From positions 1 through 64,000 of the forward strand of contig JAJPHL010000012.1 in assembly GCA_021325275.1 (NCBI GenBank): 64,000 nt of DNA. Reading direction: 5' to 3'. The DNA is from Terriglobia bacterium. Its GTDB lineage: Bacteria; Acidobacteriota; Terriglobia; JAJPHL01. This document shows, piece by piece, positions 1 through 64,000 of this stretch. Made by a program: the position numbers and the translations under genes. Under the pieces are notes generated by a model that ran no database searches, was not told the origin of the DNA, and worked only from the letters and a program-made list of their open reading frames with translations. How positions within the stretch are numbered: the stretch's first letter is position 1; each line of letters begins with the position of its first letter.

Positions 1-21
1 CGACCGAGACGTTTGGAAATC

Positions 22-135
22 GTGGGCTTTAGCCCCCGGCAAACAACGGCTGATCCACAAGCTTGCCCAGTGGAAAGCCGCAGGGGCTAAAGCCCCAGGA
101 AGAAGGCCTGCTGGCGGCACGGCTGAAGCCGTGCC
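22..135. repeat. Palindromic intergenic repeats at the left edge
   Basis: The first 264 bases hold no convincing gene. Three palindromic blocks are visible: a GGGCTTTAGCCC-type block at 22-40, an inversely related GGGGCTAAAGCCCC block at 81-97, and a 9-bp-stem hairpin GGCACGGCT/AGCCGTGCC at 116-135. The first two form a larger inverted pair around 40 bases of spacer. The style matches other intergenic repeats in this window, so this is probably a dispersed acidobacterial hairpin repeat rather than a gene-specific signal. Confidence 0.6.
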
Positions 136-264
136 CTGATACAAAGGATACCTACGCGTGAGGGTTCGATCTCCGCAAGTCTTGTGATCGGAATTCAAAG
201 TGAACCATTACATGGAAGTGCGGCGACAGGCCGTCGCACTCGAAAGCTGTGAGAAAATCTCCTG

Positions 265-1455
265 ATGACATCACTCGCTCCCAGGATCTCGCACAAAGCG
301 AGCCAATTCACCGAATCGGTGATCCGCGAAATGACGCGGCAAGCCATGAAGTACGGCGCCGTGAATCTATCGCAGGGCTTTCCCGATTTTCCAGCGCCTC
401 GCGAATTGAAAGACGCCGCCAAGGCGGCCATCGACGCCGACATCAACCAATACGCGATCACCTGGGGAGCGAAACGCCTGCGCGACGCGATTTGCGCGAA
501 ACACAAGCGCTTCGCGGGCCTCGATATCGATCCCGAGCGCGAACTGACGGTGTGTTGCGGGTCGACTGAAGCGATGATCTCGTCGCTATTGGCGGTGCTG
601 AATCCCGGGGACGAAGTGATCATCTTCGAGCCGTTCTACGAGAACTATGGTCCCGACAGCGTGCTGTCGGATGCCGTGCCGCGTTTCGTGAAGCTGCGCC
701 CGGAAAAATCCGGTGACGCTTGGCAGTGGCGCTACGACGAAGCCGAGTTGCGCGCGGCGTTCAACAACAAGACGCGCGCCATCATCATCAACACGCCGAA
801 CAATCCCACGGGAAAGGTTTTCACGCGCGCCGAACTCGAGTTCATCGCCGCCTTGTGCCAGAAGTTCGACACCATTGCCTTCACGGACGAGATTTACGAG
901 CACATTTTGTACGGCGATCAGCCGCACGTGTACATGCAAACGCTGCCCGGCATGCGCGAGCGCACCGTGACGATCAACGGCATGTCGAAGACCTACAGCG
1001 TCACGGGATGGCGCGTGGGTTGGGCGATCGGGCCGCCGGAACTTTCCTCGGCGATCCGCAAGGTCCACGATTTTCTTACTGTCGGCGCGGCCGCTCCGCT
1101 ACAAGAAGCGGGCGTTCTGGCGTGCAGCTTGCCGGACGAGTATTACCAAAAGCTCGCGGCGGACTACCGGGTGCGCCGCGACAGGCTGCTTCCGCAACTC
1201 GAAGCGGCGGGATTCACCTGCTATCGTCCCGACGGCGCGTATTACGTGGTGACCGACGTGTCGCGCTTCGGATTCGCCGACGACGTGAAGTTTTCCGAGT
1301 ACTTGGTGCGCGAAATCGGCGTCAGCGTCGTGCCGGGATCGAGTTTTTACCGCGATCCACAGGATGGGAAGAATCAGGTTCGGTTCTGTTTCTGCAAACG
1401 TGACGAGACACTTGACGAGGCCGGACGCAGACTACTCCGATTGAAGCAAGGATAG
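265..1455 (+). CDS. PLP-dependent class I/II aminotransferase
   Basis: A 396-residue fold-type I pyridoxal-phosphate aminotransferase of the aspartate aminotransferase superfamily, close in style to the methionine/kynurenine transaminase (YbdL/KAT) branch. The N-terminal NLSQGFPDFPAP motif, the central NTPNNPTGKVF motif and the Schiff-base lysine K242 in GMSKTYSVTGWRVGW are all present, followed by the substrate-carboxylate arginine region near the C-terminus (VRFCFCKRDE). The length is normal for the family and no residue seems missing. It probably acts in cytosolic amino-acid or 2-oxoacid metabolism; the exact substrate cannot be read from sequence. It is convergent with the transhydrogenase gene, 28 bases away. 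Confidence 0.9.
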   Translation: MTSLAPRISHKASQFTESVIREMTRQAMKYGAVNLSQGFPDFPAPRELKDAAKAAIDADINQYAITWGAKRLRDAICAKHKRFAGLDIDPERELTVCCGSTEAMISSLLAVLNPGDEVIIFEPFYENYGPDSVLSDAVPRFVKLRPEKSGDAWQWRYDEAELRAAFNNKTRAIIINTPNNPTGKVFTRAELEFIAALCQKFDTIAFTDEIYEHILYGDQPHVYMQTLPGMRERTVTINGMSKTYSVTGWRVGWAIGPPELSSAIRKVHDFLTVGAAAPLQEAGVLACSLPDEYYQKLAADYRVRRDRLLPQLEAAGFTCYRPDGAYYVVTDVSRFGFADDVKFSEYLVREIGVSVVPGSSFYRDPQDGKNQVRFCFCKRDETLDEAGRRLLRLKQG

Positions 1456-1483
1456 CGAAACAAGGATAGCGGCTGGACCAATG

Positions 1484-3028
1484 TCAAACGCTCGCCGCCA
1501 TGCCGGCGCGGAACTTGTTCAGTTTCCCGAGCGCGTCGTAGGCGGCGTATTTGTACACGTCGCTCAAGGTGGGATAGTTGAAAACCGCGTTGATGAAGTA
1601 ATTGATGTCGCCGCCGAATTGCAGGCACGCCATTCCGGTGTGCACTAACTCCGAAGCAATCTCGCCGATCACGGTGCAGCCGAGGAGTTTCCCGTCGGGC
1701 GCGGAGAAAATCAATTTCACCAAACCGCCCGCGTCGCCGATGATATGGCCGCGCGCGTGATCGCCGAACTGGCTGCGGCCCACCACGTAGTCGATCGGCG
1801 GCTTGCCATCCTTCGCGCGCGATTCGTTTTTCTTCTTGATGCTCTCTTCGGTCTCGCCGACGGCGGAAATCTCCGGAATCGTGTAAATGCCCGCCGGAAG
1901 CACGGGATTCAATTCCTGTCCGCGATAACGGATGTTGAACGCGTGGCACATCGCCAGACGCCCTTGCTCCATGCCCGTGCTGGCGAGCGCGGGACGGCCC
2001 ACCAAGTCGCCGGCCGCATAAATGTTCGGGACTTCGGTTTGGTAGGTATGCGGATTCACGCCTTCAAGATTTCCGTACTTGCTGATCTTGATGCCCAGGC
2101 GCTCGAGACCTAATCCTTCCGTGTTTCCGCCGCGGCCCGCCGCATACAGCATCGACTCCGTCAGAAACACGCGGCCGCTCTTCATCTTCGTGCGAACGAA
2201 ACGAGTGCCGCCAGGTTCCTTCGTTACTTCGCAAGACTCCACGTCCTCGTGCAGCGCCAATTCGATGCCCACCGTGCGGCAAAGTTCCATGAAGCGATCG
2301 GTGATTTCAAAATCGAGAAACTCCAGCACGCGGCCGGAGCGATTCGCCAGCGTGACTTCGATGCCCAGCGCGTGAAACAGGCACGCGTACTCGCAGCCGA
2401 TCACTCCGCCGCCGACCACGATCATCGACTTCGGCAGCTTGAGCATTTGCAGCACGCTGTCGGAATCCCACACGTTGTCGCGATTAAAAGGAATGTGCGC
2501 CGGCCGCACGGGGCTGCTTCCGGTCGCGAGCAAGATAAACTCGGCGGTGATCGAGCGCGTGGCGCCGGACATTTCGGTTATTTCGACCGTATGGTCGTCG
2601 AGCAGCGTGCCCGACGCGAAGATGTGCTCGACGTTGTGGCGTTCCAGATTCAGCGCGGCGCGCTGCCGTTCGCGCTCCTGCACGAAATGCGCGCGATACA
2701 TGAAGTCGGGCAGCGTGATGTCGTGACGAACGTAGGTGGCGACGCCGCCGCCGACTTGCCGCGAGCGCGCGCCGGAGAGAATCAGCGCGGACTCGCGCAA
2801 TGTCTTGCTGGGAAGTGTGCCGGTGTTGATGCACGCGCCGCCGAGAACCGGCTCGCGTTCGATCAGCGCGACGCGAAAATCCTGGTGCGTGCGTCCGCCG
2901 CAGGATTCCGGAATCACGCTATCCGGCAACCCGAAGTAGGCCACCTGCGCCGCGCCCTTTTCGCCGGCCGGGCCGCCGCCAATAACGACCAAATTGAAAT
3001 CGTACCGATGGGAATCGGAGCGACTCAT
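1484..3028 (-). CDS. sthA: Soluble pyridine nucleotide transhydrogenase (SthA-like)
   Basis: A 514-residue FAD-dependent enzyme of the dihydrolipoamide dehydrogenase family, predicted to exchange reducing equivalents between NADPH and NAD+. GGGPAG (about 17-22) binds FAD, GGGVIGCE marks the NAD(P) domain, and AAGDLVGRPALAST the second FAD site. The active-site segment reads GGACINTGTLPSKTLRE: only C66 remains and the second redox cysteine is T71. This is the SthA signature and argues against lipoamide dehydrogenase or glutathione reductase. An unusual ~20-residue stretch (about 31-52, with one extra Cys) separates the first FAD motif from the next strand. I chose the ATG at 3028, just before the FAD motif; an upstream ATG at 3073 would add 15 poorly conserved residues. 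Confidence 0.88.
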   Translation of the reverse strand: MSRSDSHRYDFNLVVIGGGPAGEKGAAQVAYFGLPDSVIPESCGGRTHQDFRVALIEREPVLGGACINTGTLPSKTLRESALILSGARSRQVGGGVATYVRHDITLPDFMYRAHFVQERERQRAALNLERHNVEHIFASGTLLDDHTVEITEMSGATRSITAEFILLATGSSPVRPAHIPFNRDNVWDSDSVLQMLKLPKSMIVVGGGVIGCEYACLFHALGIEVTLANRSGRVLEFLDFEITDRFMELCRTVGIELALHEDVESCEVTKEPGGTRFVRTKMKSGRVFLTESMLYAAGRGGNTEGLGLERLGIKISKYGNLEGVNPHTYQTEVPNIYAAGDLVGRPALASTGMEQGRLAMCHAFNIRYRGQELNPVLPAGIYTIPEISAVGETEESIKKKNESRAKDGKPPIDYVVGRSQFGDHARGHIIGDAGGLVKLIFSAPDGKLLGCTVIGEIASELVHTGMACLQFGGDINYFINAVFNYPTLSDVYKYAAYDALGKLNKFRAGMAASV

Positions 3029-3182
3029 CAAAACCGAGAGTAACACAACCGCCGCGTGGCGACCCAGGTCCATTCACAGGAAAACTTCGGGCCTAGTCCG
3101 TTCGAGGAAGCGAAACGAATCCTTCGAACCATTGCTGCAACTCCGTGCGCGGCGCGAGACTATGAGGCGTGAAAGGAAAAGC

Positions 3183-3716
3183 ATGAAAACGATCTATCCC
3201 CGCCGTACGGAAAGAATCAAACTGCGCCGCAATGTGCAAATGGTTTTCCGAACCCCTCGCGGGCACGTGGATTGTGTGCCGGCGTCGACATTCGCCGTGA
3301 GCTGTCACGGCGCGGGCCTGTACGCGTTGCATCAGCATCCGCAAGGCACCGAGGTTTTCCTGATGGACAGCCATTCGGGCGTCGGTGCGTGGGCGCGGCT
3401 CGTGTGGGAAGGCGAGCAACTCTACGACGGCCGTATTCCCATGGGCGTGGAGTTCTCCAAGCCGGGCAATCATTGGAAATCGCGATTGGTGCCGCCGAGT
3501 TGGCTGCCATTTCTGGCGGCACGCGCAAAGGAGAATACGCCGCGGCCTTACTTGCACGAATCGACGAACAAGATTGTCCTCGTGGGACAAGGCGGCAAGA
3601 AGCCCGCGGCCAACGCCGCCCCCGCAGCGGTGTGCCGCTGTTGCGGATGCCCTGAAGAAGTCGCGATGGAAGGGCAAGAGCCGGTGTGCAAAGTTTGTCG
3701 CGAGTGGGTGGCTTAG
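3183..3716 (+). CDS. PilZ-like domain protein with C-terminal zinc ribbon
   Basis: A 177-residue protein. The N-terminal RRTERIKLRRNVQMVF, the glycine-rich centre and IPMGVEFSKPGNHW follow the pattern of acidobacterial PilZ-like domains, which often bind cyclic-di-GMP. The canonical RxxxR and D/NxSxxG motifs are only partly kept, so ligand binding is uncertain. The last ~30 residues contain a CRCCGCP...CKVC cluster resembling a small treble-clef or zinc ribbon. The ATG at 3183 is preceded by a purine-rich GAAAGGA at suitable spacing. The gene lies downstream of sthA in divergent orientation and ends before a strong bidirectional terminator. Confidence 0.6.
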   Translation: MKTIYPRRTERIKLRRNVQMVFRTPRGHVDCVPASTFAVSCHGAGLYALHQHPQGTEVFLMDSHSGVGAWARLVWEGEQLYDGRIPMGVEFSKPGNHWKSRLVPPSWLPFLAARAKENTPRPYLHESTNKIVLVGQGGKKPAANAAPAAVCRCCGCPEEVAMEGQEPVCKVCREWVA

Positions 3717-3842
3717 CGACAAGTTCCGAGGCACGCGGCGCTCGCAGATTACACAGAGTCCAGGGATCCGCTCCCCGTGCGATCCAGTCAGTGAGCTGTG
3801 TAATCTGCCGGCGTCGCGTTAGAAGATTGCGTTGAACAAACG

Positions 3843-3873
3843 AAAGCCCGAGGAATGAATGTCCTCGGGCTTT
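3843..3873. terminator. Bidirectional Rho-independent terminator
   Basis: A perfect 12-bp stem (AAAGCCCGAGGA / TCCTCGGGCTTT) with a 7-base loop, followed on the plus strand by TAGTTTTT. It lies between the convergent PilZ-like gene (ends 3716) and lexA (ends 3906), so it can stop transcripts from both sides. Confidence 0.9.
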
Positions 3874-3905
3874 AGTTTTTAACTCTGAACTTGGAACTTG
3901 TTTTC

Positions 3906-4532
3906 TCAGTTCCTCTCGTAGCGACGCAGTACCCCGATCACGCGACCCTGCACTTGGACCGCGCTGGCATCCACCATGATCGGAGACATGGTGGCGTTGG
4001 CCGGCTGCAAGCGAACCTGCGCGCCCTCGCGGTAAATCCGCTTGAGCGTGGCGTCCTGGCCGTTCACCAGCGCCACGACAATCTCGCCATCGCTGGCTTT
4101 TTCGCGTTTCTCCACGAGGATGAAATCGCCTTCCAGAATGTGGTCGTCGATCATCGAGTCGCCGCGCACCTGCAAGACGTAGACGTCGCCCTTGCCGGTG
4201 AAGTCGCCGAGCGAAATGGTCTCGGGATTCTCGATCGCTTCCACCGGAGCTCCCGCGGCGATCCGGCCGAGCAGCGGCAGACCGGGTACGGCTTCGCGTG
4301 CGGCTTTCTTTTCGCGGAAAAACTTGGGAGTAAGTTCCAGCGAGCGGCTCTGATGGATGCCGCGCTTCAGGTAGCCTTTTTCCTCGAGCGTGGAAATATG
4401 CTTGTGGATGGTCGCGAGCGACGACAGCCCGACGCCCAAGCCGATTTCTTCGAAACTGGGGCAGTGACCGTGCTCGTCGATGAAGCCACGAACGTATTCC
4501 AGAACGCGTGCTTGTCGCTTGGTCAATGGCAT
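3906..4532 (-). CDS. lexA: LexA repressor
   Basis: A 208-residue SOS repressor/autoprotease. Residues 1-65 form the winged-helix DNA-binding domain (LTKRQARVLEYV...; CPSFEEIGLGVGLSSLATIHKHISTLEEKG lies at about 24-53). The C-terminal S24 peptidase domain has the scissile Ala93-Gly94 in GRIAAGAP, the nucleophile S126 in RGDSMIDD and the general base K164 in DATLKRIY, so RecA-stimulated self-cleavage should be intact. The length is typical. The start at 4532 is the first Met of the conserved domain and sits only 6 bases downstream of a predicted -10 box. No SOS target gene adjoins it; cinA is 50 kb away. Confidence 0.97.
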   Translation of the reverse strand: MPLTKRQARVLEYVRGFIDEHGHCPSFEEIGLGVGLSSLATIHKHISTLEEKGYLKRGIHQSRSLELTPKFFREKKAAREAVPGLPLLGRIAAGAPVEAIENPETISLGDFTGKGDVYVLQVRGDSMIDDHILEGDFILVEKREKASDGEIVVALVNGQDATLKRIYREGAQVRLQPANATMSPIMVDASAVQVQGRVIGVLRRYERN

Positions 4533-4538
4533 ACGCCT

Positions 4539-4567
4539 ATTATTCGCGAATATTATACGAATGTCAA
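4539..4567 (-). promoter_or_regulatory. lexA promoter with overlapping operator-like dyads
   Basis: Read on the minus strand, TTGACA (4567-4562) and AATAAT (4544-4539) are spaced by exactly 17 bases. The spacer contains ATTCG-N11-CGAAT and a perfect 10-base palindrome ATTCGCGAAT overlapping the -10 box. This fits autoregulation by LexA, but the sequence is not the E. coli CTGT-N8-ACAG or the Gram-positive GAAC-N4-GTTC box. The -10 box ends 6 bases before the ATG, so the transcript may be leaderless. Confidence 0.65.
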
Positions 4568-4711
4568 GGGAAAACAGTTGCCCGCCTGATCTCCGGTTAC
4601 CCGGAAAAACCGGAGCGGGCCTTACACTTCAACGAGCAAATGGCACTGGCCACCGGCAACCTGCTTGTTTCCGCTCGGCATTCGTGCTAAAAAATTCTTT
4701 CCGGATTGTTC

Positions 4712-5095
4712 ATGGCCACTCCCGCTGAAGTTGCTTCCCGAATTGCCGAATGGCGCCGCCGCGACGAGCGCGAGCATCCGCAAGGTCTGTACGAACTCGT
4801 GATGGCGTGGTTCGACGACGCCGACGAAGACGTCCGCTATGAAGCCGTGCTGTTCCTGGGACATCACATGAAACAAATGGCCGACGGCCAGCGGCTGCTC
4901 GACGCGGCGATTGGCGATCACAGTGTGAAAGTCCGCAAGGCCGCTTGCGACGCGCTAGGCGGCGCGTTCCGCAACACGCACGATCGCCGCGTGGCCGGCA
5001 TCATGGCCGATATTTCGCGCAATGCAAATGAAGATGGCGATGTGCGCGCGTCGGCGTTGGGCGCGATCCGAAGAATCAATAGCCAGAGATACTAA
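4712..5095 (+). CDS. HEAT-repeat protein
   Basis: A 127-residue, all-helical cytoplasmic protein. Two to three HEAT-like units are visible: DADEDVRYEAVLFLGHHM, DHSVKVRKAACDALGGAF and EDGDVRASALGAIRRI. Such repeats make protein-binding scaffolds; no catalytic motif is present. The ATG at 4712 is preferred over a TTG two codons upstream. It is divergent from lexA and followed by a convergent TPR-protein gene. The role is unknown. Confidence 0.65.
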   Translation: MATPAEVASRIAEWRRRDEREHPQGLYELVMAWFDDADEDVRYEAVLFLGHHMKQMADGQRLLDAAIGDHSVKVRKAACDALGGAFRNTHDRRVAGIMADISRNANEDGDVRASALGAIRRINSQRY

Positions 5096-5133
5096 CGACA
5101 GGGGGCGGTGCCCCGCGCCAACGTTGCACCGCC

Positions 5134-6603
5134 TTAATTGTCGCCGCGCTGGGCACGAACAATCTGCTCAGCTTGAGTCTCGTAGTCCCGCGCCTTTTCG
5201 TGAGCGCCCGTAGCGTGAAGTTCTTGCGCTGCACGACTCAGCGTTCCCACCAATTCCGCGTTAAAGCGCCCCAGCACAGCGATCTTGTAATCAAGCGATT
5301 TTTGATACGCCGTAACCGCGCTGGGGTGGTCGCCTTGGTATGAGTAGCACTGTCCGATATCGTCGAGCGCAGCCGCCGCCTCTAGTCTGACCACACCGGC
5401 AAAGCGTTCGAGGATGTCCACGGCAAGTTGGTGAGCTTTGATTGCTTCAGCCCATCGACCTTGGGCCGCCAGCCATTGTCCGCGCGCACGGTAAATCTTG
5501 CCGATCTCGGCGTCCAGTGGAGGAAAGTTCTTCAACTGGATGGCCATCGCCCTGGCCAAAAGTTTATCGGCATTCTCGAAATGGCTGCGCCCAGTATCCA
5601 TGATGGCTTCATCGATGAGGATCGCGGCAACGAGCGGCGATTCGCGGCCGACGTGGTCCAGACGGATGCGAAGCGCGCGGAGAAAGTATGCTTCGGCAAC
5701 CACGTAGTTGCCCGTCTTGCCAGCCGAAATTCCGAGATTCTCGAGGGCGTTGGATACCTGCAGGCTGTGGAGTCCGAAAATCTGCTCGTTCAGCCGCACT
5801 GATTGCTTTAGTAGTGAGACGCCTTTCGCAGTGTTACCTCTGGCGAGCAGGACCAATCCCATATTCCCGAGCGCGACGGCGCGGTCGGGATGGTCCGGTG
5901 GCAGAAGGGCTTGGTACAGTTTCAAGGAAAGCGTCATTTCGCGCTCGGCCGCGGCGTAGTCGTGCAAATTCAGGTGGAGAAGCGCGACGTTCGTCAGCAC
6001 GGCGGCGCGGCTAATCGCGTACGAAGGATCCTCGCCCAAGATGGCGAGAGCCTCCGTGAAGTCGGCCTCCGCCGAGCACGTATCCGCCTTGGCTTGCGCC
6101 ACCTGCGCACTCATGTTCAACAGGTTGGCAAACCAAAAGTTGTGACGACCGTAGCGTTTCTCGACGGCCCGTTTTGCGGCCTGCAGAATGACTTCGGCGG
6201 GAGCCACTTTTCGTTCCAGCAGATACGTCTGCGCGAGATTCGCACTGGTCGCCGCCAGGTCGCCAAGAGATTGCGGCTGATGACGCTCGAAGATTTCGAT
6301 CGCGTCGCTAAAATTCTTCTCGGCTTTCGCGTATTGAAACGTGGTGCGATACACGACGCCAATGTCGCCCAAGACCTCTGCTCGGTGAACTTCGGTCAAG
6401 TGCACGGTTTCCGCCATCGCCGTTTGATAGTGGCCAATGGCGGCGCTGTAGTGAGTTTCACTTAACGCTTGGCGGCCAAGCTGAATCTCGCGGAGCCAGC
6501 GCTTTTCAGGTGCGGATGAAGCGGGCGCTGCGGAAATCTGCGCCAGAATCAAGAGTAACGCTACAAGCAGTAACAACGCCTTCGTGGACGATCGGTAAAA
6601 CAT
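5134..6603 (-). CDS. Secreted or periplasmic TPR-repeat protein
   Basis: A 489-residue protein with an N-terminal signal peptide (FYRSSTKALLLLVALLLILAQ) followed almost entirely by tetratricopeptide repeats of the NPHP/kinesin-light-chain type. Recurring elements include A-x2-NLAQTYLLERK, LGNMGLVLLARGN, LENLGISAGKTGNY and LDDIGQCYSYQGDHPSAVTAY. The ATG at 6603 is supported by GGAGG eight bases upstream and by placing the signal sequence at the very N-terminus; an upstream Met at 6639 would bury it. It is probably a protein-interaction scaffold; no enzymatic domain is seen. Confidence 0.8.
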   Translation of the reverse strand: MFYRSSTKALLLLVALLLILAQISAAPASSAPEKRWLREIQLGRQALSETHYSAAIGHYQTAMAETVHLTEVHRAEVLGDIGVVYRTTFQYAKAEKNFSDAIEIFERHQPQSLGDLAATSANLAQTYLLERKVAPAEVILQAAKRAVEKRYGRHNFWFANLLNMSAQVAQAKADTCSAEADFTEALAILGEDPSYAISRAAVLTNVALLHLNLHDYAAAEREMTLSLKLYQALLPPDHPDRAVALGNMGLVLLARGNTAKGVSLLKQSVRLNEQIFGLHSLQVSNALENLGISAGKTGNYVVAEAYFLRALRIRLDHVGRESPLVAAILIDEAIMDTGRSHFENADKLLARAMAIQLKNFPPLDAEIGKIYRARGQWLAAQGRWAEAIKAHQLAVDILERFAGVVRLEAAAALDDIGQCYSYQGDHPSAVTAYQKSLDYKIAVLGRFNAELVGTLSRAAQELHATGAHEKARDYETQAEQIVRAQRGDN

Positions 6604-6755
6604 GGAGCGGCCTCCGATCATGCATCTCGGGATTCCCACTCGTTATAGACACCGTGACGTGCATTTCGGCTCGCGTCGCGCAGTTGCACGACAAGTCGCA
6701 CGTGGCCCGAATAGTACTGTACTCTAACGTGAAAGTTTACCAAATCGTAGATCGC

Positions 6756-7143
6756 TGAAAACGTTACCGTTCCGCGTCTGCGGCGACAGGACAAGCCAAA
6801 AGATATGCCAAGAAGACCTATCGGGACGCCGCTAAAACGTTTTAAGGAATCGTTACCGCAAGCTGTGTTTGGAGCGCATCACTCATCGTTATCTTTCGTA
6901 TAACGCATTCGCATTTCCCTTTTTCGACGCACCAGCGTTAAATGGAAATGTGAGTAACAAGCCTGAATCCGCCGCCACGATTTCCGGTAAGACACCCACG
7001 CCGGAAAAGCCCGCGCCTAAGGCCATGGCTACCGCCGCAGCGGCTACGCCCGCACCGGCGAAGCGCGAGTATCCCACGCTGGGCTACGAGTAGTTCGGAT
7101 TCTTTCCGGCAACGCGACCGGCAACCATTCCGGTAACGTTTCT
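6756..7143. promoter_or_regulatory. Spacer upstream of the efflux operon with CGTT-centred dyads
   Basis: About 600 bases (6604-7211) lie between the divergent TPR gene and the RND operon. Three related dyads stand out: TGAAAACGTTACC at 6756-6768, the perfect 12-base palindrome TAAAACGTTTTA at 6833-6844, and GGTAACGTTTCT at 7132-7143. Their CG-centred form resembles LacI/GalR-family operators, but no such regulator is encoded in the window. A weak TTG-initiated Ala/Pro-rich frame (6869-7093) is present but not convincing as a gene. Confidence 0.35.
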
Positions 7144-7211
7144 TTGCGTTTCTCGCAACCCTCAGTCGCTCCGATCAAAAGAAAGTATCGTATGATTGAA
7201 GATTAGCCGCT

Positions 7212-10200
7212 ATGTGGATTGTCCGGCTGGCCCTCAATCGCCCCTACACCTTCGTAGTGGCTTCCCTGCTGGTGCTGATTCTCAGCACCGTCGCGATTCT
7301 GCGCACGCCAACCGACATTTTTCCAAATATCAGCATTCCCGTGGTCACCGCGAGTTACACCTATCAGGGCCTGCCGCCCGAGGACATCGAACGCCGCATC
7401 GTCACGAATTTCGAGCGCGGCGCCACCACCGCCGTCAACGATATCGAGCACATCGAATCGACGTCGTACCACAACATGGGGATCATCAAGATTTTCTTCC
7501 ATCCCCGCGTTTCGGTCGACGGCGCGGTGGCGCAGACCACGGCCGTGGCGCAAGCGTCGCTGCGCCAGATGCCGCCGGGAACCACGCCGCCGTTCATCGT
7601 GGTCTACAACGCGTCCACGGTGCCGATCTTGCAGTTGGGGCTCTCGGCGGACACGCTCAACGAAGGACAACTCAACGATATCGGCGTGAACTTCCTGCGC
7701 GTGCAACTTGCCACCGTGGAAGGCGCGGCGATCCCCTTTCCGTACGGCGGAAAAACTCGCCAGATCAACGTCGACCTCGATCCCGAGGCGCTGAAAGCGT
7801 TCGGAATTTCCGGATCCGAGGTGGTCACGGCGGTCAGCCAGCAAAATCTCATTCTTCCGCAGGGCACGATCAAACTCGGCACGCGAGAATACGACGTGCA
7901 AATGAACTCGACGCCGGTTCACGTCGAGGAAATGAACAACATGCCTGTGCGCATGGTCAACGGTTCGATGGTGTACCTGAAGGACGTGGCCCACGTCCAC
8001 GACGGCTTCGCATTCCAAACCAACATCGTCCACATGGACGGCCGCCGCGGCAGCCTTGTGACGATTTTCAAGAACGGCGCGGCCTCCACGCTCGACATCA
8101 TCAGCGACGTCTACAAGGCCCTGCCACGTATCGCCAGCACCCTTCCGGCGGAATTGCGGATCACGCCGATCGCGGACCAATCGGTGTTCGTGCGCGCGGC
8201 GATCGAAGGCGTGCTGAAGGAAGCGGTGATCGCGGCGTGCCTCACCGCAACCATGATCCTGCTGTTCCTGGGAAGCTGGCGCTCCACGATCATCGTGGCC
8301 ATCTCGATTCCGCTTTCGATTCTCACGTCGCTGTTGATCATGAGCGCGCTCGGCAACTCGATCAACTTGATGACGCTCGGCGGGCTCTCGCTCGCCGTGG
8401 GAATCTTGGTCGACGACGCCACGGTGGAAATCGAAAACATCAATCGCTTGATCCCCGACGGAATGTCGCTGCGGCAAACGATTCTCACCGGCGCGCAGCA
8501 AATCGCCGTGCCGGCGTTTGTGGCGACGTTGGCGATCTGCATCGTCTTCGTGCCGATTTTCTTCCTCACCGGAATTTCCGGATACTTATTCCGTCCGCTG
8601 GCCGAAGCGGTGGTGTTCGCGATGATGGCGTCGTATGTGCTGTCGCGGACTCTCGTGCCGACGATGGTGCTGTACTTGTTCCGCTACGAGCATCGCCGCT
8701 TCGCCAACGAGCGGCATGCTTCGGGATTTGCCCATGACCCGCACGAAGACGAGCATCATGAAGAACGGCCGGGATTTTTCTACGGCATTCACCTGGCGTT
8801 TGAGCGTGGCTTTGGCGCGATGCGCAACGGATACCTGGGAATCCTGGCGTGGTGCCTGCGAAATCGTCTGGTCTTCGCCGTGCTTTTCCTCGGCGCATGC
8901 GGCGCAAGCATGTTGCTGACGCCGTATCTCGGCCAGGATCTGTTTCCCAGCGTCGACTCCGGACAAATCCGCATGCACATCCGCGCGCCCATCGGCACGC
9001 GAGTGGAAGAAACGGCGGCGTTGTGCGATCGCGTGGAGTCCAGCGTGCGCGAGGTGATCCCGCACGAGGAAACTACATCGATTCTCGATAACGTCGGCCC
9101 CGCGACGAGCAGCCTCGCCACTTCGTATTCGACCAACGGGACGATTGGGAGCGCCGATGCCGACGTACTAATTTCGTTGAAGCACGACCATCACCCCGTG
9201 GCCGGTTACGTGAAGGCGTTGCGCAAACGCCTGCCGACGGAATACGCCGGAACGCAGTTTTTCTTTCAGCCCGCCGACATCGTCAGCCAAATTTTGAATT
9301 TCGGCCTGCCGTCGCCGATCGACGTACAGATCTTGGGCCCCGCGTTCACGGAGAATTTCGCCATCGCCAGCCAGATGATGGACCGCATCCGCCAAGTGCC
9401 CGGCGCGGCCGACGTGCACATTCAGCAAGCGCTCGACCAGCCCACGCTGGAAATCAACGTCGACCGCACCAAGGCGCAACAATTGGGATTCACCGAGCAA
9501 GACGTCAGTAACGAAGCGCTGGTTGGATTGACCAACAGTTTCCAGACGTCACCGAATTACTGGCTCAGCCCGCAGGGCGTTTCCTACTCGGTGGCGACGC
9601 AAACACCGCAATTCCGCATGAATTCGCTGGAAGCCCTGAAAGACCTGCCGGTAATTCCCAACGCCGCGCGCCGGACCGCCGCGGGCCTCTCGACGAATGC
9701 CTCCGCGGGTGAGGCTTCGGGTGGGGGAAGCGCGCAGCCGCAAATGCTTTCGAATCTCGCATCGTTCGAGCGGCGGTCGTCGCTCGCGGTGGTGACGCAC
9801 CGCAACGTCCAGCGCACCGTGGACATTTACCTGAGCCCGCAGGATCGCGATTTAGGCGGCGTCGCGACGGACGTCGACAGGATCATCAAGGATTTCGAGC
9901 CGAAGCTGCCGCGCGGAAGCTGGATCGAGTTGCGCGGGCAAGTGGAAACCATGCGCAGTTCCTTCGAGGGACTGGCGTACGGCCTGTTTTTCTCGATCCT
10001 TCTCGTGTACCTGTTGATGGTTGTGAATTTCCAGTCGTGGACCGATCCGTTTATCATTATTACGGCGCTGCCCGGCGCGCTCGCCGGGATCGTGTGGATT
10101 CTGTTCGTGTGGCGCACTACGCTCAGCGTGCCGTCACTGATGGGCGCGATCATGAGCGTGGGCGTGGCGACTTCGAATAGTATTTTGATGGTCACGTTCG

Positions 10201-10490
10201 CGAACTCCGAATTGCGCAGCGGAAAGAATTCGATCGAAGCGGCACTGTCGGCCGGTTTCACGCGGCTCCGTCCCGTAGTCATGACGGCGTTGGCGATGAT
10301 CATCGGCATGGTGCCAATGGCCTTGGGATTCGGCGAAGGCGGCGAGCAGAATGCGCCGCTGGGCCGCGCGGTGATCGGCGGACTGGTGGTGGCGACGGTT
10401 GCGACACTCTTGTTTGTGCCTGTGGTTTTCAGTTACGTTCGGCGTCATGGGTTGCCGGCAGCGGCGGGTGAAGACGCGGTGGAAGAATAA
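7212..10490 (+). CDS. RND efflux pump inner-membrane permease
   Basis: A 1092-residue transporter of the HAE-RND (AcrB/MMPL) superfamily, driving export of small hydrophobic compounds with the proton gradient. It begins with the first transmembrane helix (NRPYTFVVASLLVLILS), has a large periplasmic loop, then a TM cluster including GILVDDATVEIENI, the family motif with the paired aspartates used for proton relay. A second periplasmic loop and second TM cluster (from about residue 920) follow. A hydrophilic His-rich segment (about 500-520, HDPHEDEHHEERP) lies between the halves. It is the first gene of a permease-adaptor-OMF-regulator operon; the adaptor follows after 6 bases. Substrate unknown. 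Confidence 0.93.
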   Translation: MWIVRLALNRPYTFVVASLLVLILSTVAILRTPTDIFPNISIPVVTASYTYQGLPPEDIERRIVTNFERGATTAVNDIEHIESTSYHNMGIIKIFFHPRVSVDGAVAQTTAVAQASLRQMPPGTTPPFIVVYNASTVPILQLGLSADTLNEGQLNDIGVNFLRVQLATVEGAAIPFPYGGKTRQINVDLDPEALKAFGISGSEVVTAVSQQNLILPQGTIKLGTREYDVQMNSTPVHVEEMNNMPVRMVNGSMVYLKDVAHVHDGFAFQTNIVHMDGRRGSLVTIFKNGAASTLDIISDVYKALPRIASTLPAELRITPIADQSVFVRAAIEGVLKEAVIAACLTATMILLFLGSWRSTIIVAISIPLSILTSLLIMSALGNSINLMTLGGLSLAVGILVDDATVEIENINRLIPDGMSLRQTILTGAQQIAVPAFVATLAICIVFVPIFFLTGISGYLFRPLAEAVVFAMMASYVLSRTLVPTMVLYLFRYEHRRFANERHASGFAHDPHEDEHHEERPGFFYGIHLAFERGFGAMRNGYLGILAWCLRNRLVFAVLFLGACGASMLLTPYLGQDLFPSVDSGQIRMHIRAPIGTRVEETAALCDRVESSVREVIPHEETTSILDNVGPATSSLATSYSTNGTIGSADADVLISLKHDHHPVAGYVKALRKRLPTEYAGTQFFFQPADIVSQILNFGLPSPIDVQILGPAFTENFAIASQMMDRIRQVPGAADVHIQQALDQPTLEINVDRTKAQQLGFTEQDVSNEALVGLTNSFQTSPNYWLSPQGVSYSVATQTPQFRMNSLEALKDLPVIPNAARRTAAGLSTNASAGEASGGGSAQPQMLSNLASFERRSSLAVVTHRNVQRTVDIYLSPQDRDLGGVATDVDRIIKDFEPKLPRGSWIELRGQVETMRSSFEGLAYGLFFSILLVYLLMVVNFQSWTDPFIIITALPGALAGIVWILFVWRTTLSVPSLMGAIMSVGVATSNSILMVTFANSELRSGKNSIEAALSAGFTRLRPVVMTALAMIIGMVPMALGFGEGGEQNAPLGRAVIGGLVVATVATLLFVPVVFSYVRRHGLPAAAGEDAVEE

Positions 10491-10496
10491 TTCCGA

Positions 10497-11696
10497 ATGT
10501 CAGAACACGAGTCCAATCCGATGCCCGACTTGCGCAATCGCCCGCGCTCCAGCGCCGGAGCCTTGTTGATCCGCTGGCTGATCGTGCTTGTGGTGGTCGC
10601 GCTGCTCGGTGAATTGCTCTACTCCGGATTCAAGGCGCGGCAAAAAACCGGCGAGGAACTCGATACCGCCGTGCGCGACAACACGCGCCTGCCGGTGGCC
10701 GTGGGACATCCGCAAAAAGGCGGCGCGAATGTCACGGGCACGTATCCCGCGAACATTCGTGCGTACGTCGAGACGCCGATCTACGCGCGCACCAACGGGT
10801 ACTTGAAGCGCTGGCTCGTGGATATCGGCGCGAAAGTAAAAGAAGGCCAGTTGCTCGCGGAAATCGAAACGCCGGAAGTGGACCAGCAACTGAAACAAGC
10901 CGAAGCCACGGTAGCCGCCGCGCAATCGATGGTGGATCTCGATGCCACCACGGCGAAGCGCTATCAGGATTTGTTGAAATCCGACGGCGTTTCCAAGCAA
11001 GAAGTGGACACCGCCAATGGAACGCTGAAAACCGACGAAGGCAAGCTGCGCGCCGCGCAGGCCGACGTGGATCGCTGGAAATCCATGCGCTCGTTTCAAC
11101 TGGTGAACGCGCCGTTCGCGGGCACGATCACCGCACGGCTCGTCGATCCGGGCGCCTTGATCTCCGCGGGCAACTCCACCGTGCTGTTTCGCTTGGCCGA
11201 CACGTCCACGTTGCGCGTCTACACCGACGTCCCGGAAGATTTCAGCCATCACATTCGCGCCGGAATGCCGGCGCAATTGGAAGTGCCGTCGAATCCCGGA
11301 CGCAAGTTCACGGGATCGGTGGTGCGCACGTCGGGCGCCATCGATCCCGCAAGCCGCACGCTGTTGACCGAAGTGCAGGTGCAGAATCCCACCGGCGAAT
11401 TGCTGCCCGGCGAGTTCGGCCAGGTTTCTTTTAGCCTTCAGCCAACAGGATCGGCGGTGGTGGTGCAAGCGAGCGCTGTGCTGTTTCGCCCGGATGGTCC
11501 GCAGATCGCGGTGGTCGACGGCACCGGCAAAGTTCACATGCAAGGCGTGAAGCTGGGCCGCGACTACGGGCGGTCGCTCGAAGTGGTGAGCGGTCTGTCG
11601 GGCGACGAAACCATCATCCTGAATCCTTCCGACTCCATCACCGAGGGAACTTTGGTGAAGCCGGTCGAAGCCAAGGAAGCAGCGAAGGAAAAGTAA
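10497..11696 (+). CDS. RND efflux periplasmic adaptor (membrane fusion protein)
   Basis: A 399-residue HlyD/AcrA-type subunit linking the inner-membrane pump to the outer-membrane channel. One N-terminal membrane anchor (about 22-42, LIRWLIVLVVVALLGELLY) is followed by the split lipoyl-like domain (GYLKRWLVDIGAKVKEGQLL... and FAGTITARLVDPGALIS), an alpha-hairpin between them, a beta-barrel and the membrane-proximal domain. There is no lipobox, so it is anchored by the helix. Its start lies 6 bases after the permease stop, indicating translational coupling. Confidence 0.93.
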   Translation: MSEHESNPMPDLRNRPRSSAGALLIRWLIVLVVVALLGELLYSGFKARQKTGEELDTAVRDNTRLPVAVGHPQKGGANVTGTYPANIRAYVETPIYARTNGYLKRWLVDIGAKVKEGQLLAEIETPEVDQQLKQAEATVAAAQSMVDLDATTAKRYQDLLKSDGVSKQEVDTANGTLKTDEGKLRAAQADVDRWKSMRSFQLVNAPFAGTITARLVDPGALISAGNSTVLFRLADTSTLRVYTDVPEDFSHHIRAGMPAQLEVPSNPGRKFTGSVVRTSGAIDPASRTLLTEVQVQNPTGELLPGEFGQVSFSLQPTGSAVVVQASAVLFRPDGPQIAVVDGTGKVHMQGVKLGRDYGRSLEVVSGLSGDETIILNPSDSITEGTLVKPVEAKEAAKEK

Positions 11697-11699
11697 CGC

Positions 11700-13211
11700 A
11701 TGCCGTCGCGAAGTTTTCTTCGGTTGCTGGGCGTGGCGGGCGTTTTGTTCCTGTCCGCGTGTTCGCTGCAACCAAAATACACGCGTCCCACCGCGGCAAT
11801 TCCGCCGGCGTACAAAGAACCGCTCCCGGCGGGATGGAAAGAAGCGCAACCGCGCGACGAAGCCGCCAAAGCCGATTGGTGGCTCATCTACGACGATCCG
11901 GTTTTGAATCAGTTGGAGGCGCAAGCCACGGCGTCGAATCAAACGGTGGCGGCGGCGTTGGCGCGCTTGGACGAAGCGCGCGCTACGGTGAAACTGGCGC
12001 GCTCGCGGATGTTGCCCAACGTGAGTCTCGACGTGAACACGCAGAACGGGCGGTTCTCGGGCAATCGTCCCGAGCAGCCGGGGTCTACGTCGGTCGCGTA
12101 CAACTACAGCCAGTTCACGTTTCCGCTCGACCTGAGTTACGAAATCGATATTTGGGGACGCATTCGTTCGAGCATCGCGGCGGCGCGTTTCGACGCGCAA
12201 ACCAGCGCCGCGCAGTACCAGTTCGCGTTGCTCGCCGTGAAGTCGGACGTGGCGGCAACATATTTCATGGTGCGCGGCATCGACACCGATCGCCGGGTGA
12301 TCAAGCAAAACATTGAAGTGGGAGAAAAATTGCTGGCGCTGGCCAAGACCCGTCACGACGGCGGCTTGGTGAGCGGCCTGGACGTATCGCAGGCGGAAAC
12401 GCAACTCGAGTCGACGCGCGCGGACTACATCGGCCAGGAACGGCTGCGTCAGGAGTTCGAGCACGCCCTGGCGGTGTTGTGCGGACAACCGGCGTCGACG
12501 TTTACGATCGTGGAGGAAGCGCGCGATCGCACGCCGCCGCGCATTCCCGAGGGTCTGCCGTCGGATTTGCTGGAGCGGCGGCCCGACGTGGCCGCCGCCG
12601 AGCGGCAGATGGCCGCCAACAACGCGCGGATCGGCGTGGCACGCGCGGCGTTCTTCCCGGTGCTGGGATTGACGGCAAGCGGCGGATTTCAGAGCACGTC
12701 GCTGCGAAACATCTTGAGTCCTTCCAGCGGCACGGTGCTGTTCTCGCCGCTACTCTCGATCCCGATTTTCCAAGCGGGACGCCCGCAAGCACAGTTGGAG
12801 TTCGCGCGGAAAGTCTACGAGGAATCGGTGGCAGATTATCGCCAGCAGTTGCTCGTGGCGTTTCAGGACGTAGAAAACGGACTCTCCGACCTGCGCATCC
12901 TGGCCGACCAAAACGCCGCCGTGGACACGGTACTTACGGCCGCGCGGCGTACCGTAGCGATTTCGCGCGCGCGATACGAGCAAGGTCTGGCGAATTATCT
13001 CGAAGTGCTCGACGCGCAGCGCGTGGTGCTGGCCAACGAGCGACTGGCCGCGCAGCTTCTCGGTTTCCGCATGGTGGCAAGCGTCGGACTCATCAAGGCG
13101 CTCGGCGGCGGCTGGGCGGGTCGTCCGCCGCTCGATCAAGTCGCGGCAGGCGCTCCAGGCACGACAGGCGCAACCGCACCGGCGGCAGCGGCGCCGCGGC
13201 CCAAGAAATGA
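11700..13211 (+). CDS. RND efflux outer-membrane lipoprotein (NodT/OprM family)
   Basis: A 503-residue TolC-like outer-membrane factor. The signal peptide ends in a lipobox (FLSAC, lipidated Cys about residue 21), followed by the conserved KYTRPTAAIPPAYKE linker and two OEP repeats rich in long helices (for example LDVSQAETQLESTRADYIG and ARYEQGLANYLEVLDAQRVV). It completes the tripartite pump with the two upstream genes; the start is 3 bases after the adaptor stop. The C-terminus carries an Ala/Pro-rich tail. Confidence 0.93.
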   Translation: MPSRSFLRLLGVAGVLFLSACSLQPKYTRPTAAIPPAYKEPLPAGWKEAQPRDEAAKADWWLIYDDPVLNQLEAQATASNQTVAAALARLDEARATVKLARSRMLPNVSLDVNTQNGRFSGNRPEQPGSTSVAYNYSQFTFPLDLSYEIDIWGRIRSSIAAARFDAQTSAAQYQFALLAVKSDVAATYFMVRGIDTDRRVIKQNIEVGEKLLALAKTRHDGGLVSGLDVSQAETQLESTRADYIGQERLRQEFEHALAVLCGQPASTFTIVEEARDRTPPRIPEGLPSDLLERRPDVAAAERQMAANNARIGVARAAFFPVLGLTASGGFQSTSLRNILSPSSGTVLFSPLLSIPIFQAGRPQAQLEFARKVYEESVADYRQQLLVAFQDVENGLSDLRILADQNAAVDTVLTAARRTVAISRARYEQGLANYLEVLDAQRVVLANERLAAQLLGFRMVASVGLIKALGGGWAGRPPLDQVAAGAPGTTGATAPAAAAPRPKK

Positions 13212-14035
13212 AGCGCGCGAACACAGCAACGTCCGGCGCAGCCGCGGCGACGTCCGCCGCGCTCTCCGTGTTGATTGTCGACGACGAACCGCTGGCACGC
13301 GACGAACTCGCGTATCTGTTGAAGAGCATGGCCGACGTAGAAGTCGTGGGCCAAGGAAAGAACGGTCTGGAAGCGGTGAATCTGATCCGCGATCTCGAGC
13401 CTGATCTCGTTTTTCTCGACGTCCAAATGCCGGGACTCGATGGTTTAGGCGTGGTGCGCAAGTTAGTGGAGAAAAAAATCCCGTTGCCGCGCATCGTTTT
13501 CGCGACGGCGTACGATCAATACGCCGTGCAAGCCTTCGAACTGGAAGCCGCCGACTACCTCCTGAAGCCTTTCGACAAGGCGCGCCTCGCGAAAGCCGTG
13601 GAAAAAACGCGCAAGCTGCTCGCGGCCACGCCGGACGCGCCGGCGGAACCGAGCGCCCAACTCGAAGCGCTGGTGGAACGTTTACAACAAGCCAAGCCGC
13701 CGCGCGCCAAGCTGATCGTGCGCACGCAGAATCGCATGATGATGGTAGACGCCGACGAGATTGTCTACGCCACCATCGACGACGGCGTGATCACGATCGT
13801 CGCACGCGATCTGGAAGGCACGTCGAACTACGCGACCATCGAGGCGCTGGCCGCGGCGCTGCCCGAGAACTTCTGGAAAGTGCACCGGTCGTATCTTGTG
13901 AACATCAACCGGATTCGCGAAGTCGTACCGTGGTTCAAGAGCTCGTTCATGCTCAAGCTCGACGACAAGAAGCAAACGCAGGTCCCGGTGAGCCGGCATC
14001 AAACCAAACGCCTGCGCGAATTGTTCAAGCTGTAG
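13208..14035 (+). CDS. LytTR-family response regulator
   Basis: A 275-residue two-component regulator. The receiver domain (about 20-140) has the acidic pocket VDDE, the phosphoacceptor Asp in LVFLDVQMPGLDG and the switch Lys in DYLLKPFDKARL. The C-terminal LytTR DNA-binding domain runs from about 170 (IVRTQNRMMMVDADEIVYA...) to FWKVHRSYLVNINRI and the end. Its ATG overlaps the OMF stop (ATGA), so it is the last gene of the efflux operon. No kinase is adjacent; the LytS-type kinase at 29070-30380 is a possible partner because that family normally works with LytTR regulators, but this is inference. Confidence 0.93.
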   Translation: MKRANTATSGAAAATSAALSVLIVDDEPLARDELAYLLKSMADVEVVGQGKNGLEAVNLIRDLEPDLVFLDVQMPGLDGLGVVRKLVEKKIPLPRIVFATAYDQYAVQAFELEAADYLLKPFDKARLAKAVEKTRKLLAATPDAPAEPSAQLEALVERLQQAKPPRAKLIVRTQNRMMMVDADEIVYATIDDGVITIVARDLEGTSNYATIEALAAALPENFWKVHRSYLVNINRIREVVPWFKSSFMLKLDDKKQTQVPVSRHQTKRLRELFKL

Positions 14036-14052
14036 AAGCAATAGATGGCGCC

Positions 14053-14283
14053 CTGGCAGAATATCTCTATGGTTCTTTCGACGAAGGACGAAGCCCGGCT
14101 CAATTTCCTCCACGACGCGAAACCGGTTCATGGCTGGCCTTAAGCGAGGATGGCTACGAACTTTTCGGATCTGGAGATACTCCCGAACAAGCGCTTGAGC
14201 AAGCGCATAAGAATGGCCACGACGATGCGGTCCTGACCATGATCCCGCCCGAGTGGCGGCCTCGCGCTCTGTGGTCCGAATAG
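14053..14283 (+). pseudogene. Short DUF5678-like remnant without a clear start
   Basis: After the response regulator, an open frame encodes about 76 residues ending in a segment like DUF5678 small proteins: GSWLALSEDGYELFGSGDTP followed by EQALEQAHKNGHDD and a PPEW end. No ATG, GTG or TTG lies in this frame downstream of the regulator; the only ATG is at 13930, deep inside it and out of frame. The 5' part may have been lost, or an unusual start may be used. The listed start is simply the point after which the match begins. No function is assignable. Confidence 0.35.
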
Positions 14284-14349
14284 CTTCGACCCGCCCCAGA
14301 CAACTCGACGGAGTTGGTCGATTTGAAATTCTTGCGGTTCTGCCGCTAG

Positions 14350-14670
14350 AAGCCTGCATAGCAGGCGACACAATGTTAGCCCCAGGGGTGAGCCTGGGGA
14401 AGACGGACCAAAAGACCGAGCCTGCGAAGCTGGCGGCACAAACACCTTGCCAGGCGCCAGCAGCAGCACCATCGAAGGATGGCCTTCGACGACGAGTTCC
14501 GAAGGTTATTCCGCGCGCGGAATCGAATTCGAATAGAAACGGGTGTGGACCTGACGACCAAAATGGTGAAGCGTTTTGTGCCGCCCGCTTCGCAGGCTCA
14601 TTGTTGCTGTTGGGGTCTCCCCAGGCTGACGCCTGGGGCTAACGTTGTACCGCCTGCCGCGCAGGCTCCA
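14350..14670. repeat. Nested long inverted repeat (MITE-like)
   Basis: The spacer 14284-14959 contains no supportable gene. Arms at about 14350-14403 and 14617-14670 are inverted copies sharing TTAGCCCCAGG and AGCCTGGGG blocks. Inside them a second inverted pair (about 14418-14443 and 14575-14601, GAGCCTGCGAAGC...GGCGGCACAAA) is nested. The core of about 130 bases has no coding signal. This is the structure of a folded non-autonomous element. Confidence 0.6.
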
Positions 14671-14734
14671 GGACCGAATGTAACCGAACGCTCGCCCAAC
14701 GTGGCACGAGAAATGTCCAAACTCCACGGAGAGG

Positions 14735-14866
14735 CTCTGCCTTTCCGCATCTTCTGTCATTTGGCGAGGCTGCGCCTCGCCCGCAAGGCGCAGCCTTGCG
14801 AAGTATTTGACATTTCGGAAAGGCCCAGCCTTTCCGCACAAAGGAGCGGCGGAGCCGCAAAGCGCA
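14735..14866. repeat. Palindromic repeat sharing an arm with the 41.5-kb element
   Basis: The block has GGCGAGGCTGCGCCTCGCC-type hairpins and ends in CGGAAAGGCCCAGCCTTTCCG followed by CACAAAGGAGCGGCGGAGCCGC. That right end is nearly identical to the right arm of the element at 41501-41650, so both belong to one dispersed family. It lies just upstream of the ribonuclease J gene. Confidence 0.6.
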
Positions 14867-14959
14867 ACTCTACGCCGGTGAATTAGAGATCGAGAGATCC
14901 AGACGCGTTTGAGCCGGCGCACGTGATAGCATCAAGCTAACTCGTAGTATCGGGTGACG

Positions 14960-16636
<1,677 letters not shown>

Positions 16637-16647
16637 CGACTCGGAAA

Positions 16648-16735
16648 AAGTGCTGAGTGCTGAGTCCTGAGTGCTGAGTAAGACGCGCTGAGGTCCGAGT
16701 TTTCACTCAGGATTCAGCGCTCAGGACTCTTCGAA
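16648..16735. repeat. Inverted repeat with GTGCTGAGT tandem arms
   Basis: The left arm repeats AGTGCTGAGT / AGTCCTGAGT units; the right arm is an imperfect inverted copy (CACTCAGGATTCAGCGCTCAGGACTC). It lies between convergent genes, and the right arm overlaps the last codons and TGA stop (16707-16709) of the minus-strand gene, encoding its terminal VLSAES. Confidence 0.7.
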
Positions 16736-19013
16736 TCACTTCTTCCAAGCGTTTCGTGAATTCCACCGCGCTTTCCCCTGCATTCATCTTCAGCGGCGCG
16801 CCAATCCTGACGCGCACCGTGCCATTGCCCGGTTTGCGTTGATGCTCGGGCCAAACCTCGTACAAGCCATCGATGCGCATCGGCACAACCGGCAATTGCA
16901 GCCGTTCGGCCATCACCGCGGTGCCGGCGCGAAACGGGTGAATCGCGCCATCGGGCGTGAGGCGGCCTTCCGGGAAAATCAGAATCGCGTGGCCGGTGTT
17001 GGCGAGATGTACGGCGTGATGCAATGCGCCTTGTACGGCATTCGCGTCAGGCTTCAGAAGGAAGCCGTTGAAGCAGAGTCGCGTGAGTTCCAGTTGCCAC
17101 GGCTTACGAAAGTGATCGGGCGACATGGCCGGCGCGATCGCGCCGCGCAACCGCCGCGGTAGCGCGCGGAGGATCACCGGAACGTCCATGAAACTCGTGT
17201 GATTCGCGGCGACGATGAATGGCGCGCGCAGGTCTGCCAAGTTTTCCGCACCGCGAACTTCCACTTTCACGTACCAGCGAAGCAACGGAAACAGGATCGC
17301 GCTGCGGAACACGACGCGAAATGCGTGTGCGACGCGCGAACTTGGCCAAGTGGGCTCGTGGGCTTCTGGTGCAACGGCGGGCTGGAAGATGGCGTGCAGG
17401 TCGCTGTCCCCCGGATTCTCTTCGAGGAGCATCACTAATTCCACTCGATCGAGAGAATCAAGCCCTGAATCTTCAAGCGACGTGCCCAGCGGAATACCGC
17501 GATCGGCGAGAAACTTCTGCCACGCGGTCATCGCGACCTTCGGCGCCGCGACGACTTGGCCGTTTACCCGGTCAGCGATCGCAGCCCGTTGAAGTTTCTT
17601 CGTCGACACCGTGCGCGGTAGCGCCGCGCCGGGCCACACTGAAAACCCTTGGACGCGCTGATGCGCTTCGAGCGTCGCATTGGCGCGCGCGATTGCGGCG
17701 CTCGGGTCGCCGCGCGTGACAAGCACGGCGTGAACGGTCGCGCGTCCGTTCAGATCTTTGCCGACAACTGCGGCCTCGACAATTTCCGGCTGTGCTTCCA
17801 GTGCGCGCTCGACGTCTTCCGGATAAACGTTCAATCCGCTCGCCGCGACGATCACGTCTTTCTTCCGCCCCAGGACAAACAGATTGCCAGCGTCGTCGAA
17901 TCGTCCGAGATCGCCGGTATGCAACCAGCCGTCGCCGGACGCCGGCACTTCGCCGTAATATCCCGGCGAGACATTTGGTCCGCGCACGAGAATCTCACCG
18001 TCCTCAGCGACACGCGCTTCAACTCCAGCGAGACGAATGCCCACCGATCCCGCGGCGCGCTGGCGAAACGGATGCGTGATCGCAATCGCCGGCGCCGTTT
18101 CGGTAAGTCCATAGCCTTGGATGACGGCATAGCCCCAGTCGCGCCACAGTTTTTCGGTCGCGGGTGAAAGCGGCGCACCGCCCACGATGAACGCCCACAT
18201 CTTCCATCCGAGCGCGCGGTGCAAGCGACGATGACGCCACCATCTGGCGAGCACGCCACCGCCTTCGCCCATGCCCGCGAGCTGCTTTGCCCAAACTGAT
18301 AGCGCCTCCAATTGTTGCGGCACGGAAACCATCACCGAAACACGCCGCCCACGAATCATTTTCGCGATGGCATCCGGCATCTGGCTCTCCGGAAAAATCA
18401 CCGTTCCGCCGAGGAATTGCGGAATGAATAATCCCATCACTTGACCGAAGAGATGGCTCAGCGGGATCGCGTTGACAAAACGGATCGGCGAAAACGGCGC
18501 GGCCATCCAGTGCCGTCGCGCGATTTCGTGCTCGATCGGTTCGAGATTCGCCAGCAGATTGCCGTGGGTAATGGTGACGCCGCGCGGTTCCGCGGTGGTT
18601 CCGGAAGTAAAAACAATTTCCGCCAGATCGTCGCGCGCGTTTTCCACTGGCTGAAACTGCGGCGCGGCGGGAAAGTCCTGCCCCCAATCGCCGGTGACCA
18701 CCAGCCGCGCACCGGTTTTTTCGCGAACGCGCGCCACAAACGCTTCGGAGAATCCCGCGTCGATGGGCACGGCGATCGCGCCGCTCAAGATGCATCCGTA
18801 AAACGCCACCGCCCACGCCGCGCCCGGCGGCATCCAGATGATCACGCGCTCGCCACGCAAGTTTTGCGACTGCATCCATGCGGCGCAGGCGCACGACCGT
18901 TCCACGATTTCGCCGTAGGTGAACGATCGCGCGCGATACACGCCGTGCTCCACGAACGCCTCGCGGCGTGCGTGCGCGGACATGCCCAAGATGTATCGCG
19001 CGAGGCTACTCAC
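16707..19013 (-). CDS. Acyl-adenylating enzyme / acyl carrier / PlsC acyltransferase fusion
   Basis: A 768-residue three-domain protein. Residues ~1-490 are an ANL-family AMP-forming ligase (P-loop-like FTSGTTAEPRG at 135-145, YGLTETAPAI at 301-310, GDLGRFD, KKDVIVASGLN). Residues ~495-545 look like an acyl-carrier domain with the phosphopantetheine serine S520 in SGLDSLDRVEL. Residues ~565-768 are a 1-acyl-glycerol-3-phosphate acyltransferase with NHTSFMD (604-610) and FPEGRLTPDG. Together they suggest activation of a free fatty acid, loading on the built-in carrier and transfer to a lysophospholipid at the membrane. E. coli Aas performs a related job with the opposite domain order and no carrier domain. 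The C-terminus lies in a repeat arm. Confidence 0.85.
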   Translation of the reverse strand: MSSLARYILGMSAHARREAFVEHGVYRARSFTYGEIVERSCACAAWMQSQNLRGERVIIWMPPGAAWAVAFYGCILSGAIAVPIDAGFSEAFVARVREKTGARLVVTGDWGQDFPAAPQFQPVENARDDLAEIVFTSGTTAEPRGVTITHGNLLANLEPIEHEIARRHWMAAPFSPIRFVNAIPLSHLFGQVMGLFIPQFLGGTVIFPESQMPDAIAKMIRGRRVSVMVSVPQQLEALSVWAKQLAGMGEGGGVLARWWRHRRLHRALGWKMWAFIVGGAPLSPATEKLWRDWGYAVIQGYGLTETAPAIAITHPFRQRAAGSVGIRLAGVEARVAEDGEILVRGPNVSPGYYGEVPASGDGWLHTGDLGRFDDAGNLFVLGRKKDVIVAASGLNVYPEDVERALEAQPEIVEAAVVGKDLNGRATVHAVLVTRGDPSAAIARANATLEAHQRVQGFSVWPGAALPRTVSTKKLQRAAIADRVNGQVVAAPKVAMTAWQKFLADRGIPLGTSLEDSGLDSLDRVELVMLLEENPGDSDLHAIFQPAVAPEAHEPTWPSSRVAHAFRVVFRSAILFPLLRWYVKVEVRGAENLADLRAPFIVAANHTSFMDVPVILRALPRRLRGAIAPAMSPDHFRKPWQLELTRLCFNGFLLKPDANAVQGALHHAVHLANTGHAILIFPEGRLTPDGAIHPFRAGTAVMAERLQLPVVPMRIDGLYEVWPEHQRKPGNGTVRVRIGAPLKMNAGESAVEFTKRLEEVIRRVLSAES

Positions 19014-19027
19014 TACTCACAGGGCCT

Positions 19028-19513
19028 TTATTCACAAAAGATTCGCACTTGGTGCTTCCCGTCGGTCACGTCGATCGCATTGTCGCCGAGCGCGCCGAAC
19101 ACGTCCTGAAAGTTCACGGAATCGAGCTTCGAAAGATCGATGCCGCGCTCGCGCAGCCGGCTGGCCACGCGTTCGCCGGCGATTCCGGGCACGATCGCGC
19201 CGAGTTTCACCCCGGCGCGCACCAGCGACAGCGGAATCCGCACGTTGACATCCTTGTTCCGCGGCTCGATGCCAGTCCACTCGGCCGCTAGTCCGGGGCG
19301 GCGCGTAACCAACACGCGCAGCCATTTCGGTTCGGGCTTGGTGGACGCGGCGCCAGGCGGTGGCGGCGCGGCTGCGCTAGCCGTATTCGGCGCGGGCGCA
19401 GACGCGGCAACCGCGTCCGAATTCTTCACGGCGGCCAGCAATTGCTCGGCCTCTTCCACCGTGACTTTTCCTTGTGACAACAGGTCGAGGATGCGACGTG
19501 TTTCGTTATTCAT
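19028..19513 (-). CDS. SHOCT-like domain protein
   Basis: A 161-residue protein. The N-terminal ~30 residues (RRILDLLSQGKVTVEEAEQL) form a SHOCT-like helical motif, followed by an Ala/Pro linker (about 35-60) and a conserved domain with DVNVRIPLSLVRAGVKL and a C-terminal DVTDGKHQVRIF. It is probably cytoplasmic. Its start overlaps the DUF2089 gene by 8 bases, so the two are co-translated; DUF2089 and SHOCT-like proteins are often neighbours and may form a regulator/effector pair. Its C-terminal domain resembles those of the genes at 25110 and 25806. Confidence 0.75.
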   Translation of the reverse strand: MNNETRRILDLLSQGKVTVEEAEQLLAAVKNSDAVAASAPAPNTASAAAPPPPGAASTKPEPKWLRVLVTRRPGLAAEWTGIEPRNKDVNVRIPLSLVRAGVKLGAIVPGIAGERVASRLRERGIDLSKLDSVNFQDVFGALGDNAIDVTDGKHQVRIFCE

Positions 19514-19913
19514 TTTGGTCTCCTTTTTTGGCCAAACGCGCCAGCACGTCGCGGGCGGTCATCTCGCCGCGCTCGAGCTGATCGAGCAAATCGCTGGTGA
19601 GGGAAGGCGCTGGTTCCGCCTCCGGTTCGCCGATTTCCACGAACGGGAGTAACTGTCCGATGCGGTTCAGCCGATTCTTGATGGTCGGATAGCTGACGCC
19701 GAAGTACTTTTCCATTTGCTTGATCGAGCCATGGCAACGGACGAAGGCCGTCACAAAAACTTGGTCCTCGGCCGTCAGGCGGGCCAACGGCGGCAGTTCG
19801 AATGGTCCCTCGATGGCGATTCCGGTTTCGGTAAGCCGCACCCGTTCGATCTCCAGGGAGGACCCTCCAGTGAGCGCGGTGAGTGTTTGCCAGGGCTTTG
19901 TCATAGCTTTCAT
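19506..19913 (-). CDS. DUF2089 family DNA-binding protein
   Basis: A 135-residue protein with an N-terminal unknown segment and a central helix-turn-helix (FVRCHGSIKQMEKYFGVSYP then TIKNRLNRIG), characteristic of DUF2089 regulators. The C-terminal helix (TSDLLDQLERGEMTARDVL) resembles a SHOCT-like motif. The first Met is at 19913, with an alternative Met three codons later. Upstream on the minus strand lies TTGACA 17 bases from CATTGT within an A+T-rich stretch, a plausible promoter. It is likely to be a transcriptional regulator of itself and the downstream gene. Confidence 0.8.
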   Translation of the reverse strand: MKAMTKPWQTLTALTGGSSLEIERVRLTETGIAIEGPFELPPLARLTAEDQVFVTAFVRCHGSIKQMEKYFGVSYPTIKNRLNRIGQLLPFVEIGEPEAEPAPSLTSDLLDQLERGEMTARDVLARLAKKGDQNE

Positions 19914-20117
19914 GAACTACAATGGCACATTAACTTAAAAATGTCAATAGTAAACTTGAAAAAATTAATCATGTCCCCGAAGGTGCTGTTGATTAAAGCG
20001 AGTGGAAGGGGTGTCCTTCGCCCTTAAGTGGTTAAGATGTAAGAGGATCAGGAGGTTACTGCGTGCGCGGAGGCTCTTCGCCGCGTTGAGCGAACCCATT
20101 GGTGGGCTCGCGTGGGG

Positions 20118-20342
20118 CTAGCTAGTTGGACGACTGATCTTCCGCCATAGCCACTCATCCGCTTCTTGGTGTGTGCTGAAGCGGTAAACGCCTTTGGGAA
20201 CGCGCACACCGCCGAAGGTCTTTCGCCACAGAGCGGCAGACGCTTCGTTGCTCGCCGCCAGAGACAACCCATCGGGCGTCTTAGTTCGACGACCTACAAC
20301 GCGGCGGATGTCCTCGTCAAGACTCACAACGGGGCGATTCAT
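20118..20342 (-). CDS. Small conserved protein, antitoxin-like
   Basis: A 74-residue protein ending with VPKGVYRFSTHQEADEWLWR, a pattern seen in small proteins encoded next to minimal nucleotidyltransferases. I chose the ATG at 20342 because TGGGGATGA precedes it and the gene then starts after the stop of the upstream gene; a longer form from 20402 would overlap that gene. No partner gene follows: 19914-20117 has no coding sequence I can support. It may be an orphan antitoxin or an unrelated small protein. Confidence 0.55.
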   Translation of the reverse strand: MNRPVVSLDEDIRRVVGRRTKTPDGLSLAASNEASAALWRKTFGGVRVPKGVYRFSTHQEADEWLWRKISRPTS

Positions 20343-20394
20343 TTCATCCCCAGTATACTCGCTCACGAATTCCGGCGCGGCAGAGTTCGCGGCG

Positions 20395-20763
20395 CTATTC
20401 ATCCTTGGTCAGAGCCATGTGCCGAACGACAGCCTTATTCGTCGTGGTCAAAGTGCCTTCGGCCATGCGCCCATTGATTCTCACCAGCCAGACCTGTGTG
20501 GGCATTTCCCAGCTCAGCGTCGACTTGGCGCTGTCGAACTGCCACGGTCCTTCGCCCATGGTGATCGCCTTGCCGTCGACGATTTTGTCGGCGCGAACGT
20601 TGAACGTGTCCGGCTTGCCGGCGATCGCGTCGATGTAGTACACCACTTTTTCGTTATGGCAAGACGCCGACGATTCCGGCGTACACAGCGACTCGCCACG
20701 CCACACGCCCGCGGGAGAGTCGCCGCCAAGGAATATCGCGAAGGCCAAGTAGAGTGAAAGCAA
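20395..20763 (-). CDS. Small secreted protein of the BlaR1-like operon
   Basis: A protein of about 122 residues beginning with a hydrophobic signal peptide (LSLYLAFAIFLGG) followed by GVWRGESLCTPESSASCHNE, which contains two cysteines, and a beta-rich domain. The likely start is a TTG at 20763, next to the stop of the upstream sensor gene and preceded by GGAGAAC. It is co-directional with blaI- and blaR1-like genes and probably their last operon member. No family was recognised; it may be a periplasmic or secreted effector or ligand-binding protein. Confidence 0.6.
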   Translation of the reverse strand: MLSLYLAFAIFLGGDSPAGVWRGESLCTPESSASCHNEKVVYYIDAIAGKPDTFNVRADKIVDGKAITMGEGPWQFDSAKSTLSWEMPTQVWLVRINGRMAEGTLTTTNKAVVRHMALTKDE

Positions 20764-20764
20764 C

Positions 20765-22501
20765 CTAGTTCTCCGTGGGCCGCTGGATGCTATCCACAAC
20801 GATCGTGGCCACCGGAGCCCTCTGCTTATCAAGCTTCAATCCCAAGCGATCGAAAATCTGGAATAGCGTGGGACGCGCGGGATCGGCCATCGCCAGTTGC
20901 TCTGGGGTCGGCGGCTGGCCGTTCGGCGGCTGGGGCATGGGCGCGCGCATGTTCACCCATCCGTCGGTGTCGAATTTGTAGAGGCCGGTGATCCCGCTCT
21001 TGTCGATCACCGGGCGATCGCTCCATGGAGAAACCCACGTCGCGAGGTCGGCGATCGACCCGGCCTTCGAATGGATGCCGCGTCCCATACCGCCCATCAC
21101 TTCGTGGCAGCCTGGCTTCTCCTCCTCGCAATCTTTTTCGGTGAGGTCGGATTTCGCGAGCTTCGTCCCGTGATCTCCCACCACCACGGCGTACACCGGC
21201 GCTTCTTTCTCCTCGACGTGAATCGCGGCATGGAAACGCTCCGCGAGAAGCGATTGCAGCATCGCTCGCACGCGCTGGCTGCGCTCGCGCGGTGACGCGT
21301 CGGCGGGGATCGCGCCGGCCGGGGCGACGGCTTCAATGTCGTAACGAACGTCTCCCATGCCGTCGGGGAGTCCCTTGATGCCATCGTTCGGACCCGTGAG
21401 GCCGTAGGCGCGGAGGATGATCGCGCGCAGTGGGAATCCTCGAATGATCGCGTTGCCGTTGGGCAAGAAGTCCAGATGAAACTCACGATCGTTGTCCTTG
21501 TGTTCTTTGATCGACGCAACTTCGAACGCCAGATGCGGGGCCGGCTTGGCCTGCGCGTGAGCGTAAGGGGCGTGCAGCATGCCGATTGCTATCGGCGCGA
21601 CGATCGCGGCCGTGGCCGCGGTTGCGACGAGCAGTTTTTTCGCGAAGCTCATTTCGATGGCCCTCCGATTTTCGACAATTTCCCGAATGCGCCGTTTGAG
21701 GTTCGACCCACTAACGCCCGCGGCGCAAACCAGCGGCGATGCGAGATACGCCTTACAAACATTCAGAATGCCTTCCGCGTAAACGTGCGGATCGGCGCCG
21801 CTCCGCAACACGGATTCGTCGCAGGCACGCTCGCGTTCTTCCACCAGTTTTCCGCGGATCAGCCACAGCAGCGGGTGAAACCAGAAGATCGACTCGGCCA
21901 CAAGGTGGATCGCACCGGTCAGATTGTCACGACGGCGGACGTGGCAGACCTCGTGTTGGACGATGGCGTTGAGTTGATCGTGCGATAGAGATTCGGTGAG
22001 TCCTTCCGGCACCAGCAGCACGGGACGTAGGATGCCGAACACGCCCGGCTCGATTCGTGCGGGACTCGCGAGAACGGGAATCGCCGCCGTCAAATCTAAA
22101 CGCGTGGCGCCTCGGAGCGTCGCACGCATTCGCAGCCAGCTGCGTACGCAGAATCCGGAAGTGATCGCGAATCCGACGAGCCAGATTCCCGCGAGTGTTT
22201 GGGGGAAGCGTTGAGATTTTTCGCCGGCAGGCGTCGGCGCTTTCGCCGTCGCCGCGGGAAGCGGCTCCGCATACGCGAGCACCACAGCCATGGGCCGCGC
22301 GGCAGCCGGCGCGCTTCGCCAGGGAATCGCGCTTCCCAGACTCATCAGCAAAGAAAAAGGAAGCAAGAACTTGACGGAAGCTCCGAGCCACAACCCATAA
22401 CGGATACCGGCGCGATTCTTGCGCAACAACGTCGCCACCAACCAAATCATGACGGCAAAAACCGACGACTGCCAAATGTGATTCGCCAGAAACGGAATCA
22501 T
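20765..22501 (-). CDS. BlaR1-type M56 metallopeptidase sensor fused to a TIGR03435 domain
   Basis: A 578-residue membrane protein. Residues 1-130 have about four membrane segments, followed by a cytoplasmic M56 zinc-peptidase domain with H183-E184-V-C-H187 (QHEVCHVRRRDN) and a downstream ERERACDESVLR segment, as in BlaR1/MecR1. A further membrane segment lies at about 290-310. From ~325 the C-terminal half (LAFEVASIKEHKDND... to the end) is a TIGR03435 domain, typical of Acidobacteriota, in place of the usual penicillin-binding sensor. It probably senses an extracytoplasmic signal and triggers cleavage of the BlaI-like repressor encoded just upstream (4-base overlap). Confidence 0.88.
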   Translation of the reverse strand: MIPFLANHIWQSSVFAVMIWLVATLLRKNRAGIRYGLWLGASVKFLLPFSLLMSLGSAIPWRSAPAAARPMAVVLAYAEPLPAATAKAPTPAGEKSQRFPQTLAGIWLVGFAITSGFCVRSWLRMRATLRGATRLDLTAAIPVLASPARIEPGVFGILRPVLLVPEGLTESLSHDQLNAIVQHEVCHVRRRDNLTGAIHLVAESIFWFHPLLWLIRGKLVEERERACDESVLRSGADPHVYAEGILNVCKAYLASPLVCAAGVSGSNLKRRIREIVENRRAIEMSFAKKLLVATAATAAIVAPIAIGMLHAPYAHAQAKPAPHLAFEVASIKEHKDNDREFHLDFLPNGNAIIRGFPLRAIILRAYGLTGPNDGIKGLPDGMGDVRYDIEAVAPAGAIPADASPRERSQRVRAMLQSLLAERFHAAIHVEEKEAPVYAVVVGDHGTKLAKSDLTEKDCEEEKPGCHEVMGGMGRGIHSKAGSIADLATWVSPWSDRPVIDKSGITGLYKFDTDGWVNMRAPMPQPPNGQPPTPEQLAMADPARPTLFQIFDRLGLKLDKQRAPVATIVVDSIQRPTEN

Positions 22502-22869
22502 GATGCCCTCCGCCGCAGGATCTTCTCGGCCTCCTTGACGTCTTCCAGCGTCAATTCGCCGGAATCCACCAAGTGGGCCATTACGAGTTTCGCCTTGCCC
22601 CCAAACAGCGCCAGTAAATCGGCGATCAGCCGCCGCTGCGCGTCGTGGCGCGAGAGCGCAGCCTCGAAAATGTTGGCATTACTGATCCGCTTGACGCAGC
22701 GCAAAGCGTTCTTGCGTTCCAGGCGATACACGATGGTCTGCACGGTCGTGTAAGCAGGACGTTTCGACGCCGGGAACGACTCTTGAATCTCGCGAACGGA
22801 ACACGCTCCGCGCTGCCAAAAGGCCTCCAGGATTTGTAACTCGAGCGGTGTCAGCTTGGGTTTGGGCAT
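22498..22869 (-). CDS. BlaI/MecI/CopY-family repressor
   Basis: A 123-residue winged-helix regulator: KLTPLELQILEAFWQRG, then VREIQESFPASKRPAYTTVQT (recognition helix region about 38-52) and a C-terminal dimerisation region. Family members bind dyads at their own promoter and are released by proteolysis by the adjacent BlaR1-like peptidase, whose start overlaps this stop by 4 bases. The ATG at 22869 is preferred to one at 22893 because the operator dyad at 22897-22910 would otherwise abut the longer start codon. Confidence 0.9.
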   Translation of the reverse strand: MPKPKLTPLELQILEAFWQRGACSVREIQESFPASKRPAYTTVQTIVYRLERKNALRCVKRISNANIFEAALSRHDAQRRLIADLLALFGGKAKLVMAHLVDSGELTLEDVKEAEKILRRRAS

Positions 22870-22896
22870 GGTCTTAACGTTAAACACGTCCATCCT

Positions 22897-22910
22897 ACTA
22901 CGATCATAGT
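22897..22910. promoter_or_regulatory. Candidate BlaI-type operator
   Basis: ACTACGATCATAGT, a near-perfect 14-base dyad (ACTAC/ATAGT, one mismatch), lies 28 bases upstream of the repressor start. Its size and position suit a BlaI/MecI-family operator. A TTAACGTTAA palindrome lies closer to the start, at 22874-22883. Confidence 0.55.
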
Positions 22911-22991
22911 CAGATGCAAGAAAATAGTTGTAAACTCCGATCCGGACGCTCGGGCGTGGCTCTGCGCTATAATTGCGGTCGAGGGAACCTA

Positions 22992-23504
22992 ATGAGCACC
23001 CGCACGCTGATGACCGTCGAAGAGTATCTGCAAACGTCGTTCGAGGACGGCGACTACGAGTTTGTCGACGGCGAGATTGTGGAGAAGAACATGGGAGAAC
23101 TGGCGCATGGGTTGGTACAGAAGCGCTTGATCAAGCTTTTTGCGCCGCTGGAGAGGGTGCTAGGCCTGCAAGTTGTTCCGGAGATCCGCATCCGCGTCAG
23201 TTCCTCGCGCTACCGCGTGCCCGACATCGGCGTGTGGCTCCCCGGAGACATTGGCACGCGCATTCCTACCGTTCCGCCGTTCCTGGTGGTGGAGATTCTA
23301 TCGCCGGACGATCGCATGGCGCGCATGAAGAGAAAAGTCGAAGAATATCTCTCCATCGGCGTGGAGTGGATCTGGCTCGTTGACCCCGAGGGGCGCAAAG
23401 CGATCTGCTATTCGCAACGAAATCCGGCCGGCTCGGTCTGCGATGTGCTGCGCACGGACAATCCGGCAATCGAAATCCCCATCGAGAAGGCGCTGGCCGA
23501 CTAG
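22992..23504 (+). CDS. Uma2 family (DUF820) putative endonuclease
   Basis: A 170-residue protein of the Uma2/DUF820 family, which has a PD-(D/E)XK nuclease fold. Visible motifs are MTVEEYLQ, YEFVDGEIVEKN, the RVPDIGVWLP aspartate strand and LVVEILSPDDR, which usually carry catalytic acids, then KVEEYLSIGVEWIWLVDPEGR. Members expand greatly in cyanobacteria and some soil bacteria and their role is unknown. The ATG at 22992 is preceded by GAGGGAACC. The next gene begins 7 bases after its stop, so they may be co-transcribed. Confidence 0.85.
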   Translation: MSTRTLMTVEEYLQTSFEDGDYEFVDGEIVEKNMGELAHGLVQKRLIKLFAPLERVLGLQVVPEIRIRVSSSRYRVPDIGVWLPGDIGTRIPTVPPFLVVEILSPDDRMARMKRKVEEYLSIGVEWIWLVDPEGRKAICYSQRNPAGSVCDVLRTDNPAIEIPIEKALAD

Positions 23505-23511
23505 GCCGCCC

Positions 23512-24306
23512 ATGTTCATCTTTGAACGTCTGAAAACCACGCATTTGATGCTCGCGGCCGTCGTGTTCGTGGTGGTTCCCTTCCTCACTTGGTACAGCAC
23601 GTGGTTTGGACGTCCGCTCACCGACCAGCAGATCGCCGAAAAATTGCATGACGATAAGGCGCGCAATGTGCAACACGCGCTGTGGAAGATCGCCGAGCGC
23701 ATCGAGCACAACGATCCGAACGTGCATCAATTTTATCCGCGCGTGGCGGAATTGAGCGCCAGTCCCGTGGCGGAGATTCGCGTGAACGCAGCGTGGGTGA
23801 TGGGCCAGGACAATCGCGCACCCGAGTTTCACACCACGCTCGCGGGAATGCTCGCGGATCACGATCCCTTGGTGCGCCGCAACACGGCGCTGGCCCTGGT
23901 GCGTTTCCACGACCCCGCCGGCTTGCCGGAAATAGTTGCAATGTTGCGCGCGTATACGCTGACCTCGCCCGTGGCAGGGGCCGTTTCGTATCGCCTGAAA
24001 ATCAGCGATACGATAGGTCGCGGCACGTTACTCGCGCATATCGGCGACACCGAACTGCGCTCGCCGGTCCCAGGATTTTTCGAGAGCATGTTGATTCGCG
24101 ATGGCGACCAAGCCGCCGCCGGCGCGCCGCTGATGACCATTTCTCCCGGCGAAGACCAAGTGTGGGAAGCGCTGCGAGCGTTGTACCTCATCGGCACCTC
24201 GAACGAACTGGCCGACGTAAACCGTTACACCCGCGGGATGCACGAGATGTCCCCACGCATTCAACAGCAAGCGGAGTTGACGGCTGCTGCGATCCGCAAG
24301 CGCTAG
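23512..24306 (+). CDS. Membrane-anchored HEAT-repeat/lipoyl-like protein
   Basis: A 264-residue protein with one N-terminal membrane helix (about 12-28, LMLAAVVFVVVPFLTWY). HEAT-like helices follow: ARNVQHALWKIAERI, VAEIRVNAAWVMGQDN and DPLVRRNTALALVRFHDP (about 45-140). The C-terminal segment (about 165-215: GRGTLLAHIGDTEL, PVPGFFESMLIRDGDQAAAG, APLMTISP) has the shape of a biotinyl/lipoyl-like barrel-sandwich half, as in RND and HlyD adaptors, but no lysine for biotin or lipoate. It may be a scaffold in the cell envelope; the function is unknown. Confidence 0.6.
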   Translation: MFIFERLKTTHLMLAAVVFVVVPFLTWYSTWFGRPLTDQQIAEKLHDDKARNVQHALWKIAERIEHNDPNVHQFYPRVAELSASPVAEIRVNAAWVMGQDNRAPEFHTTLAGMLADHDPLVRRNTALALVRFHDPAGLPEIVAMLRAYTLTSPVAGAVSYRLKISDTIGRGTLLAHIGDTELRSPVPGFFESMLIRDGDQAAAGAPLMTISPGEDQVWEALRALYLIGTSNELADVNRYTRGMHEMSPRIQQQAELTAAAIRKR

Positions 24307-24321
24307 ATGCTTCTGACCAAA

Positions 24322-24351
24322 TTGACCAGTCATATGGTCATATGCTAGGAT
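24322..24351 (+). promoter_or_regulatory. Promoter and operator of the Phd/VapC module
   Basis: TTGACC (24322-24327) and TAGGAT (24346-24351) are spaced by 18 bases. A perfect inverted repeat TGACCA-N6-TGGTCA (24323-24340) covers the -35 box, with another TGACCA at 24314. This fits autoregulation by the antitoxin. The -10 box ends 6 bases before the ATG, as in lexA. Confidence 0.65.
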
Positions 24352-24357
24352 CAAGCC

Positions 24358-24639
24358 ATGAGAGAGACAACCATCGCGGCCAGCGACGCTAAGGCCAGAT
24401 TCCTCCACGTCATCGATGAGGTAGCGAAGAGCGGCAATTCGGTTCTCGTCACGAAACGTGGCCAGCCGATCGTTCGAGTTGTTCCGTTGAAGCCCAAGCA
24501 TACCCCCCTCATGGGAAGCTGGCGAAACATCGCGCGGATCAAGGGGGATCTCGTGAGTTTCAACACCGCGGACGACTGGACGTTCGACGAACACAATTTC
24601 TCGCCAAAACGCGCAGCCAAACGCGGGCGCCGCAAATGA
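24358..24639 (+). CDS. Phd/YefM-family antitoxin
   Basis: A 93-residue antitoxin. The N-terminal DNA-binding part (MRETTIAASDAKARFLHVID, then SGNSVLVTKRGQPIVRVVPL) matches the Phd/YefM fold; the C-terminal half (about 55-93, basic end KRAAKRGRRK) would bind and neutralise the toxin. It overlaps the PIN toxin start by 4 bases (ATGA), the usual arrangement of a type II toxin-antitoxin module. Confidence 0.9.
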   Translation: MRETTIAASDAKARFLHVIDEVAKSGNSVLVTKRGQPIVRVVPLKPKHTPLMGSWRNIARIKGDLVSFNTADDWTFDEHNFSPKRAAKRGRRK

Positions 24640-25037
24640 CAGGAGTGCTGGCGGACACTCACATCTTCGCTTGGTACCGACTGACTCCGGACCGTCTGGC
24701 CGCCGCGCAACGCCGAACTCTGCAGCAACTCGAGTCGACAGGCGAACCCCTCTTCATCAGCGCGATCACTCTGTATGAGCTTGCCGCAGTCGTAGAGAGG
24801 GGACGGCTTCCTTTAGAAGTTCCCCTGGAGTCCTGGCTTGTCGAGATCGAGGAGCATCCGCTTGTCCGGATCCTGCCGTTGACAGCGCGCATCGCCGCCG
24901 AAGCGATGCACCTTGGGTCCGATTTCCCGCGCGACCCCGGCGATCGAATCATCGTCGCGACCGCCTTGGTCCATGGCCTGCGACTTGCTACCGCCGATGA
25001 CCGAATCCGCCGCTGGGGCAAGGTGCGCTTCGTTTAA
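24636..25037 (+). CDS. VapC-type PIN-domain toxin
   Basis: A 133-residue PIN-domain ribonuclease. Catalytic acids are visible as D7 (VLADTHIFAWY), a central acid in ITLYELAAVVERG, and late acids in FPRDPGDRIIVATALVHGLR and TADDRI. It probably cleaves tRNA or rRNA when freed from the Phd-like antitoxin encoded immediately upstream. The length and all expected motifs are intact. Confidence 0.9.
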   Translation: MTGVLADTHIFAWYRLTPDRLAAAQRRTLQQLESTGEPLFISAITLYELAAVVERGRLPLEVPLESWLVEIEEHPLVRILPLTARIAAEAMHLGSDFPRDPGDRIIVATALVHGLRLATADDRIRRWGKVRFV

Positions 25038-25109
25038 TTGGAAATCTCCGGAACTTTCCCCGCCCGCCACCGTAATAAGCATTGAACCGCTTAAGGAGGT
25101 TCAATCGCC

Positions 25110-25730
25110 ATGACCAAGAAACTTCTGCTGCCGCTGCTGCTCTCGTCCACATTCGTCTTCGCCGATTCCTGGCTACACGTCAAAGTCGACAATAGCGAAG
25201 GTGACAAGGAACACGTTCGCGTGAACGTCCCGTTGTCGCTGGCCGAAAAGGTGCTCCCTGCGATCCAGGTGAATAAGATCCACCAAGGCAAGCTGCAACT
25301 GAATCACGAAAACGTGAGCGTCGATCCGCGCGCGCTCGTCGACGCCGTGCGTCACACGGCCGACGGCGTGTTTGTCACCGTCGACAGCGATCAGCAGAAG
25401 GTGCGCGTGGCCAAAGAAGGCGGCTACCTCGTTGTGCAAGTGCGTCCCGGCCCCAACGCCGGCAAGGACGCCGATAGAGCGAAGGAAAAAGAGAAAGAAA
25501 GCGATTCCCGCAGCCGCAAGCATCATCAAATGGACAAATCCACCGAAAACGTCGACGTGCGCCTGCCGCTCGACGTGGTGGAAGCGCTGCTCTCGGGCGG
25601 CCGCGATGAGCTCGACTTAGGCGCGGCGCTGAAAGTCCTCTCGTCGCACAAGGATCTGGCGCTCGTCACCGTAAACGACAAGTCGCAAACCGTGCGCATC
25701 TGGATCGACGACAAGAGTTCGTCCGAGTAA
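25110..25730 (+). CDS. Secreted protein with two SHOCT-like-associated domains
   Basis: A 206-residue protein with a signal peptide (KKLLLPLLLSSTFVFADS), a first domain (about 22-115), a charged Lys/Glu linker (about 120-145) and a second shorter copy (about 146-206). Both copies contain VRVNVPLSLAEKVL / VDVRLPLDVVEALL and end in VTVDSDQQKVRV / VTVNDKSQTVRIW. The same signature occurs in the protein at 19028-19513. GGAGGT lies 10-15 bases upstream of the ATG. It is probably periplasmic; the role is unknown. Confidence 0.7.
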   Translation: MTKKLLLPLLLSSTFVFADSWLHVKVDNSEGDKEHVRVNVPLSLAEKVLPAIQVNKIHQGKLQLNHENVSVDPRALVDAVRHTADGVFVTVDSDQQKVRVAKEGGYLVVQVRPGPNAGKDADRAKEKEKESDSRSRKHHQMDKSTENVDVRLPLDVVEALLSGGRDELDLGAALKVLSSHKDLALVTVNDKSQTVRIWIDDKSSSE

Positions 25731-25805
25731 AACGCCGGCGGCCAGAGCGCAGCGCGTTGGCGCAGCGTAGCGGAGCGCGCGAAGCGATCAAAAAGGAGAT
25801 TCGCC

Positions 25806-26279
25806 ATGATCATGCCAATGTTAGGAAAGGGCGCGGCCATTCTTGGTGGAGCCGTGTTGCTCTGCGGTGCGGCCGCCTACAGCGCCGGCGTAGTTTGCGT
25901 CGACGTGCAAGAGAAGAAGCCGGGCGGCCATCACATTTTCTTGCCGCTGCCGGCGCTCGCCGGACCCGCGGCGCTGGCGTTGATTCCCGCGCATCACATG
26001 CACATGCCTATCAACGATCGCCGCGAAGCGAGCCAGATATTGCCCGCCGTGGAGATCGCCGCCCAGGAATTGGAACGCTGTCCAGACGGTACGCTGGTGG
26101 AAGTGGAAAGCGCGCACGAAACCGTTCATATCAAGAAAGACGGCGGCTATCTCACCATCGACGTCGACGATCCGAACGAAACGGTGCACGTCGCCGTTCC
26201 CCTGCGAATCGTGGGCACGATGGCGGGGCAGATCGCGCGGCGCGCCGAGCAACAGCGCGGATCCGATCCGTCGATTTAA
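25806..26279 (+). CDS. Membrane-anchored paralogue of the preceding protein
   Basis: A 157-residue protein with an N-terminal hydrophobic anchor or signal (about 10-28, AAILGGAVLLCGAAAYSAG). A divergent domain follows with HHIFLPLPALAGPAAL, VEVESAHETVHIKKDGGYLT and VHVAVPLRIVGTMAGQIAR, comparable to the preceding protein. The strong ribosome-binding site AAGGAG lies ahead of the ATG at 25806. Seventy-five bases separate the genes, so they may be one operon. No function is known. Confidence 0.65.
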   Translation: MIMPMLGKGAAILGGAVLLCGAAAYSAGVVCVDVQEKKPGGHHIFLPLPALAGPAALALIPAHHMHMPINDRREASQILPAVEIAAQELERCPDGTLVEVESAHETVHIKKDGGYLTIDVDDPNETVHVAVPLRIVGTMAGQIARRAEQQRGSDPSI

Positions 26280-26305
26280 TCCGCGACCTGCGTTAAACTG
26301 GGCGC

Positions 26306-26593
26306 GTGGGAGACTCATCCGCCCTTCCGAAGCCGCGCTGCGATTTTTTCTCCGACACCGACCCGGCGGCGCTCGAAGTCTTTATCGACCTGCAGCGCAA
26401 AATGGAGCCATGGCAGAAAATGGCCATGGTCTTCGGTTCGATCCGCATGACGGGCGCTCTCACCGAGGCGCTGATTCGTCAGGAACACCCCGAGGCCAGC
26501 GATCGCGAAATCTTCCTGCGTGTTGCGGCGCGCCACCTGAGCCGCGATCTCATGATCAAGGCTTACGGCTGGGATCCCGAAGCCCATGCTTGA
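26306..26593 (+). CDS. Small conserved protein of a nucleotidyltransferase pair
   Basis: A 95-residue helical protein starting at GTG 26306. Features include DPAALEVFIDLQRKMEPWQK, a central acidic helix and EIFLRVAARHLSRDLMIKAY. Small proteins of this kind are commonly encoded immediately before a nucleotidyltransferase-like protein, as here (8-base overlap). It may be an antitoxin-like partner, but the biochemical role is unknown. Confidence 0.7.
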   Translation: MGDSSALPKPRCDFFSDTDPAALEVFIDLQRKMEPWQKMAMVFGSIRMTGALTEALIRQEHPEASDREIFLRVAARHLSRDLMIKAYGWDPEAHA

Positions 26594-27146
26594 TCCGCAG
26601 CAAGGCCTCCAACGGCTGACGTCGTGCTTCGACGCGTTGAACATCCCCTATTTCATCGGCGGCTCTCTCGCGAGCTCGTTGCATGGCCTGTGGCGGCAGA
26701 CTGCCGACATTGATTTGGTCGCGGATGTCCCCATGTCGAAGGTCGAAGCCCTCGCGCACGACCTTCAGGACGACTTTTACGCCGATGAGGAAATGATCGC
26801 GTCCGCGATTCTGCATGGGCGTTCCTTCAACGTGATTCATCTCCAAACAGCATTCAAGTTCGATGTGTTTCCGCTGGGCCGCGACGCTTTCAACCAGTCG
26901 CAAATGCGCCGGAGGATCCTGGTGAGCGCCGAGAAGCTGGGAGTTCCCGGCAACGTGCCGGTGGCCACGGTGGAAGACATCATGCTCGCGAAACTCGCGT
27001 GGTACAGGCAAAGTGAATCCGAGCAGCAATGGAAAGATCTTTTGGGCATGGTTCGCGCCAGACGCGAAGCTCTCGACCGAGAATACTTGAAAGAATGGGC
27101 GCGCTTCCTGCACGTGGAAGACTTGCTCGATGCCCTGCTGGCCTAA
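26586..27146 (+). CDS. Nucleotidyltransferase-superfamily protein
   Basis: A 186-residue protein with the minimal nucleotidyltransferase signature: GGSLASSLHG (about 26-35) followed by TADIDLVADV with two Asp residues, then a third acidic strand in FKFDVFPLGRD. Downstream helices (VATVEDIMLAKLAWYRQ, WKDLLGMVRARREALD) are typical of AbiEii/DUF6036-like families. With its overlapping small upstream partner it may form a toxin-antitoxin or defence-like module. No HEPN partner is visible. Confidence 0.8.
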   Translation: MLDPQQGLQRLTSCFDALNIPYFIGGSLASSLHGLWRQTADIDLVADVPMSKVEALAHDLQDDFYADEEMIASAILHGRSFNVIHLQTAFKFDVFPLGRDAFNQSQMRRRILVSAEKLGVPGNVPVATVEDIMLAKLAWYRQSESEQQWKDLLGMVRARREALDREYLKEWARFLHVEDLLDALLA

Positions 27147-27233
27147 CCCTATTTCCCAGCGTCAAGCCGCAGCCATCCAAGGCGCCGTCAGGCCAGCGCA
27201 CTCCAAAGTAACGCTGGCATATACTGATTGAAT

Positions 27234-28631
27234 ATGTCGAGTGCAATGCGTGTGGGCGTCATCGGAACCGGATACGTCGGCCTCGTCACCGCGACTTGCT
27301 TGGCGGAAGCGGGACATCATCTTACCTGCGTCGACAACGATCCGCGCAAGATTCAAACGCTGCGCGAAGGCAAAATCCCCATCTACGAGCCGGGACTCGA
27401 GGAAATGGTGGCGCGCAACGTCGCGGCCGGACGCATGCGCTTCTCGGGATCCACGGCCGAAGCGGCGGCGGAAAACGAAATGCTCTTCATCGCCGTCGGG
27501 ACTCCTGGACGCGATGATGGAACGGCGGACCTATCCTTCATCGAAGCCGTTTCCCGCGAGATCGCTACGAATTTGCCGGCGGACGGCACGCGAAAAATCA
27601 TCGTCGAGAAAAGCACCGTGCCGGTGAGCACCGGCGATCGCGTGAAGCGCTCGATCCAGCGCGGATGCCGGCCGGGCGTGCAGTTCGAAGTGGTTTCCAA
27701 TCCCGAATTCCTGCGCGAAGGCTCGGCGATTCACGATTTCTTCCGCCCCGACCGCATCGTGGTGGGCGTGGAAAGCGAATTCGCGGCGGCCGCCATGCGC
27801 CGCTTGTACGAACCAATCCTCGAAGGACGCTACTTCGATCCGCCGGGATCGCGGCGGCCGGCGTGGCTCGTCACCGACGTCGCCAGCGCCGAGTTGATCA
27901 AGCACGCCTCGAATAGCTTTCTCGCGCTGAAAATTTCCTACATCAATTCCATCGCCGCGATTTGCGAACTTACCGGTGGAAACATCGAGCACGTCGCCGA
28001 AGGCATGGGCTTGGACAATCGCATCGGCCCGCAATTCCTGCGCGCGGGCTTGGGCTACGGCGGATCGTGCTTTCCCAAAGACGTCGCGGCCTTTCGCGAG
28101 ATCGCTCGCGCCGCCGGCGCCGATTTCGGAATCCTCAAGGAAGTGATGGAGGTCAACGCCGGGCAACGCAAAAAGTTTCTTCGCAAAATCGAAGAAGCGC
28201 TGTGGGTGGTGAAAGGAAAAACCGTCGCCGTGCTGGGACTCGCGTTCAAGCCGCATACCGACGACATTCGCGAAGCACCGGCGCTCGACATTCTCGCGTG
28301 GCTCGACAAGCAAGGCGCGCACATTCGCGCCTACGATCCGGCGGCGCAAGAAAACGTCCGCAAGCTTTTTCCTGGCGTCGCCTATTGCGCGTCGCCCTAC
28401 CAGGCGGCGGAGCAGGCCGACGCGCTGCTGGTGGTCACCGAATGGGATGAGTTCCGCTATCTCGATCTCAAACGCTTGCGCGAAACGATGAAACACGGAA
28501 TCATCATCGACGGCCGCAATATCTTTGATCCGCCGGCCGTTACGGAGGCGGGATTCGAGTATTTTTCGATGGGACGCCCGCCGGTACGCCCGGCAGGAAT
28601 GGAACAATCGAGTGGCAGTTCCGTATCATAA
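27234..28631 (+). CDS. UDP-glucose 6-dehydrogenase
   Basis: An enzyme of about 465 residues oxidising UDP-glucose to UDP-glucuronate with two NAD+, for envelope or exopolysaccharide precursors. The Rossmann motif GVIGTGYVGLVTA is at the N-terminus; the mid-domain has NPEFLREGSAIHDFF, and the catalytic cysteine sits in GLGYGGSCFPKD (C279 from this start). The C-terminal UDP-binding domain has LAFKPHTDDIREAP. Starts at TTG 27228, ATG 27234 or ATG 27246 are possible. A TATACT box ends 8 bases before 27234. No sugar-polymer cluster surrounds it. Confidence 0.93.
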   Translation: MSSAMRVGVIGTGYVGLVTATCLAEAGHHLTCVDNDPRKIQTLREGKIPIYEPGLEEMVARNVAAGRMRFSGSTAEAAAENEMLFIAVGTPGRDDGTADLSFIEAVSREIATNLPADGTRKIIVEKSTVPVSTGDRVKRSIQRGCRPGVQFEVVSNPEFLREGSAIHDFFRPDRIVVGVESEFAAAAMRRLYEPILEGRYFDPPGSRRPAWLVTDVASAELIKHASNSFLALKISYINSIAAICELTGGNIEHVAEGMGLDNRIGPQFLRAGLGYGGSCFPKDVAAFREIARAAGADFGILKEVMEVNAGQRKKFLRKIEEALWVVKGKTVAVLGLAFKPHTDDIREAPALDILAWLDKQGAHIRAYDPAAQENVRKLFPGVAYCASPYQAAEQADALLVVTEWDEFRYLDLKRLRETMKHGIIIDGRNIFDPPAVTEAGFEYFSMGRPPVRPAGMEQSSGSSVS

Positions 28632-28643
28632 GGTGGAGGGCAT

Positions 28644-29030
28644 ATGTTTTGCACACATTGTGGCCGGGAGGTTGTCGCGCACGCCAGTTTCTGCCCGAAT
28701 TGCGGCGGCGCGCAACCGAGTAACGTCGGTAACCGCCGAATGGTGCGGCCGATCGTTGGCCGCAAAGTTGGCGGCGTGTGCCTGGCGATCGCCAACTATC
28801 TGAGCACCGACGTTACGCTGATTCGCGTGATCGCGGTGCTGATGCTGTTGATTCCGCCGTTTCCCGCCGGATTGGTTTACGTAATCTTTTGGATCGTCGT
28901 TCCTTCGGAAGAATACGCGGCTCCGGCGCCTCCCGCGTACGCTGCAGCTCCACCGCCGGCCGGCGGAACTCCGCCGCCTCCACCCGCGCCTGCGCCGCCG
29001 TCCACGCCCGGAGCGTATCCGCAGTCCTAA
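28644..29030 (+). CDS. Zinc-ribbon / PspC-domain membrane protein
   Basis: A 128-residue protein with a double-CxxC zinc ribbon at the N-terminus (FCTHCGRE...FCPNCGGA). A PspC domain follows (about 35-92: GRKVGGVCLAIANYLSTD, one long membrane helix LIRVIAVLMLLIPP...IFWIVVP), then a Pro/Ala-rich tail. PspC domains occur in envelope-stress responses. GGAGG lies upstream of the ATG. It is between ugd and the LytS-type kinase, all on the plus strand. Confidence 0.9.
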   Translation: MFCTHCGREVVAHASFCPNCGGAQPSNVGNRRMVRPIVGRKVGGVCLAIANYLSTDVTLIRVIAVLMLLIPPFPAGLVYVIFWIVVPSEEYAAPAPPAYAAAPPPAGGTPPPPPAPAPPSTPGAYPQS

Positions 29031-29069
29031 CCGCACGCGCCTGAACCATTCGCACCTATACTGGTGAGA

Positions 29070-30380
29070 ATGGGTGTCGCCGAATCTCAATTTCAAACGC
29101 TCGGAACCTTGCTCATCAAGGTCACGATCGCGATCATCATCGCGAGCGTCTTGATCCGTTCCGCGCGTTTTCGGCAAATTGTTTTCGCGGCGCAACGCAC
29201 GGTCCGCGAGCAGATCATGCTGGGACTCTTCATCGGCCTGCCGGTGGCGTTTTTCATTTGGATGCGCACGCAGCTCGGATACCAGTTGCCCGATCTCGAC
29301 GTAGAAGGCACGCTGCTCGCCGGGACGCTCGGCGGCGGCGTGGCGGGGTTGACCGCGGGAATCGTCGCGGCGCTGCCGGCGCAATTCGCCCGCACCAGCA
29401 CCGGTTGGGAAACGCTGACGCTGCCGGTGATGATCATGATCGGACTCATCGGCAAAGGCGCGGGCGCGCTGGCGCCCGGTATCGAGCCGGTATGGCACTT
29501 TTCGCCGTTCATCGACATGAACATTTACCGGTGGGTGCGCCGGCGATTCGGCAATCCCCGCGGCGAGTGGCAATTGTTTTTCTTCCTGATGATCTGCGCG
29601 GTGGAAGCGCTGGTGATGCTGGCGGCGCGAGTTTTTCCGAACCAGCTTTTCGCGCTGCACAATCCGTCGAAGCCGATGCTCGTGGTGATTGTCGCGGGCG
29701 GCGTGGCGACGGTCGCCGTGCCGATCCGCATCTGGAACAGCATCCGCAACGAACTGAAGATCGAGGAACAGAATCGTCTGCTGATGGAATCGCGCCTGGA
29801 AGCGTTGACGCGCCAAATCAATCCGCATTTCTTGTTCAATACATTGAACTCGATTTCCTCACTCGTACGCACCGATCCCGAACTGGCGCGCGTGCTGATC
29901 CAAAAGCTTTCGAACATCATGCGCCGCCTCTTGCGGCGCGGCGAATCGATGACCTCGCTCCGCGAAGAACTCGACTTCGTCGACGACTACCTGAGCATCG
30001 AGCGCGTGCGCTTCGGCGAAAAGCTTCAAGTGATCCGCGAAGTGGACGACGCGGCGCTCGACACGCCGGTTCCCAGCATGTTGCTTCAGCCTCTGGTGGA
30101 GAATTGCATCAAGCACGGGATTCAGGAGAAAGTAGAAGGCGGCACGATCCGCATTTCCGGGTCGCGGAACGATACGCGGCTGCGCTTGGAAATCTCGGAT
30201 GACGGCCAGGGTATTCCCGAAGAAAAAATCGGCTGGATTTATGACGACGGCGTGGGATTGAACAACGTGAAGGAGCGCGTGAAAATCCTGTACGGCGCGG
30301 ATTCTGTATTCCGCGTGACATCAAAGTACGGCGACGGCACGCGCGTGGAAATCGAGCTTCCCGATTTGCCCGCAAAGTAG
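29070..30380 (+). CDS. LytS/YehU-family sensor histidine kinase
   Basis: A kinase of about 436 residues. The N-terminal part (1-235) has roughly five to six membrane segments and a short coiled stretch; the cytoplasmic part holds the His_kinase motif with the phosphorylated His in QINPHFLFNTLNSISSLV. It ends in an HATPase domain (LVENCIKHGI; DDGQGIPEEK; GVGLNNVKERV). This family pairs with LytTR response regulators; the only one in the window is 15 kb away (13208-14035). The ATG at 29070 or GTG at 29064 may be used; TATACT ends 7 bases before the ATG. Confidence 0.92.
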   Translation: MGVAESQFQTLGTLLIKVTIAIIIASVLIRSARFRQIVFAAQRTVREQIMLGLFIGLPVAFFIWMRTQLGYQLPDLDVEGTLLAGTLGGGVAGLTAGIVAALPAQFARTSTGWETLTLPVMIMIGLIGKGAGALAPGIEPVWHFSPFIDMNIYRWVRRRFGNPRGEWQLFFFLMICAVEALVMLAARVFPNQLFALHNPSKPMLVVIVAGGVATVAVPIRIWNSIRNELKIEEQNRLLMESRLEALTRQINPHFLFNTLNSISSLVRTDPELARVLIQKLSNIMRRLLRRGESMTSLREELDFVDDYLSIERVRFGEKLQVIREVDDAALDTPVPSMLLQPLVENCIKHGIQEKVEGGTIRISGSRNDTRLRLEISDDGQGIPEEKIGWIYDDGVGLNNVKERVKILYGADSVFRVTSKYGDGTRVEIELPDLPAK

Positions 30381-30388
30381 GATCGGCG

Positions 30389-30450
30389 TCCTCGCCTGTC
30401 CCTTTTCGTCGGGGACAGGCGAGGACGGGTAGTGGTGTCTTAGTGTGGAG
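30389..30450. repeat. Left inverted repeat of the 30.4-33.45 kb island, with hairpin
   Basis: A 15-16-bp perfect hairpin (GTCCTCGCCTGTCCC / GGGGACAGGCGAGGAC, 30389-30426) starts 8 bases after the kinase stop and could end its transcript. The sequence from GGACAGGCG at 30413 through GGGTAGTGGTGTCTTAGTG to about 30450 recurs in inverted orientation at 33411-33450. Confidence 0.75.
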
Positions 30451-30499
30451 ATGGTAATGGTCGGCACCGACGGGCATAGGGTAGTAAAGAAGGGCCAGG

Positions 30500-31177
30500 C
30501 TACTCTGCCAGAATCTCTTCCAGTTTATCGAGTAGTGCAAGATGTTCCGAGGTAGAGAGCGGCGCTTGGCTGTAGTACCGATTCTCGCTAAACGGAATGT
30601 TCATCCGCGATTCAAAAGTGAACCACGGCATTTTTTTGGCCGAGGTCCAGTCTGCCCTGAAAATCATCCCATCGAAACGGTACGTGTCCCGTCTGGAAGG
30701 AAACTCATTGCGACCAACAGCAGCATTGACGCACTGCTCGAACTTAGAGAGCTTTGGCCCGAATCCCTTGAGATCCGTTTCGCACTTGACAATAAGTTGG
30801 CTGACATACGCCTTCTGCCAGACCATAGACGGCTCATAGGCCAAACTAAGTTCGGCCCTTGCGCCCTCCAAGGCGTCCTGCAAAAACGCGTCCGTCGCAT
30901 CCGTCGAGGCGACAGTGTCCCCGATTAATCCATCACTGTGCGCCGTAAGCGCGACGGCTATCGTCCCGTCCTTGTACCTGAAGCGCCCGTGGCCGAAGAC
31001 GTACCCATCCTTCTTGCTCTCCTCCGTCTCAAGAAAGCTAGACGGAAACTTGGAGAAGTGGTAGCGCTTCTTGAACCACTCTCCAAGTTCGCTACTGATA
31101 TCACTACCGGCAGGATTGAGTTCCGCGATTGGAAACAGCCAGACGGAACGTGCCTTTTCGACCTGCAGCAGTTTCAT
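30500..31177 (-). CDS. Unknown third gene of a toxin-antitoxin-like operon
   Basis: A 225-residue protein that I do not recognise. It is predicted to be soluble, mixed alpha/beta, without signal peptide or membrane segment. Visible stretches are ELGEWFKKRYHFSKFPSSFL near the N-terminus, repeated acidic helices and SMVWQKAYVSQLIVKCETDL in the middle. The ATG at 31177 has AGGGGG upstream and overlaps the stop of the antitoxin gene by 4 bases, so it is co-translated as the third operon member. It could be a chaperone, modifier or effector of the module. Confidence 0.7.
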   Translation of the reverse strand: MKLLQVEKARSVWLFPIAELNPAGSDISSELGEWFKKRYHFSKFPSSFLETEESKKDGYVFGHGRFRYKDGTIAVALTAHSDGLIGDTVASTDATDAFLQDALEGARAELSLAYEPSMVWQKAYVSQLIVKCETDLKGFGPKLSKFEQCVNAAVGRNEFPSRRDTYRFDGMIFRADWTSAKKMPWFTFESRMNIPFSENRYYSQAPLSTSEHLALLDKLEEILAE

Positions 31178-31809
31178 AGAAGTCCCCCTGATGTCTTTTG
31201 CGTCCATTCCTGCTGCGATTGCCGAAAGCCTGGAAGATAGTCCTCTATGCAGACGAGGTTATCCATTGCACACTGGTCCGGTTTTTTCCCTTCGGCCGCC
31301 TCCTGGGCACTCCTTGGAGTCTGGCTAGCCCCCGTTTCACCTTGGCGTGCTTCTCTCGGAGGAATCTTGGGCGACCGGAGAACCGCAGTCAGTTTACTGT
31401 CGAAATTCAGTGCCGAAGAGTGATCCAGTTCCTCTTCAAGAATCGGTAGCTCGTCGGTAAAGCTAGGAACCTCAAGTTTCTTGGTGTCTGTGTCTACTGA
31501 TCGTTCCAATACGGTCCGAAACGATACGAAACGAACGTCAAGCCCAACCCCCAGCGCATTCGCGAGGCGCAGCAGTATTCTCAATGTTGGCTTGTTTTCG
31601 GCATTCGGGTTTTCCAATATACAGACTCGTTCTGCCGCCATTCCCTTTGCCATGCGGCCAAGGTCCCGTTGTGATAAGTCGCGTTGCTCCCTGAGCGCTC
31701 GTATCTGTGCGCAGACCGAAGCCCACACGTTTTCCTCAACGAAAGCCTCTCGGTATTCCGCATCTTTGCAGTTCTCTAGTAGGTCGCGCTTAATCAAAGC
31801 GGTGTTCAC
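31174..31809 (-). CDS. XRE-family antitoxin-like regulator with long C-terminal extension
   Basis: A 211-residue protein. A Cro/C1-type helix-turn-helix lies at about 30-90 (QIRALREQRDLSQRDLGRMA; ILENPNAENKPTLRILLRLA). The C-terminal ~110 residues are acidic and Pro/Gln/Glu-rich without a known fold. The gene overlaps the RelE/HigB-like toxin gene upstream by 20 bases and the unknown gene downstream by 4. The toxin-first order is that of higBA modules. The extension is unusually long for HigA. Confidence 0.8.
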   Translation of the reverse strand: MNTALIKRDLLENCKDAEYREAFVEENVWASVCAQIRALREQRDLSQRDLGRMAKGMAAERVCILENPNAENKPTLRILLRLANALGVGLDVRFVSFRTVLERSVDTDTKKLEVPSFTDELPILEEELDHSSALNFDSKLTAVLRSPKIPPREARQGETGASQTPRSAQEAAEGKKPDQCAMDNLVCIEDYLPGFRQSQQEWTQKTSGGLL

Positions 31810-32185
31810 AGACTCGCCTCCTAGGTTTTCCGGGGAGTGGGTTTTCCTCCATTACTTCTTTCATCCGTTTCTTCGCTGTAGCAGGTGCGCTCGGTGGGAC
31901 AAACTTGTCGTCCTTCTCTAGGGCGTGCTCCAACAAGGTAAACTGACGTGGCCCCGGCCCCCTGAAGCCGAGGAGCCTGTACTGCACGTTCATCCACAGC
32001 ACGCGAATTTCAACAATTCCAGGGTAGTCGTCCAGGTTGCTTGCTGCGGGACGAACCCATAGTTCGGTACCGGCTAGCTGTAAGAGTAATCGGTCTATCT
32101 TGGCCTTAGCCTTACGCGGAACATTTTTCACGTCGCGCAGCCAATCCCGAACAGGATTCGTGTCGCGCTCGTCAATATAGTCCAT
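31790..32185 (-). CDS. RelE/HigB-like (Gp49-type) toxin
   Basis: A 131-residue protein similar to phage Gp49/HigB-like ribosome-dependent mRNA interferases: DYIDERDTNPVRDWLRDVKN, AKAKIDRLLLQLAG, then VEIRVLWMNVQYRLLGFRG and FTLLEHALEKDDKFVPP. I chose the ATG at 32185 over one at 32206 because the predicted -10 box (32207-32202) overlaps the latter. It is the first gene of a three-gene operon with an XRE-type antitoxin and an unknown protein. Confidence 0.85.
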   Translation of the reverse strand: MDYIDERDTNPVRDWLRDVKNVPRKAKAKIDRLLLQLAGTELWVRPAASNLDDYPGIVEIRVLWMNVQYRLLGFRGPGPRQFTLLEHALEKDDKFVPPSAPATAKKRMKEVMEENPLPGKPRRRVCEHRFD

Positions 32186-32201
32186 GAAAGTCCACGAAGG
32201 G

Positions 32202-32230
32202 ATCATATGATAAAAATATCAATTTGTCAA
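32202..32230 (-). promoter_or_regulatory. Promoter of the toxin-antitoxin-like operon
   Basis: On the minus strand, TTGACA (32230-32225) and TATGAT (32207-32202) are separated by exactly 17 A+T-rich bases. This fixes the toxin start downstream of the box. A dyad AAGCC...GGCTT lies just upstream of the -35 element and may bind the XRE regulator. Confidence 0.75.
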
Positions 32231-32299
32231 GCCGTTTTCACTTGGCTTCATCAACTGACAATATTATCATCTTGTATGTATTTGGTGTAAAAGAAAAAT

Positions 32300-32338
32300 G
32301 GCCAGCTGCTCGCCCGTTGGAAGGGTGCAAAGCTGGCC
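32300..32338 (-). terminator. Rho-independent terminator of the second island operon
   Basis: An 8-bp stem GGCCAGCT/AGCTGGCC encloses a 23-base loop with an internal GCCC/GGGT pairing. On the minus strand it is followed by ATTTTTCTTTT, a good U-tract. It lies downstream of the operon ending at 32450. Confidence 0.65.
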
Positions 32339-32346
32339 GTTTATTC

Positions 32347-32430
32347 TGGCCTGTAACTCAAGTGGATAGAGTACCCGGCTGCTAACCGGGATGTCGGGAG
32401 TTTGATCTTCCCTGCGCGTTACGCCTGCCA
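32347..32430 (+). tRNA. tRNA-like sequence, probably a remnant
   Basis: The stretch has tRNA-like parts: D-stem ACTC/GAGT with a GTGG-containing loop, a 5-bp anticodon stem CCCGG/CCGGG around CTGCTAA (anticodon GCU) and a T-arm GGGAG-TTTGATC-TTCCC. The T-loop lacks the invariant C56, and the 3' side does not pair well with TGGCCTG at the 5' end. Ser(GCU) tRNAs normally have a long variable arm, missing here. I read it as a degenerate tRNA or integration-site remnant. Confidence 0.4.
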
Positions 32431-32449
32431 TGGAAGCGGGAATCACGGA

Positions 32450-32650
32450 TCACATCTGGGACCTAGGAGAGATCATATCTGCGTGAGATCCGTGAGCCTT
32501 CGAGCGTGCTGTACGGATCTCGTCAAGAGTCCGCTGCACTTGGCGGACCGCAGACATTACGTCCTTCTGCGGAACGGATCGTGAGAAAGAACCAACTTGA
32601 CCATGCACGTAGTTTTGTGCTGTTTGCCTAGTGTCCAGCTTCACCGCCAT
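32450..32650 (-). CDS. Small unknown protein of the island
   Basis: A 66-residue protein with no recognised family; the central part is helical (DVMSAVRQVQRTLDEIRTAR). A strong GGAGGACATC sequence precedes the ATG at 32650, and the gene overlaps the end of the upstream gene by 23 bases, so it is probably co-translated. It is the last gene of a three-gene operon. Confidence 0.6.
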   Translation of the reverse strand: MAVKLDTRQTAQNYVHGQVGSFSRSVPQKDVMSAVRQVQRTLDEIRTARSKAHGSHADMISPRSQM

Positions 32651-32972
32651 GATGTCCTCCTTGGACTTGCGCAGCCTTGATCGTCAGCTTAGGCTGATAG
32701 GTTTTATGTAGAATGTAGTCCGTGAAATCGGATGGCCAGTACTTTTGAGTGAGCTTCTTCTCTGCAAGGAACTCGCGCAAATGCGGATTGATCTCTACTA
32801 GGGGCACGAGGGCTTTCTTGATGTCGTCAATTGTTGGGCCGACCTCTACCTCTTGTGCCATCAGGACGCGCGCTGATTCCGCAAGCAACTCCCATTCGAC
32901 GTGGTGATCGGTGAAGAGCGTGGCGAAGCCCTTGTCTTCCAGCCTTAGACGGACGAGCTCAGTAATTGCCAT
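32628..32972 (-). CDS. Unknown soluble protein of the island
   Basis: A 114-residue protein beginning AITELVRLRLEDKGFATLF. It is rich in helices, has no signal peptide or membrane segment, and contains PTIDDIKKALVPLVEINPHL. I do not recognise it. AAGGAG lies 11 bases before the ATG at 32972, near the stop of the membrane-protein gene, so the operon is tightly packed. A GTG at 32984 is an alternative start. Confidence 0.65.
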   Translation of the reverse strand: MAITELVRLRLEDKGFATLFTDHHVEWELLAESARVLMAQEVEVGPTIDDIKKALVPLVEINPHLREFLAEKKLTQKYWPSDFTDYILHKTYQPKLTIKAAQVQGGHHGGEAGH

Positions 32973-32987
32973 TGCCGCCGCCACTCC

Positions 32988-33320
32988 TTAGACGATGAGA
33001 ATGGAAAGCAAAGCGTACAATAGAAAAATTCCCATTGCAACACCGAACCCCCAAGACCAGCCAATAAACAGCAGATGGGAACCAGGGTTGAAGAGCCAAA
33101 GATAACTAACCAACATCACTGCCATGGAAAGCGTTAGAGGCACTAGGCCCCACCGCGCGGCATTCTTGTAACGGGCTGTAATGCGGTCCGGTACGTCGCT
33201 CGGAAACGACTCAGCATGAGCCAAGAGAAATCCAATGAACACCAGCAGCATCGACGCCAATACCGCCGCGCCGCTCAACACGGCGAGGTCAATGTCCTTC
33301 AGTGGGATCGGCTCTTCCAT
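32988..33320 (-). CDS. Small membrane protein of the island
   Basis: A 110-residue protein with three predicted membrane helices (about 14-34 LSGAAVLASMLLVFIGFLLA, 56-75 GLVPLTLSMAVMLVSYLWLF, 84-110 LLFIGWSWGFGVAMGIFLLY and on) and a short loop between the first two. It is the first gene of an operon with two unknown soluble proteins. A small membrane protein with soluble partners would suit an envelope-linked accessory or defence function, but nothing in the sequence proves it. Confidence 0.7.
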   Translation of the reverse strand: MEEPIPLKDIDLAVLSGAAVLASMLLVFIGFLLAHAESFPSDVPDRITARYKNAARWGLVPLTLSMAVMLVSYLWLFNPGSHLLFIGWSWGFGVAMGIFLLYALLSILIV

Positions 33321-33410
33321 ACTTCTGATATAGATGAATGGAGCGCGAGCCGCAAGAAGGAGTTTGGCCGGTGGTCTCAGACCCGTTACCGTCTACCCCC
33401 AACCTGCCCG

Positions 33411-33450
33411 TCTCCACACTAAGACCCCACTACCCGAGGACGCCTGTCCT
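33411..33450. repeat. Right inverted repeat of the island
   Basis: Its reverse complement reads GGACAGGCG, then a few changed bases, then GGGTAGTGGGGTCTTAGTG and TGGAGA, matching 30413-30451 with few mismatches. The next gene on the plus strand begins about 40 bases further right. Confidence 0.75.
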
Positions 33451-33488
33451 ACCGAGGGTTTTCCAAACCCTGATATAGTTTTACTAAA

Positions 33489-34106
33489 GTGGACTCTCCA
33501 AGCGCATTGCCGCAGAATTGGATCGGAGGCGAATGGTCCGCGCGATTCATGGCGGGCTTGGAGGCCGGCGTCATCGCCGGAATCTTCAGCGCGACTTGGC
33601 TGGTGGTGGAAAGCGCACGCGCCGGACGCCACGCGTGGAGCGCGCTCAATCTTGTTTCCACCGCGCTCCTGGGACATTCCGGGTATACGCTTTCCTTCGG
33701 ACTGCCGACGATCGCGGGACTCTCGCTGCACTTGGTGGTCGCCGGTATTCACGGTGTGATATTCGCCTTGCTGATTCCTCCGCGCACGCGGCCGCTGCTG
33801 GCCACCAACGCCGGATTGTTGTTTTCGTTCGCGTGCTACTTTTTGACTTGGGGATGGCTCGTCTCGCGCCTCGCGCCGATCGTGTCGCGCAACGCGTCGC
33901 GATTGGAGTGGGCCGGTGTTCACCTGATTGTCGGAATGATGCTGGGACTCTACCCGGACATCGCGCGAGGATTGCTGCGTCATCCCGTCCCGCAACCGGT
34001 GGAGATCGAATCAGCGCCGGTGGAATTGCCGCCGGCGGAAGAATCCGCGCATCACGAACTGCCGCCGGTTGAGTTGTCGTCCACCGAGTTGCCCTCCGGC
34101 GAGTGA
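33489..34106 (+). CDS. Unknown integral membrane protein
   Basis: A 205-residue protein from GTG 33489 with four predicted membrane segments (around 20-42, 65-95, 100-122, 135-155) and a repetitive C-terminal tail of about 45 residues, where VELPPAE-, ELPPVELSS- and TELPSGE-like units recur. It is not a family I recognise. TATAGT lies 9 bases before the start codon. It sits between the island's right repeat and tRNA-Gln. Confidence 0.65.
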   Translation: MDSPSALPQNWIGGEWSARFMAGLEAGVIAGIFSATWLVVESARAGRHAWSALNLVSTALLGHSGYTLSFGLPTIAGLSLHLVVAGIHGVIFALLIPPRTRPLLATNAGLLFSFACYFLTWGWLVSRLAPIVSRNASRLEWAGVHLIVGMMLGLYPDIARGLLRHPVPQPVEIESAPVELPPAEESAHHELPPVELSSTELPSGE

Positions 34107-34183
34107 CGCCGACCCCGCGGCATAGAGAAAGTTTGCCGGAAACCAGTTTTCGGGAGAGAATAGAAGAACTGTTTCTTTCCTAC

Positions 34184-34257
34184 TGGCTGATCGTCCAATG
34201 GTAGGACTCAGGACTTTGGATCCTGCTATGAAGGTTCGAATCCTTCTCAGCCAGCCA
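34184..34257 (+). tRNA. tRNA-Gln (anticodon UUG)
   Basis: All arms fold: acceptor TGGCTGA/TCAGCCA with discriminator G and encoded CCA, D-stem GTCC/GGAC, anticodon stem CAGGA/TCCTG with loop CTTTGGA (anticodon TTG), and T-stem GAAGG/CCTTC with the canonical TTCGAAT loop. It is a complete tRNA of 74 bases including CCA. Confidence 0.95.
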
Positions 34258-34577
34258 GATTTTTCCCCCGGTGATCGACTGAATCCAAAGGAATTAACCC
34301 CTCGGTAGGTTCGTTTTGTAATTTCAACATTTCAAGCATCCACGCTTTCCGATTGAGATTTCGTGAACGAATGCGCATTTGATCCATTGTGACATATCGG
34401 TGCACGCGTCCCGAGCGGGGCGAGATCCAAGTTCCTGATTCGGTGAGTCAAAAAAATCGCAGTCCAAAAACGGCCACGCCCGGACCTTTGGTTATGTGCT
34501 TAGAAACAAGGCGTGTAAATTGTGACCTCGTTCCACGACCAGTGATTGTTGTCAACAGGCGGTGGCGCGGGTTGTAA
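34258..34577. other. Gene-free spacer after tRNA-Gln
   Basis: About 320 bases of comparatively A+T-rich sequence between tRNA-Gln and the end of the convergent hydrolase gene. Only a short frame (34389-34577) without family similarity or a ribosome-binding site is present. A GGGG/CCCC-type hairpin (CGTCCCGAGCGGGGCG) lies near 34408-34423. No gene, repeat or promoter is convincing. Sequence directly after a tRNA can be an integration scar. Confidence 0.5.
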
Positions 34578-36041
34578 TTACTGTCGGGCACCTTGATCAA
34601 TCACAAACTGAGTCGGCCGCTGCTGCGACGCGCACGACACGTCCAAGCCTTGCAGCGTTCCGCTTTCGAAGAATGCGCCGACGATTCGCGGACCGCAAGC
34701 TCCCCAGTTGCCGTGACTGGCCTCCGGAAACACCACGTGCAGACTATTGGGCAATTCCCGCGCGACGCGCTCGGCAAATTCCGGCGGCGTCACCGAGTCG
34801 CGCGCACCGGATAGCAAGAGCACCGGGACCTGGGAGTGCACCAACTGGTGCATGTCTTCCGGGATCGGGCCTCGGACCCATTCTTTGCAGGCCCGGCGTT
34901 GCGCGACGACTCGGAGATCGCCGATGAAGGTCCCCTGCGTCTCGCGGGCGAGCGTCGCGTCGTCGATGAAAGGAATATTTTCAGAGCAAGTCACGGAAAG
35001 GTTCATTCCCATCGACAAGATCCTGTCGAGACCGAGTTTGGCCGTCACGCCACGCTCGATCAGCGGCGCGAGGTTGCCGTGCGCGGCTTCATGGATCATC
35101 TTGGGAAGCGACCGGCCGTCGTCGTAATAGAGGGAGTGCCGCAGGCTTTCGGTGAATCCCAGCAAACTCGGGCGCACCCGCGCCGATCTACCTTCGAAAT
35201 GGATTTCCACATCCACGCCCTTGGCGACGGTCGCCAGCACGCTTTTGAACTCACCGCGCAAGTTGGGATAGGCCGCGTTGCACGCCGTGTCGGCGCGGCA
35301 TTTGTCGAAGATGATGTCCACGGCGCGCTGACCCGCCCACGCATGATGCAGGGGAATCAGTTCATCCACCGGCACCACCGACGCCAGTACAACCGTCCGC
35401 ACACTCGATTCGTGACGACGCAAGTAGACTTGAGCGGCGAGGGTGCCGTAGGAACCGCCGTAAACATCGACCTGGCGATATCCCAACCATTGGCGCACCT
35501 CATCCACGTCGTCCATTCCCAAAGTAGTCGTATAAAGACGAAGATCCGCGACCTTCTCCAGGCGGGCGCGGCATGCCTTGACCGAATCCGGAGAAAACAT
35601 CTCGCTGACCACGCGCTGCAAGTCCGGGGGATCGCGGTAGGAATCGCAGTCTAGCGGATTGGACCGGCCGGTGCCACGCTGATCGATCAGCACGATGTCG
35701 CGAACTGCACGCCAAGCGCGGGTTTGCGACAACCCGGGCGCCAAGTCCGTGGCCGCCGCACCGGGACCGCCGTGCAGCGCGAAAATCGCGTCCGGCGCCC
35801 GGTCCTTGCCCAATGCCGGCAGGATCACGATGTTGAGCCCGATCTTACGGCCGGTTTTCCTGTCGCGATCCTCCCAAACGACGTACGTGGCACAAAGCAC
35901 TTCGTCGCGGACGCCGTCGACGTGGCAAGGATGCGGCTTCTGCTCGACGGCGGCAACGGGCTCGCGGCCCTCCCCGTGCAACGCCAGGGAGAATCCGAGG
36001 GCAAGGGAGACGAAGACGAGCTTTTTCGAGACCTGATGCAT
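34578..36041 (-). CDS. Secreted alpha/beta hydrolase, TAP-like (S33 family)
   Basis: A 487-residue protein with a signal peptide (KKLVFVSLALGFSLALHG) and an alpha/beta-hydrolase fold: oxyanion-hole HGGPGAAATD, an IDQRGTGRSNPLDC motif, the nucleophile elbow GGSYGTLAAQVYLRR (Ser), the acid in LSGARDSVTPPEFA and the His in PEASHGNWGACG. This layout is that of tripeptidyl-aminopeptidase-like hydrolases of the S33 family. A cap domain with several cysteines is inserted. It probably releases N-terminal peptides or esters in the periplasm or outside; the substrate is unknown. Confidence 0.87.
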   Translation of the reverse strand: MHQVSKKLVFVSLALGFSLALHGEGREPVAAVEQKPHPCHVDGVRDEVLCATYVVWEDRDRKTGRKIGLNIVILPALGKDRAPDAIFALHGGPGAAATDLAPGLSQTRAWRAVRDIVLIDQRGTGRSNPLDCDSYRDPPDLQRVVSEMFSPDSVKACRARLEKVADLRLYTTTLGMDDVDEVRQWLGYRQVDVYGGSYGTLAAQVYLRRHESSVRTVVLASVVPVDELIPLHHAWAGQRAVDIIFDKCRADTACNAAYPNLRGEFKSVLATVAKGVDVEIHFEGRSARVRPSLLGFTESLRHSLYYDDGRSLPKMIHEAAHGNLAPLIERGVTAKLGLDRILSMGMNLSVTCSENIPFIDDATLARETQGTFIGDLRVVAQRRACKEWVRGPIPEDMHQLVHSQVPVLLLSGARDSVTPPEFAERVARELPNSLHVVFPEASHGNWGACGPRIVGAFFESGTLQGLDVSCASQQRPTQFVIDQGARQ

Positions 36042-36072
36042 TTGTTCGAGTCCCAGTGTCGCACAAAAACAA

Positions 36073-36100
36073 AAAGCCCGAAGCTTGCGCTCCGGGCTTT
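36073..36100 (-). terminator. Rho-independent terminator of the PilZ gene
   Basis: Stem AAAGCCCG/CGGGCTTT with an inner AGC/GCT extension and a TTGC loop. On the minus strand it is followed by a TTGTTTTTG run. It lies just downstream of the PilZ gene and ahead of the hydrolase gene. Confidence 0.85.
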
Positions 36101-36126
36101 CGTTGACAAAGATGTATTTTTTCGAA

Positions 36127-36468
36127 CTAAACAGTTTGCGTTGCCGGCTCGTCGGTCAATTCGCGATTGCGAATGAACTCGTAACGATCGATCGTCGCCG
36201 CCACGCCCACCTGACGTCCGAGGCCGTGATCCACGCGTACGACTTTTCCGACGCAACGGATCTGCACCGGTCCAGTCAACGTGATTTCGGTCGGCAGAGT
36301 GAGAACGAATTCCAAGCGGCTGCCCGGAGACGGAGCCTCTGCAACTTCAAAATAGACGCCGCCCGAGCTGACATCTCGGGTTTGGGCGACTTCCTCAGCT
36401 TCAGCCGGGCGGGCGAGGATCACCGGCAAGGCCATCGGAAAGCGGGTTGCTCGTCTTTTTTCCACCAC
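36127..36468 (-). CDS. PilZ-domain protein
   Basis: A 113-residue single-domain PilZ protein from GTG 36468 (AAGGTGA about 8 bases upstream). The RRATRFP motif at the N-terminus matches RxxxR, and DVSSGGVYFEVAE matches the D/NxSxxG motif, so cyclic-di-GMP binding is likely. A VEKRR start and a GRQVGVAATID strand complete the barrel. It probably relays c-di-GMP signals to motility or polysaccharide machinery; it has its own terminator. Confidence 0.88.
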   Translation of the reverse strand: MVEKRRATRFPMALPVILARPAEAEEVAQTRDVSSGGVYFEVAEAPSPGSRLEFVLTLPTEITLTGPVQIRCVGKVVRVDHGLGRQVGVAATIDRYEFIRNRELTDEPATQTV

Positions 36469-36607
36469 AGTTAGTCACCTTTCTTGCTTATTAGGACCCT
36501 CACTATCAAAGAAAGTATGAAATACTGCTCAATGTCTTGACAATAGACCTCTCGGTCCATCCGCGAGGTAGTACTGCCTGTACCACGCGCCCAGTGTAAA
36601 ATGGGCT

Positions 36608-37786
36608 ATGGACACACCCGTAATTCTATCCGCCGTTCGGACTCCAATTGGTAGATTCCAGGGAGTTTTATCGCCTCTCACCGCTCCGCAACTTGGCGCC
36701 ATTTCGGTGCGCGAAGCCGTGTCGCGCGCGGGCGTAGATCCGGCGCAAATCGACGAGGTAGTCATGGGGAACGTGGTCTCCGCCGGCCTAGGACAGAACC
36801 CCGCCCGGCAGGCCGCGCTGCGTGGTGGATTACCCGACAAAGTCGCAGCCATGACGATCAACAAAGTTTGTGGATCGGGCCTGAAAGCCGTGGGGCTTGC
36901 CGCGCAGGCGATCCAAACAGGCAATGGCGACGTAATCGTCGCGGGCGGCATGGAGTCGATGACCAACGCGCCATACTTGTTGCCGACGGCGCGCGCGGGC
37001 ATGCGAATGGGGCATCAACAAGCGATCGACTCGATGATCCAAGACGGCCTGTGGGATGTCTACAACAATTGCCACATGGGATTGACCGGCGAGTGGGTCG
37101 CGCAAAAGTACGGCGTTACGCGCGAGGATCAAGATGAATTCGCTGTAAATAGTCACCGCAAAGCGATTGCCGCGCAGAAATCCGGAAAATTCGATTCGCA
37201 AATCGTTGCCGTAGAAGTGCCCATGCCAAAGAGTCAAACGTTGCGCGTGGAAAGAGACGAAGGACCGCGCGAAGACGCGTCCATCGAAACGCTGCGCAAG
37301 CTGAAGCCCGCGTTTCAAAAAGACGGCACCGTGACGGCAGGCAATGCACCGGGCACAAACGACGGCGCGGCGGCGCTCGTGGTGTCGTCGGCGGCAACGG
37401 CCGCGCGACTGGGACGCGCGCCGATGGCGCGAATTGCCGGTCAAGCGGCGAGTGGCGTTGAGCCGATGGCGGTGATGATGGCGCCGGTGCCGGCGGTGGA
37501 AAAATTGCTCGCGAAACTCGGCTGGGATCGCTATTCGGTGGAGTTGTACGAATTGAACGAAGCGTTTGCGGTGCAGGCCGTCGCGGTGACGCGCGAGTTG
37601 CGGCTGGATCCCGCGCAAGTCAACGTGAACGGTGGCGCGGTGGCGCTAGGTCATCCGATCGGCGCGAGCGGCGCGCGCGTGCTGGTCACGCTGCTGCATG
37701 AAATGGTCGCGAGAAACGCCAAACGCGGGATTGCCGCGTTGTGTTTGGGCGGCGGAAATGCGGTCGCGCTGGCGGTGGAGCGATAG
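36608..37786 (+). CDS. Acetyl-CoA C-acetyltransferase (thiolase)
   Basis: A 392-residue thiolase. The nucleophile C88 lies in [13 protein letters not shown], the histidine in [17 protein letters not shown], and the second cysteine in [16 protein letters not shown]. Length and motifs match biosynthetic acetoacetyl-CoA thiolases, though a degradative role cannot be excluded. A TAAAAT box ends 5 bases before the ATG at 36608. No hydroxyacyl-CoA dehydrogenase or PHA gene is adjacent. Confidence 0.93.
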
Positions 37787-37814
37787 CGCACGATCAGATG
37801 AACAGAGTTATTTC

Positions 37815-38027
37815 ATGGCAAAGCTTCTGTATGTCGGGCCCAACCTACAAAACAAGAAGGGCCTCAGTTCGAAGGCGTACACCATCAGGAGAAAAGGACG
37901 AGTTGTGCACATTGGCTACGGGTCCGTGGAAGCATTGGGCGGCGGCGGGAGTAAGATTCGTTGGCTTGGAAGCTTTCCAAGAACTCAGAGAAAGAAATTT
38001 AGTAGCGCGAAGGAGGCGCAAACGTGA
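37815..38027 (+). CDS. Small WGR-like protein
   Basis: A 70-residue protein whose pattern (KAYTIRRKGRVVHIGYG and FSSAKEAQ) weakly resembles a WGR domain, a nucleic-acid-binding module, though the Trp-Gly-Arg triad itself is changed. The next frame begins at GTG 38024, overlapping this stop (GTGA), and seems cut short by the repeat element at 38133. Confidence 0.45.
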   Translation: MAKLLYVGPNLQNKKGLSSKAYTIRRKGRVVHIGYGSVEALGGGGSKIRWLGSFPRTQRKKFSSAKEAQT

Positions 38028-38132
38028 TTGAGGAGGAGCGCTGGCGACCGTCGGCAGCGGACAACCGCTGGCACACCAGAGCGGCGGATGCTGAGGTTGT
38101 GATAAGGATCGTCGCTTGCCATTTGCACCGGC

Positions 38133-38617
38133 GGTTTTCTCGACGCAGAGACGCAGAGGCGCAGAGAAACTTTGTTTATTCCTCGAGACCGAGCACTTTT
38201 CGCCGAATCCCGCCTTCGGCTAGGGCGGGTACGTTGAAGTTCATCAACAATCCAACTGTCCATCCTCCGAGGCGCAGATAAGTAAGAACCTGGGCTTCAT
38301 GGACCGGAAGGATTTTTTCTACCGATTTGACTTCCACAAGGACCGCGCCCGATACGAGCAAATCGCCACGGTATCCACAGTCGAGACGGATTCCCTTGTA
38401 CTCAACCGGAATCGCGAACTCGCGTACAAACTCCATACCACGAAGGTTTAATTCGTGGCAGAGACATTGTACGTACGCGGACTCCAACAATCCTGGGCCG
38501 AGGGCCCTATGCACTTCAATGCCTGCCCCAACAATTGCGCCGGTTATCTCATTGATCTTCATGAGATCAGTCGAATGGGTTTTCTCTGCGCCTCTGAGTC
38601 TCTGCGTTGAAAAAACC
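38133..38617. mobile_element. 0.5-kb element: GxxExxY gene between inverted repeats
   Basis: The left arm (38133-38170) and right arm (38581-38617) are inverted copies of about 37 bases with few mismatches. The arms carry tandem ACGCAGAG/GCGCAGAG words. The space between holds only one gene. The element ends one base before the stop codon of the cupin gene. Its compact structure looks like a mobile unit, but no transposase or duplicated target is visible. Confidence 0.65.
38176..38562 (-). CDS. GxxExxY family protein
   Basis: A 128-residue protein with the family hallmark GLLESAY (G-x-x-E-x-x-Y) at about 24-30. Further on, YKGIRLDCGYRGDLLVSGA and VLVEVKSVEKI give a spaced Asp and E-x-K arrangement like a PD-(D/E)XK nuclease core. 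The role of the family is not established. The ATG at 38562 is the natural start, and the whole gene is enclosed by the inverted repeats of the surrounding element. Confidence 0.9.
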   Translation of the reverse strand: MKINEITGAIVGAGIEVHRALGPGLLESAYVQCLCHELNLRGMEFVREFAIPVEYKGIRLDCGYRGDLLVSGAVLVEVKSVEKILPVHEAQVLTYLRLGGWTVGLLMNFNVPALAEGGIRRKVLGLEE

Positions 38618-38618
38618 T

Positions 38619-39065
38619 TTAGCGCACTTTCACGACAAAATACGTCACGCTTCCCTCGACCGCCGAGAACCAGTGCGGCATTCCATTGGGGATCGTCAGC
38701 ACGTCGCCCTTGGCGAGGTGGTGTGCCTTTCCGCCCTTGATCGTGGCGCTGCGCTTTTCGCCCGGCTCGGTGACTCTCGCGTCGGGCATTTCACCGCCCA
38801 CGGTCAACGTGGCCGCGCCGTCGACCACGTACACGACGTCGGTGTCTTTTTCGTGCCACTCGGCTTGCCCGGCTTCGGTGCGCTTCATCACCATCACGTT
38901 GTAATTTCCCGCTTGCATCAAGCGCGCGGGCGGCGTCTTCAATTTGTCGAGCACTTCGCCGGCTTTCACGAGCGTGAACTCCGGCGCCGCGGGACTTGCG
39001 GCCAAATATCCGAGCACCGCGCCGCCGCTCACCAGCAACATCATTACCGCGCCCTTCATGATCAT
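38619..39065 (-). CDS. Cupin-domain protein with N-terminal signal or anchor
   Basis: A 148-residue protein with a hydrophobic N-terminus (KGAVMMLLVSGGAVLGYLAA) and a cupin barrel: AEWHEKDTDVVYVVDGAATL is motif 1 with one His and acidic residues, and GDVLTIPNGMPHWFSAVEG is motif 2 with His. It probably binds a metal and a small ligand in the periplasm. The VWFA-related gene just upstream is co-directional (14 bases apart). The substrate is unknown. Confidence 0.8.
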   Translation of the reverse strand: MIMKGAVMMLLVSGGAVLGYLAASPAAPEFTLVKAGEVLDKLKTPPARLMQAGNYNVMVMKRTEAGQAEWHEKDTDVVYVVDGAATLTVGGEMPDARVTEPGEKRSATIKGGKAHHLAKGDVLTIPNGMPHWFSAVEGSVTYFVVKVR

Positions 39066-39079
39066 GATCGAGTCTCCAT

Positions 39080-40126
39080 TTAGTTATTGGGCAGCGCAAA
39101 GTAGCCTTTGCGCGTCTGCACTTTCATATCCGGCTGATTCACGCGAATCTCGATCTTGCGGAACGATCCGTCGCGCTTCGCGTTCGACGGCGAATAGCCG
39201 ATGCTGTATTGATTGCGCAATTCGTCGGCGATATCGCGAAACGCTTGGCGCAAATCGTTGTCCTTGGTGGGACTGATCAGGCGGCCGCCCGTCTCGTCGG
39301 TCATTTTCCGGAGCACACCTTCGCCCGAATACGACGGTCCACCGAATCGTCCGTAGAAAAACGCGCGATCCACGTAATGCACGGCGTAAATGACAACGTC
39401 GGCTTTCTGCGCCGCTTCGATCCCTTCGTTGTTGGTGAGCTTGCTGCCTTCGTCCTCGCCGTCGGTGAGAAGAACGATCGTTTTGCGGCCCACTTCGTGC
39501 GACAACAGATCGTGTGACGCCAGATACACCGCGTCGAACAAGTGCGTGCCGCCTGAGCGCGTCGAGGGAAACGGACCGCTCACGGCCGGACCCACGGGAC
39601 CGCCGGTGATTACCTTGATGCCGTCGAGTGCGCGCTCCAAGCGCCGGCGATCGGCCGTGAAATCGGCCACCAGTTCCACTTCCGTCGCGAACGTGATGAG
39701 GAACGCCATGTCTTTTTCGCGCAGCACTTCGTTGAAAAACTCCATGCTGCCTTGGCGTTCCATCGGAATCATGCGCTGTTCCGAACCGCTGCAATCGAAG
39801 AGCACGCCGATGGTCAACGGCAATTGCGTTTCTTTGTTGAAGTATTTGATCTCTTGCGGCTTGCCGTCTTCGAAGATTTGGAAATCCGGCTTCTCGAGCG
39901 TGTTGATCAAATGGCCCTTTTTGTCCTTCACAACGGCCAGCACATTCACCAACTCCGCGGTGTCCTTGAAGACCGGCATCTCTTCGGTCGGTGGACGCTG
40001 CTGCTGTTGTTGCTGCTGCTGCGGAGGCTGCTGCGGTTGAGCCGAACGCGCGCGGGCAGGAAACGTGAGAAAGGCGGCAGCCACCAAGCTCGTCGCCAGG
40101 AAGGCAAGGGAAATGCGGCGGACCAT
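39080..40126 (-). CDS. VWFA-related protein (TIGR03436 type)
   Basis: A protein of about 348 residues starting at ATG 40126, with a signal peptide (ISLAFLATSLVAAAFLTF), a Pro/Gln-rich linker and an N-terminal beta domain with VKDKKGHLINTLEKPDFQIF. The von Willebrand A domain contains the MIDAS-like DCSGSEQRM and LLTDGEDEGS, and ends with IEIRVNQPDMKVQTRKGYFA. Such VWFA-related proteins are strongly expanded in Acidobacteriota and probably mediate adhesion or protein binding outside the cytoplasm. It may be co-transcribed with the cupin gene. Confidence 0.88.
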   Translation of the reverse strand: MVRRISLAFLATSLVAAAFLTFPARARSAQPQQPPQQQQQQQQRPPTEEMPVFKDTAELVNVLAVVKDKKGHLINTLEKPDFQIFEDGKPQEIKYFNKETQLPLTIGVLFDCSGSEQRMIPMERQGSMEFFNEVLREKDMAFLITFATEVELVADFTADRRRLERALDGIKVITGGPVGPAVSGPFPSTRSGGTHLFDAVYLASHDLLSHEVGRKTIVLLTDGEDEGSKLTNNEGIEAAQKADVVIYAVHYVDRAFFYGRFGGPSYSGEGVLRKMTDETGGRLISPTKDNDLRQAFRDIADELRNQYSIGYSPSNAKRDGSFRKIEIRVNQPDMKVQTRKGYFALPNN

Positions 40127-40181
40127 ATGCCCATTGTACTCGGTCCCGGCGGAATCCGGATATGCGTTATGCTGGAGGATC

Positions 40182-41492
40182 ATGCTGAGCGAAAAACTTC
40201 GCGAATGCGGGGTGGTGGGCGCGGGCGGCGCGGGATTTCCCACCTACGTGAAAGCGCAGTCGCAAGTGGAGTTCATGATCGCCAATGGCGCGGAGTGCGA
40301 GCCGCTGATCCACAAAGACGCCGAATTGATGTTCCATTTCCCCGGGGAGATTTTGGCCGGCATGACCGCCATGATCGACGCGACCGGCGCGCGCTCGGGA
40401 AAATTCGGCATCAAGAGCAAGAACGCGGAGTCGCTGCATGCGCTGGAAAAAAGTCTGAAGGACCGCCGCATCGACTTCGTGCAGCTCGGCGACTTTTATC
40501 CTTCCGGTGACGAGTACGAATTGGTCTACACGGCCACCGGCCGCCTGATCCCTCCGGCCGGCATTCCTTTGCAAGTGGGATGCGTGGTGAACAACGTGGA
40601 GACGTTGTACAACGTGCAGCGCGCGTTGGAAAATCGCCCCGTGACGGAAAAGTTTCTCTCGGTCTGCGGTGCGGTCCGCCAACCAAAATCGCTTTGGGCG
40701 CCGCTGGGCATTTCCTTCCGCGAATTGATCGAAGCCGCCGGCGGCGCAACGGTCTCCGATTTCGGCGTATTCATCTCGGGACTCATGATGGGCACGTTGA
40801 CCTTCGATCTGGACGACGTGGTGACGAAAACCACCGGCGGCCTGATCGTGCTGCCGCGCGATCACTACTTGCTGACGCGCAAAACGCGCTCGCAGCAGGA
40901 AATGAACCGCATCGGAAAATCGGCCTGCGATCAATGCAGCTACTGCACGGAGTTTTGTCCGCGCTACTTGCTGGGATATGAGGTGGTGCCGCACAAAGTG
41001 ATGCGCAGCTTGGGATTCACACTGACGGGCGGCGACATTTGGAATCAGTGGTCGGAGTTGTGCTGCTCGTGCGGGCTGTGCACGCTGTACGCGTGTCCCG
41101 AGGATTTGTATCCGAAAGAGGCGTGCGACCAAGGCAAGCACGATCGCCAGGAAGCCGGATTGAAATTCACGCAGACCAAGCCCGTACGCGTGCATCCCAT
41201 GAAGGAATATCGCCGCGTGCCATTGATGCAATTGCGCCGGCGGTTACAAGTGGAAGAGTACGAAAAGGAAACACCGTTTGAAAAAATCAGCCTGGACCCG
41301 CAAAGCGTTCGATTGAAGATGCGCCAGCACACCGGCGCGTCGGCCGCGCCCGCCGTGAGCGTGGGCGATCGCGTAAAGGCCGGGCAAGTGGTGGGACGCG
41401 TGGAAGCCTCGAAGCTGGGCGTGGATGTGCATTCCAGCATCGCGGGAAAAGTTCGCGCCGCGAACTCCGAGTTTGTCGAGGTCGCGGTTTGA
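40182..41492 (+). CDS. PduS/RnfC-like flavo-iron-sulfur electron carrier
   Basis: A 436-residue protein of the RnfC/PduS family. The FMN/NADH-binding part has VVGAGGAGFPTYVKAQ and NGAECEPLIHKD near the N-terminus. Two [4Fe-4S] clusters are indicated by C249-x2-C252-x2-C255-x3-C259 (CDQCSYCTEFC) and C294...C305 (CCSCGLCTLYACP). A lipoyl-like barrel-sandwich segment ends the protein (VSVGDRVKAGQVVGRVE). In 1,2-propanediol microcompartments PduS is a cobalamin reductase that recycles cofactor electrons and associates with PduT. The ATG at 40182 has GGAGG upstream. A PduT-like gene follows after a 185-base repeat. Confidence 0.9.
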   Translation: MLSEKLRECGVVGAGGAGFPTYVKAQSQVEFMIANGAECEPLIHKDAELMFHFPGEILAGMTAMIDATGARSGKFGIKSKNAESLHALEKSLKDRRIDFVQLGDFYPSGDEYELVYTATGRLIPPAGIPLQVGCVVNNVETLYNVQRALENRPVTEKFLSVCGAVRQPKSLWAPLGISFRELIEAAGGATVSDFGVFISGLMMGTLTFDLDDVVTKTTGGLIVLPRDHYLLTRKTRSQQEMNRIGKSACDQCSYCTEFCPRYLLGYEVVPHKVMRSLGFTLTGGDIWNQWSELCCSCGLCTLYACPEDLYPKEACDQGKHDRQEAGLKFTQTKPVRVHPMKEYRRVPLMQLRRRLQVEEYEKETPFEKISLDPQSVRLKMRQHTGASAAPAVSVGDRVKAGQVVGRVEASKLGVDVHSSIAGKVRAANSEFVEVAV

Positions 41493-41500
41493 AAGGTGCG

Positions 41501-41650
41501 GAGCGGCTCCGCCGCTTCTTTGTGCGGAAAGGCTTTGCCTTTCCGAAGGGAGTCTTGCCTTAAATTCTTGGTGGCAGGGCACAGCCCTGCCACCAAGAAG
41601 CGGACTGCGGAAAGGCGGAGCCTTTCCGCACAAAGAAGCGGCGGAGCCGC
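41501..41650. repeat. Palindromic element between the PduS- and PduT-like genes
   Basis: Two 43-base arms (41501-41543 and 41608-41650) are inverted copies differing by about two bases; each contains GCGGCTCCGCCGCTTCTTTG and CGGAAAGGC...GCCTTTCCG. Between them is a GTGGCAGGGC/GCCCTGCCAC hairpin. The right arm recurs near 14820-14866. It starts 8 bases after the stop of the upstream gene and could weaken read-through. Confidence 0.85.
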
Positions 41651-41677
41651 CCAAGACCCTCGGAAAAAGGTCTGACG

Positions 41678-42226
41678 ATGAAAAACTCAATTGGCTTGAT
41701 CGAGCTGACCAGCATCGCCGCGGGATTCCTTGTGAGCGACGCGATGCTGAAGGCCGCGGAAGTGGAATTGCTCCTCTCGCGCTCCATTTGCTCGGGGAAA
41801 TACATGGTGATGGTGGCGGGCGACGTCGCCGCCGTGGAGTCGGCGGTGGCGGCGGGCAACGAATCGGGAAATTTCTCGGTGATCGATTGCTTCGTGATCC
41901 CCAACGTTCACGAAGCGGTGTTTCCGGCGATCAGCGGCACGACCAAGATTGAGGCGCTCGAGGCGCTGGGCATTCTCGAATCGTTTTCCGTGGCGTCGCT
42001 GATCGAAGGCGCCGACGCGGCGGTGAAATCGTCCGATGTGCAATTGATCGAGATTCGCCTGGCGATGGCGCTGGGCGGAAAAGCATTCTGCACGCTCACC
42101 GGCGACGTCGCGGCGGTCCAGAGCGCAGTGGATGCCGGCGCTGCCATCATTGGACAAAAAGGAATGCTCGTGAACAAAGTGGTGATCGCGAGCCCGCGGC
42201 CTGAGTTGTTGAACGAAACGGTGTAA
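41678..42226 (+). CDS. PduT-like tandem-BMC microcompartment shell protein
   Basis: A 182-residue protein with two BMC domains (about 1-90 and 95-182), so it would form pseudohexameric trimers. The first copy has IGLIELTSIAAGFLVSDAML and SRSICSGKYMVMVAGDVAAV, with C38 at the position that binds the pore [4Fe-4S] cluster in PduT of Citrobacter. The second has GILESFSVASLIEGADAAVK and GKAFCTLTGDVAAVQ. With the PduS-like upstream gene it could move electrons across a shell. No other shell protein or lumen enzyme is encoded in the window. Confidence 0.92.
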   Translation: MKNSIGLIELTSIAAGFLVSDAMLKAAEVELLLSRSICSGKYMVMVAGDVAAVESAVAAGNESGNFSVIDCFVIPNVHEAVFPAISGTTKIEALEALGILESFSVASLIEGADAAVKSSDVQLIEIRLAMALGGKAFCTLTGDVAAVQSAVDAGAAIIGQKGMLVNKVVIASPRPELLNETV

Positions 42227-42276
42227 AAGGCCCGAGTTCCGGGGCCCGAGTTCCGAGTTAGCTGGCTATCCCGTTC

Positions 42277-43065
42277 ATGATGGATTTTGGTTTTTCACAC
42301 GCGGCGATTGCGTTTTTAGCGGCCTTTACAGCAGGCGCGATCAACTCCGTCGCCGGCGGTGGGACACTGATTTCATTCCCCACGCTCGTTTGGTTGGGAT
42401 TGCCATCGGTCACGGCCAACGCCACAAGCACGGTGGCGATTCTCCCTGGGTCGCTCGCCGGCGCGTGGGGTTATCGCCGCGAGTTGCGAACGGCGGAGCG
42501 TCACATGTTGGCGCTGGTGGCGCCCAGTTTGATCGGCGGCATATCGGGCGCGCTGCTGTTGCAACACACCACGCCCGGATTCTTCGACAAGCTGGTTCCC
42601 TACTTGATCGCTTTCGCGACAGTTCTGTTCATGGCGCAAGATCGCGTGCAGAAAGCGCTCGGCGTCGGCGAGGATGCGAGCGGCGCCGCGCCGAAGCACC
42701 AATCCGCGCAATGGCTCACCGGCGCGATGGCGTTTCAGTTTTGCGTGGGCGTTTACGGCGGGTATTTCGGCGCGGGCATCGGAATCCTGATGCTCGCGGC
42801 CCTCAGCATTTTGGGATTGAGCGACATTCATCAGATGAACGGGTTGAAAAACATTTTCGCGTTCTGCATCAATGGAATCGCCGCGGCGTATTTCGTTTGG
42901 GCGGGCATGGTGAGTTGGCCGTATGTGGCGATCATGGCCGTCGCCGCGGTGCTCGGCGGATATTTTGGCTCGGGCATGGCGCGCAAGCTGGGCAGAATCG
43001 CCGTGCGCCGCGTGGTGATCGGGATCGGCTGGGCGATGGCGATTTCGTTATTTCTGAAAAAGTGA
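42277..43065 (+). CDS. TSUP (TauE/SafE) family membrane transporter
   Basis: A 262-residue integral membrane protein with about seven to eight helices. The first half has GAINSVAGGGTLISFPTLVW and the second half GVYGGYFGAGIGILMLAALS, the two internal repeats of the 4-toluene sulfonate uptake permease family. Members move sulfur or organic anions such as sulfite or sulfoacetate; the substrate here is not clear. It follows the PduT-like gene after 50 bases, but no functional link can be shown. Confidence 0.9.
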   Translation: MMDFGFSHAAIAFLAAFTAGAINSVAGGGTLISFPTLVWLGLPSVTANATSTVAILPGSLAGAWGYRRELRTAERHMLALVAPSLIGGISGALLLQHTTPGFFDKLVPYLIAFATVLFMAQDRVQKALGVGEDASGAAPKHQSAQWLTGAMAFQFCVGVYGGYFGAGIGILMLAALSILGLSDIHQMNGLKNIFAFCINGIAAAYFVWAGMVSWPYVAIMAVAAVLGGYFGSGMARKLGRIAVRRVVIGIGWAMAISLFLKK

Positions 43066-43092
43066 TCCACGAACTCCACGGATTTAAAAAAC

Positions 43093-43200
43093 AATCCACA
43101 GATTACACAGATTACGCAGATTAAGACAGGTAGGACTGCTCGAACGGGCCGATCGGGATCCTCTCGTCCCTAATCTGTGCAATCTGTGTAATCTGTGGAT
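43093..43200. repeat. Inverted repeat with CAGATTACA tandem arms (copy 1)
   Basis: The left arm AATCCACAGATTACACAGA and on (43093-43123) and the right arm (43171-43200) are inverted copies made of 9-10-base CACAGATTA words. The 47-base centre shares words with the centre of the copy at 44482-44586. It lies between convergent TSUP and MFS genes and starts 28 bases after the TSUP stop. Confidence 0.85.
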
Positions 43201-43205
43201 GGTTC

Positions 43206-44483
43206 TTAGCGAAGTTGGTGACCCATTGTTTCTCGAGCGAACGGAATCAGAATCAGCCCCAGCAAAAAGATCCACGCCGTCGACGCGATCCCCGTGCCCA
43301 TGTCGTTGTAGTGCGCGATCAAGTTGCCGGCTACAAACGGCCCCAACGCGCCAACGAATCTTCCCGCGGAAGTCCCGAAGGAAAATCCCGTGGCCCGCAA
43401 TCGCGTGGGATAAATTTCCGGAAGCCACAGCGTGAAGACCGCGAAGTTGCTGTTGGTGCCGATGCCCATCAGCGGCAGCGCGGCGATGAACAGCCACAAC
43501 GCACGCGTTGGCGGCGCGGCGTGGAAGAACGGTCCAAAGCCCGCCGCGACCGCTATTCCGCCCACTGCGAGATACGCGGCCAGCAATCTCTTGCGTCCCC
43601 ATTTTTCCGCGAGCCACGGGACGGCCAAGCATCCCGCGATCGTCGCAAGATTGAATCCCATCACCGCGAGTGCGCTGACACGCGCCGCGGAATCCGCGTT
43701 GTATCCGGCGCGCTGCGCGAGCAACACTACGGCGCTGGGCGCCCACATCAAGCCCGCCCATAGTCCGATGATGCAGACGGTCATGAGCGCGGCAGTAACG
43801 ATCGTGGCGCGCCGCAGTTCAGGCGAGAAGATCTCGGCGAAGCTCGGGGCGTTTTTGCGCGCGCGGCGTTCTTCAAGCCAGCGCTCTGGTTCACGGACGT
43901 TTTTGTAAATGTAAATCAGCAGCAGCGCGGGTGCGGCGCCCATGCCGAGCGTCACGCGCCAGCCGAAGTGCGGCATCACCAGAAACTGCACAGCCGCGCC
44001 GAGGAACCATCCGATGGGCCAGCCGGTGTGCAGCAATCCCGCGCCCCAGCGGCGTTTTTCTTCCGGCCACGCCTCGGCCACCAACGCGCCGCCCACCGCC
44101 CACTCGCCGCCCACGCCAAATCCCGCGATCAAGCGAAACGCCGCGAGCATCCACACGTTCACCGCCAGCGCCGAGAGAAACGTGAACGCGGAATAAATCG
44201 CGATGGAGAGCATCAACGCGCGCGTGCGCCCGATGCGATCGGCGAGCCACCCGAATGCCGCGGAGCATCCCCATCCGATCATGAACAGGGAGAAAAGCAG
44301 TCCACCCCAGCGGCCGACTTCCGCGACACTCCCGGCGTGGCCGGAGCGCGGCAGCAATTCGCGCAGCGCGGGCACGAGCACTTGTGCGTAGAGGCTCGCG
44401 TCCATGGAGTCGAGAACCCAGCCGCCCCAGGCAGCGAAGAAGGCGTGACGTTGATCGGTCCGCAGATCCGCAAAAAAAGGCAA
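43206..44483 (-). CDS. MFS transporter, start uncertain
   Basis: A protein of about 425 residues of the major facilitator superfamily with about 12 membrane helices. WLADRIGRTRALML is the family loop 2-3 motif, and GFGVGGEWAVGGALVAEAWP followed by a charged loop resembles metabolite:H+ symporters. The conserved region starts at about LRTDQRHAFFAAWGGWVLD; upstream the frame runs into the inverted repeat at 44482-44586. The only usual start codon between is TTG at 44483, on the edge of the repeat. Either the repeat supplies the start or the N-terminus is truncated. Confidence 0.8.
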   Translation of the reverse strand: MPFFADLRTDQRHAFFAAWGGWVLDSMDASLYAQVLVPALRELLPRSGHAGSVAEVGRWGGLLFSLFMIGWGCSAAFGWLADRIGRTRALMLSIAIYSAFTFLSALAVNVWMLAAFRLIAGFGVGGEWAVGGALVAEAWPEEKRRWGAGLLHTGWPIGWFLGAAVQFLVMPHFGWRVTLGMGAAPALLLIYIYKNVREPERWLEERRARKNAPSFAEIFSPELRRATIVTAALMTVCIIGLWAGLMWAPSAVVLLAQRAGYNADSAARVSALAVMGFNLATIAGCLAVPWLAEKWGRKRLLAAYLAVGGIAVAAGFGPFFHAAPPTRALWLFIAALPLMGIGTNSNFAVFTLWLPEIYPTRLRATGFSFGTSAGRFVGALGPFVAGNLIAHYNDMGTGIASTAWIFLLGLILIPFARETMGHQLR

Positions 44484-44586
44484 TCCACAGATTACACAGA
44501 TTACGCAGATTAGGACACATAAGAATTGCTCGAAGGCCGCCCGGGTCGCGTTCCTTAATCTGTGCAATCTGTGTAATCGGTGGATT
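44482..44586. repeat. Inverted repeat with CAGATTACA tandem arms (copy 2)
   Basis: Arms 44482-44512 and 44556-44586 are near-identical to those of copy 1. The centre also has a GCTCGAA...GGCCG...GGG core shared with copy 1. It fills almost all of the 126-base gap between the divergent MFS and penicillin acylase genes. Confidence 0.85.
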
Positions 44587-44609
44587 GTGTTTCCGTGTAC
44601 TCTGTGGAC

Positions 44610-46877
44610 ATGCAGCGCCTGATTGCGATTCTCCTCCTGATACTGTGGACGCCCGCGCCCGCGACCGATCCCAAAGCCGTGCTCGCGCAACGATCCGGCC
44701 GAATTGAAACGCCGGGATTGACTGCGCCGGTGGAAATCATCACCGACACGTGGGGCGTTCCGCACATTTATGCGTCGAACACCGCCGATTTGTTTTTCGC
44801 GCAAGGCTGGATCGCCGCGTCCGACAGGTTGTGGCAAATGGAAATGTGGCGGCTCGCCGGCGAAGGACGTTTGGCCGAAGTGCTCGGCGAAAGCGCCATT
44901 GACCGCGACCGCTTCGCGCGCCTGCTGCGATATCGCGGCGACATGAGCGCCGAATGGTCGAGCTACGCGCCGGACGCGCGCGAGATTGTGGAATCGTTTG
45001 TGAAAGGCGTGAATGCGTACATGACAAACGCCGGCGACAACTTGCCGATCGAGTTTAAAAAAATGGGTTTCCGCCCGCAGCCGTGGACTCCCGAAGTTTG
45101 CATCACGCGTCTGGCTGGATATGTGATGACCGGCAACGTATCGAACGAAATATCACGCGCGCAACTTGTGGCCGCCGTGGGCGCGGAGAAGGCCGCGCAA
45201 CTCATGCCGCCCGATCCGCCCGTGCCGATCGATGTTCCACCGGGATTGGATCTCGCGGGCATCGACGGGCGCATCCTCGCAGGCAGCCGCGCGGCGTCCG
45301 CCCCGTACGTGGCGCGACAATCACGCGAAACTGACGCTGGCAGCAACAACTGGACGGTCGCGGGACGCCGCACGTCCACCGGGCATCCGCTGCTGGCCAA
45401 CGATCCGCATCGCACGATCGCGCTACCGTCGCTGCGATACATGGCGCACTTGGTGGCGCCCGGCTGGAACGTGATTGGGTCGGGTGAACCGGCGCTGCCG
45501 GGCATCGCGGTGGGTCACAACGAGCGCGTGGCGTTTGGATTCACGATTTTTCCCGCCGACATGCAGGATTTGTACGTGGAAGAAACCGATCCGAGCGATC
45601 CGCTGCGCTACAAAGTCGCGGGCGGCGCGTGGGAAAAAATGAAAGTGATCACCGAGCAGATCGGCGTAAAGGGGCGCGCCGAGCCGGTCGCCGCCGAACT
45701 GCATTTCACGCGTCACGGCCCCGTGATTTTCGAAGACGCCGCGGCGCATCGCGCCTACGCGCTGCGCTGGACCGGCGCCGAGCCGGGCACGGCCGGATAT
45801 CTCGCATCGCTTTCACTCGATCGCGCCTCGAATTGGAACTCATTTCGCGAGGCGCTGAGGCGTTGGAAGCTGCCGCCGGAGAATCTGGTCTACGCCGACA
45901 AGGACGGCAACATCGGCGAGCAGTCGGCGGGACTCGTTCCACGCCGCAACAACTGGCGCGGTCTGCTTCCGGTCCCCGGCGGCGCGAACTACGAGTGGGA
46001 CGGTTTCTTCACGGTCGACGATTTGCCGCATAGTTTCAATCCGCCCGAAGGATTCATCGCCACGGCTAACAATCGCACGATCGCGGCGAGCGAGAAACGC
46101 GCCATCGGCTACGAGTGGTCCGCGCCCGACCGCGTGAACCGCATCACCGAAGTGCTGCGCGCCAAGCCGAAGATCACGGTGGAAGATATGGAACGCTTGC
46201 AGCACGACGAAGTGTCGTTGCCGGCGCGCGAGTTTGTCCGCGTCCTGCCGGCGTTCGCACCCGAAATGCTGCGCAAGTGGGACGGCAATCTCAGCGCCGA
46301 TTCCGCGGCCGCCGCACTCTATGAAGTCACGATCCAGAAGATGCGCCCGAAGGTGATGGCCGCGATTCTTTCCGCCAACCTGGCGCGGACACTCAATCGC
46401 AACATCGCGCAGTCGGTGTGGATGGCCGCGCTCGAGAAAATGCCGGAAGGCCAGCGGCGATCGATTTTCACGCAGGCGATCGAGGAAGCGCAAGCGGACT
46501 TGCGGAATCGCTTCGGTCCGGACGAACGCAACTGGCGCTGGGGCGATTTGCACAAAGCGCCGTTCCGGCATCCCTTGACGGCGGAGTTCGACCTGACCGC
46601 GCCCGAGCGCGGCGGAGACTCGACCACGCCGAACGCTACGTCTTTCAACGCGAATTTCGAGCAAACCTCCGGCGCGTCCTATCGCGAGATTTTCGATCTC
46701 GCCGATTGGGACCGCTCGCGGGCGATCAACGTGCCGGGCCAATCGGGACAACCAGGGAGTCCGCACTACAGCGATCTTTTGCCGTTGTGGGCGAAAGGAA
46801 AGTACTTCCCGCTGGCGTACACTCGCAAAGCCGTTGAGAGTGTCGCCAGCGAGAAGCTGATACTGGCGCCGAAATAG
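44610..46877 (+). CDS. Penicillin acylase-family Ntn hydrolase
   Basis: A 755-residue exported precursor with a signal peptide (LIAILLLILWTPAPA). The alpha-chain (about 20-220) has GVPHIYASNTADLFFAQGW; autoprocessing would occur before the nucleophile Ser in AGSNNWTVAGRRTSTG. The beta-chain follows with PLLANDPHR, GFTIFPADMQDLY and NNRTIAASEK. The typical length and motifs fit penicillin/acyl-homoserine-lactone acylases, which remove acyl chains from amides. The ATG at 44610 is favoured over one 10 codons upstream, which lies in the repeat. Confidence 0.9.
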   Translation: MQRLIAILLLILWTPAPATDPKAVLAQRSGRIETPGLTAPVEIITDTWGVPHIYASNTADLFFAQGWIAASDRLWQMEMWRLAGEGRLAEVLGESAIDRDRFARLLRYRGDMSAEWSSYAPDAREIVESFVKGVNAYMTNAGDNLPIEFKKMGFRPQPWTPEVCITRLAGYVMTGNVSNEISRAQLVAAVGAEKAAQLMPPDPPVPIDVPPGLDLAGIDGRILAGSRAASAPYVARQSRETDAGSNNWTVAGRRTSTGHPLLANDPHRTIALPSLRYMAHLVAPGWNVIGSGEPALPGIAVGHNERVAFGFTIFPADMQDLYVEETDPSDPLRYKVAGGAWEKMKVITEQIGVKGRAEPVAAELHFTRHGPVIFEDAAAHRAYALRWTGAEPGTAGYLASLSLDRASNWNSFREALRRWKLPPENLVYADKDGNIGEQSAGLVPRRNNWRGLLPVPGGANYEWDGFFTVDDLPHSFNPPEGFIATANNRTIAASEKRAIGYEWSAPDRVNRITEVLRAKPKITVEDMERLQHDEVSLPAREFVRVLPAFAPEMLRKWDGNLSADSAAAALYEVTIQKMRPKVMAAILSANLARTLNRNIAQSVWMAALEKMPEGQRRSIFTQAIEEAQADLRNRFGPDERNWRWGDLHKAPFRHPLTAEFDLTAPERGGDSTTPNATSFNANFEQTSGASYREIFDLADWDRSRAINVPGQSGQPGSPHYSDLLPLWAKGKYFPLAYTRKAVESVASEKLILAPK

Positions 46878-46898
46878 CATTGTCTCGCGCTGTCAGAA

Positions 46899-46964
46899 CC
46901 ATTCGCGGTAGCGAATGGACTCGCCGGCGCCGGTATTAGCGATCCCATCCGCTACCGCGGATGG
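46899..46964. repeat. Inverted pair of 8-bp hairpins
   Basis: CCATTCGC-GGTA-GCGAATGG (46899-46918) and CCATCCGC-TACC-GCGGATGG (46945-46964) are each perfect 8-bp hairpins with four-base loops. They are also inverted copies of each other, including GAACC/GGTTC edges. They fill the gap between two convergent genes and may act as terminators as well as being a dispersed repeat. Confidence 0.75.
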
Positions 46965-46994
46965 TTCCGACCGCGCGAACGAGCGCTTATCCGC

Positions 46995-47618
46995 TTATCC
47001 CAAATACTGAACGTGGACGTAAACGCCCAGGCGGACGTTGTACGCGAGATACAATCCCGGATGGTCGGGATCTTCGTAGACCACGATGTCGCTGTCCCAG
47101 TTCCATCCGTCGACGTAATCGTAGTCGGCGGGCCAAACGCTGAAGAAAACGCCGCCGAATCCGAAACGCTCACGGTTTCCACCTTCAAGATGCCACACAT
47201 GCTTCGGTCCAAAACCAAGCCTGAAGTGGCCGTGCTCCCAAGGATGATCGACGTGAAACTCGGCCGCGCCTTTGCCGGCGTCGTGGCCGATCCATTGGCC
47301 GTCGGGATGAACGTGCGGAGCGTTGGGGTGACCTTCGGCGTCGCGGAACGAGCGGGGAGTGGCCGTGGGCGCGCGTTGTTCGGGAGCGCGCTGTTCAGGA
47401 GCGCGCTGTTCGGGGGCGCGCTGCTGCTGCTGCGGTTGCTGACGGGGCTGGGCCATGCGAGGGGCCGGCGCCGGCCCGCGCTGCGGAACGTGCTCCTCAG
47501 GGCGCGCTGGACGCGATTGCGGACGCTGACGTTCTTGCGGTCTTTGAGCGTTCGCGGAACAGATGCCAACAACCATGGCAAACAAAGCGGAAGCTAACAA
47601 GAGAGACTTCGTCCTCAT
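46995..47618 (-). CDS. Secreted low-complexity protein
   Basis: A 207-residue protein with a signal peptide (KSLLLASALFAMVVGICSANA), a Pro/Gln/Arg-rich region with a tandem APEQR unit (about 70-85) and a C-terminal beta/aromatic region (about 95-207) with HPDGQWIGHDAGKG, HPWEHGHFRLGFG and FFSVWPADYDYVDGW. No domain name is certain. It is probably an extracytoplasmic protein co-regulated with the DUF3300 gene upstream (200 bases away). Confidence 0.65.
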   Translation of the reverse strand: MRTKSLLLASALFAMVVGICSANAQRPQERQRPQSRPARPEEHVPQRGPAPAPRMAQPRQQPQQQQRAPEQRAPEQRAPEQRAPTATPRSFRDAEGHPNAPHVHPDGQWIGHDAGKGAAEFHVDHPWEHGHFRLGFGPKHVWHLEGGNRERFGFGGVFFSVWPADYDYVDGWNWDSDIVVYEDPDHPGLYLAYNVRLGVYVHVQYLG

Positions 47619-47733
47619 GGAAACCCTCCGGGAAAAGACAGTTTGGGCGGTGCTGTGTGGGGGACAGGCTCAGTACAAGTTCAGTATATGACGATGAGTA
47701 GGGAAAGCAACGTTCTAAAGTGCACAAGGGAAC

Positions 47734-47810
47734 GGTTGCTGGTTGCTGGTGCTGGTTGCCGGAGAAACCCCAAGGGCCTTAACCAGCAACCAGGACCAGA
47801 AACCAGCAAC
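47734..47810. repeat. Inverted repeat with GCTGGTTGC tandem arms (copy 1)
   Basis: The left arm GGTTGCTGGTTGCTGGTGCT and the right arm (47781-47810, AACCAGCAACC-type words) are inverted copies with a 20-base centre. A second copy is at 61352-61424. It ends 12 bases before the stop of the DUF3300 gene. Confidence 0.8.
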
Positions 47811-47822
47811 TTTGTCTTAGTT

Positions 47823-49199
47823 CTACCGATGATGGCCGCCGCCAGATGCGTGCCCGCCGCCACCGCCGCCGCTGAAATGCGCCCCACCTCCGCCACCACC
47901 GCTGAAACCGTGGCTAGGCGCGGAGAAATGTTGCTGAGCGGGCGGAGAAAAATGTTGCGGCGCTGGCGCTGAAAAGTGCTGCGGAGCGGAGAAATTCTGT
48001 CGCGGCGCGGAGAAATTCTGGGCCCGCGGCGTGGCTTGGAATCCGTTGCCGCTGAATCGAGAGGCGGGGGCGGCTGCAGGCGCCGAGCGTCCTGCTGGCT
48101 CATTCCGGAAACCCTCGTTGCCGCGGAACGCCGGCGCTTGGCGATTTCCGCCGAAAGCCGCCGCCGGACGATTTCCAAAATTCGATTGCGGGAAGGAACG
48201 GTTATTGAACGCGCTGCCGCGTCCCGCCAGCGACGCCCCTTGATAACGCGCCGCTAACATACGGTTGGGATACGCGATTCCCCCGCGGTGCGCGGGATCA
48301 TGCGCCCAAACGCTGAAGCCCGGGTGATGGAATCCTCCCCCCCAGCCCCATCCGAAACCGAATCGTCCGAAGAACCCGCCGTTCAGCACGATGGTGCGGC
48401 CGAACCAATTGGGTCCCCAGCCGAACCCTCCCCATCCGCCCCATCCGGCGAAGCAGAATCCAAAGTTGATCGGCGGCCCCCAGAAAAATCCCGAAGGATA
48501 ATAAAGTGGCGGATAGTATCCCCACACCGGAGGACCATAAACGTACGCCGGATTGTACTCCGGCACGTACAGCTCATTCGGATCGGCTGGCTGAATGGCG
48601 ATGGCTTCTTGTCCGCCCTGATCCTGCACCGAAACCTGCTGCTGCGGGTTCGAGTACAACTGGCCGTGACGCTGCGCGCGCTGGCGCATCGTTTGCACGG
48701 CGTTCATCACGTCGGCTTGCTGCGCGAGGAAGGCGTTGCCAAGGTCGGTAGTCCAGCGAATGTTCTGCGCCAGCCGCCCGAGCACTTCGGGCGTGGCGAC
48801 GAGCGTTTGAATGCTGGGATCCCAAGGCTGCTGCTTAGCGGCGTCGATCAACGCGGGTCCGCGGAGTCCGCTATTTTGCTGCAACCACTGATTTGCTTCA
48901 ACGATTTCCAACGGATACGTGGCCGCGACGAGAACTTGTCCGATCAAAGGATCGGGATAGAGCGCGATGGGCGCGACCAAGTCGTTTAGTTGTTCGGGTG
49001 CGAGAATCTGTTGTTGCGGCGCGGCTTGACCCGGCTGTTGCGCGGGCATCTGGCCAGGATAGGTTGGGTAGGCGTTCGGATCGCCCTGCGGAGGTTCGCC
49101 TTGATAAGGCGGCTGATACTGCGGTTGCGCGACCAGCATTCCGGCGGCGAGCAAAAGCACACCGGCCATCAAATTCGTTCTAAATCGGGGGGCGTACAT
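47823..49199 (-). CDS. DUF3300-domain secreted protein
   Basis: A 458-residue protein from ATG 49199 with a signal peptide (LMAGVLLLAAGMLVAQ) and a Pro/Gln-rich segment. The conserved DUF3300 domain (about 65-230) contains LNDLVAPIALYPDPLIGQVL and VEANQWLQQNSGL, then VPEYNPAYVYGPPVWGYY. The C-terminus is low-complexity, rich in Phe, Gly, Ser and His (FSAPRQNFSAPQ-like units, GGGHASGGGHHR end). It is exported; the role is unknown. Confidence 0.88.
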   Translation of the reverse strand: MYAPRFRTNLMAGVLLLAAGMLVAQPQYQPPYQGEPPQGDPNAYPTYPGQMPAQQPGQAAPQQQILAPEQLNDLVAPIALYPDPLIGQVLVAATYPLEIVEANQWLQQNSGLRGPALIDAAKQQPWDPSIQTLVATPEVLGRLAQNIRWTTDLGNAFLAQQADVMNAVQTMRQRAQRHGQLYSNPQQQVSVQDQGGQEAIAIQPADPNELYVPEYNPAYVYGPPVWGYYPPLYYPSGFFWGPPINFGFCFAGWGGWGGFGWGPNWFGRTIVLNGGFFGRFGFGWGWGGGFHHPGFSVWAHDPAHRGGIAYPNRMLAARYQGASLAGRGSAFNNRSFPQSNFGNRPAAAFGGNRQAPAFRGNEGFRNEPAGRSAPAAAPASRFSGNGFQATPRAQNFSAPRQNFSAPQHFSAPAPQHFSPPAQQHFSAPSHGFSGGGGGGAHFSGGGGGGHASGGGHHR

Positions 49200-49280
49200 A
49201 AGCACCTCCAAGCGTTCTCACAAGTAGAGACGTACGCAATTGACTTTAGGTTATCACCTTTGTCAAGGAGGCAAAACTGC

Positions 49281-49694
49281 CTAGGACACGATCTCAAGTG
49301 GATAGTAGCGGTAGCCCCGGCGGACGCGATAGGTTTCGAAATCCTTGCGGTCCAAGGTGAAAACTCTGCGCGCGCCAAGCAGTTCAGCGGCAACGATGAT
49401 CGACGCATCCGCTAGATCCATCGGATGGTCGGCATAAGCCTCCATCAGCTCGAATGCACGGCTGAGCGCCAGAGGCGTAAAGAACCAAACGGAGAGCCCA
49501 CCCTTCGCAATGAATTCTCGGAGGCGGTCGGACCCCACGCTTTGAGGATTCAGCATATGGAACGCCTCGGTCAGAACCGGCACCGTAGCGCACATTGGCT
49601 CGCGAATGCCGCGTAGCGCTCTTACGCAGCGCTCGTGGAGGCTATCCTGAGGATCGAACAGCGCCACCAAGGGTCCTGTATCGCTGAGGATCAT
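49281..49694 (-). CDS. PIN-domain toxin
   Basis: A 137-residue PIN-domain ribonuclease: MILSDTGPLVALFD has the first catalytic Asp, and the central acid lies in VPVLTEAFHML. LADASIIVAAELLGARRVFT and LDRKDFETYR provide the later acids. It is paired with an upstream antitoxin gene (13 bases before) in a VapBC-like module. Confidence 0.88.
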   Translation of the reverse strand: MILSDTGPLVALFDPQDSLHERCVRALRGIREPMCATVPVLTEAFHMLNPQSVGSDRLREFIAKGGLSVWFFTPLALSRAFELMEAYADHPMDLADASIIVAAELLGARRVFTLDRKDFETYRVRRGYRYYPLEIVS

Positions 49695-49706
49695 CGGATC
49701 ACGAGG

Positions 49707-49964
49707 TCAACGGTGGAGTTTTCTTCTAATTGCTCGCGCGACGCCGTGCCGCGTCTCCGTCGCGGGGGATACCGCATACCCTCCTGGCCCAAGATCGATT
49801 TCACGGTAGATTTCGTATGGTCGGCGCGCACCTTCCGGTTTGACCTGGCCCCGAAGGGTGTGCAGACCCCGCTTGAACACGTCCGCAGTCGGCAAGCCCG
49901 TGGCCTCCCGCACCTCGCGCAACGCCGCCTCTGCTTCCTGGTCGAGCCTAACTGTGCGGATCGC
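49707..49964 (-). CDS. Ribbon-helix-helix antitoxin of the PIN module
   Basis: An 85-residue protein. The N-terminal AIRTVRLDQEAEAALREVRE is a typical ribbon-helix-helix antitoxin segment, and a DLGPGGYAVSP motif near the C-terminus is common in such antitoxins. I chose TTG 49964 because AAGGAG precedes it with good spacing; another TTG at 49988 is possible. It probably neutralises the PIN toxin and represses its own promoter near an ATATAGGATGATATT stretch at 49987-50001. Confidence 0.75.
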   Translation of the reverse strand, partial: AIRTVRLDQEAEAALREVREATGLPTADVFKRGLHTLRGQVKPEGARRPYEIYREIDLGPGGYAVSPATETRHGVARAIRRKLHR

Positions 49965-50054
49965 CAATGGAATCTCCTTGGTTCGCAATATAGGATGATA
50001 TTACGCGAAGCGCGCCGAATCAACAATCAGCCAGCTAGCGACAGGAACCGCCTT

Positions 50055-51026
50055 TTATTCGCTCTTAAGCGCCCGATCCATCAAATCCCGCAGGGCTTCG
50101 CGTGGCGGCTGACCTTCGAACAGAACCGCGTGCATTCGCGCGGTGATCGGCATTTCCACTTGCGCGCGCGCCGCTAGCGCCATGGCGGATCGCGTGGTGC
50201 GAACGCCTTCGGCCACCATGCGCATCGACGAAACAATGTCCGCGAGTTTGCGGCCGCGCGCCAGTTCCCCGCCCACAGTGCGATTGCGGCTTAGCGATCC
50301 GGTGCAGGTCAGCACGAGATCGCCCATACCCGCGAGTCCCGCGAGCGTTTCGCGCCTTCCGCCGAGCGCGCAAGCAAGGCGCGTGATCTCCGCGAGTCCT
50401 CGGGTGATTAGCGCGGCTTGCGAGTTGCTGCCCAGTCCCAGGCCGTCGCAAATGCCGGCGCCGATGGCGATCACGTTCTTCAAAGCGCCGGCGTACTCCA
50501 CACCCAGAGGATCGCTGCTCGTGTACAAACGAATGTTCGTTCCGGCGAATGCCCGCTGTACTTCTTTCGCGAGCTCCGCGTTGTTCGATGCAATCACGGC
50601 AGCGGTGGGATCGCCGCGCGCGACGTCGAGCGCGAACGATGGTCCCGAGAGCACACTCACCCTGGCGCCGGGGATTTGCTCGGCGATCATTTGTGACATC
50701 GTCTGCAGCGAATCAGCTTCGAGTCCTTTGGTCGCGCTGACGATGGGAATACCGGGCCCGATTCGCGAGATCAGTGAACGGCAGTGCTCGCTCGGCACCA
50801 CCAGAATCGCCAGCTCCGCCTGCTCAAGCGCCTGTTCGAGCGATGATTTCACGTGAATACGGCTTGGCAGCGCGAATCCCGGCAAGTACACGTCGTTTAC
50901 GCGCGACTCGCGCACGCGCGCGGCCAGCGCGGTGTCATGGATCCACAGGCTTACTTCATGTTGACGCGCCAGCGTCAACGCTAATGCGGTGCCCCAACTG
51001 CCGCCGCCGATGATGGCGATGCGCAT
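50055..51026 (-). CDS. gpsA: NAD(P)H-dependent glycerol-3-phosphate dehydrogenase
   Basis: A 323-residue enzyme reducing dihydroxyacetone phosphate to sn-glycerol 3-phosphate for phospholipid synthesis. The nucleotide-binding GGGSWGTALALTL is at the N-terminus; VSATKGLEADSLQTMSQ and LKNVIAIGAGICDGLGLG (with the catalytic Lys) follow, then GLAGMGDLVLTCTG. The length is typical. Its start abuts the plsY stop, so plsY-gpsA form one operon that makes G3P and acylates it. Confidence 0.97.
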   Translation of the reverse strand: MRIAIIGGGSWGTALALTLARQHEVSLWIHDTALAARVRESRVNDVYLPGFALPSRIHVKSSLEQALEQAELAILVVPSEHCRSLISRIGPGIPIVSATKGLEADSLQTMSQMIAEQIPGARVSVLSGPSFALDVARGDPTAAVIASNNAELAKEVQRAFAGTNIRLYTSSDPLGVEYAGALKNVIAIGAGICDGLGLGSNSQAALITRGLAEITRLACALGGRRETLAGLAGMGDLVLTCTGSLSRNRTVGGELARGRKLADIVSSMRMVAEGVRTTRSAMALAARAQVEMPITARMHAVLFEGQPPREALRDLMDRALKSE

Positions 51027-51615
<589 letters not shown>

Positions 51616-51626
<11 letters not shown>

Positions 51627-52629
51627 CTTTCACCAGCATCTTTCCGATGTTTTCACCGCGCAACAATCCGAGAAACGCGTTCGGCGCGTTCTCCACGCCC
51701 TGCACAATCGTTTCGCGATACTTCATCTTCCCCGATTTCAGCCACGCACCGGCTTCGCCGAAGAACTCCGGCATCTTCGCGAGGTGGTCCGAGATGATGA
51801 AACCTTGGATCTTGATCCGCTTGCCGATAATCATGGTCATGAAGCGCGGGCCGTCGGAGGGCGCGGTGTTGTTGTACTGCGAAATCATGCCGCACAGCGG
51901 AATCCGCGCGAAGGGATTCGCCAGTCGCAACACGTGATCGAAGATTTCGCCGCCAACGTTTTCGAAGTATACGTCGATGCCCTTCGGGCATTCGCGCTTC
52001 AGCGCCGCGAACAAATCCGGCTCCGCCTTGTAATCGACGGCTGCGTCGAGTCCCAGCTCCGACGTGAGGAACTGGCATTTTTCCGCGCCGCCCGCGACGC
52101 CCACCACGCGGCATCCAAGGACTTTGCCCATCTGCGCGACAAACGATCCCGTCGCGCCGGCCGCGCCCGAGACCACCAGCGTCTCGCCGGCTTTCGGCTC
52201 GCCAATGTACTTCAGCCCGTACCATCCGGTCATGCCGGGAACGCCGAGCACGCCGAGAAACGCGGAAGCGGGCGCGAGCCGCGGATCGATCTTGTTCACA
52301 CCGCGGCCGTCGGAAACAAAATATTCGCGCCATCCGTTCATGGTCATGACGTGATCGCCGACGGCGAACGCGGGATTGCGCGATTCGACGACGCGCGCCA
52401 CCGCGCCGCCTTCCAGCGGCTTGCCGATTTGAAACGGCGCGACGTACGACGCGGCGTCGTTCATGCGTCCGCGCATGTAGGGATCCACGGACATGAAAAG
52501 GTTGCGCGCCAAAAACTGTCCTTCCGTGGGCGCGGGCAGCGTGGCGCTTTCGAGCCGGAAATTGGCGGGCGTCGGCCAGCCTTTCGGACGTTCAGCGAGT
52601 ACGATCTGGCGACTTACGGTTTCAGGCAT
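51616..52629 (-). CDS. NADP-dependent MDR oxidoreductase (CurA/PTGR-like)
   Basis: A 337-residue zinc-independent medium-chain dehydrogenase/reductase: SVDPYMRGRMND is the family N-terminal motif, VSGAAGATGSFVAQMGK binds NADP, and VDVYFENVGG-like YFENVGGEIFDH is conserved. It probably reduces alpha,beta-unsaturated ketones or aldehydes. The start overlaps the thpR stop by 16 bases, so it is translated in the same operon. Confidence 0.93.
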
Positions 52630-53141
52630 CGGAATCTCCGCAATGGCGTGTACGTGGAGCCCTTCGGTCCCAGCACGCTCTGATAAAGAATAAACTCATC
52701 CGCCGCGAAGCGTCCGAATTTCTCTTCCGCTCCGAGGCCGACGGGCAGGCGGCCGCCTTCCTTGCGTCGTGCCAGAGTGAGATGCGGCGTAAAGGCGCGC
52801 TTCTCGGGGGCGATCCCAAGAGGAAAGACACATTGCTCGATGTCGCGCGCCAGCGCGGCCAGCGCGTCGGTGGATTGAACGTTGGCGAACAACACATTCG
52901 GGAAACTACCCACGCCGTCGACGGTAATTTCGATCGGCGACGGAAAATTGACCCGCGCCAGCGCCTGCGAGATCGCCGGCACTTGCGCGTCCGGCCGCTC
53001 GCCAATGAACTTCAGCGTAATATGCAGATTCGCTGCAGCGACCCACTTGTATCCGGCGCCCGCGGGGCGATGCCGATTTGTCCAGCGTTCCAGCGACGCG
53101 CGCACATCGCTGGGAAGATCAACCGCCGCGAATAATCGCAT
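52614..53141 (-). CDS. thpR: RNA 2',3'-cyclic phosphodiesterase (ThpR/LigT)
   Basis: A 175-residue 2H phosphoesterase. The two HxT motifs are HITLKF (about 46-51) and HLTLAR (about 128-133). It opens cyclic 2',3'-phosphates at RNA ends, with RNA-ligase activity reported for some homologues. Two bases separate it from the cinA stop. The length is normal. Confidence 0.93.
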   Translation of the reverse strand: MRLFAAVDLPSDVRASLERWTNRHRPAGAGYKWVAAANLHITLKFIGERPDAQVPAISQALARVNFPSPIEITVDGVGSFPNVLFANVQSTDALAALARDIEQCVFPLGIAPEKRAFTPHLTLARRKEGGRLPVGLGAEEKFGRFAADEFILYQSVLGPKGSTYTPLRRFRCLKP

Positions 53142-53143
53142 GG

Positions 53144-54394
53144 CTAAAGGGTGAGGGACGCGAGCCGCCGCCTCACCATATCGAGCGCGAGTTGCGCCGC
53201 CTGCACGCGGACCCGTTCGCGATCGCCGAGAAATTTGCGCTCGGCGACGCGATGTCCGGCGTCGTCGGCAATGGCGGCGTAGACCAAGCCCACCGGTTTA
53301 TCCGTGCCATCGTTGGAAGGTCCCGCGATACCGGTGACCGCAATGCCGATGCCGGCATGAAACGCGCGCCGCACGCCTTCCGCCATCAACCGCGCGGTTT
53401 CCGCGCTCACCGCGCCCTCGGATTCGAGCACGCGCTTGGGCACGCCGAGCAAATCCATTTTGGCTTGATTGGAATACGAAACAACGCCGCCGAGAAAATA
53501 CTTGCTGCTGCCGGGAACGCGGGTAAGCCGCTCGCCCACTAATCCTCCGGTACAGCTTTCCGCGGCTGCCAGCGTCAAGCCGCGCGTCAGAAGCAATCGC
53601 GCGAGCACTTCCTCCATCATTTCGTTGTTCTCGGTGAAAACGCTGTCGCTCAGCGCGATTTTTAATTTTTCCGCCAGTTCGTTGACGCGCTCGCGCGCTT
53701 CGGCTTCCGTGGCGCCCGTGCCACGGAGATGAAGCTGAATTTCGCCGGGCGCGGCGAGAATGGTGGTCTCCGGATTTTCGTACTGCCGGTAGATCGGCGC
53801 GGCAGTCGCGTCAACGTAAGACTCGAATTGTCCCGAGATCTTCAACACGCGCGTGATCAAGTGATGCGGCGGTGCGACTTTTTCGAGTCGCGGCATCACT
53901 TCTTTGTCGAACATCGTCTCGAGTTCGTGCGGCGGTCCGGGCAGCAATACCACAAACTTTCCGGAGTCCGCGATCCATTGACCGGGCGCGGTGCCCTTGG
54001 TGTTCTCGAGAATCTCCGCGCCTTCCAGAATCATGGCCTGACGCAAGTTGATCTCCGGCATCGGCATGTTGCGGGCGCGAAAACGTTCGCGCATGCGCTC
54101 GGCGTGCGCATCGTCGAGGTACTGGCGGCGTCCGAGTGCCTGCGACACCGCGTCGCGCGTGCGATCGTCCTCGGTGGGACCAAGTCCGCCCATGAGGATG
54201 AGCAATTCGCCTGGGCCATCACGAAACGCGTCGCCGACCGCCACATCGAGCGAGCGCCGGTCGTCGCCGACCACTTCCTTGCGGCACACTTCAATGCCGA
54301 TGGAATTTAGCCGCTTGGTGAGAAAAAGAGAATTGGTGTCGAGACGATACGGCGTGAGGAGTTCCGAACCGATGGCGATGATTTCGGCACGCAT
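53144..54394 (-). CDS. cinA: CinA-family protein
   Basis: A 416-residue protein of the CinA family. The N-terminal molybdopterin-binding-like domain begins AEIIAIGSELLTPYRLDTNS and has MGGLGPTEDDRTRDAVSQAL. The C-terminal NMN deamidase domain (from about 260) contains TLAAAESCTGGLVGERLTRV and GGVVSYSNQAK. It recycles nicotinamide mononucleotide produced by DNA ligase. I used ATG 54394; the 14 extra residues from 54436 are not conserved-looking. Confidence 0.95.
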   Translation of the reverse strand: MRAEIIAIGSELLTPYRLDTNSLFLTKRLNSIGIEVCRKEVVGDDRRSLDVAVGDAFRDGPGELLILMGGLGPTEDDRTRDAVSQALGRRQYLDDAHAERMRERFRARNMPMPEINLRQAMILEGAEILENTKGTAPGQWIADSGKFVVLLPGPPHELETMFDKEVMPRLEKVAPPHHLITRVLKISGQFESYVDATAAPIYRQYENPETTILAAPGEIQLHLRGTGATEAEARERVNELAEKLKIALSDSVFTENNEMMEEVLARLLLTRGLTLAAAESCTGGLVGERLTRVPGSSKYFLGGVVSYSNQAKMDLLGVPKRVLESEGAVSAETARLMAEGVRRAFHAGIGIAVTGIAGPSNDGTDKPVGLVYAAIADDAGHRVAERKFLGDRERVRVQAAQLALDMVRRRLASLTL

Positions 54395-54402
54395 GACACG
54401 AA

Positions 54403-55419
54403 CTATTCTAGCAACGCCCGGCCCCGGCACGTCCAATTCAAGTAGTAAAGCGAGTTCGACGTCGCCAACAGCAGCGCGCGACCCATGAACGCGAGGCCCA
54501 CGATCCCGGCGCCCGAAATCACCAGTTCCGCCTTGCCGTCGGGCGTGATTCGCACCACGCCTTTGCGTCCTGAAAGCGACGCCGCCACGTACAGGTTGCC
54601 GTCTTCGTCGAACGCCATTCCCTGCGGGCGTCCCAAGCCGCGGAAGAAAACTTCCACCTGCCCGTGACGGGAGATGCGATACATGCAGTCGAAGCTCGAC
54701 GTGGTGGGACCGGTCACGTACAAATACCCTTGCGGTCCGAACGCCAAGTGATACGCCGCGACGCTCGGTTCGAGCGTCGCAAAAACAAAAATCGATCCGT
54801 CCGGCGCAATTTTGAAAATCGTGCCGCTGCGATCGCCGACGTACAAGTTTTCCTGCGTGTCGAACGCCAGGCCCGTGGCGATGCCCATGCCTTCCACAAA
54901 CGGCGTAACCACTCCCTGTGCGTTGATGCGCACAATGGAACCGTCGTTCCGCAACGACACGTGCAACTGTCCCGCGCGATCGAACGCCAATCCCGTGGGA
55001 TTCATCAGGTCGCGCACAAAGGGATGCACGTTGTAGTTCAAATCCACTTTATAGATCGAAACAGGAACTTTTTGTCCGCGCTGTCCGGAGAACGTGGTGA
55101 ACACATTTCCCAGCGGATCAACCGCGGGATTTGCCACCGGATGCAAATTGTCGGCGATGTTCACGGCCACTTCGAAGGGCCAGCCGTCGGAGGAATCGGC
55201 GCCGGCGTGAATCAAGAGGTCGCCGGAGATGGCGCCTTCGGGAACTTTCGCCACCATGAAATCTTCGCTGCTGATCACCAGCGGCGCGTCGACGCCGCCC
55301 AGTTCCACGCGGGGACGAATGTCGCCAACGAAGCGAAATCCCGCGCCGCGAATCATGATGTCGCCGCCGGCGATGCCGGCTGTCGGATGGATTTCGCGAA
55401 TGTTAGGTTTGCCGGTCAT
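54403..55419 (-). CDS. IPT/TIG plus NHL-type beta-propeller protein
   Basis: A 338-residue protein. The N-terminus (about 1-85) resembles an IPT/TIG immunoglobulin-like domain (PTAGIAGGDIMIRGAGFRF). Six-bladed propeller repeats follow, each with a PTGLAFDRAGQLHVSLRN-like core (IATGLAFDTQENLYVGDRSG; RPQGMAFDEDGNLYVAAS). No signal peptide is evident, so it is probably cytoplasmic or secreted by another route. It may bind protein or ligand; no enzyme motif is seen. Confidence 0.85.
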   Translation of the reverse strand: MTGKPNIREIHPTAGIAGGDIMIRGAGFRFVGDIRPRVELGGVDAPLVISSEDFMVAKVPEGAISGDLLIHAGADSSDGWPFEVAVNIADNLHPVANPAVDPLGNVFTTFSGQRGQKVPVSIYKVDLNYNVHPFVRDLMNPTGLAFDRAGQLHVSLRNDGSIVRINAQGVVTPFVEGMGIATGLAFDTQENLYVGDRSGTIFKIAPDGSIFVFATLEPSVAAYHLAFGPQGYLYVTGPTTSSFDCMYRISRHGQVEVFFRGLGRPQGMAFDEDGNLYVAASLSGRKGVVRITPDGKAELVISGAGIVGLAFMGRALLLATSNSLYYLNWTCRGRALLE

Positions 55420-55422
55420 GAG

Positions 55423-55896
55423 CTAACGCAATCCCAATCGCAGCGCCGCGTACAAGAGCGCCGCGCCGTAAACGCCCGCCAGCGCATCGTCGGTCACGAT
55501 TCCCCAACCGCCGGGGAGCCGCTCAAGGCGTCGAATCGGAAACGGCTTCACGATATCGAACCCACGAAAAATTATAAGCCCGGCCAGCCACATTTTCCAA
55601 TCCCCGAAACCGCGCCCGGCCGCCGGGATTACCGACAGAGTAACAGCCTGCCCGATCACTTCATCGATCACCACGCACCCAGGATCAGTGCGTTGGTAGA
55701 TGCGCTCGCACTCACCGGCGGCCCAAACCGCCGGCCCATAGATCGCCGCGGCGAACGCAATGAGCCACCATCCGGAAAGCGCGGGACGGCAGAGCAAATA
55801 CAGCGCGACCATCGCGATCGATCCCGCCGTGCCCGGTCCCACGGGGAAAAAGCCTGCGCCGAAAAATGTCCCGATGACAATCGCGAGGCGGCGCAT
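55423..55896 (-). CDS. pgpA: Phosphatidylglycerophosphatase A
   Basis: A 157-residue membrane protein with four helices: FFGAGFFPVGPGTAGSIAM and DEVIGQAVTL hold the conserved acidic and Gly-rich motifs, and FDIVKPFPIRRLERLPGGWG and IVTDDALAGVYG give the Asp-containing catalytic end. It dephosphorylates phosphatidylglycerol phosphate. It lies in the same strand run as gpsA/plsY, so several phospholipid steps cluster here. Confidence 0.92.
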   Translation of the reverse strand: MRRLAIVIGTFFGAGFFPVGPGTAGSIAMVALYLLCRPALSGWWLIAFAAAIYGPAVWAAGECERIYQRTDPGCVVIDEVIGQAVTLSVIPAAGRGFGDWKMWLAGLIIFRGFDIVKPFPIRRLERLPGGWGIVTDDALAGVYGAALLYAALRLGLR

Positions 55897-55899
55897 GAT

Positions 55900-57324
55900 T
55901 TACGCCAGCACGCGAAACGGACTTGCGGGTGCTCCTGCGATCACGCCCGGCGCGATCGCACTAACGCCGGGCCTGGCGGCGGCAATCACGCCGGTCACGC
56001 GCGCTTCCAAATCGTAGTCATGCGCTTTGGTGATTTCCGCGCGCGCCAGCATTCCCGGCGCCAGGTCGATGTCCTCGGCGTCGGTGATCAGAACTTTGCC
56101 GTCGATTTCCGGCGCTTGACCTTGCAAGCGGCCTTCCCACACTAAATCGCTGTCGGCGGAAGGACCCTCCACCAGCAACTCACGCGTTTTTCCGACGAGC
56201 GCCTTGTTCGCGGCGCGCGAAATCTTCTTTTGGATGGCCATCAATTCGGCGCGACGACGCTGAATCGTGCGGTGATCCACTTTTCCGGGCAGCGCGTAGC
56301 TGCCGCTCTCTTCCTCATCGGAATATGCGAAAACGCCGAGGCGATCGAAATTCGCTTCCTTCACGAAATCGCACAAGATCTTGAAGTCGCGCTCCGTTTC
56401 GCCGGGGAATCCCACGATCATCGACGTGCGAATCGTCACGCCGGGGATCGTCCGGCGCACCCGATCGAGCAATTTCAGAAATTGATCGCCGGTTTGCCCG
56501 CGCCGCATTAATTTCAAGATGCGCGCGGAGGCGTGTTGCAACGGGACATCGAAGTATTTCGCCAGCGGCTTGTGCGCGGCGATGGTATCGAGCAATTTTT
56601 GCGTGACGCGATTCGGATAGCAGTACAAAAAACGAATCCAAGCGTGCTCGGCACTGGGAATCGCGGCCAAACGCTCCAGCAAAATCGGCAGGCCGTCTTT
56701 CACGCCGAGATCTTCGCCGTACCAAGTCGTGTCTTGACCGATCAAGTTGATCTCGCGCACGCCTTGCTGGAACATCGTCGTGGCTTCCGATACCACGGAC
56801 TCGAAGCGGCGGCTGCGGAAGTGTCCGCGAATTTGCGGGATCACGCAAAACGTGCACGGATGATCGCAGCCTTCGGTGATTTTGATGTAAGCACTGTGCC
56901 GCGGCGTGGTGAAGACGCGCGGCGTGAACTCGTGGTAGAGATATCCGTCGGCCGCCGCGTGTTGCGCGCCGGCGTTCTCGCCTTGCGCGACCGCGACAAT
57001 CCGCTCCAGTTCGTTCGTCCCCACCACGGCGTCGACTTCCGGAATCTGCTCGAGGATTTGGTCGCGATACCGTTCGACCAAACATCCGGCGACGATCAAA
57101 CGCCGCGCCGCGCCGGTCTTCTTGTGCTCGGCCATCTCCAGAATCGTTTCGATCGATTCGCGCTTCGCGGGGTCGATGAAGCTGCACGTGTTCACGACGA
57201 TGACTTCGGCTTCGGAGGCGTGCGGCGTCAACTCGAAGCCGTCGCGAGCCAAAAGGCCCATCATCACTTCGCTATCTACGAGATTTTTTGGGCAGCCGAG
57301 GCTGACGAACCCTACTTTGGTCAC
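55900..57324 (-). CDS. rimO: Ribosomal protein S12 methylthiotransferase RimO
   Basis: A 474-residue radical-SAM enzyme. The UPF0004 domain begins VGFVSLGCPKNLVDSE; the radical SAM CxxxCxxC motif is CDHPCTFC in ITEGCDHPCTFCVIPQIRG. FPGETERDF and a TRAM domain follow (about 370-440). It adds a methylthio group to S12 Asp. The chosen GTG start at 57324 is preceded by GGTGG. The last ~30 residues are an Ala/Val/Gly-rich tail beyond the usual end. Confidence 0.95.
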   Translation of the reverse strand: MTKVGFVSLGCPKNLVDSEVMMGLLARDGFELTPHASEAEVIVVNTCSFIDPAKRESIETILEMAEHKKTGAARRLIVAGCLVERYRDQILEQIPEVDAVVGTNELERIVAVAQGENAGAQHAAADGYLYHEFTPRVFTTPRHSAYIKITEGCDHPCTFCVIPQIRGHFRSRRFESVVSEATTMFQQGVREINLIGQDTTWYGEDLGVKDGLPILLERLAAIPSAEHAWIRFLYCYPNRVTQKLLDTIAAHKPLAKYFDVPLQHASARILKLMRRGQTGDQFLKLLDRVRRTIPGVTIRTSMIVGFPGETERDFKILCDFVKEANFDRLGVFAYSDEEESGSYALPGKVDHRTIQRRRAELMAIQKKISRAANKALVGKTRELLVEGPSADSDLVWEGRLQGQAPEIDGKVLITDAEDIDLAPGMLARAEITKAHDYDLEARVTGVIAAARPGVSAIAPGVIAGAPASPFRVLA

Positions 57325-57353
57325 TGATCCACCGGTGGTGTTGCGGAGAAACT

Positions 57354-59513
57354 CTATTTTACCACGGGCTGCGGGTGTTCCAGCTTGGCGAGCAACCGAT
57401 ACAACTCGGGCAGCCGGCCGGTGGCGCCGCCGTAGCGCGCTTCCTCGAAGGCAACCGTGAACTCGCGCGCGATGGGCGCCATCGCGGGATCGTCGATTCG
57501 GGCGGCGAATTCGCCGGGCGTCATGGCGGGCGATCGCGCGATACCGCGGCGCGCCAGCACCGCTTGGAAACGGCCGTAGGCCATGGTGACGTCGCGCGTA
57601 TCGGCACGGCCGGAACGCACGCGCGCTTTCGATCGCCACTGGCGCAACAAATAAGTGATGCGTGGCAAGAACAAAATGAGCAGTGCGCCGCTGGTGATGA
57701 GCATCACGCCGAGCGGCAAGAGCGCCGAATCTTCCGGCAAACCGTCGTGCAACCATTTGATGCGCGTGCGCAGACTCTCATAGCGCGTGCGCGTGTAGCT
57801 GCGCCAATCGGTCGTAAGCTGACGGCTGCCGCGGTCGATCTGGCGGAAAAGCTGGAACTGCTTGCCGAAGTCGAAGCTGACGATCCAGTCCGTCCAGAAC
57901 AGATGCATCGCGTCGAGCCACATCGCCATCGTGCCCAAGCCGCGCCGCGCCGGCTCCGATCCCGCCGACGGCGTGGGATCGAAGGTGATCCATCCGTGAC
58001 CGGGGAAATACACTTCCACCCACGTGTGCGCGTCCGATCCGCGCACCACAAATTGCTGGCTCACGTCGTTGTACTCACCGGTGAGAAATCCGTTCACAGG
58101 GCGCGCGGGAATGCCGATACTTCGCAACATCAACGTCATGGCGGAGGCGAAATACTCGCAGTGACCTTGCCGCACGCGGAAAAGAAAATCGGCCACCGGA
58201 TCGTCGCCCGTGGCCCGCATTTCCAGCGAGTATCCATATTTTGTGCGCAAGTGCAACTCGATCGCGTTGGCTTTCGCGTATGGTGTCGCGATGTTTTTGG
58301 TAACCTCCAGCGCCAACTCGCGAATTCGCGGATCGAGTTTCGGCAGTTTTAGGAACGGCTGGACGTTGGGGGGGTAGTCGGTCGATGCCGTTTCCAACAC
58401 CTGGGCGGGCGGGATGCCGACGTTCGACACTGCGTCGTAGCGCAAGCCGACAAAGTTGTCGAGCATCACGATGGAATCGGTCGAATCCACCCACAAACGC
58501 GGCACCCGGCCCACGATCGTGCGGACGCCGGGAGCGACAAAGACCGCCGTGTTGTTCATCGGCTCCACGGTCACCGTGTACGCGAGCCGCTCGCGCGGAC
58601 GATCGGGATCGTCGGTCGAGGGAATGGCGTACGCCGATCCGCCGTTCGATTCGAGCATGACCAATTCCTGAGTCGTGGACCACACCTTTCCGTCGAAGCG
58701 CGTCATGCCGCGTCCGCGCCAGCGCAACAGCGGCACATTTTTGGGCGCTTCGTTGATCTTCACGTGCATCACGACTTGCGTCGATTGCTTGATGGTGCCG
58801 ATTTCTCCCAGCGACACGTTGTTCGAGAATCCCGAAAGCGTCTGGCCTTGCGCCATGTTGGAAAAATAGCCGGCAGTGTAGCGCGGCATCACAAAGAACA
58901 AACCCAGGCCGGCGACCAGCACGCCGAAGGTCACGATGAGCGCCATGAGACCCAGGCCGCGCTGAAACGCGCGGGTGTCGCTCGAGATTTCCGCGGCGCG
59001 CGCGCCGGTGGACGACATGATGTCGAAGCCGCGCTTGATCTCGAAACTGGAAAACGCCGCGATGCCAAACAACAAGAACAGCGCGAACATCGCGAAGAAC
59101 ATCGCGCTGATGGTGAGAATCGCCGCCAACAGCATTTCCATGAAGCCGATCACGCCCAAGTAGACGTAGTCGCGGTTGGTTTCCGCCGAAAACATCTTCA
59201 TCACGAGGAGGAAAAAAAGCAGGTGCCCCGTGGCGAAGACGAAACCGCCGGAGATGAAAAGAAAATCGGCGATGTAGAAGACAAAGTACGCGATGGTGAA
59301 GCCGTGGACCGTTGACGCTTGCAAGCGCACACGAGTAAGGCCGAGAAAATCGAGGCCGCGCACTCCTATGGCCGCGGCGACGAGTACAACAGTGGGCGCG
59401 TCGAGCTTGCCGGTCGAGGCGGCGGCCACAAATCCCGTGGCAATGAAGAGAAAGAGCGACAGATTGAAAAAATACTCGATCGCTTGGCGGCCGTTGGTCG
59501 TTGGTACGGTCAC
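57354..59513 (-). CDS. DUF3488/transglutaminase (TgpA-like) membrane protein
   Basis: A 719-residue inner-membrane protein with about six N-terminal helices (1-200), then a periplasmic transglutaminase core. The catalytic Cys is in VRQGHCEYFASAMTLML, His in GSDAHTWVEVYFPGHGW and Asp in ITFDPTPS. One more membrane helix lies at about 610-630, followed by a cytoplasmic DUF4129-like tail. Homologues may modify or cleave proteins at the envelope. It shares a 4-base overlap with the mutY stop. Confidence 0.9.
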   Translation of the reverse strand: MTVPTTNGRQAIEYFFNLSLFLFIATGFVAAASTGKLDAPTVVLVAAAIGVRGLDFLGLTRVRLQASTVHGFTIAYFVFYIADFLFISGGFVFATGHLLFFLLVMKMFSAETNRDYVYLGVIGFMEMLLAAILTISAMFFAMFALFLLFGIAAFSSFEIKRGFDIMSSTGARAAEISSDTRAFQRGLGLMALIVTFGVLVAGLGLFFVMPRYTAGYFSNMAQGQTLSGFSNNVSLGEIGTIKQSTQVVMHVKINEAPKNVPLLRWRGRGMTRFDGKVWSTTQELVMLESNGGSAYAIPSTDDPDRPRERLAYTVTVEPMNNTAVFVAPGVRTIVGRVPRLWVDSTDSIVMLDNFVGLRYDAVSNVGIPPAQVLETASTDYPPNVQPFLKLPKLDPRIRELALEVTKNIATPYAKANAIELHLRTKYGYSLEMRATGDDPVADFLFRVRQGHCEYFASAMTLMLRSIGIPARPVNGFLTGEYNDVSQQFVVRGSDAHTWVEVYFPGHGWITFDPTPSAGSEPARRGLGTMAMWLDAMHLFWTDWIVSFDFGKQFQLFRQIDRGSRQLTTDWRSYTRTRYESLRTRIKWLHDGLPEDSALLPLGVMLITSGALLILFLPRITYLLRQWRSKARVRSGRADTRDVTMAYGRFQAVLARRGIARSPAMTPGEFAARIDDPAMAPIAREFTVAFEEARYGGATGRLPELYRLLAKLEHPQPVVK

Positions 59514-60502
59514 GCTTGTCTCTCCATCTCAAGATCCTTCAGGAATTTGCGCAGGGGCGTCGCCAGCGGAATCCGTTTCAACCGGGTTTTGGGGACGAAT
59601 TCACAAGCGACAGGCATTCTGCGTACTCGACCAGTGTACACCTCGATCTCGATGTCGCGAAACGTGATGCCATGTTGGAGACGCGCGACGAGGCGCGGAC
59701 GTTCGAGGGAGATTTCAGGCAGATGCCAGAAGCCGCGCCACAGGCCGCCCGGTTTCGGCGGCGCGAGCAGCAGGGCGTCGTTGTGCTCGACGAACGCCCA
59801 GCGGATTTTCACTTGTTCTGTGGCGCGCTTGACGCGTCGCGCGGGGAATTCGGTCACGCTTCCTTGGGCATGCGCCGCGCAATGGCGCGACACCGGACAC
59901 TCGCCGCATTTTGGCGTGCCTGGCAAGCAGACGAGCGCGCCCAATTCCATCATCGCTTGGTTGAAATCGCCGGGACGCTCTGTGTCGAGCAACGCATCGG
60001 CGTCGGCTTGCCCAGCGCGATTGTCGGCGGCCACGCGCGCCAACACGCGTTTGACGTTTCCGTCGACTGCGGCGTGCGGCTTTCCCAACGCAATGCTCGT
60101 GACCGCGGCCGCCGTGTAGGGGCCAACGCCGGGAAGCTCGAGCGCGTCCTCATACGTCGCGGGAAATCCACAGCGCGCAATCTCGCGAGCCGCCGCCTGC
60201 AAATTGCGGGCGCGCGAGTAATATCCGAGACCGGTCCACGCGCGAAGGACGGTGGTTTCCCTCGCGCGTCCCAGGGCCGCCGCCGTGGGAAACAAGCGGA
60301 GAAAACACTCGTAATAGGGAATGGCCGCGGCCACGCGCGTTTGTTGCAGCATGATTTCGCTGACCAGAATGTGGTAAGGATCGCGCGTGCGCCGCCACGG
60401 CAAGTCGCGCTTGTTGGCGTCGTGCCAGGCCAGCAGGCGTCTGCGAAAATCGCGGATCGCGCGCGTGTTCAGGGCGATCGTTTGCTTGCTTGGGCGCGAC
60501 AT
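59510..60502 (-). CDS. mutY: A/G-specific adenine glycosylase MutY
   Basis: A 330-residue base-excision repair enzyme. The Helix-hairpin-helix LPGVGPYTAAAV and catalytic Asp in AAVDGNVKRVLARV are present; the [4Fe-4S] cysteines are CLPGTPKCGECPVSRHC. The C-terminal NUDIX-like domain (about 230-330) recognises 8-oxoG (RRMPVACEFVPK). The ATG at 60502 is preferred; GTG 60523 would overlap the start of the divergent gene. Confidence 0.95.
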   Translation of the reverse strand: MSRPSKQTIALNTRAIRDFRRRLLAWHDANKRDLPWRRTRDPYHILVSEIMLQQTRVAAAIPYYECFLRLFPTAAALGRARETTVLRAWTGLGYYSRARNLQAAAREIARCGFPATYEDALELPGVGPYTAAAVTSIALGKPHAAVDGNVKRVLARVAADNRAGQADADALLDTERPGDFNQAMMELGALVCLPGTPKCGECPVSRHCAAHAQGSVTEFPARRVKRATEQVKIRWAFVEHNDALLLAPPKPGGLWRGFWHLPEISLERPRLVARLQHGITFRDIEIEVYTGRVRRMPVACEFVPKTRLKRIPLATPLRKFLKDLEMERQA

Positions 60503-60524
60503 CTCTACTAAACTAACACTCACT

Positions 60525-61346
60525 GTGCGCTACGCTATCGTTCTCTTATTCGCCTTGGTGGGACCGTTGTGTGCCCAAGCTTCGCCCCAGCCTTCTCCCG
60601 ACGACCCGAAGCTCTCCGTTACGGTGGCCGACGCCGCCGGCGCGCCGATCACGAATCTGAACGCGTCGAGTTTCGCCGTGATCGCGGACGCCGACCGTCC
60701 CGTTACGAGCGCCGTCTACAAGAAAGACTCGCCGGACATCGTGCTGTTGATCGAAGGCAGCGCCTTCACCAAATCGATGCGCAGTGAAATCGAACGCATG
60801 GCGATTTTCTTGATCGCGGAAATGGGTCCACAGGAACGAATGGCCGTGTATCGCTACGCGGAAAGAACGGAATTACTACAGGAGTTCACATCCGACAAGC
60901 AGGCGCTGGTGGGGGCGGTGAAAGGCAACGTCTATGAAAACGCCGTCAGCATCGCCGACGCCACGTACGCCACGCTCGACACCGCGTTTCAATCCGCGCG
61001 CGCACGGCGTGTGCTCGTGGTTCTTTCCGGCGGCGCGGAAGGCGTGAACAACGCCAAGAGCGTGGAACTGGTGGAAGCGGCCGAGCGGCGCCACGTTTCG
61101 ATTTTCGGCATTTCGTTGGCGGGTCGCGGCGCGGGCGGCGGATTTCTCGACGATTTGACGCGCGAGACGTGCGGCATTTTTCTCTCTGGCCGCCAACTGA
61201 ATCCCCCGGAGGTAGCCGCGCGCAATTTGTTCCACACGATTCGCGGACACTACGAATTGACGGTCTCCGCGGTATCGGTGGCCGGTCCGCTGAAAGTGGA
61301 AATCAAAACCAAAGATAAGGTATTGGTGGGATTCAGGCGAGAGTAG
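60525..61346 (+). CDS. VWFA-related protein (TIGR03436 type), short
   Basis: A 273-residue protein from GTG 60525 with a signal peptide (AIVLLFALVGPLCAQA). Residues 30-65 form the N-terminal beta domain (LSVTVADAAGAPITNLNASS). A von Willebrand A-like fold follows, with DIVLLIEGSAFTKSM in place of the usual DxSxS MIDAS and VLVVLSGGAEGVNN, so metal binding may be lost. It is divergent from mutY. The product is probably periplasmic or surface-exposed. Confidence 0.85.
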   Translation: MRYAIVLLFALVGPLCAQASPQPSPDDPKLSVTVADAAGAPITNLNASSFAVIADADRPVTSAVYKKDSPDIVLLIEGSAFTKSMRSEIERMAIFLIAEMGPQERMAVYRYAERTELLQEFTSDKQALVGAVKGNVYENAVSIADATYATLDTAFQSARARRVLVVLSGGAEGVNNAKSVELVEAAERRHVSIFGISLAGRGAGGGFLDDLTRETCGIFLSGRQLNPPEVAARNLFHTIRGHYELTVSAVSVAGPLKVEIKTKDKVLVGFRRE

Positions 61347-61351
61347 GAAAC

Positions 61352-61424
61352 GGTTGCTGGTGCTGGTTTCTGGTTGCTGGAAATTCCAGAACGAACCAGC
61401 AACCAGCACTAGCAACCAGCAACT
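61352..61424. repeat. Inverted repeat with GCTGGTTGC tandem arms (copy 2)
   Basis: The left arm (GGTTGCTGGTGCTGGTTTCT) and the right arm (CCAGCAACCAGCACTAGCAA) are inverted. It begins 5 bases after the VWFA-related stop and its right arm reaches the TAG stop (61423-61425) of the convergent gene. Confidence 0.8.
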
Positions 61425-62589
61425 ATTTCGGTGTCGACAAATAGCCGATGATGCGGTCTTTGTCCACCTGGTTCACAACCACTTCGTAGGGAATCCCGCG
61501 CTGGCGCGCCACGTAAAACTGCAACGGCGCATTCAACGTTTGATCCTTCTTCTCGATTACCTTGTCGTCGGCGAGAATCTCCAGCGTGAAGCGGTTCTTC
61601 TTGGCGTCCGACTTGGTTAACCGGATTCCGATGTCGCCGACCTTGGTGCTGGTCTTCGCCTTGGTGATGTTGAACTCGTAGTAGTTGCGTTCGTTGCGGC
61701 GGCGCAGCGCTTCCAGGTCGTCGTGGTTGCGCGCGATCAGGCCGCTCTGCACGCCGAGATCGCCAATGGCGCTCTTGAGCGACGCCTTGGTGGCGTCGAG
61801 CTCCTTCTTCGTCGAGCCCAAGTCCGTTTTCACGCCGCCTACGTCCGTGTTGACGGCAGCGATCTTGGTGCCCGCTTCCTGACGCACGCCTTCAATCTGC
61901 TGACCGAGTTGCGCCTGCGCTTGCTTGGCGTTCTGCTCGGCGGCTTGCTGTTCGGCGGCGAGTTCCGCGGCGGTCTTCTTGGTTTCGCTCACCGCCTGCT
62001 GCGTGGCGCCGAGTTTCTTGCCCAGGTTCGAAGCGGTGCTGTTCAACTCTTCCTTCAACGCGCTGTTCCTGGCGGCGACGTTTTCCAGCGCGGTTTTGAC
62101 CGCGTCGTTCGACGCCTTCAGGTCCGCCAATTGCAATTTCAGAGCGTCGTTGCGCGCGCCCATGTCACGAGCCACGAAAATCAATCCGCCGGCGAGCAGT
62201 ACCAGCGCCACAATCACCACGGGACCAAACCATCCGGCCGAGCTCATGGGCGTTTCCACCGGCGGGGCGTAGCTCGAAGGGGCATACGAAGAAGATTCCG
62301 GCTGGCCATAGCTGTACGACGGCTGTGGCGGCGCGGGCGCGACGTATTGCGGCTGCGCGGGAGGCGGTGCGTACGTTTGTTGCGGAGGAGGCGGGGGCAC
62401 GTAGGCCTGCTGCGGCTGCGGCGGCGCGTATTGCGGCGGCGCGGGCGGCGGCGGAGCGTAGCCTGCTGGTTGTGGCGGAGCCGGTGCGTACGTGTAGCCG
62501 GGCGGTGGAGGAGGCGGAGGAAGCGGTCGCTTGCTGGGATCACGCTCCTCGCGCGGAAGAATACTGCCCGGGTCCGGTGAAATGCTCAT
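61423..62589 (-). CDS. Membrane-anchored Pro-rich/coiled-coil protein
   Basis: A 388-residue protein. The first 115 residues are Pro/Tyr/Ala/Gln-rich (PPPPPPPGYTYAPAPPQPA), followed by one membrane helix (about 123-142, GPVVIVALVLLAGGLIFVA). A long coiled coil (about 145-290, repeated LKxxLxx units) follows, and a conserved C-terminal beta domain (about 305-388, NRFTLEILADDKVIEKKDQT). The cytoplasmic Pro-rich head and external coiled coil suggest an envelope tether; no known family is named. TATAAAT at 62651-62657 (minus strand) could be its -10 box. Confidence 0.7.
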   Translation of the reverse strand: MSISPDPGSILPREERDPSKRPLPPPPPPPGYTYAPAPPQPAGYAPPPPAPPQYAPPQPQQAYVPPPPPQQTYAPPPAQPQYVAPAPPQPSYSYGQPESSSYAPSSYAPPVETPMSSAGWFGPVVIVALVLLAGGLIFVARDMGARNDALKLQLADLKASNDAVKTALENVAARNSALKEELNSTASNLGKKLGATQQAVSETKKTAAELAAEQQAAEQNAKQAQAQLGQQIEGVRQEAGTKIAAVNTDVGGVKTDLGSTKKELDATKASLKSAIGDLGVQSGLIARNHDDLEALRRRNERNYYEFNITKAKTSTKVGDIGIRLTKSDAKKNRFTLEILADDKVIEKKDQTLNAPLQFYVARQRGIPYEVVVNQVDKDRIIGYLSTPK

Positions 62590-62747
62590 AATCGTTTCTG
62601 TCTCCTCGTGGACAAATGCTGGGGTAATGCTGGCTTGGCCTGACCGCGCATCTATTTATACCAGACGTGGAAACTTCGTAAAGAGTTTCCTGTATGATTC
62701 CACTGAAAACCATTCTCTCACAAAGTGCCTCGCAAAGGGACCCCCCT

Positions 62748-63917
62748 ATGAAAGCACGCAAACACCAGCCCGAGCACCGCTTTGCCACGCGCGCCATCCA
62801 CGTGGGACAAGCACCTGACCCCGCCACCGGCGCGGTGGTCCCGCCGATCCATCAGGCGTCAACATTCGCGCAAACCACCGTGGGGAAATACGACGGCTGG
62901 CTGTACTCGCGCGTGGGCAATCCGACGCGCGCCGCGCTGGAAACGTGTTTGGCATCGCTGGAAGGCGGCGCGGCGGCGTTCGCGTTCTCCTCGGGAATGG
63001 CGGCGATCAATGCTGTGATCACGCTGCTGAGCGCGGGCGATCACGTCCTGTGTCAGGACAATTTGTATGGCGGGACGGTGCGGCTCTTTAACCAAATCGT
63101 CAAGCGCTTCGGGATCGAGTTCAGCTACGTGAAGCCCACGCCGGAGTCGTTGCAGGACGCACTGCGGCCGAACACGCGACTGGTGTATCTGGAAACGCCG
63201 ACCAATCCGCTCCTCGGGATCGTCGACTTGCAGGCGTGCTGCGCGTGGGCCCAATCGCAGCAGATTCCCGTGGCCGTCGACAACACGTTTCTCACGCCGT
63301 ATTTCCAGCGGCCGATCGAATCGGGCGTCGACTTCGTGATTCACTCCACAACGAAATACCTGAATGGCCACTCCGACGGCATCGGCGGCGCGGTGATCTG
63401 CAAGAACGCGGCGGACGCCGAGCGCCTGAAATTCATCCAGAAGGCCGCGGGCGCGGTGCTCGCGCCGTTCGAATGCTGGTTGGTCCTGCGCGGCATCAAA
63501 TCGCTGGCCGTGCGAATGCGCCAACACGATGCCAACGCCATGGCGGTCGCGAAATGGCTGGCGGCACAAAAATCGGTGCGCACGGTGAATTACCCGGGGC
63601 TGCCGCAGCATCCGCAGCACGCGCTGGCGCGACGCCAGCAATCGGGATTCGGTGGAATGCTTTCGTTCGACGTGGGCACGCGCGCTCGCGCCCAGAGAGT
63701 GGTGGATCGCGTGAAGTTATTCGCGTTCGCGGAAAGCTTGGGCGGCGTGGAGTCGCTGCTGGCGCATCCGGCGACGATGTCGCACGCCGGAATTACCGCG
63801 GAGGAACGTGCGGCGATGGGAATCGGCGAAGGATTGTTGCGAGTCTCCGCGGGGATAGAAGATGCGGATGACTTGATTGCGGATCTCGATAACGCTTTAA
63901 AAAGCAACCGCAGATAA
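62748..63917 (+). CDS. Trans-sulfuration PLP enzyme (cystathionine gamma-synthase/lyase family)
   Basis: A 389-residue enzyme of the Cys/Met metabolism PLP family: YSRVGNPTRAALE is the family motif, SSGMAAINAVITLL binds the phosphate, and the PLP-binding Lys is in HSTTKYLNGHSDGIGG. The sequence alone cannot separate gamma-synthase, gamma-lyase and beta-lyase. The ATG at 62748 follows AAGGGA at good spacing. Its final residues NRR and TAA stop lie in the left arm of the terminal inverted repeat. Confidence 0.92.
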   Translation: MKARKHQPEHRFATRAIHVGQAPDPATGAVVPPIHQASTFAQTTVGKYDGWLYSRVGNPTRAALETCLASLEGGAAAFAFSSGMAAINAVITLLSAGDHVLCQDNLYGGTVRLFNQIVKRFGIEFSYVKPTPESLQDALRPNTRLVYLETPTNPLLGIVDLQACCAWAQSQQIPVAVDNTFLTPYFQRPIESGVDFVIHSTTKYLNGHSDGIGGAVICKNAADAERLKFIQKAAGAVLAPFECWLVLRGIKSLAVRMRQHDANAMAVAKWLAAQKSVRTVNYPGLPQHPQHALARRQQSGFGGMLSFDVGTRARAQRVVDRVKLFAFAESLGGVESLLAHPATMSHAGITAEERAAMGIGEGLLRVSAGIEDADDLIADLDNALKSNRR

Positions 63918-63995
63918 ACGCAGATGAACGCAGATAAGAACAATCCAGATTCTTGTTTTTATCTGCGTTCATCTGCGTTTATCTGCGGTTGCTTT
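63901..63995. repeat. Perfect 37-bp inverted repeat with CGCAGAT tandem arms
   Basis: Left arm 63901-63937 and right arm 63959-63995 are exact reverse complements; each has three ACGCAGATRA words after AAAGCAACCG. The loop is 21 bases. The left arm overlaps the end of the trans-sulfuration gene including its stop codon at 63915-63917. Confidence 0.95.
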
Positions 63996-64000
63996 TGTTG

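Follow-up and report, generated by a model that had tools for sequence, protein, structure and literature searches.

A detached pduS-pduT gene pair as a probable satellite of a fragmented metabolosome

The pduS-like and pduT-like genes of the window, the 64-kb stretch of DNA that was analyzed, probably constitute a detached satellite operon of a fragmented metabolosome. The other shell genes are located on two contigs of the same genome, C40 and C20, and the pair would export electrons from NADH. The satellite position of the pair is strongly supported by the distribution of shell genes in this genome and in its relatives, and the electron path through PduS and PduT is one that we infer. The features of the locus are listed in Table 1.

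Table 1 Positions of the pduS-pduT features in the window
Feature	Position	Strand	Basis or remark
pduS-like gene, 436 aa	40182..41492	+	stop codon included; Pfam domains
First four-cysteine Fe-S motif, C249-x2-C252-x2-C255-x3-C259	40926..40958	+	predicted [4Fe-4S]
Second four-cysteine Fe-S motif, C294-x2-C297-x2-C300-x4-C305	41061..41096	+	predicted [4Fe-4S]
Palindromic repeat element, 185 bases, between pduS and pduT	41493..41677		genome repeat search
pduT-like gene, 182 aa tandem-BMC (BMC-T) shell protein	41678..42226	+	stop codon included; two PF00936
C38 codon in ICSGK, pore [4Fe-4S] ligand position of PduT	41789..41791	+	alignment with PduT C38

The pduS-like product is composed of an FMN- and NADH-binding Complex1_51K domain, an SLBB domain, a Fer4_17 domain, and a C-terminal RnfC_N domain, as identified by Pfam. 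PduS has been described with the identical four domains (PMC6325248), and the CxxCxxCxxxC and CxxCxxCxxxxC spacing of the two cysteine motifs agrees with that published for PduS (PMC2982820). All eight cysteines of the motifs are invariant across 44 homologs. The AlphaFold model of the protein, built on an alignment of homologs, has a pLDDT of 92, and its best fold matches are RnfC subunits from Rnf complexes, including an NADH-bound complex. The protein is similar to RnfC in its FMN/NADH-binding and [4Fe-4S] domains and in its fold. It differs, however, in the position of the RnfC_N domain at the C-terminus and in being always paired with a shell protein, and it scores below the cut-off of the rnfC subfamily profile. 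We assign the product from its sequence as a flavo-iron-sulfur protein of the PduS/RnfC type. The first-pass annotation of this DNA had described it in similar terms, as RnfC/PduS-like with two four-cysteine motifs, and the Pfam domains and the invariant cysteines bear this out.

The pduT-like product contains two PF00936 BMC domains, and its C38 aligns to the cluster-binding cysteine of PduT, as the same annotation had noted. The cysteine is invariant in 36 homologs, and is also present in all 13 PduT-bearing relatives identified by a protein search that did not select for the motif. The nearest solved structures, by both sequence and fold, are the PduT-type BMC-T proteins 3nwg, 3pac, and 3n79, the last of which is a C38S mutant of PduT. 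The AlphaFold model (pLDDT 92, built on an alignment of homologs) superimposes on 3nwg, 3n79, and 3pac with TM-scores of 0.87-0.93, and is less close to 5dii, a BMC-T protein engineered to bind a [4Fe-4S] cluster. Both AlphaFold models represent monomers without cofactors, so that the pore cluster and the PduS-PduT interface are outside their reach. Against the NCBIfam profile TIGR02526 the product scores 130.5 bits, under the equivalog cut-off of 250.3 bits. It is predicted to be a PduT-type BMC-T protein, yet not a TIGR02526 equivalog. The repeat between the two genes, reported earlier as 185 bases, has exactly this length; it matches the genome at 69 places on both strands, in most cases over only part of its length.

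The Pfam E-values of the pair (1e-41 and 1e-45), together with a dN/dS of ~0.1 for both genes, which corresponds to purifying selection, indicate that the gene pair is not a product of chance. The repeat element between the genes could be taken as a sign that a microcompartment operon has been lost and that the pair is its decaying remainder, as could homologs of ~46-53% identity that are located inside fuller loci with aldolase, aldehyde dehydrogenase, and shell genes. Nevertheless, both reading frames are intact and under the selection described above, the cofactor residues are invariant, the pair occurs in two phyla, and the remaining shell is present, which makes decay the least probable of the explanations considered, with hardly any chance of being correct.

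The genome containing the window (6.86 Mb in 75 contigs, 97.6% complete) was searched family by family. Four matches to the BMC domain were obtained. Two are the halves of the window protein, and the others are a BMC-H on C40 and a BMC-H on C20. Three BMC-P genes are all located on C40, where they form a row with the BMC-H and a class II aldolase that carries a C-terminal extension. Contig C20 contains a gene of the Beta_elim_lyase family, a BMC-H, and an aldehyde dehydrogenase. Thus, pduT is positioned apart from a main locus with BMC-H and BMC-P, which corresponds to a BMC satellite locus as understood previously (Axen 2014, Sutter 2021). The first-pass annotation had called the pair an orphan. 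The term is apt for the window, in which no shell gene beyond pduT was found, but does not hold for the genome, in which the BMC-H, BMC-P, and aldehyde dehydrogenase genes that it had recommended looking for are present on C40 and C20. Family searches of the genome identified neither a second PduS or PduT nor a complete BMC operon with a PduS and PduT of its own. PduL and glycyl-radical enzymes were not found in the genome by family searches that were positive in control genomes. The diol dehydratase family gave no match in a search that had no positive control, as no control genome matched either. No B12 gene was noted near the pair or near the shell loci.

The Beta_elim_lyase-family gene on C20 (L009, 10403-11452, minus strand) encodes, by inspection, a threonine-aldolase-like PLP enzyme that could supply acetaldehyde, and it immediately precedes the BMC-H and aldehyde dehydrogenase genes. 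We dropped it as a component of the system because it was not seen beside three other aldehyde dehydrogenase satellites. The satellite of BMC-H and aldehyde dehydrogenase adjoins a recJ-like gene in L214, L216, and L218, as it does in the window's genome.

Full-length PduT of the window type is present in 13 of 101 genomes, and PduS orthologs occur in the identical 13, adjacent to pduT in every one (the window's genome and all 12 relatives with the genes). BMC-P is encoded by all 13 pair-bearing genomes and by 36 of the 88 other relatives (Fisher p=3e-5; p=3e-4 for the 10 detached pairs alone), where the shared ancestry of the relatives makes the p-values overstate independence. Ten of the 13, including that of the window, are detached two-gene pairs on a contig different from that of the BMC-P triplet, and PduS of the nine other detached-pair relatives is 64-80% identical to that of the window. 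The remaining three genomes, L049-L051, represent a separate lineage, with identities to the window's proteins of 46-48% for PduS and 52-53% for PduT. In L050 and L051, the pair is embedded in loci with aldolase, aldehyde dehydrogenase, BMC-H, and BMC-P that resemble PVM-like types, and in L049 the contig is short and also carries an aldolase.

A scan of GTDB genomes identified at least 80 named loci, with search patterns that included ICSGK, so that the conservation of C38 among these loci is partly due to selection. The listed loci belong to Bryobacterales, other Acidobacteriota, and Ignavibacteria/Melioribacteraceae, with a few titled otherwise. PduS is upstream of PduT in 79 of the 80 listed loci, with a median gap of 13 bases; the gap is at most 60 bases in 69 of the 79, and 2.1 kb in one. 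The exception is L082, whose genome encodes PduS on a different contig. No BMC-H, BMC-P, aldolase, or aldehyde dehydrogenase was found beside the 80 listed loci within flanks of up to 10 kb, with some contigs ending sooner. BMC-P is encoded by 40 of 40 further pair-bearing genomes tested from Acidobacteriota and Ignavibacteria, mostly in exactly three copies, and by 53 of 53 pair-bearing genomes overall. At least two BMC-H genes besides the PduT of the pair are present in each of the 14 genomes tested for BMC domains. Among the Ignavibacteria that were examined, the genes for BMC-P and BMC-H are dispersed at separate places amid housekeeping genes.

The detachment of the pair from other shell genes at nearly every locus might suggest that PduS and PduT function on their own as a redox pair, independent of a compartment, one of two options that the first-pass annotation had offered. 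We rejected this reading as very improbable because shell genes are present elsewhere in the genome, because all 14 genomes tested for it have BMC-H, and because the co-occurrence with BMC-P is strict: the pair is missing from all 52 relatives that lack BMC-P. The other option, a satellite serving a distant microcompartment, has become strongly supported by the shell loci on C40 and C20, by the lack of a second PduS or PduT in the family searches, by the conserved adjacency of the two genes in all 12 relatives that have them and in 79 of the 80 listed loci, and by the presence of BMC-P in all 53 pair-bearing genomes examined. The annotation had named a full BMC operon with its own PduS and PduT, together with a lack of conserved adjacency, as refuting its idea, and neither was observed. 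The pair is absent from 36 of 49 BMC-P-bearing relatives and is therefore not essential to the compartment type. The main loci of pair-bearing and pair-less genomes do not differ in their core of aldolase and BMC-P, and no nearby enzyme family cleanly separates the two groups.

Beyond PduS and PduT, no conserved neighbor is common to the Acidobacteriota pair loci. In L040, L041, and L044, which belong to one family, the pair is downstream of genes that by eye encode amidohydrolase, aminotransferase, GTPase-like, and carbamoyltransferase-like proteins, a cluster that is possibly involved in nucleobase breakdown. In most of the Ignavibacteria loci L084-L131, a gene that by eye resembles a SpoIIE/RsbU-type phosphatase directly precedes pduS. 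Both kinds of neighbors look lineage-specific. In L207 and L208 (Ignavibacteria), two BMC-P genes are positioned just downstream of a phosphopentomutase-like gene (by eye), which might point to a nucleoside sugar as the substrate.

According to the proposed mechanism, PduS would be bound to the PduT trimer on its lumenal side. NADH produced by the aldehyde dehydrogenase would pass a hydride to the FMN of PduS, which would split it into single electrons over its two [4Fe-4S] clusters. From there, the electrons could continue to a [4Fe-4S] cluster that three C38 residues would coordinate in the pore of PduT, and then reach an acceptor in the cytosol, which would regenerate NAD+ within the compartment. 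PduS from C. freundii binds PduT, and NADH reduces its FMN and one of its Fe-S clusters (PMC2982820). Electron exit through PduT was proposed in the same study and discussed later (PMC6325248). The published potential of the PduT cluster, +99 mV, fits an electron sink and is silent on the direction of flow here (PMC2982820).

Export is preferred because PduL and a glycyl-radical enzyme were not found, a diol dehydratase gave no match in the control-less search, and an aldolase and an aldehyde dehydrogenase are located beside the shell genes; the same absences make cobalamin recycling or radical-enzyme activation unlikely. The same satellite module could work inward, with a cytosolic donor reducing PduT and PduS for the benefit of a lumenal reductase or the upkeep of a lumenal redox enzyme. 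We consider this unlikely, since the client enzymes were not found (a glycyl-radical enzyme, and a diol dehydratase in the search without a positive control), and the visible lumenal candidate is the aldehyde dehydrogenase, which belongs to a family that makes NADH and does not consume it. The anatomy of the module nevertheless fits either direction, and inward flow was proposed for the activation of radical enzymes in GRM compartments (PMC6325248).

A characterized homolog of PduS reduces cobalamin (PMC2982820), and the protein could therefore be a corrin reductase that serves a B12 enzyme and is anchored in the shell by PduT. This appears improbable in a genome with no PduL found, no diol dehydratase match in the search described, and no B12 gene noted nearby; moreover, many compartments without B12 enzymes have PduS homologs (PMC4207490). 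We retain electron export by a satellite operon as the preferred reading.

In the phylogenetic tree, PduT proteins of the detached module from both phyla are positioned apart from PDU PduT and 3nwg. Most inner forks are weak, and the tree therefore fits a single origin as well as a transfer between the phyla.

Satellite loci are already known, as are compartments of the ACI and FRAG types and redox pairs of PduS and PduT. A detached two-gene PduS-PduT module strictly tied to fragmented compartments in two phyla was not found in the main texts of the publications cited here. Why PduS and PduT are present in microcompartments that lack B12 chemistry has been described as puzzling or as an open matter (PMC4207490, PMC6325248). 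We tentatively suggest that there may be a type of aldolase and aldehyde dehydrogenase metabolosome without B12 or radical enzymes that exports its reducing power directly as electrons, with PduS and the iron-sulfur pore of the trimeric PduT as its NADH-oxidizing exit, and that both phyla keep this redox module as a two-gene operon of its own. With the detached pair strictly tied to a fragmented and poorly understood compartment in two phyla, the problem shrinks to two genes and a few shell components, typically two BMC-H, three BMC-P, and one PduT. Relatives that have a similar compartment and lack the pair provide a natural comparison.

The PduS and PduT proteins of the PDU compartments of Citrobacter and Salmonella resemble those of the window in the domain order of PduS, the two four-cysteine motifs, and the tandem BMC domains with C38. 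PDU PduT and window PduT have similar folds (TM-scores of 0.87-0.89) with a sequence identity of about 40-44% in the fold alignment. Unlike the PDU genes, the window pair is detached from the shell locus, PduL was not found, and diol dehydratase had no match in the control-less search. GRM compartments share with the window pair the tandem pduS-pduT arrangement, the conserved clusters and pore cysteine, and a compartment that here, too, appears to be without B12 chemistry (PMC6325248). However, the GRM pair belongs to the same locus as its glycyl-radical enzyme, whereas the window pair is detached and the enzyme was not found.

The ACI type is described in the main text of its account as having an aldolase with a C-terminal encapsulation peptide, a BMC-P triplet, and an aldehyde dehydrogenase on a satellite (PMC8217296). 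The window's genome is similar in combining a class II aldolase, BMC-H, and the BMC-P triplet in one locus, with the aldehyde dehydrogenase on a satellite (Sutter et al. 2021). According to the main text, ACI loci are mainly from Subdivisions 4 and 6, whereas close relatives of the window pair are largely Bryobacterales. ACI also has a hydroxyacid dehydrogenase in the main locus; inspection by eye of the open reading frames near the C40 locus noted none. The main text of the ACI account mentions neither PduS nor PduT (Sutter et al. 2021). FRAG compartments, described there in the main text from Ignavibacteriae and others, share scattered shell genes and a BMC-P triplet with the window's genome (Sutter et al. 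2021), and the detached PduS-PduT pair is likewise present in Ignavibacteria. In contrast to FRAG, the three BMC-P genes of the window's genome are still together with BMC-H and the aldolase. Judged by gene content, the C40 and C20 loci appear to resemble the published ACI and FRAG metabolosomes.
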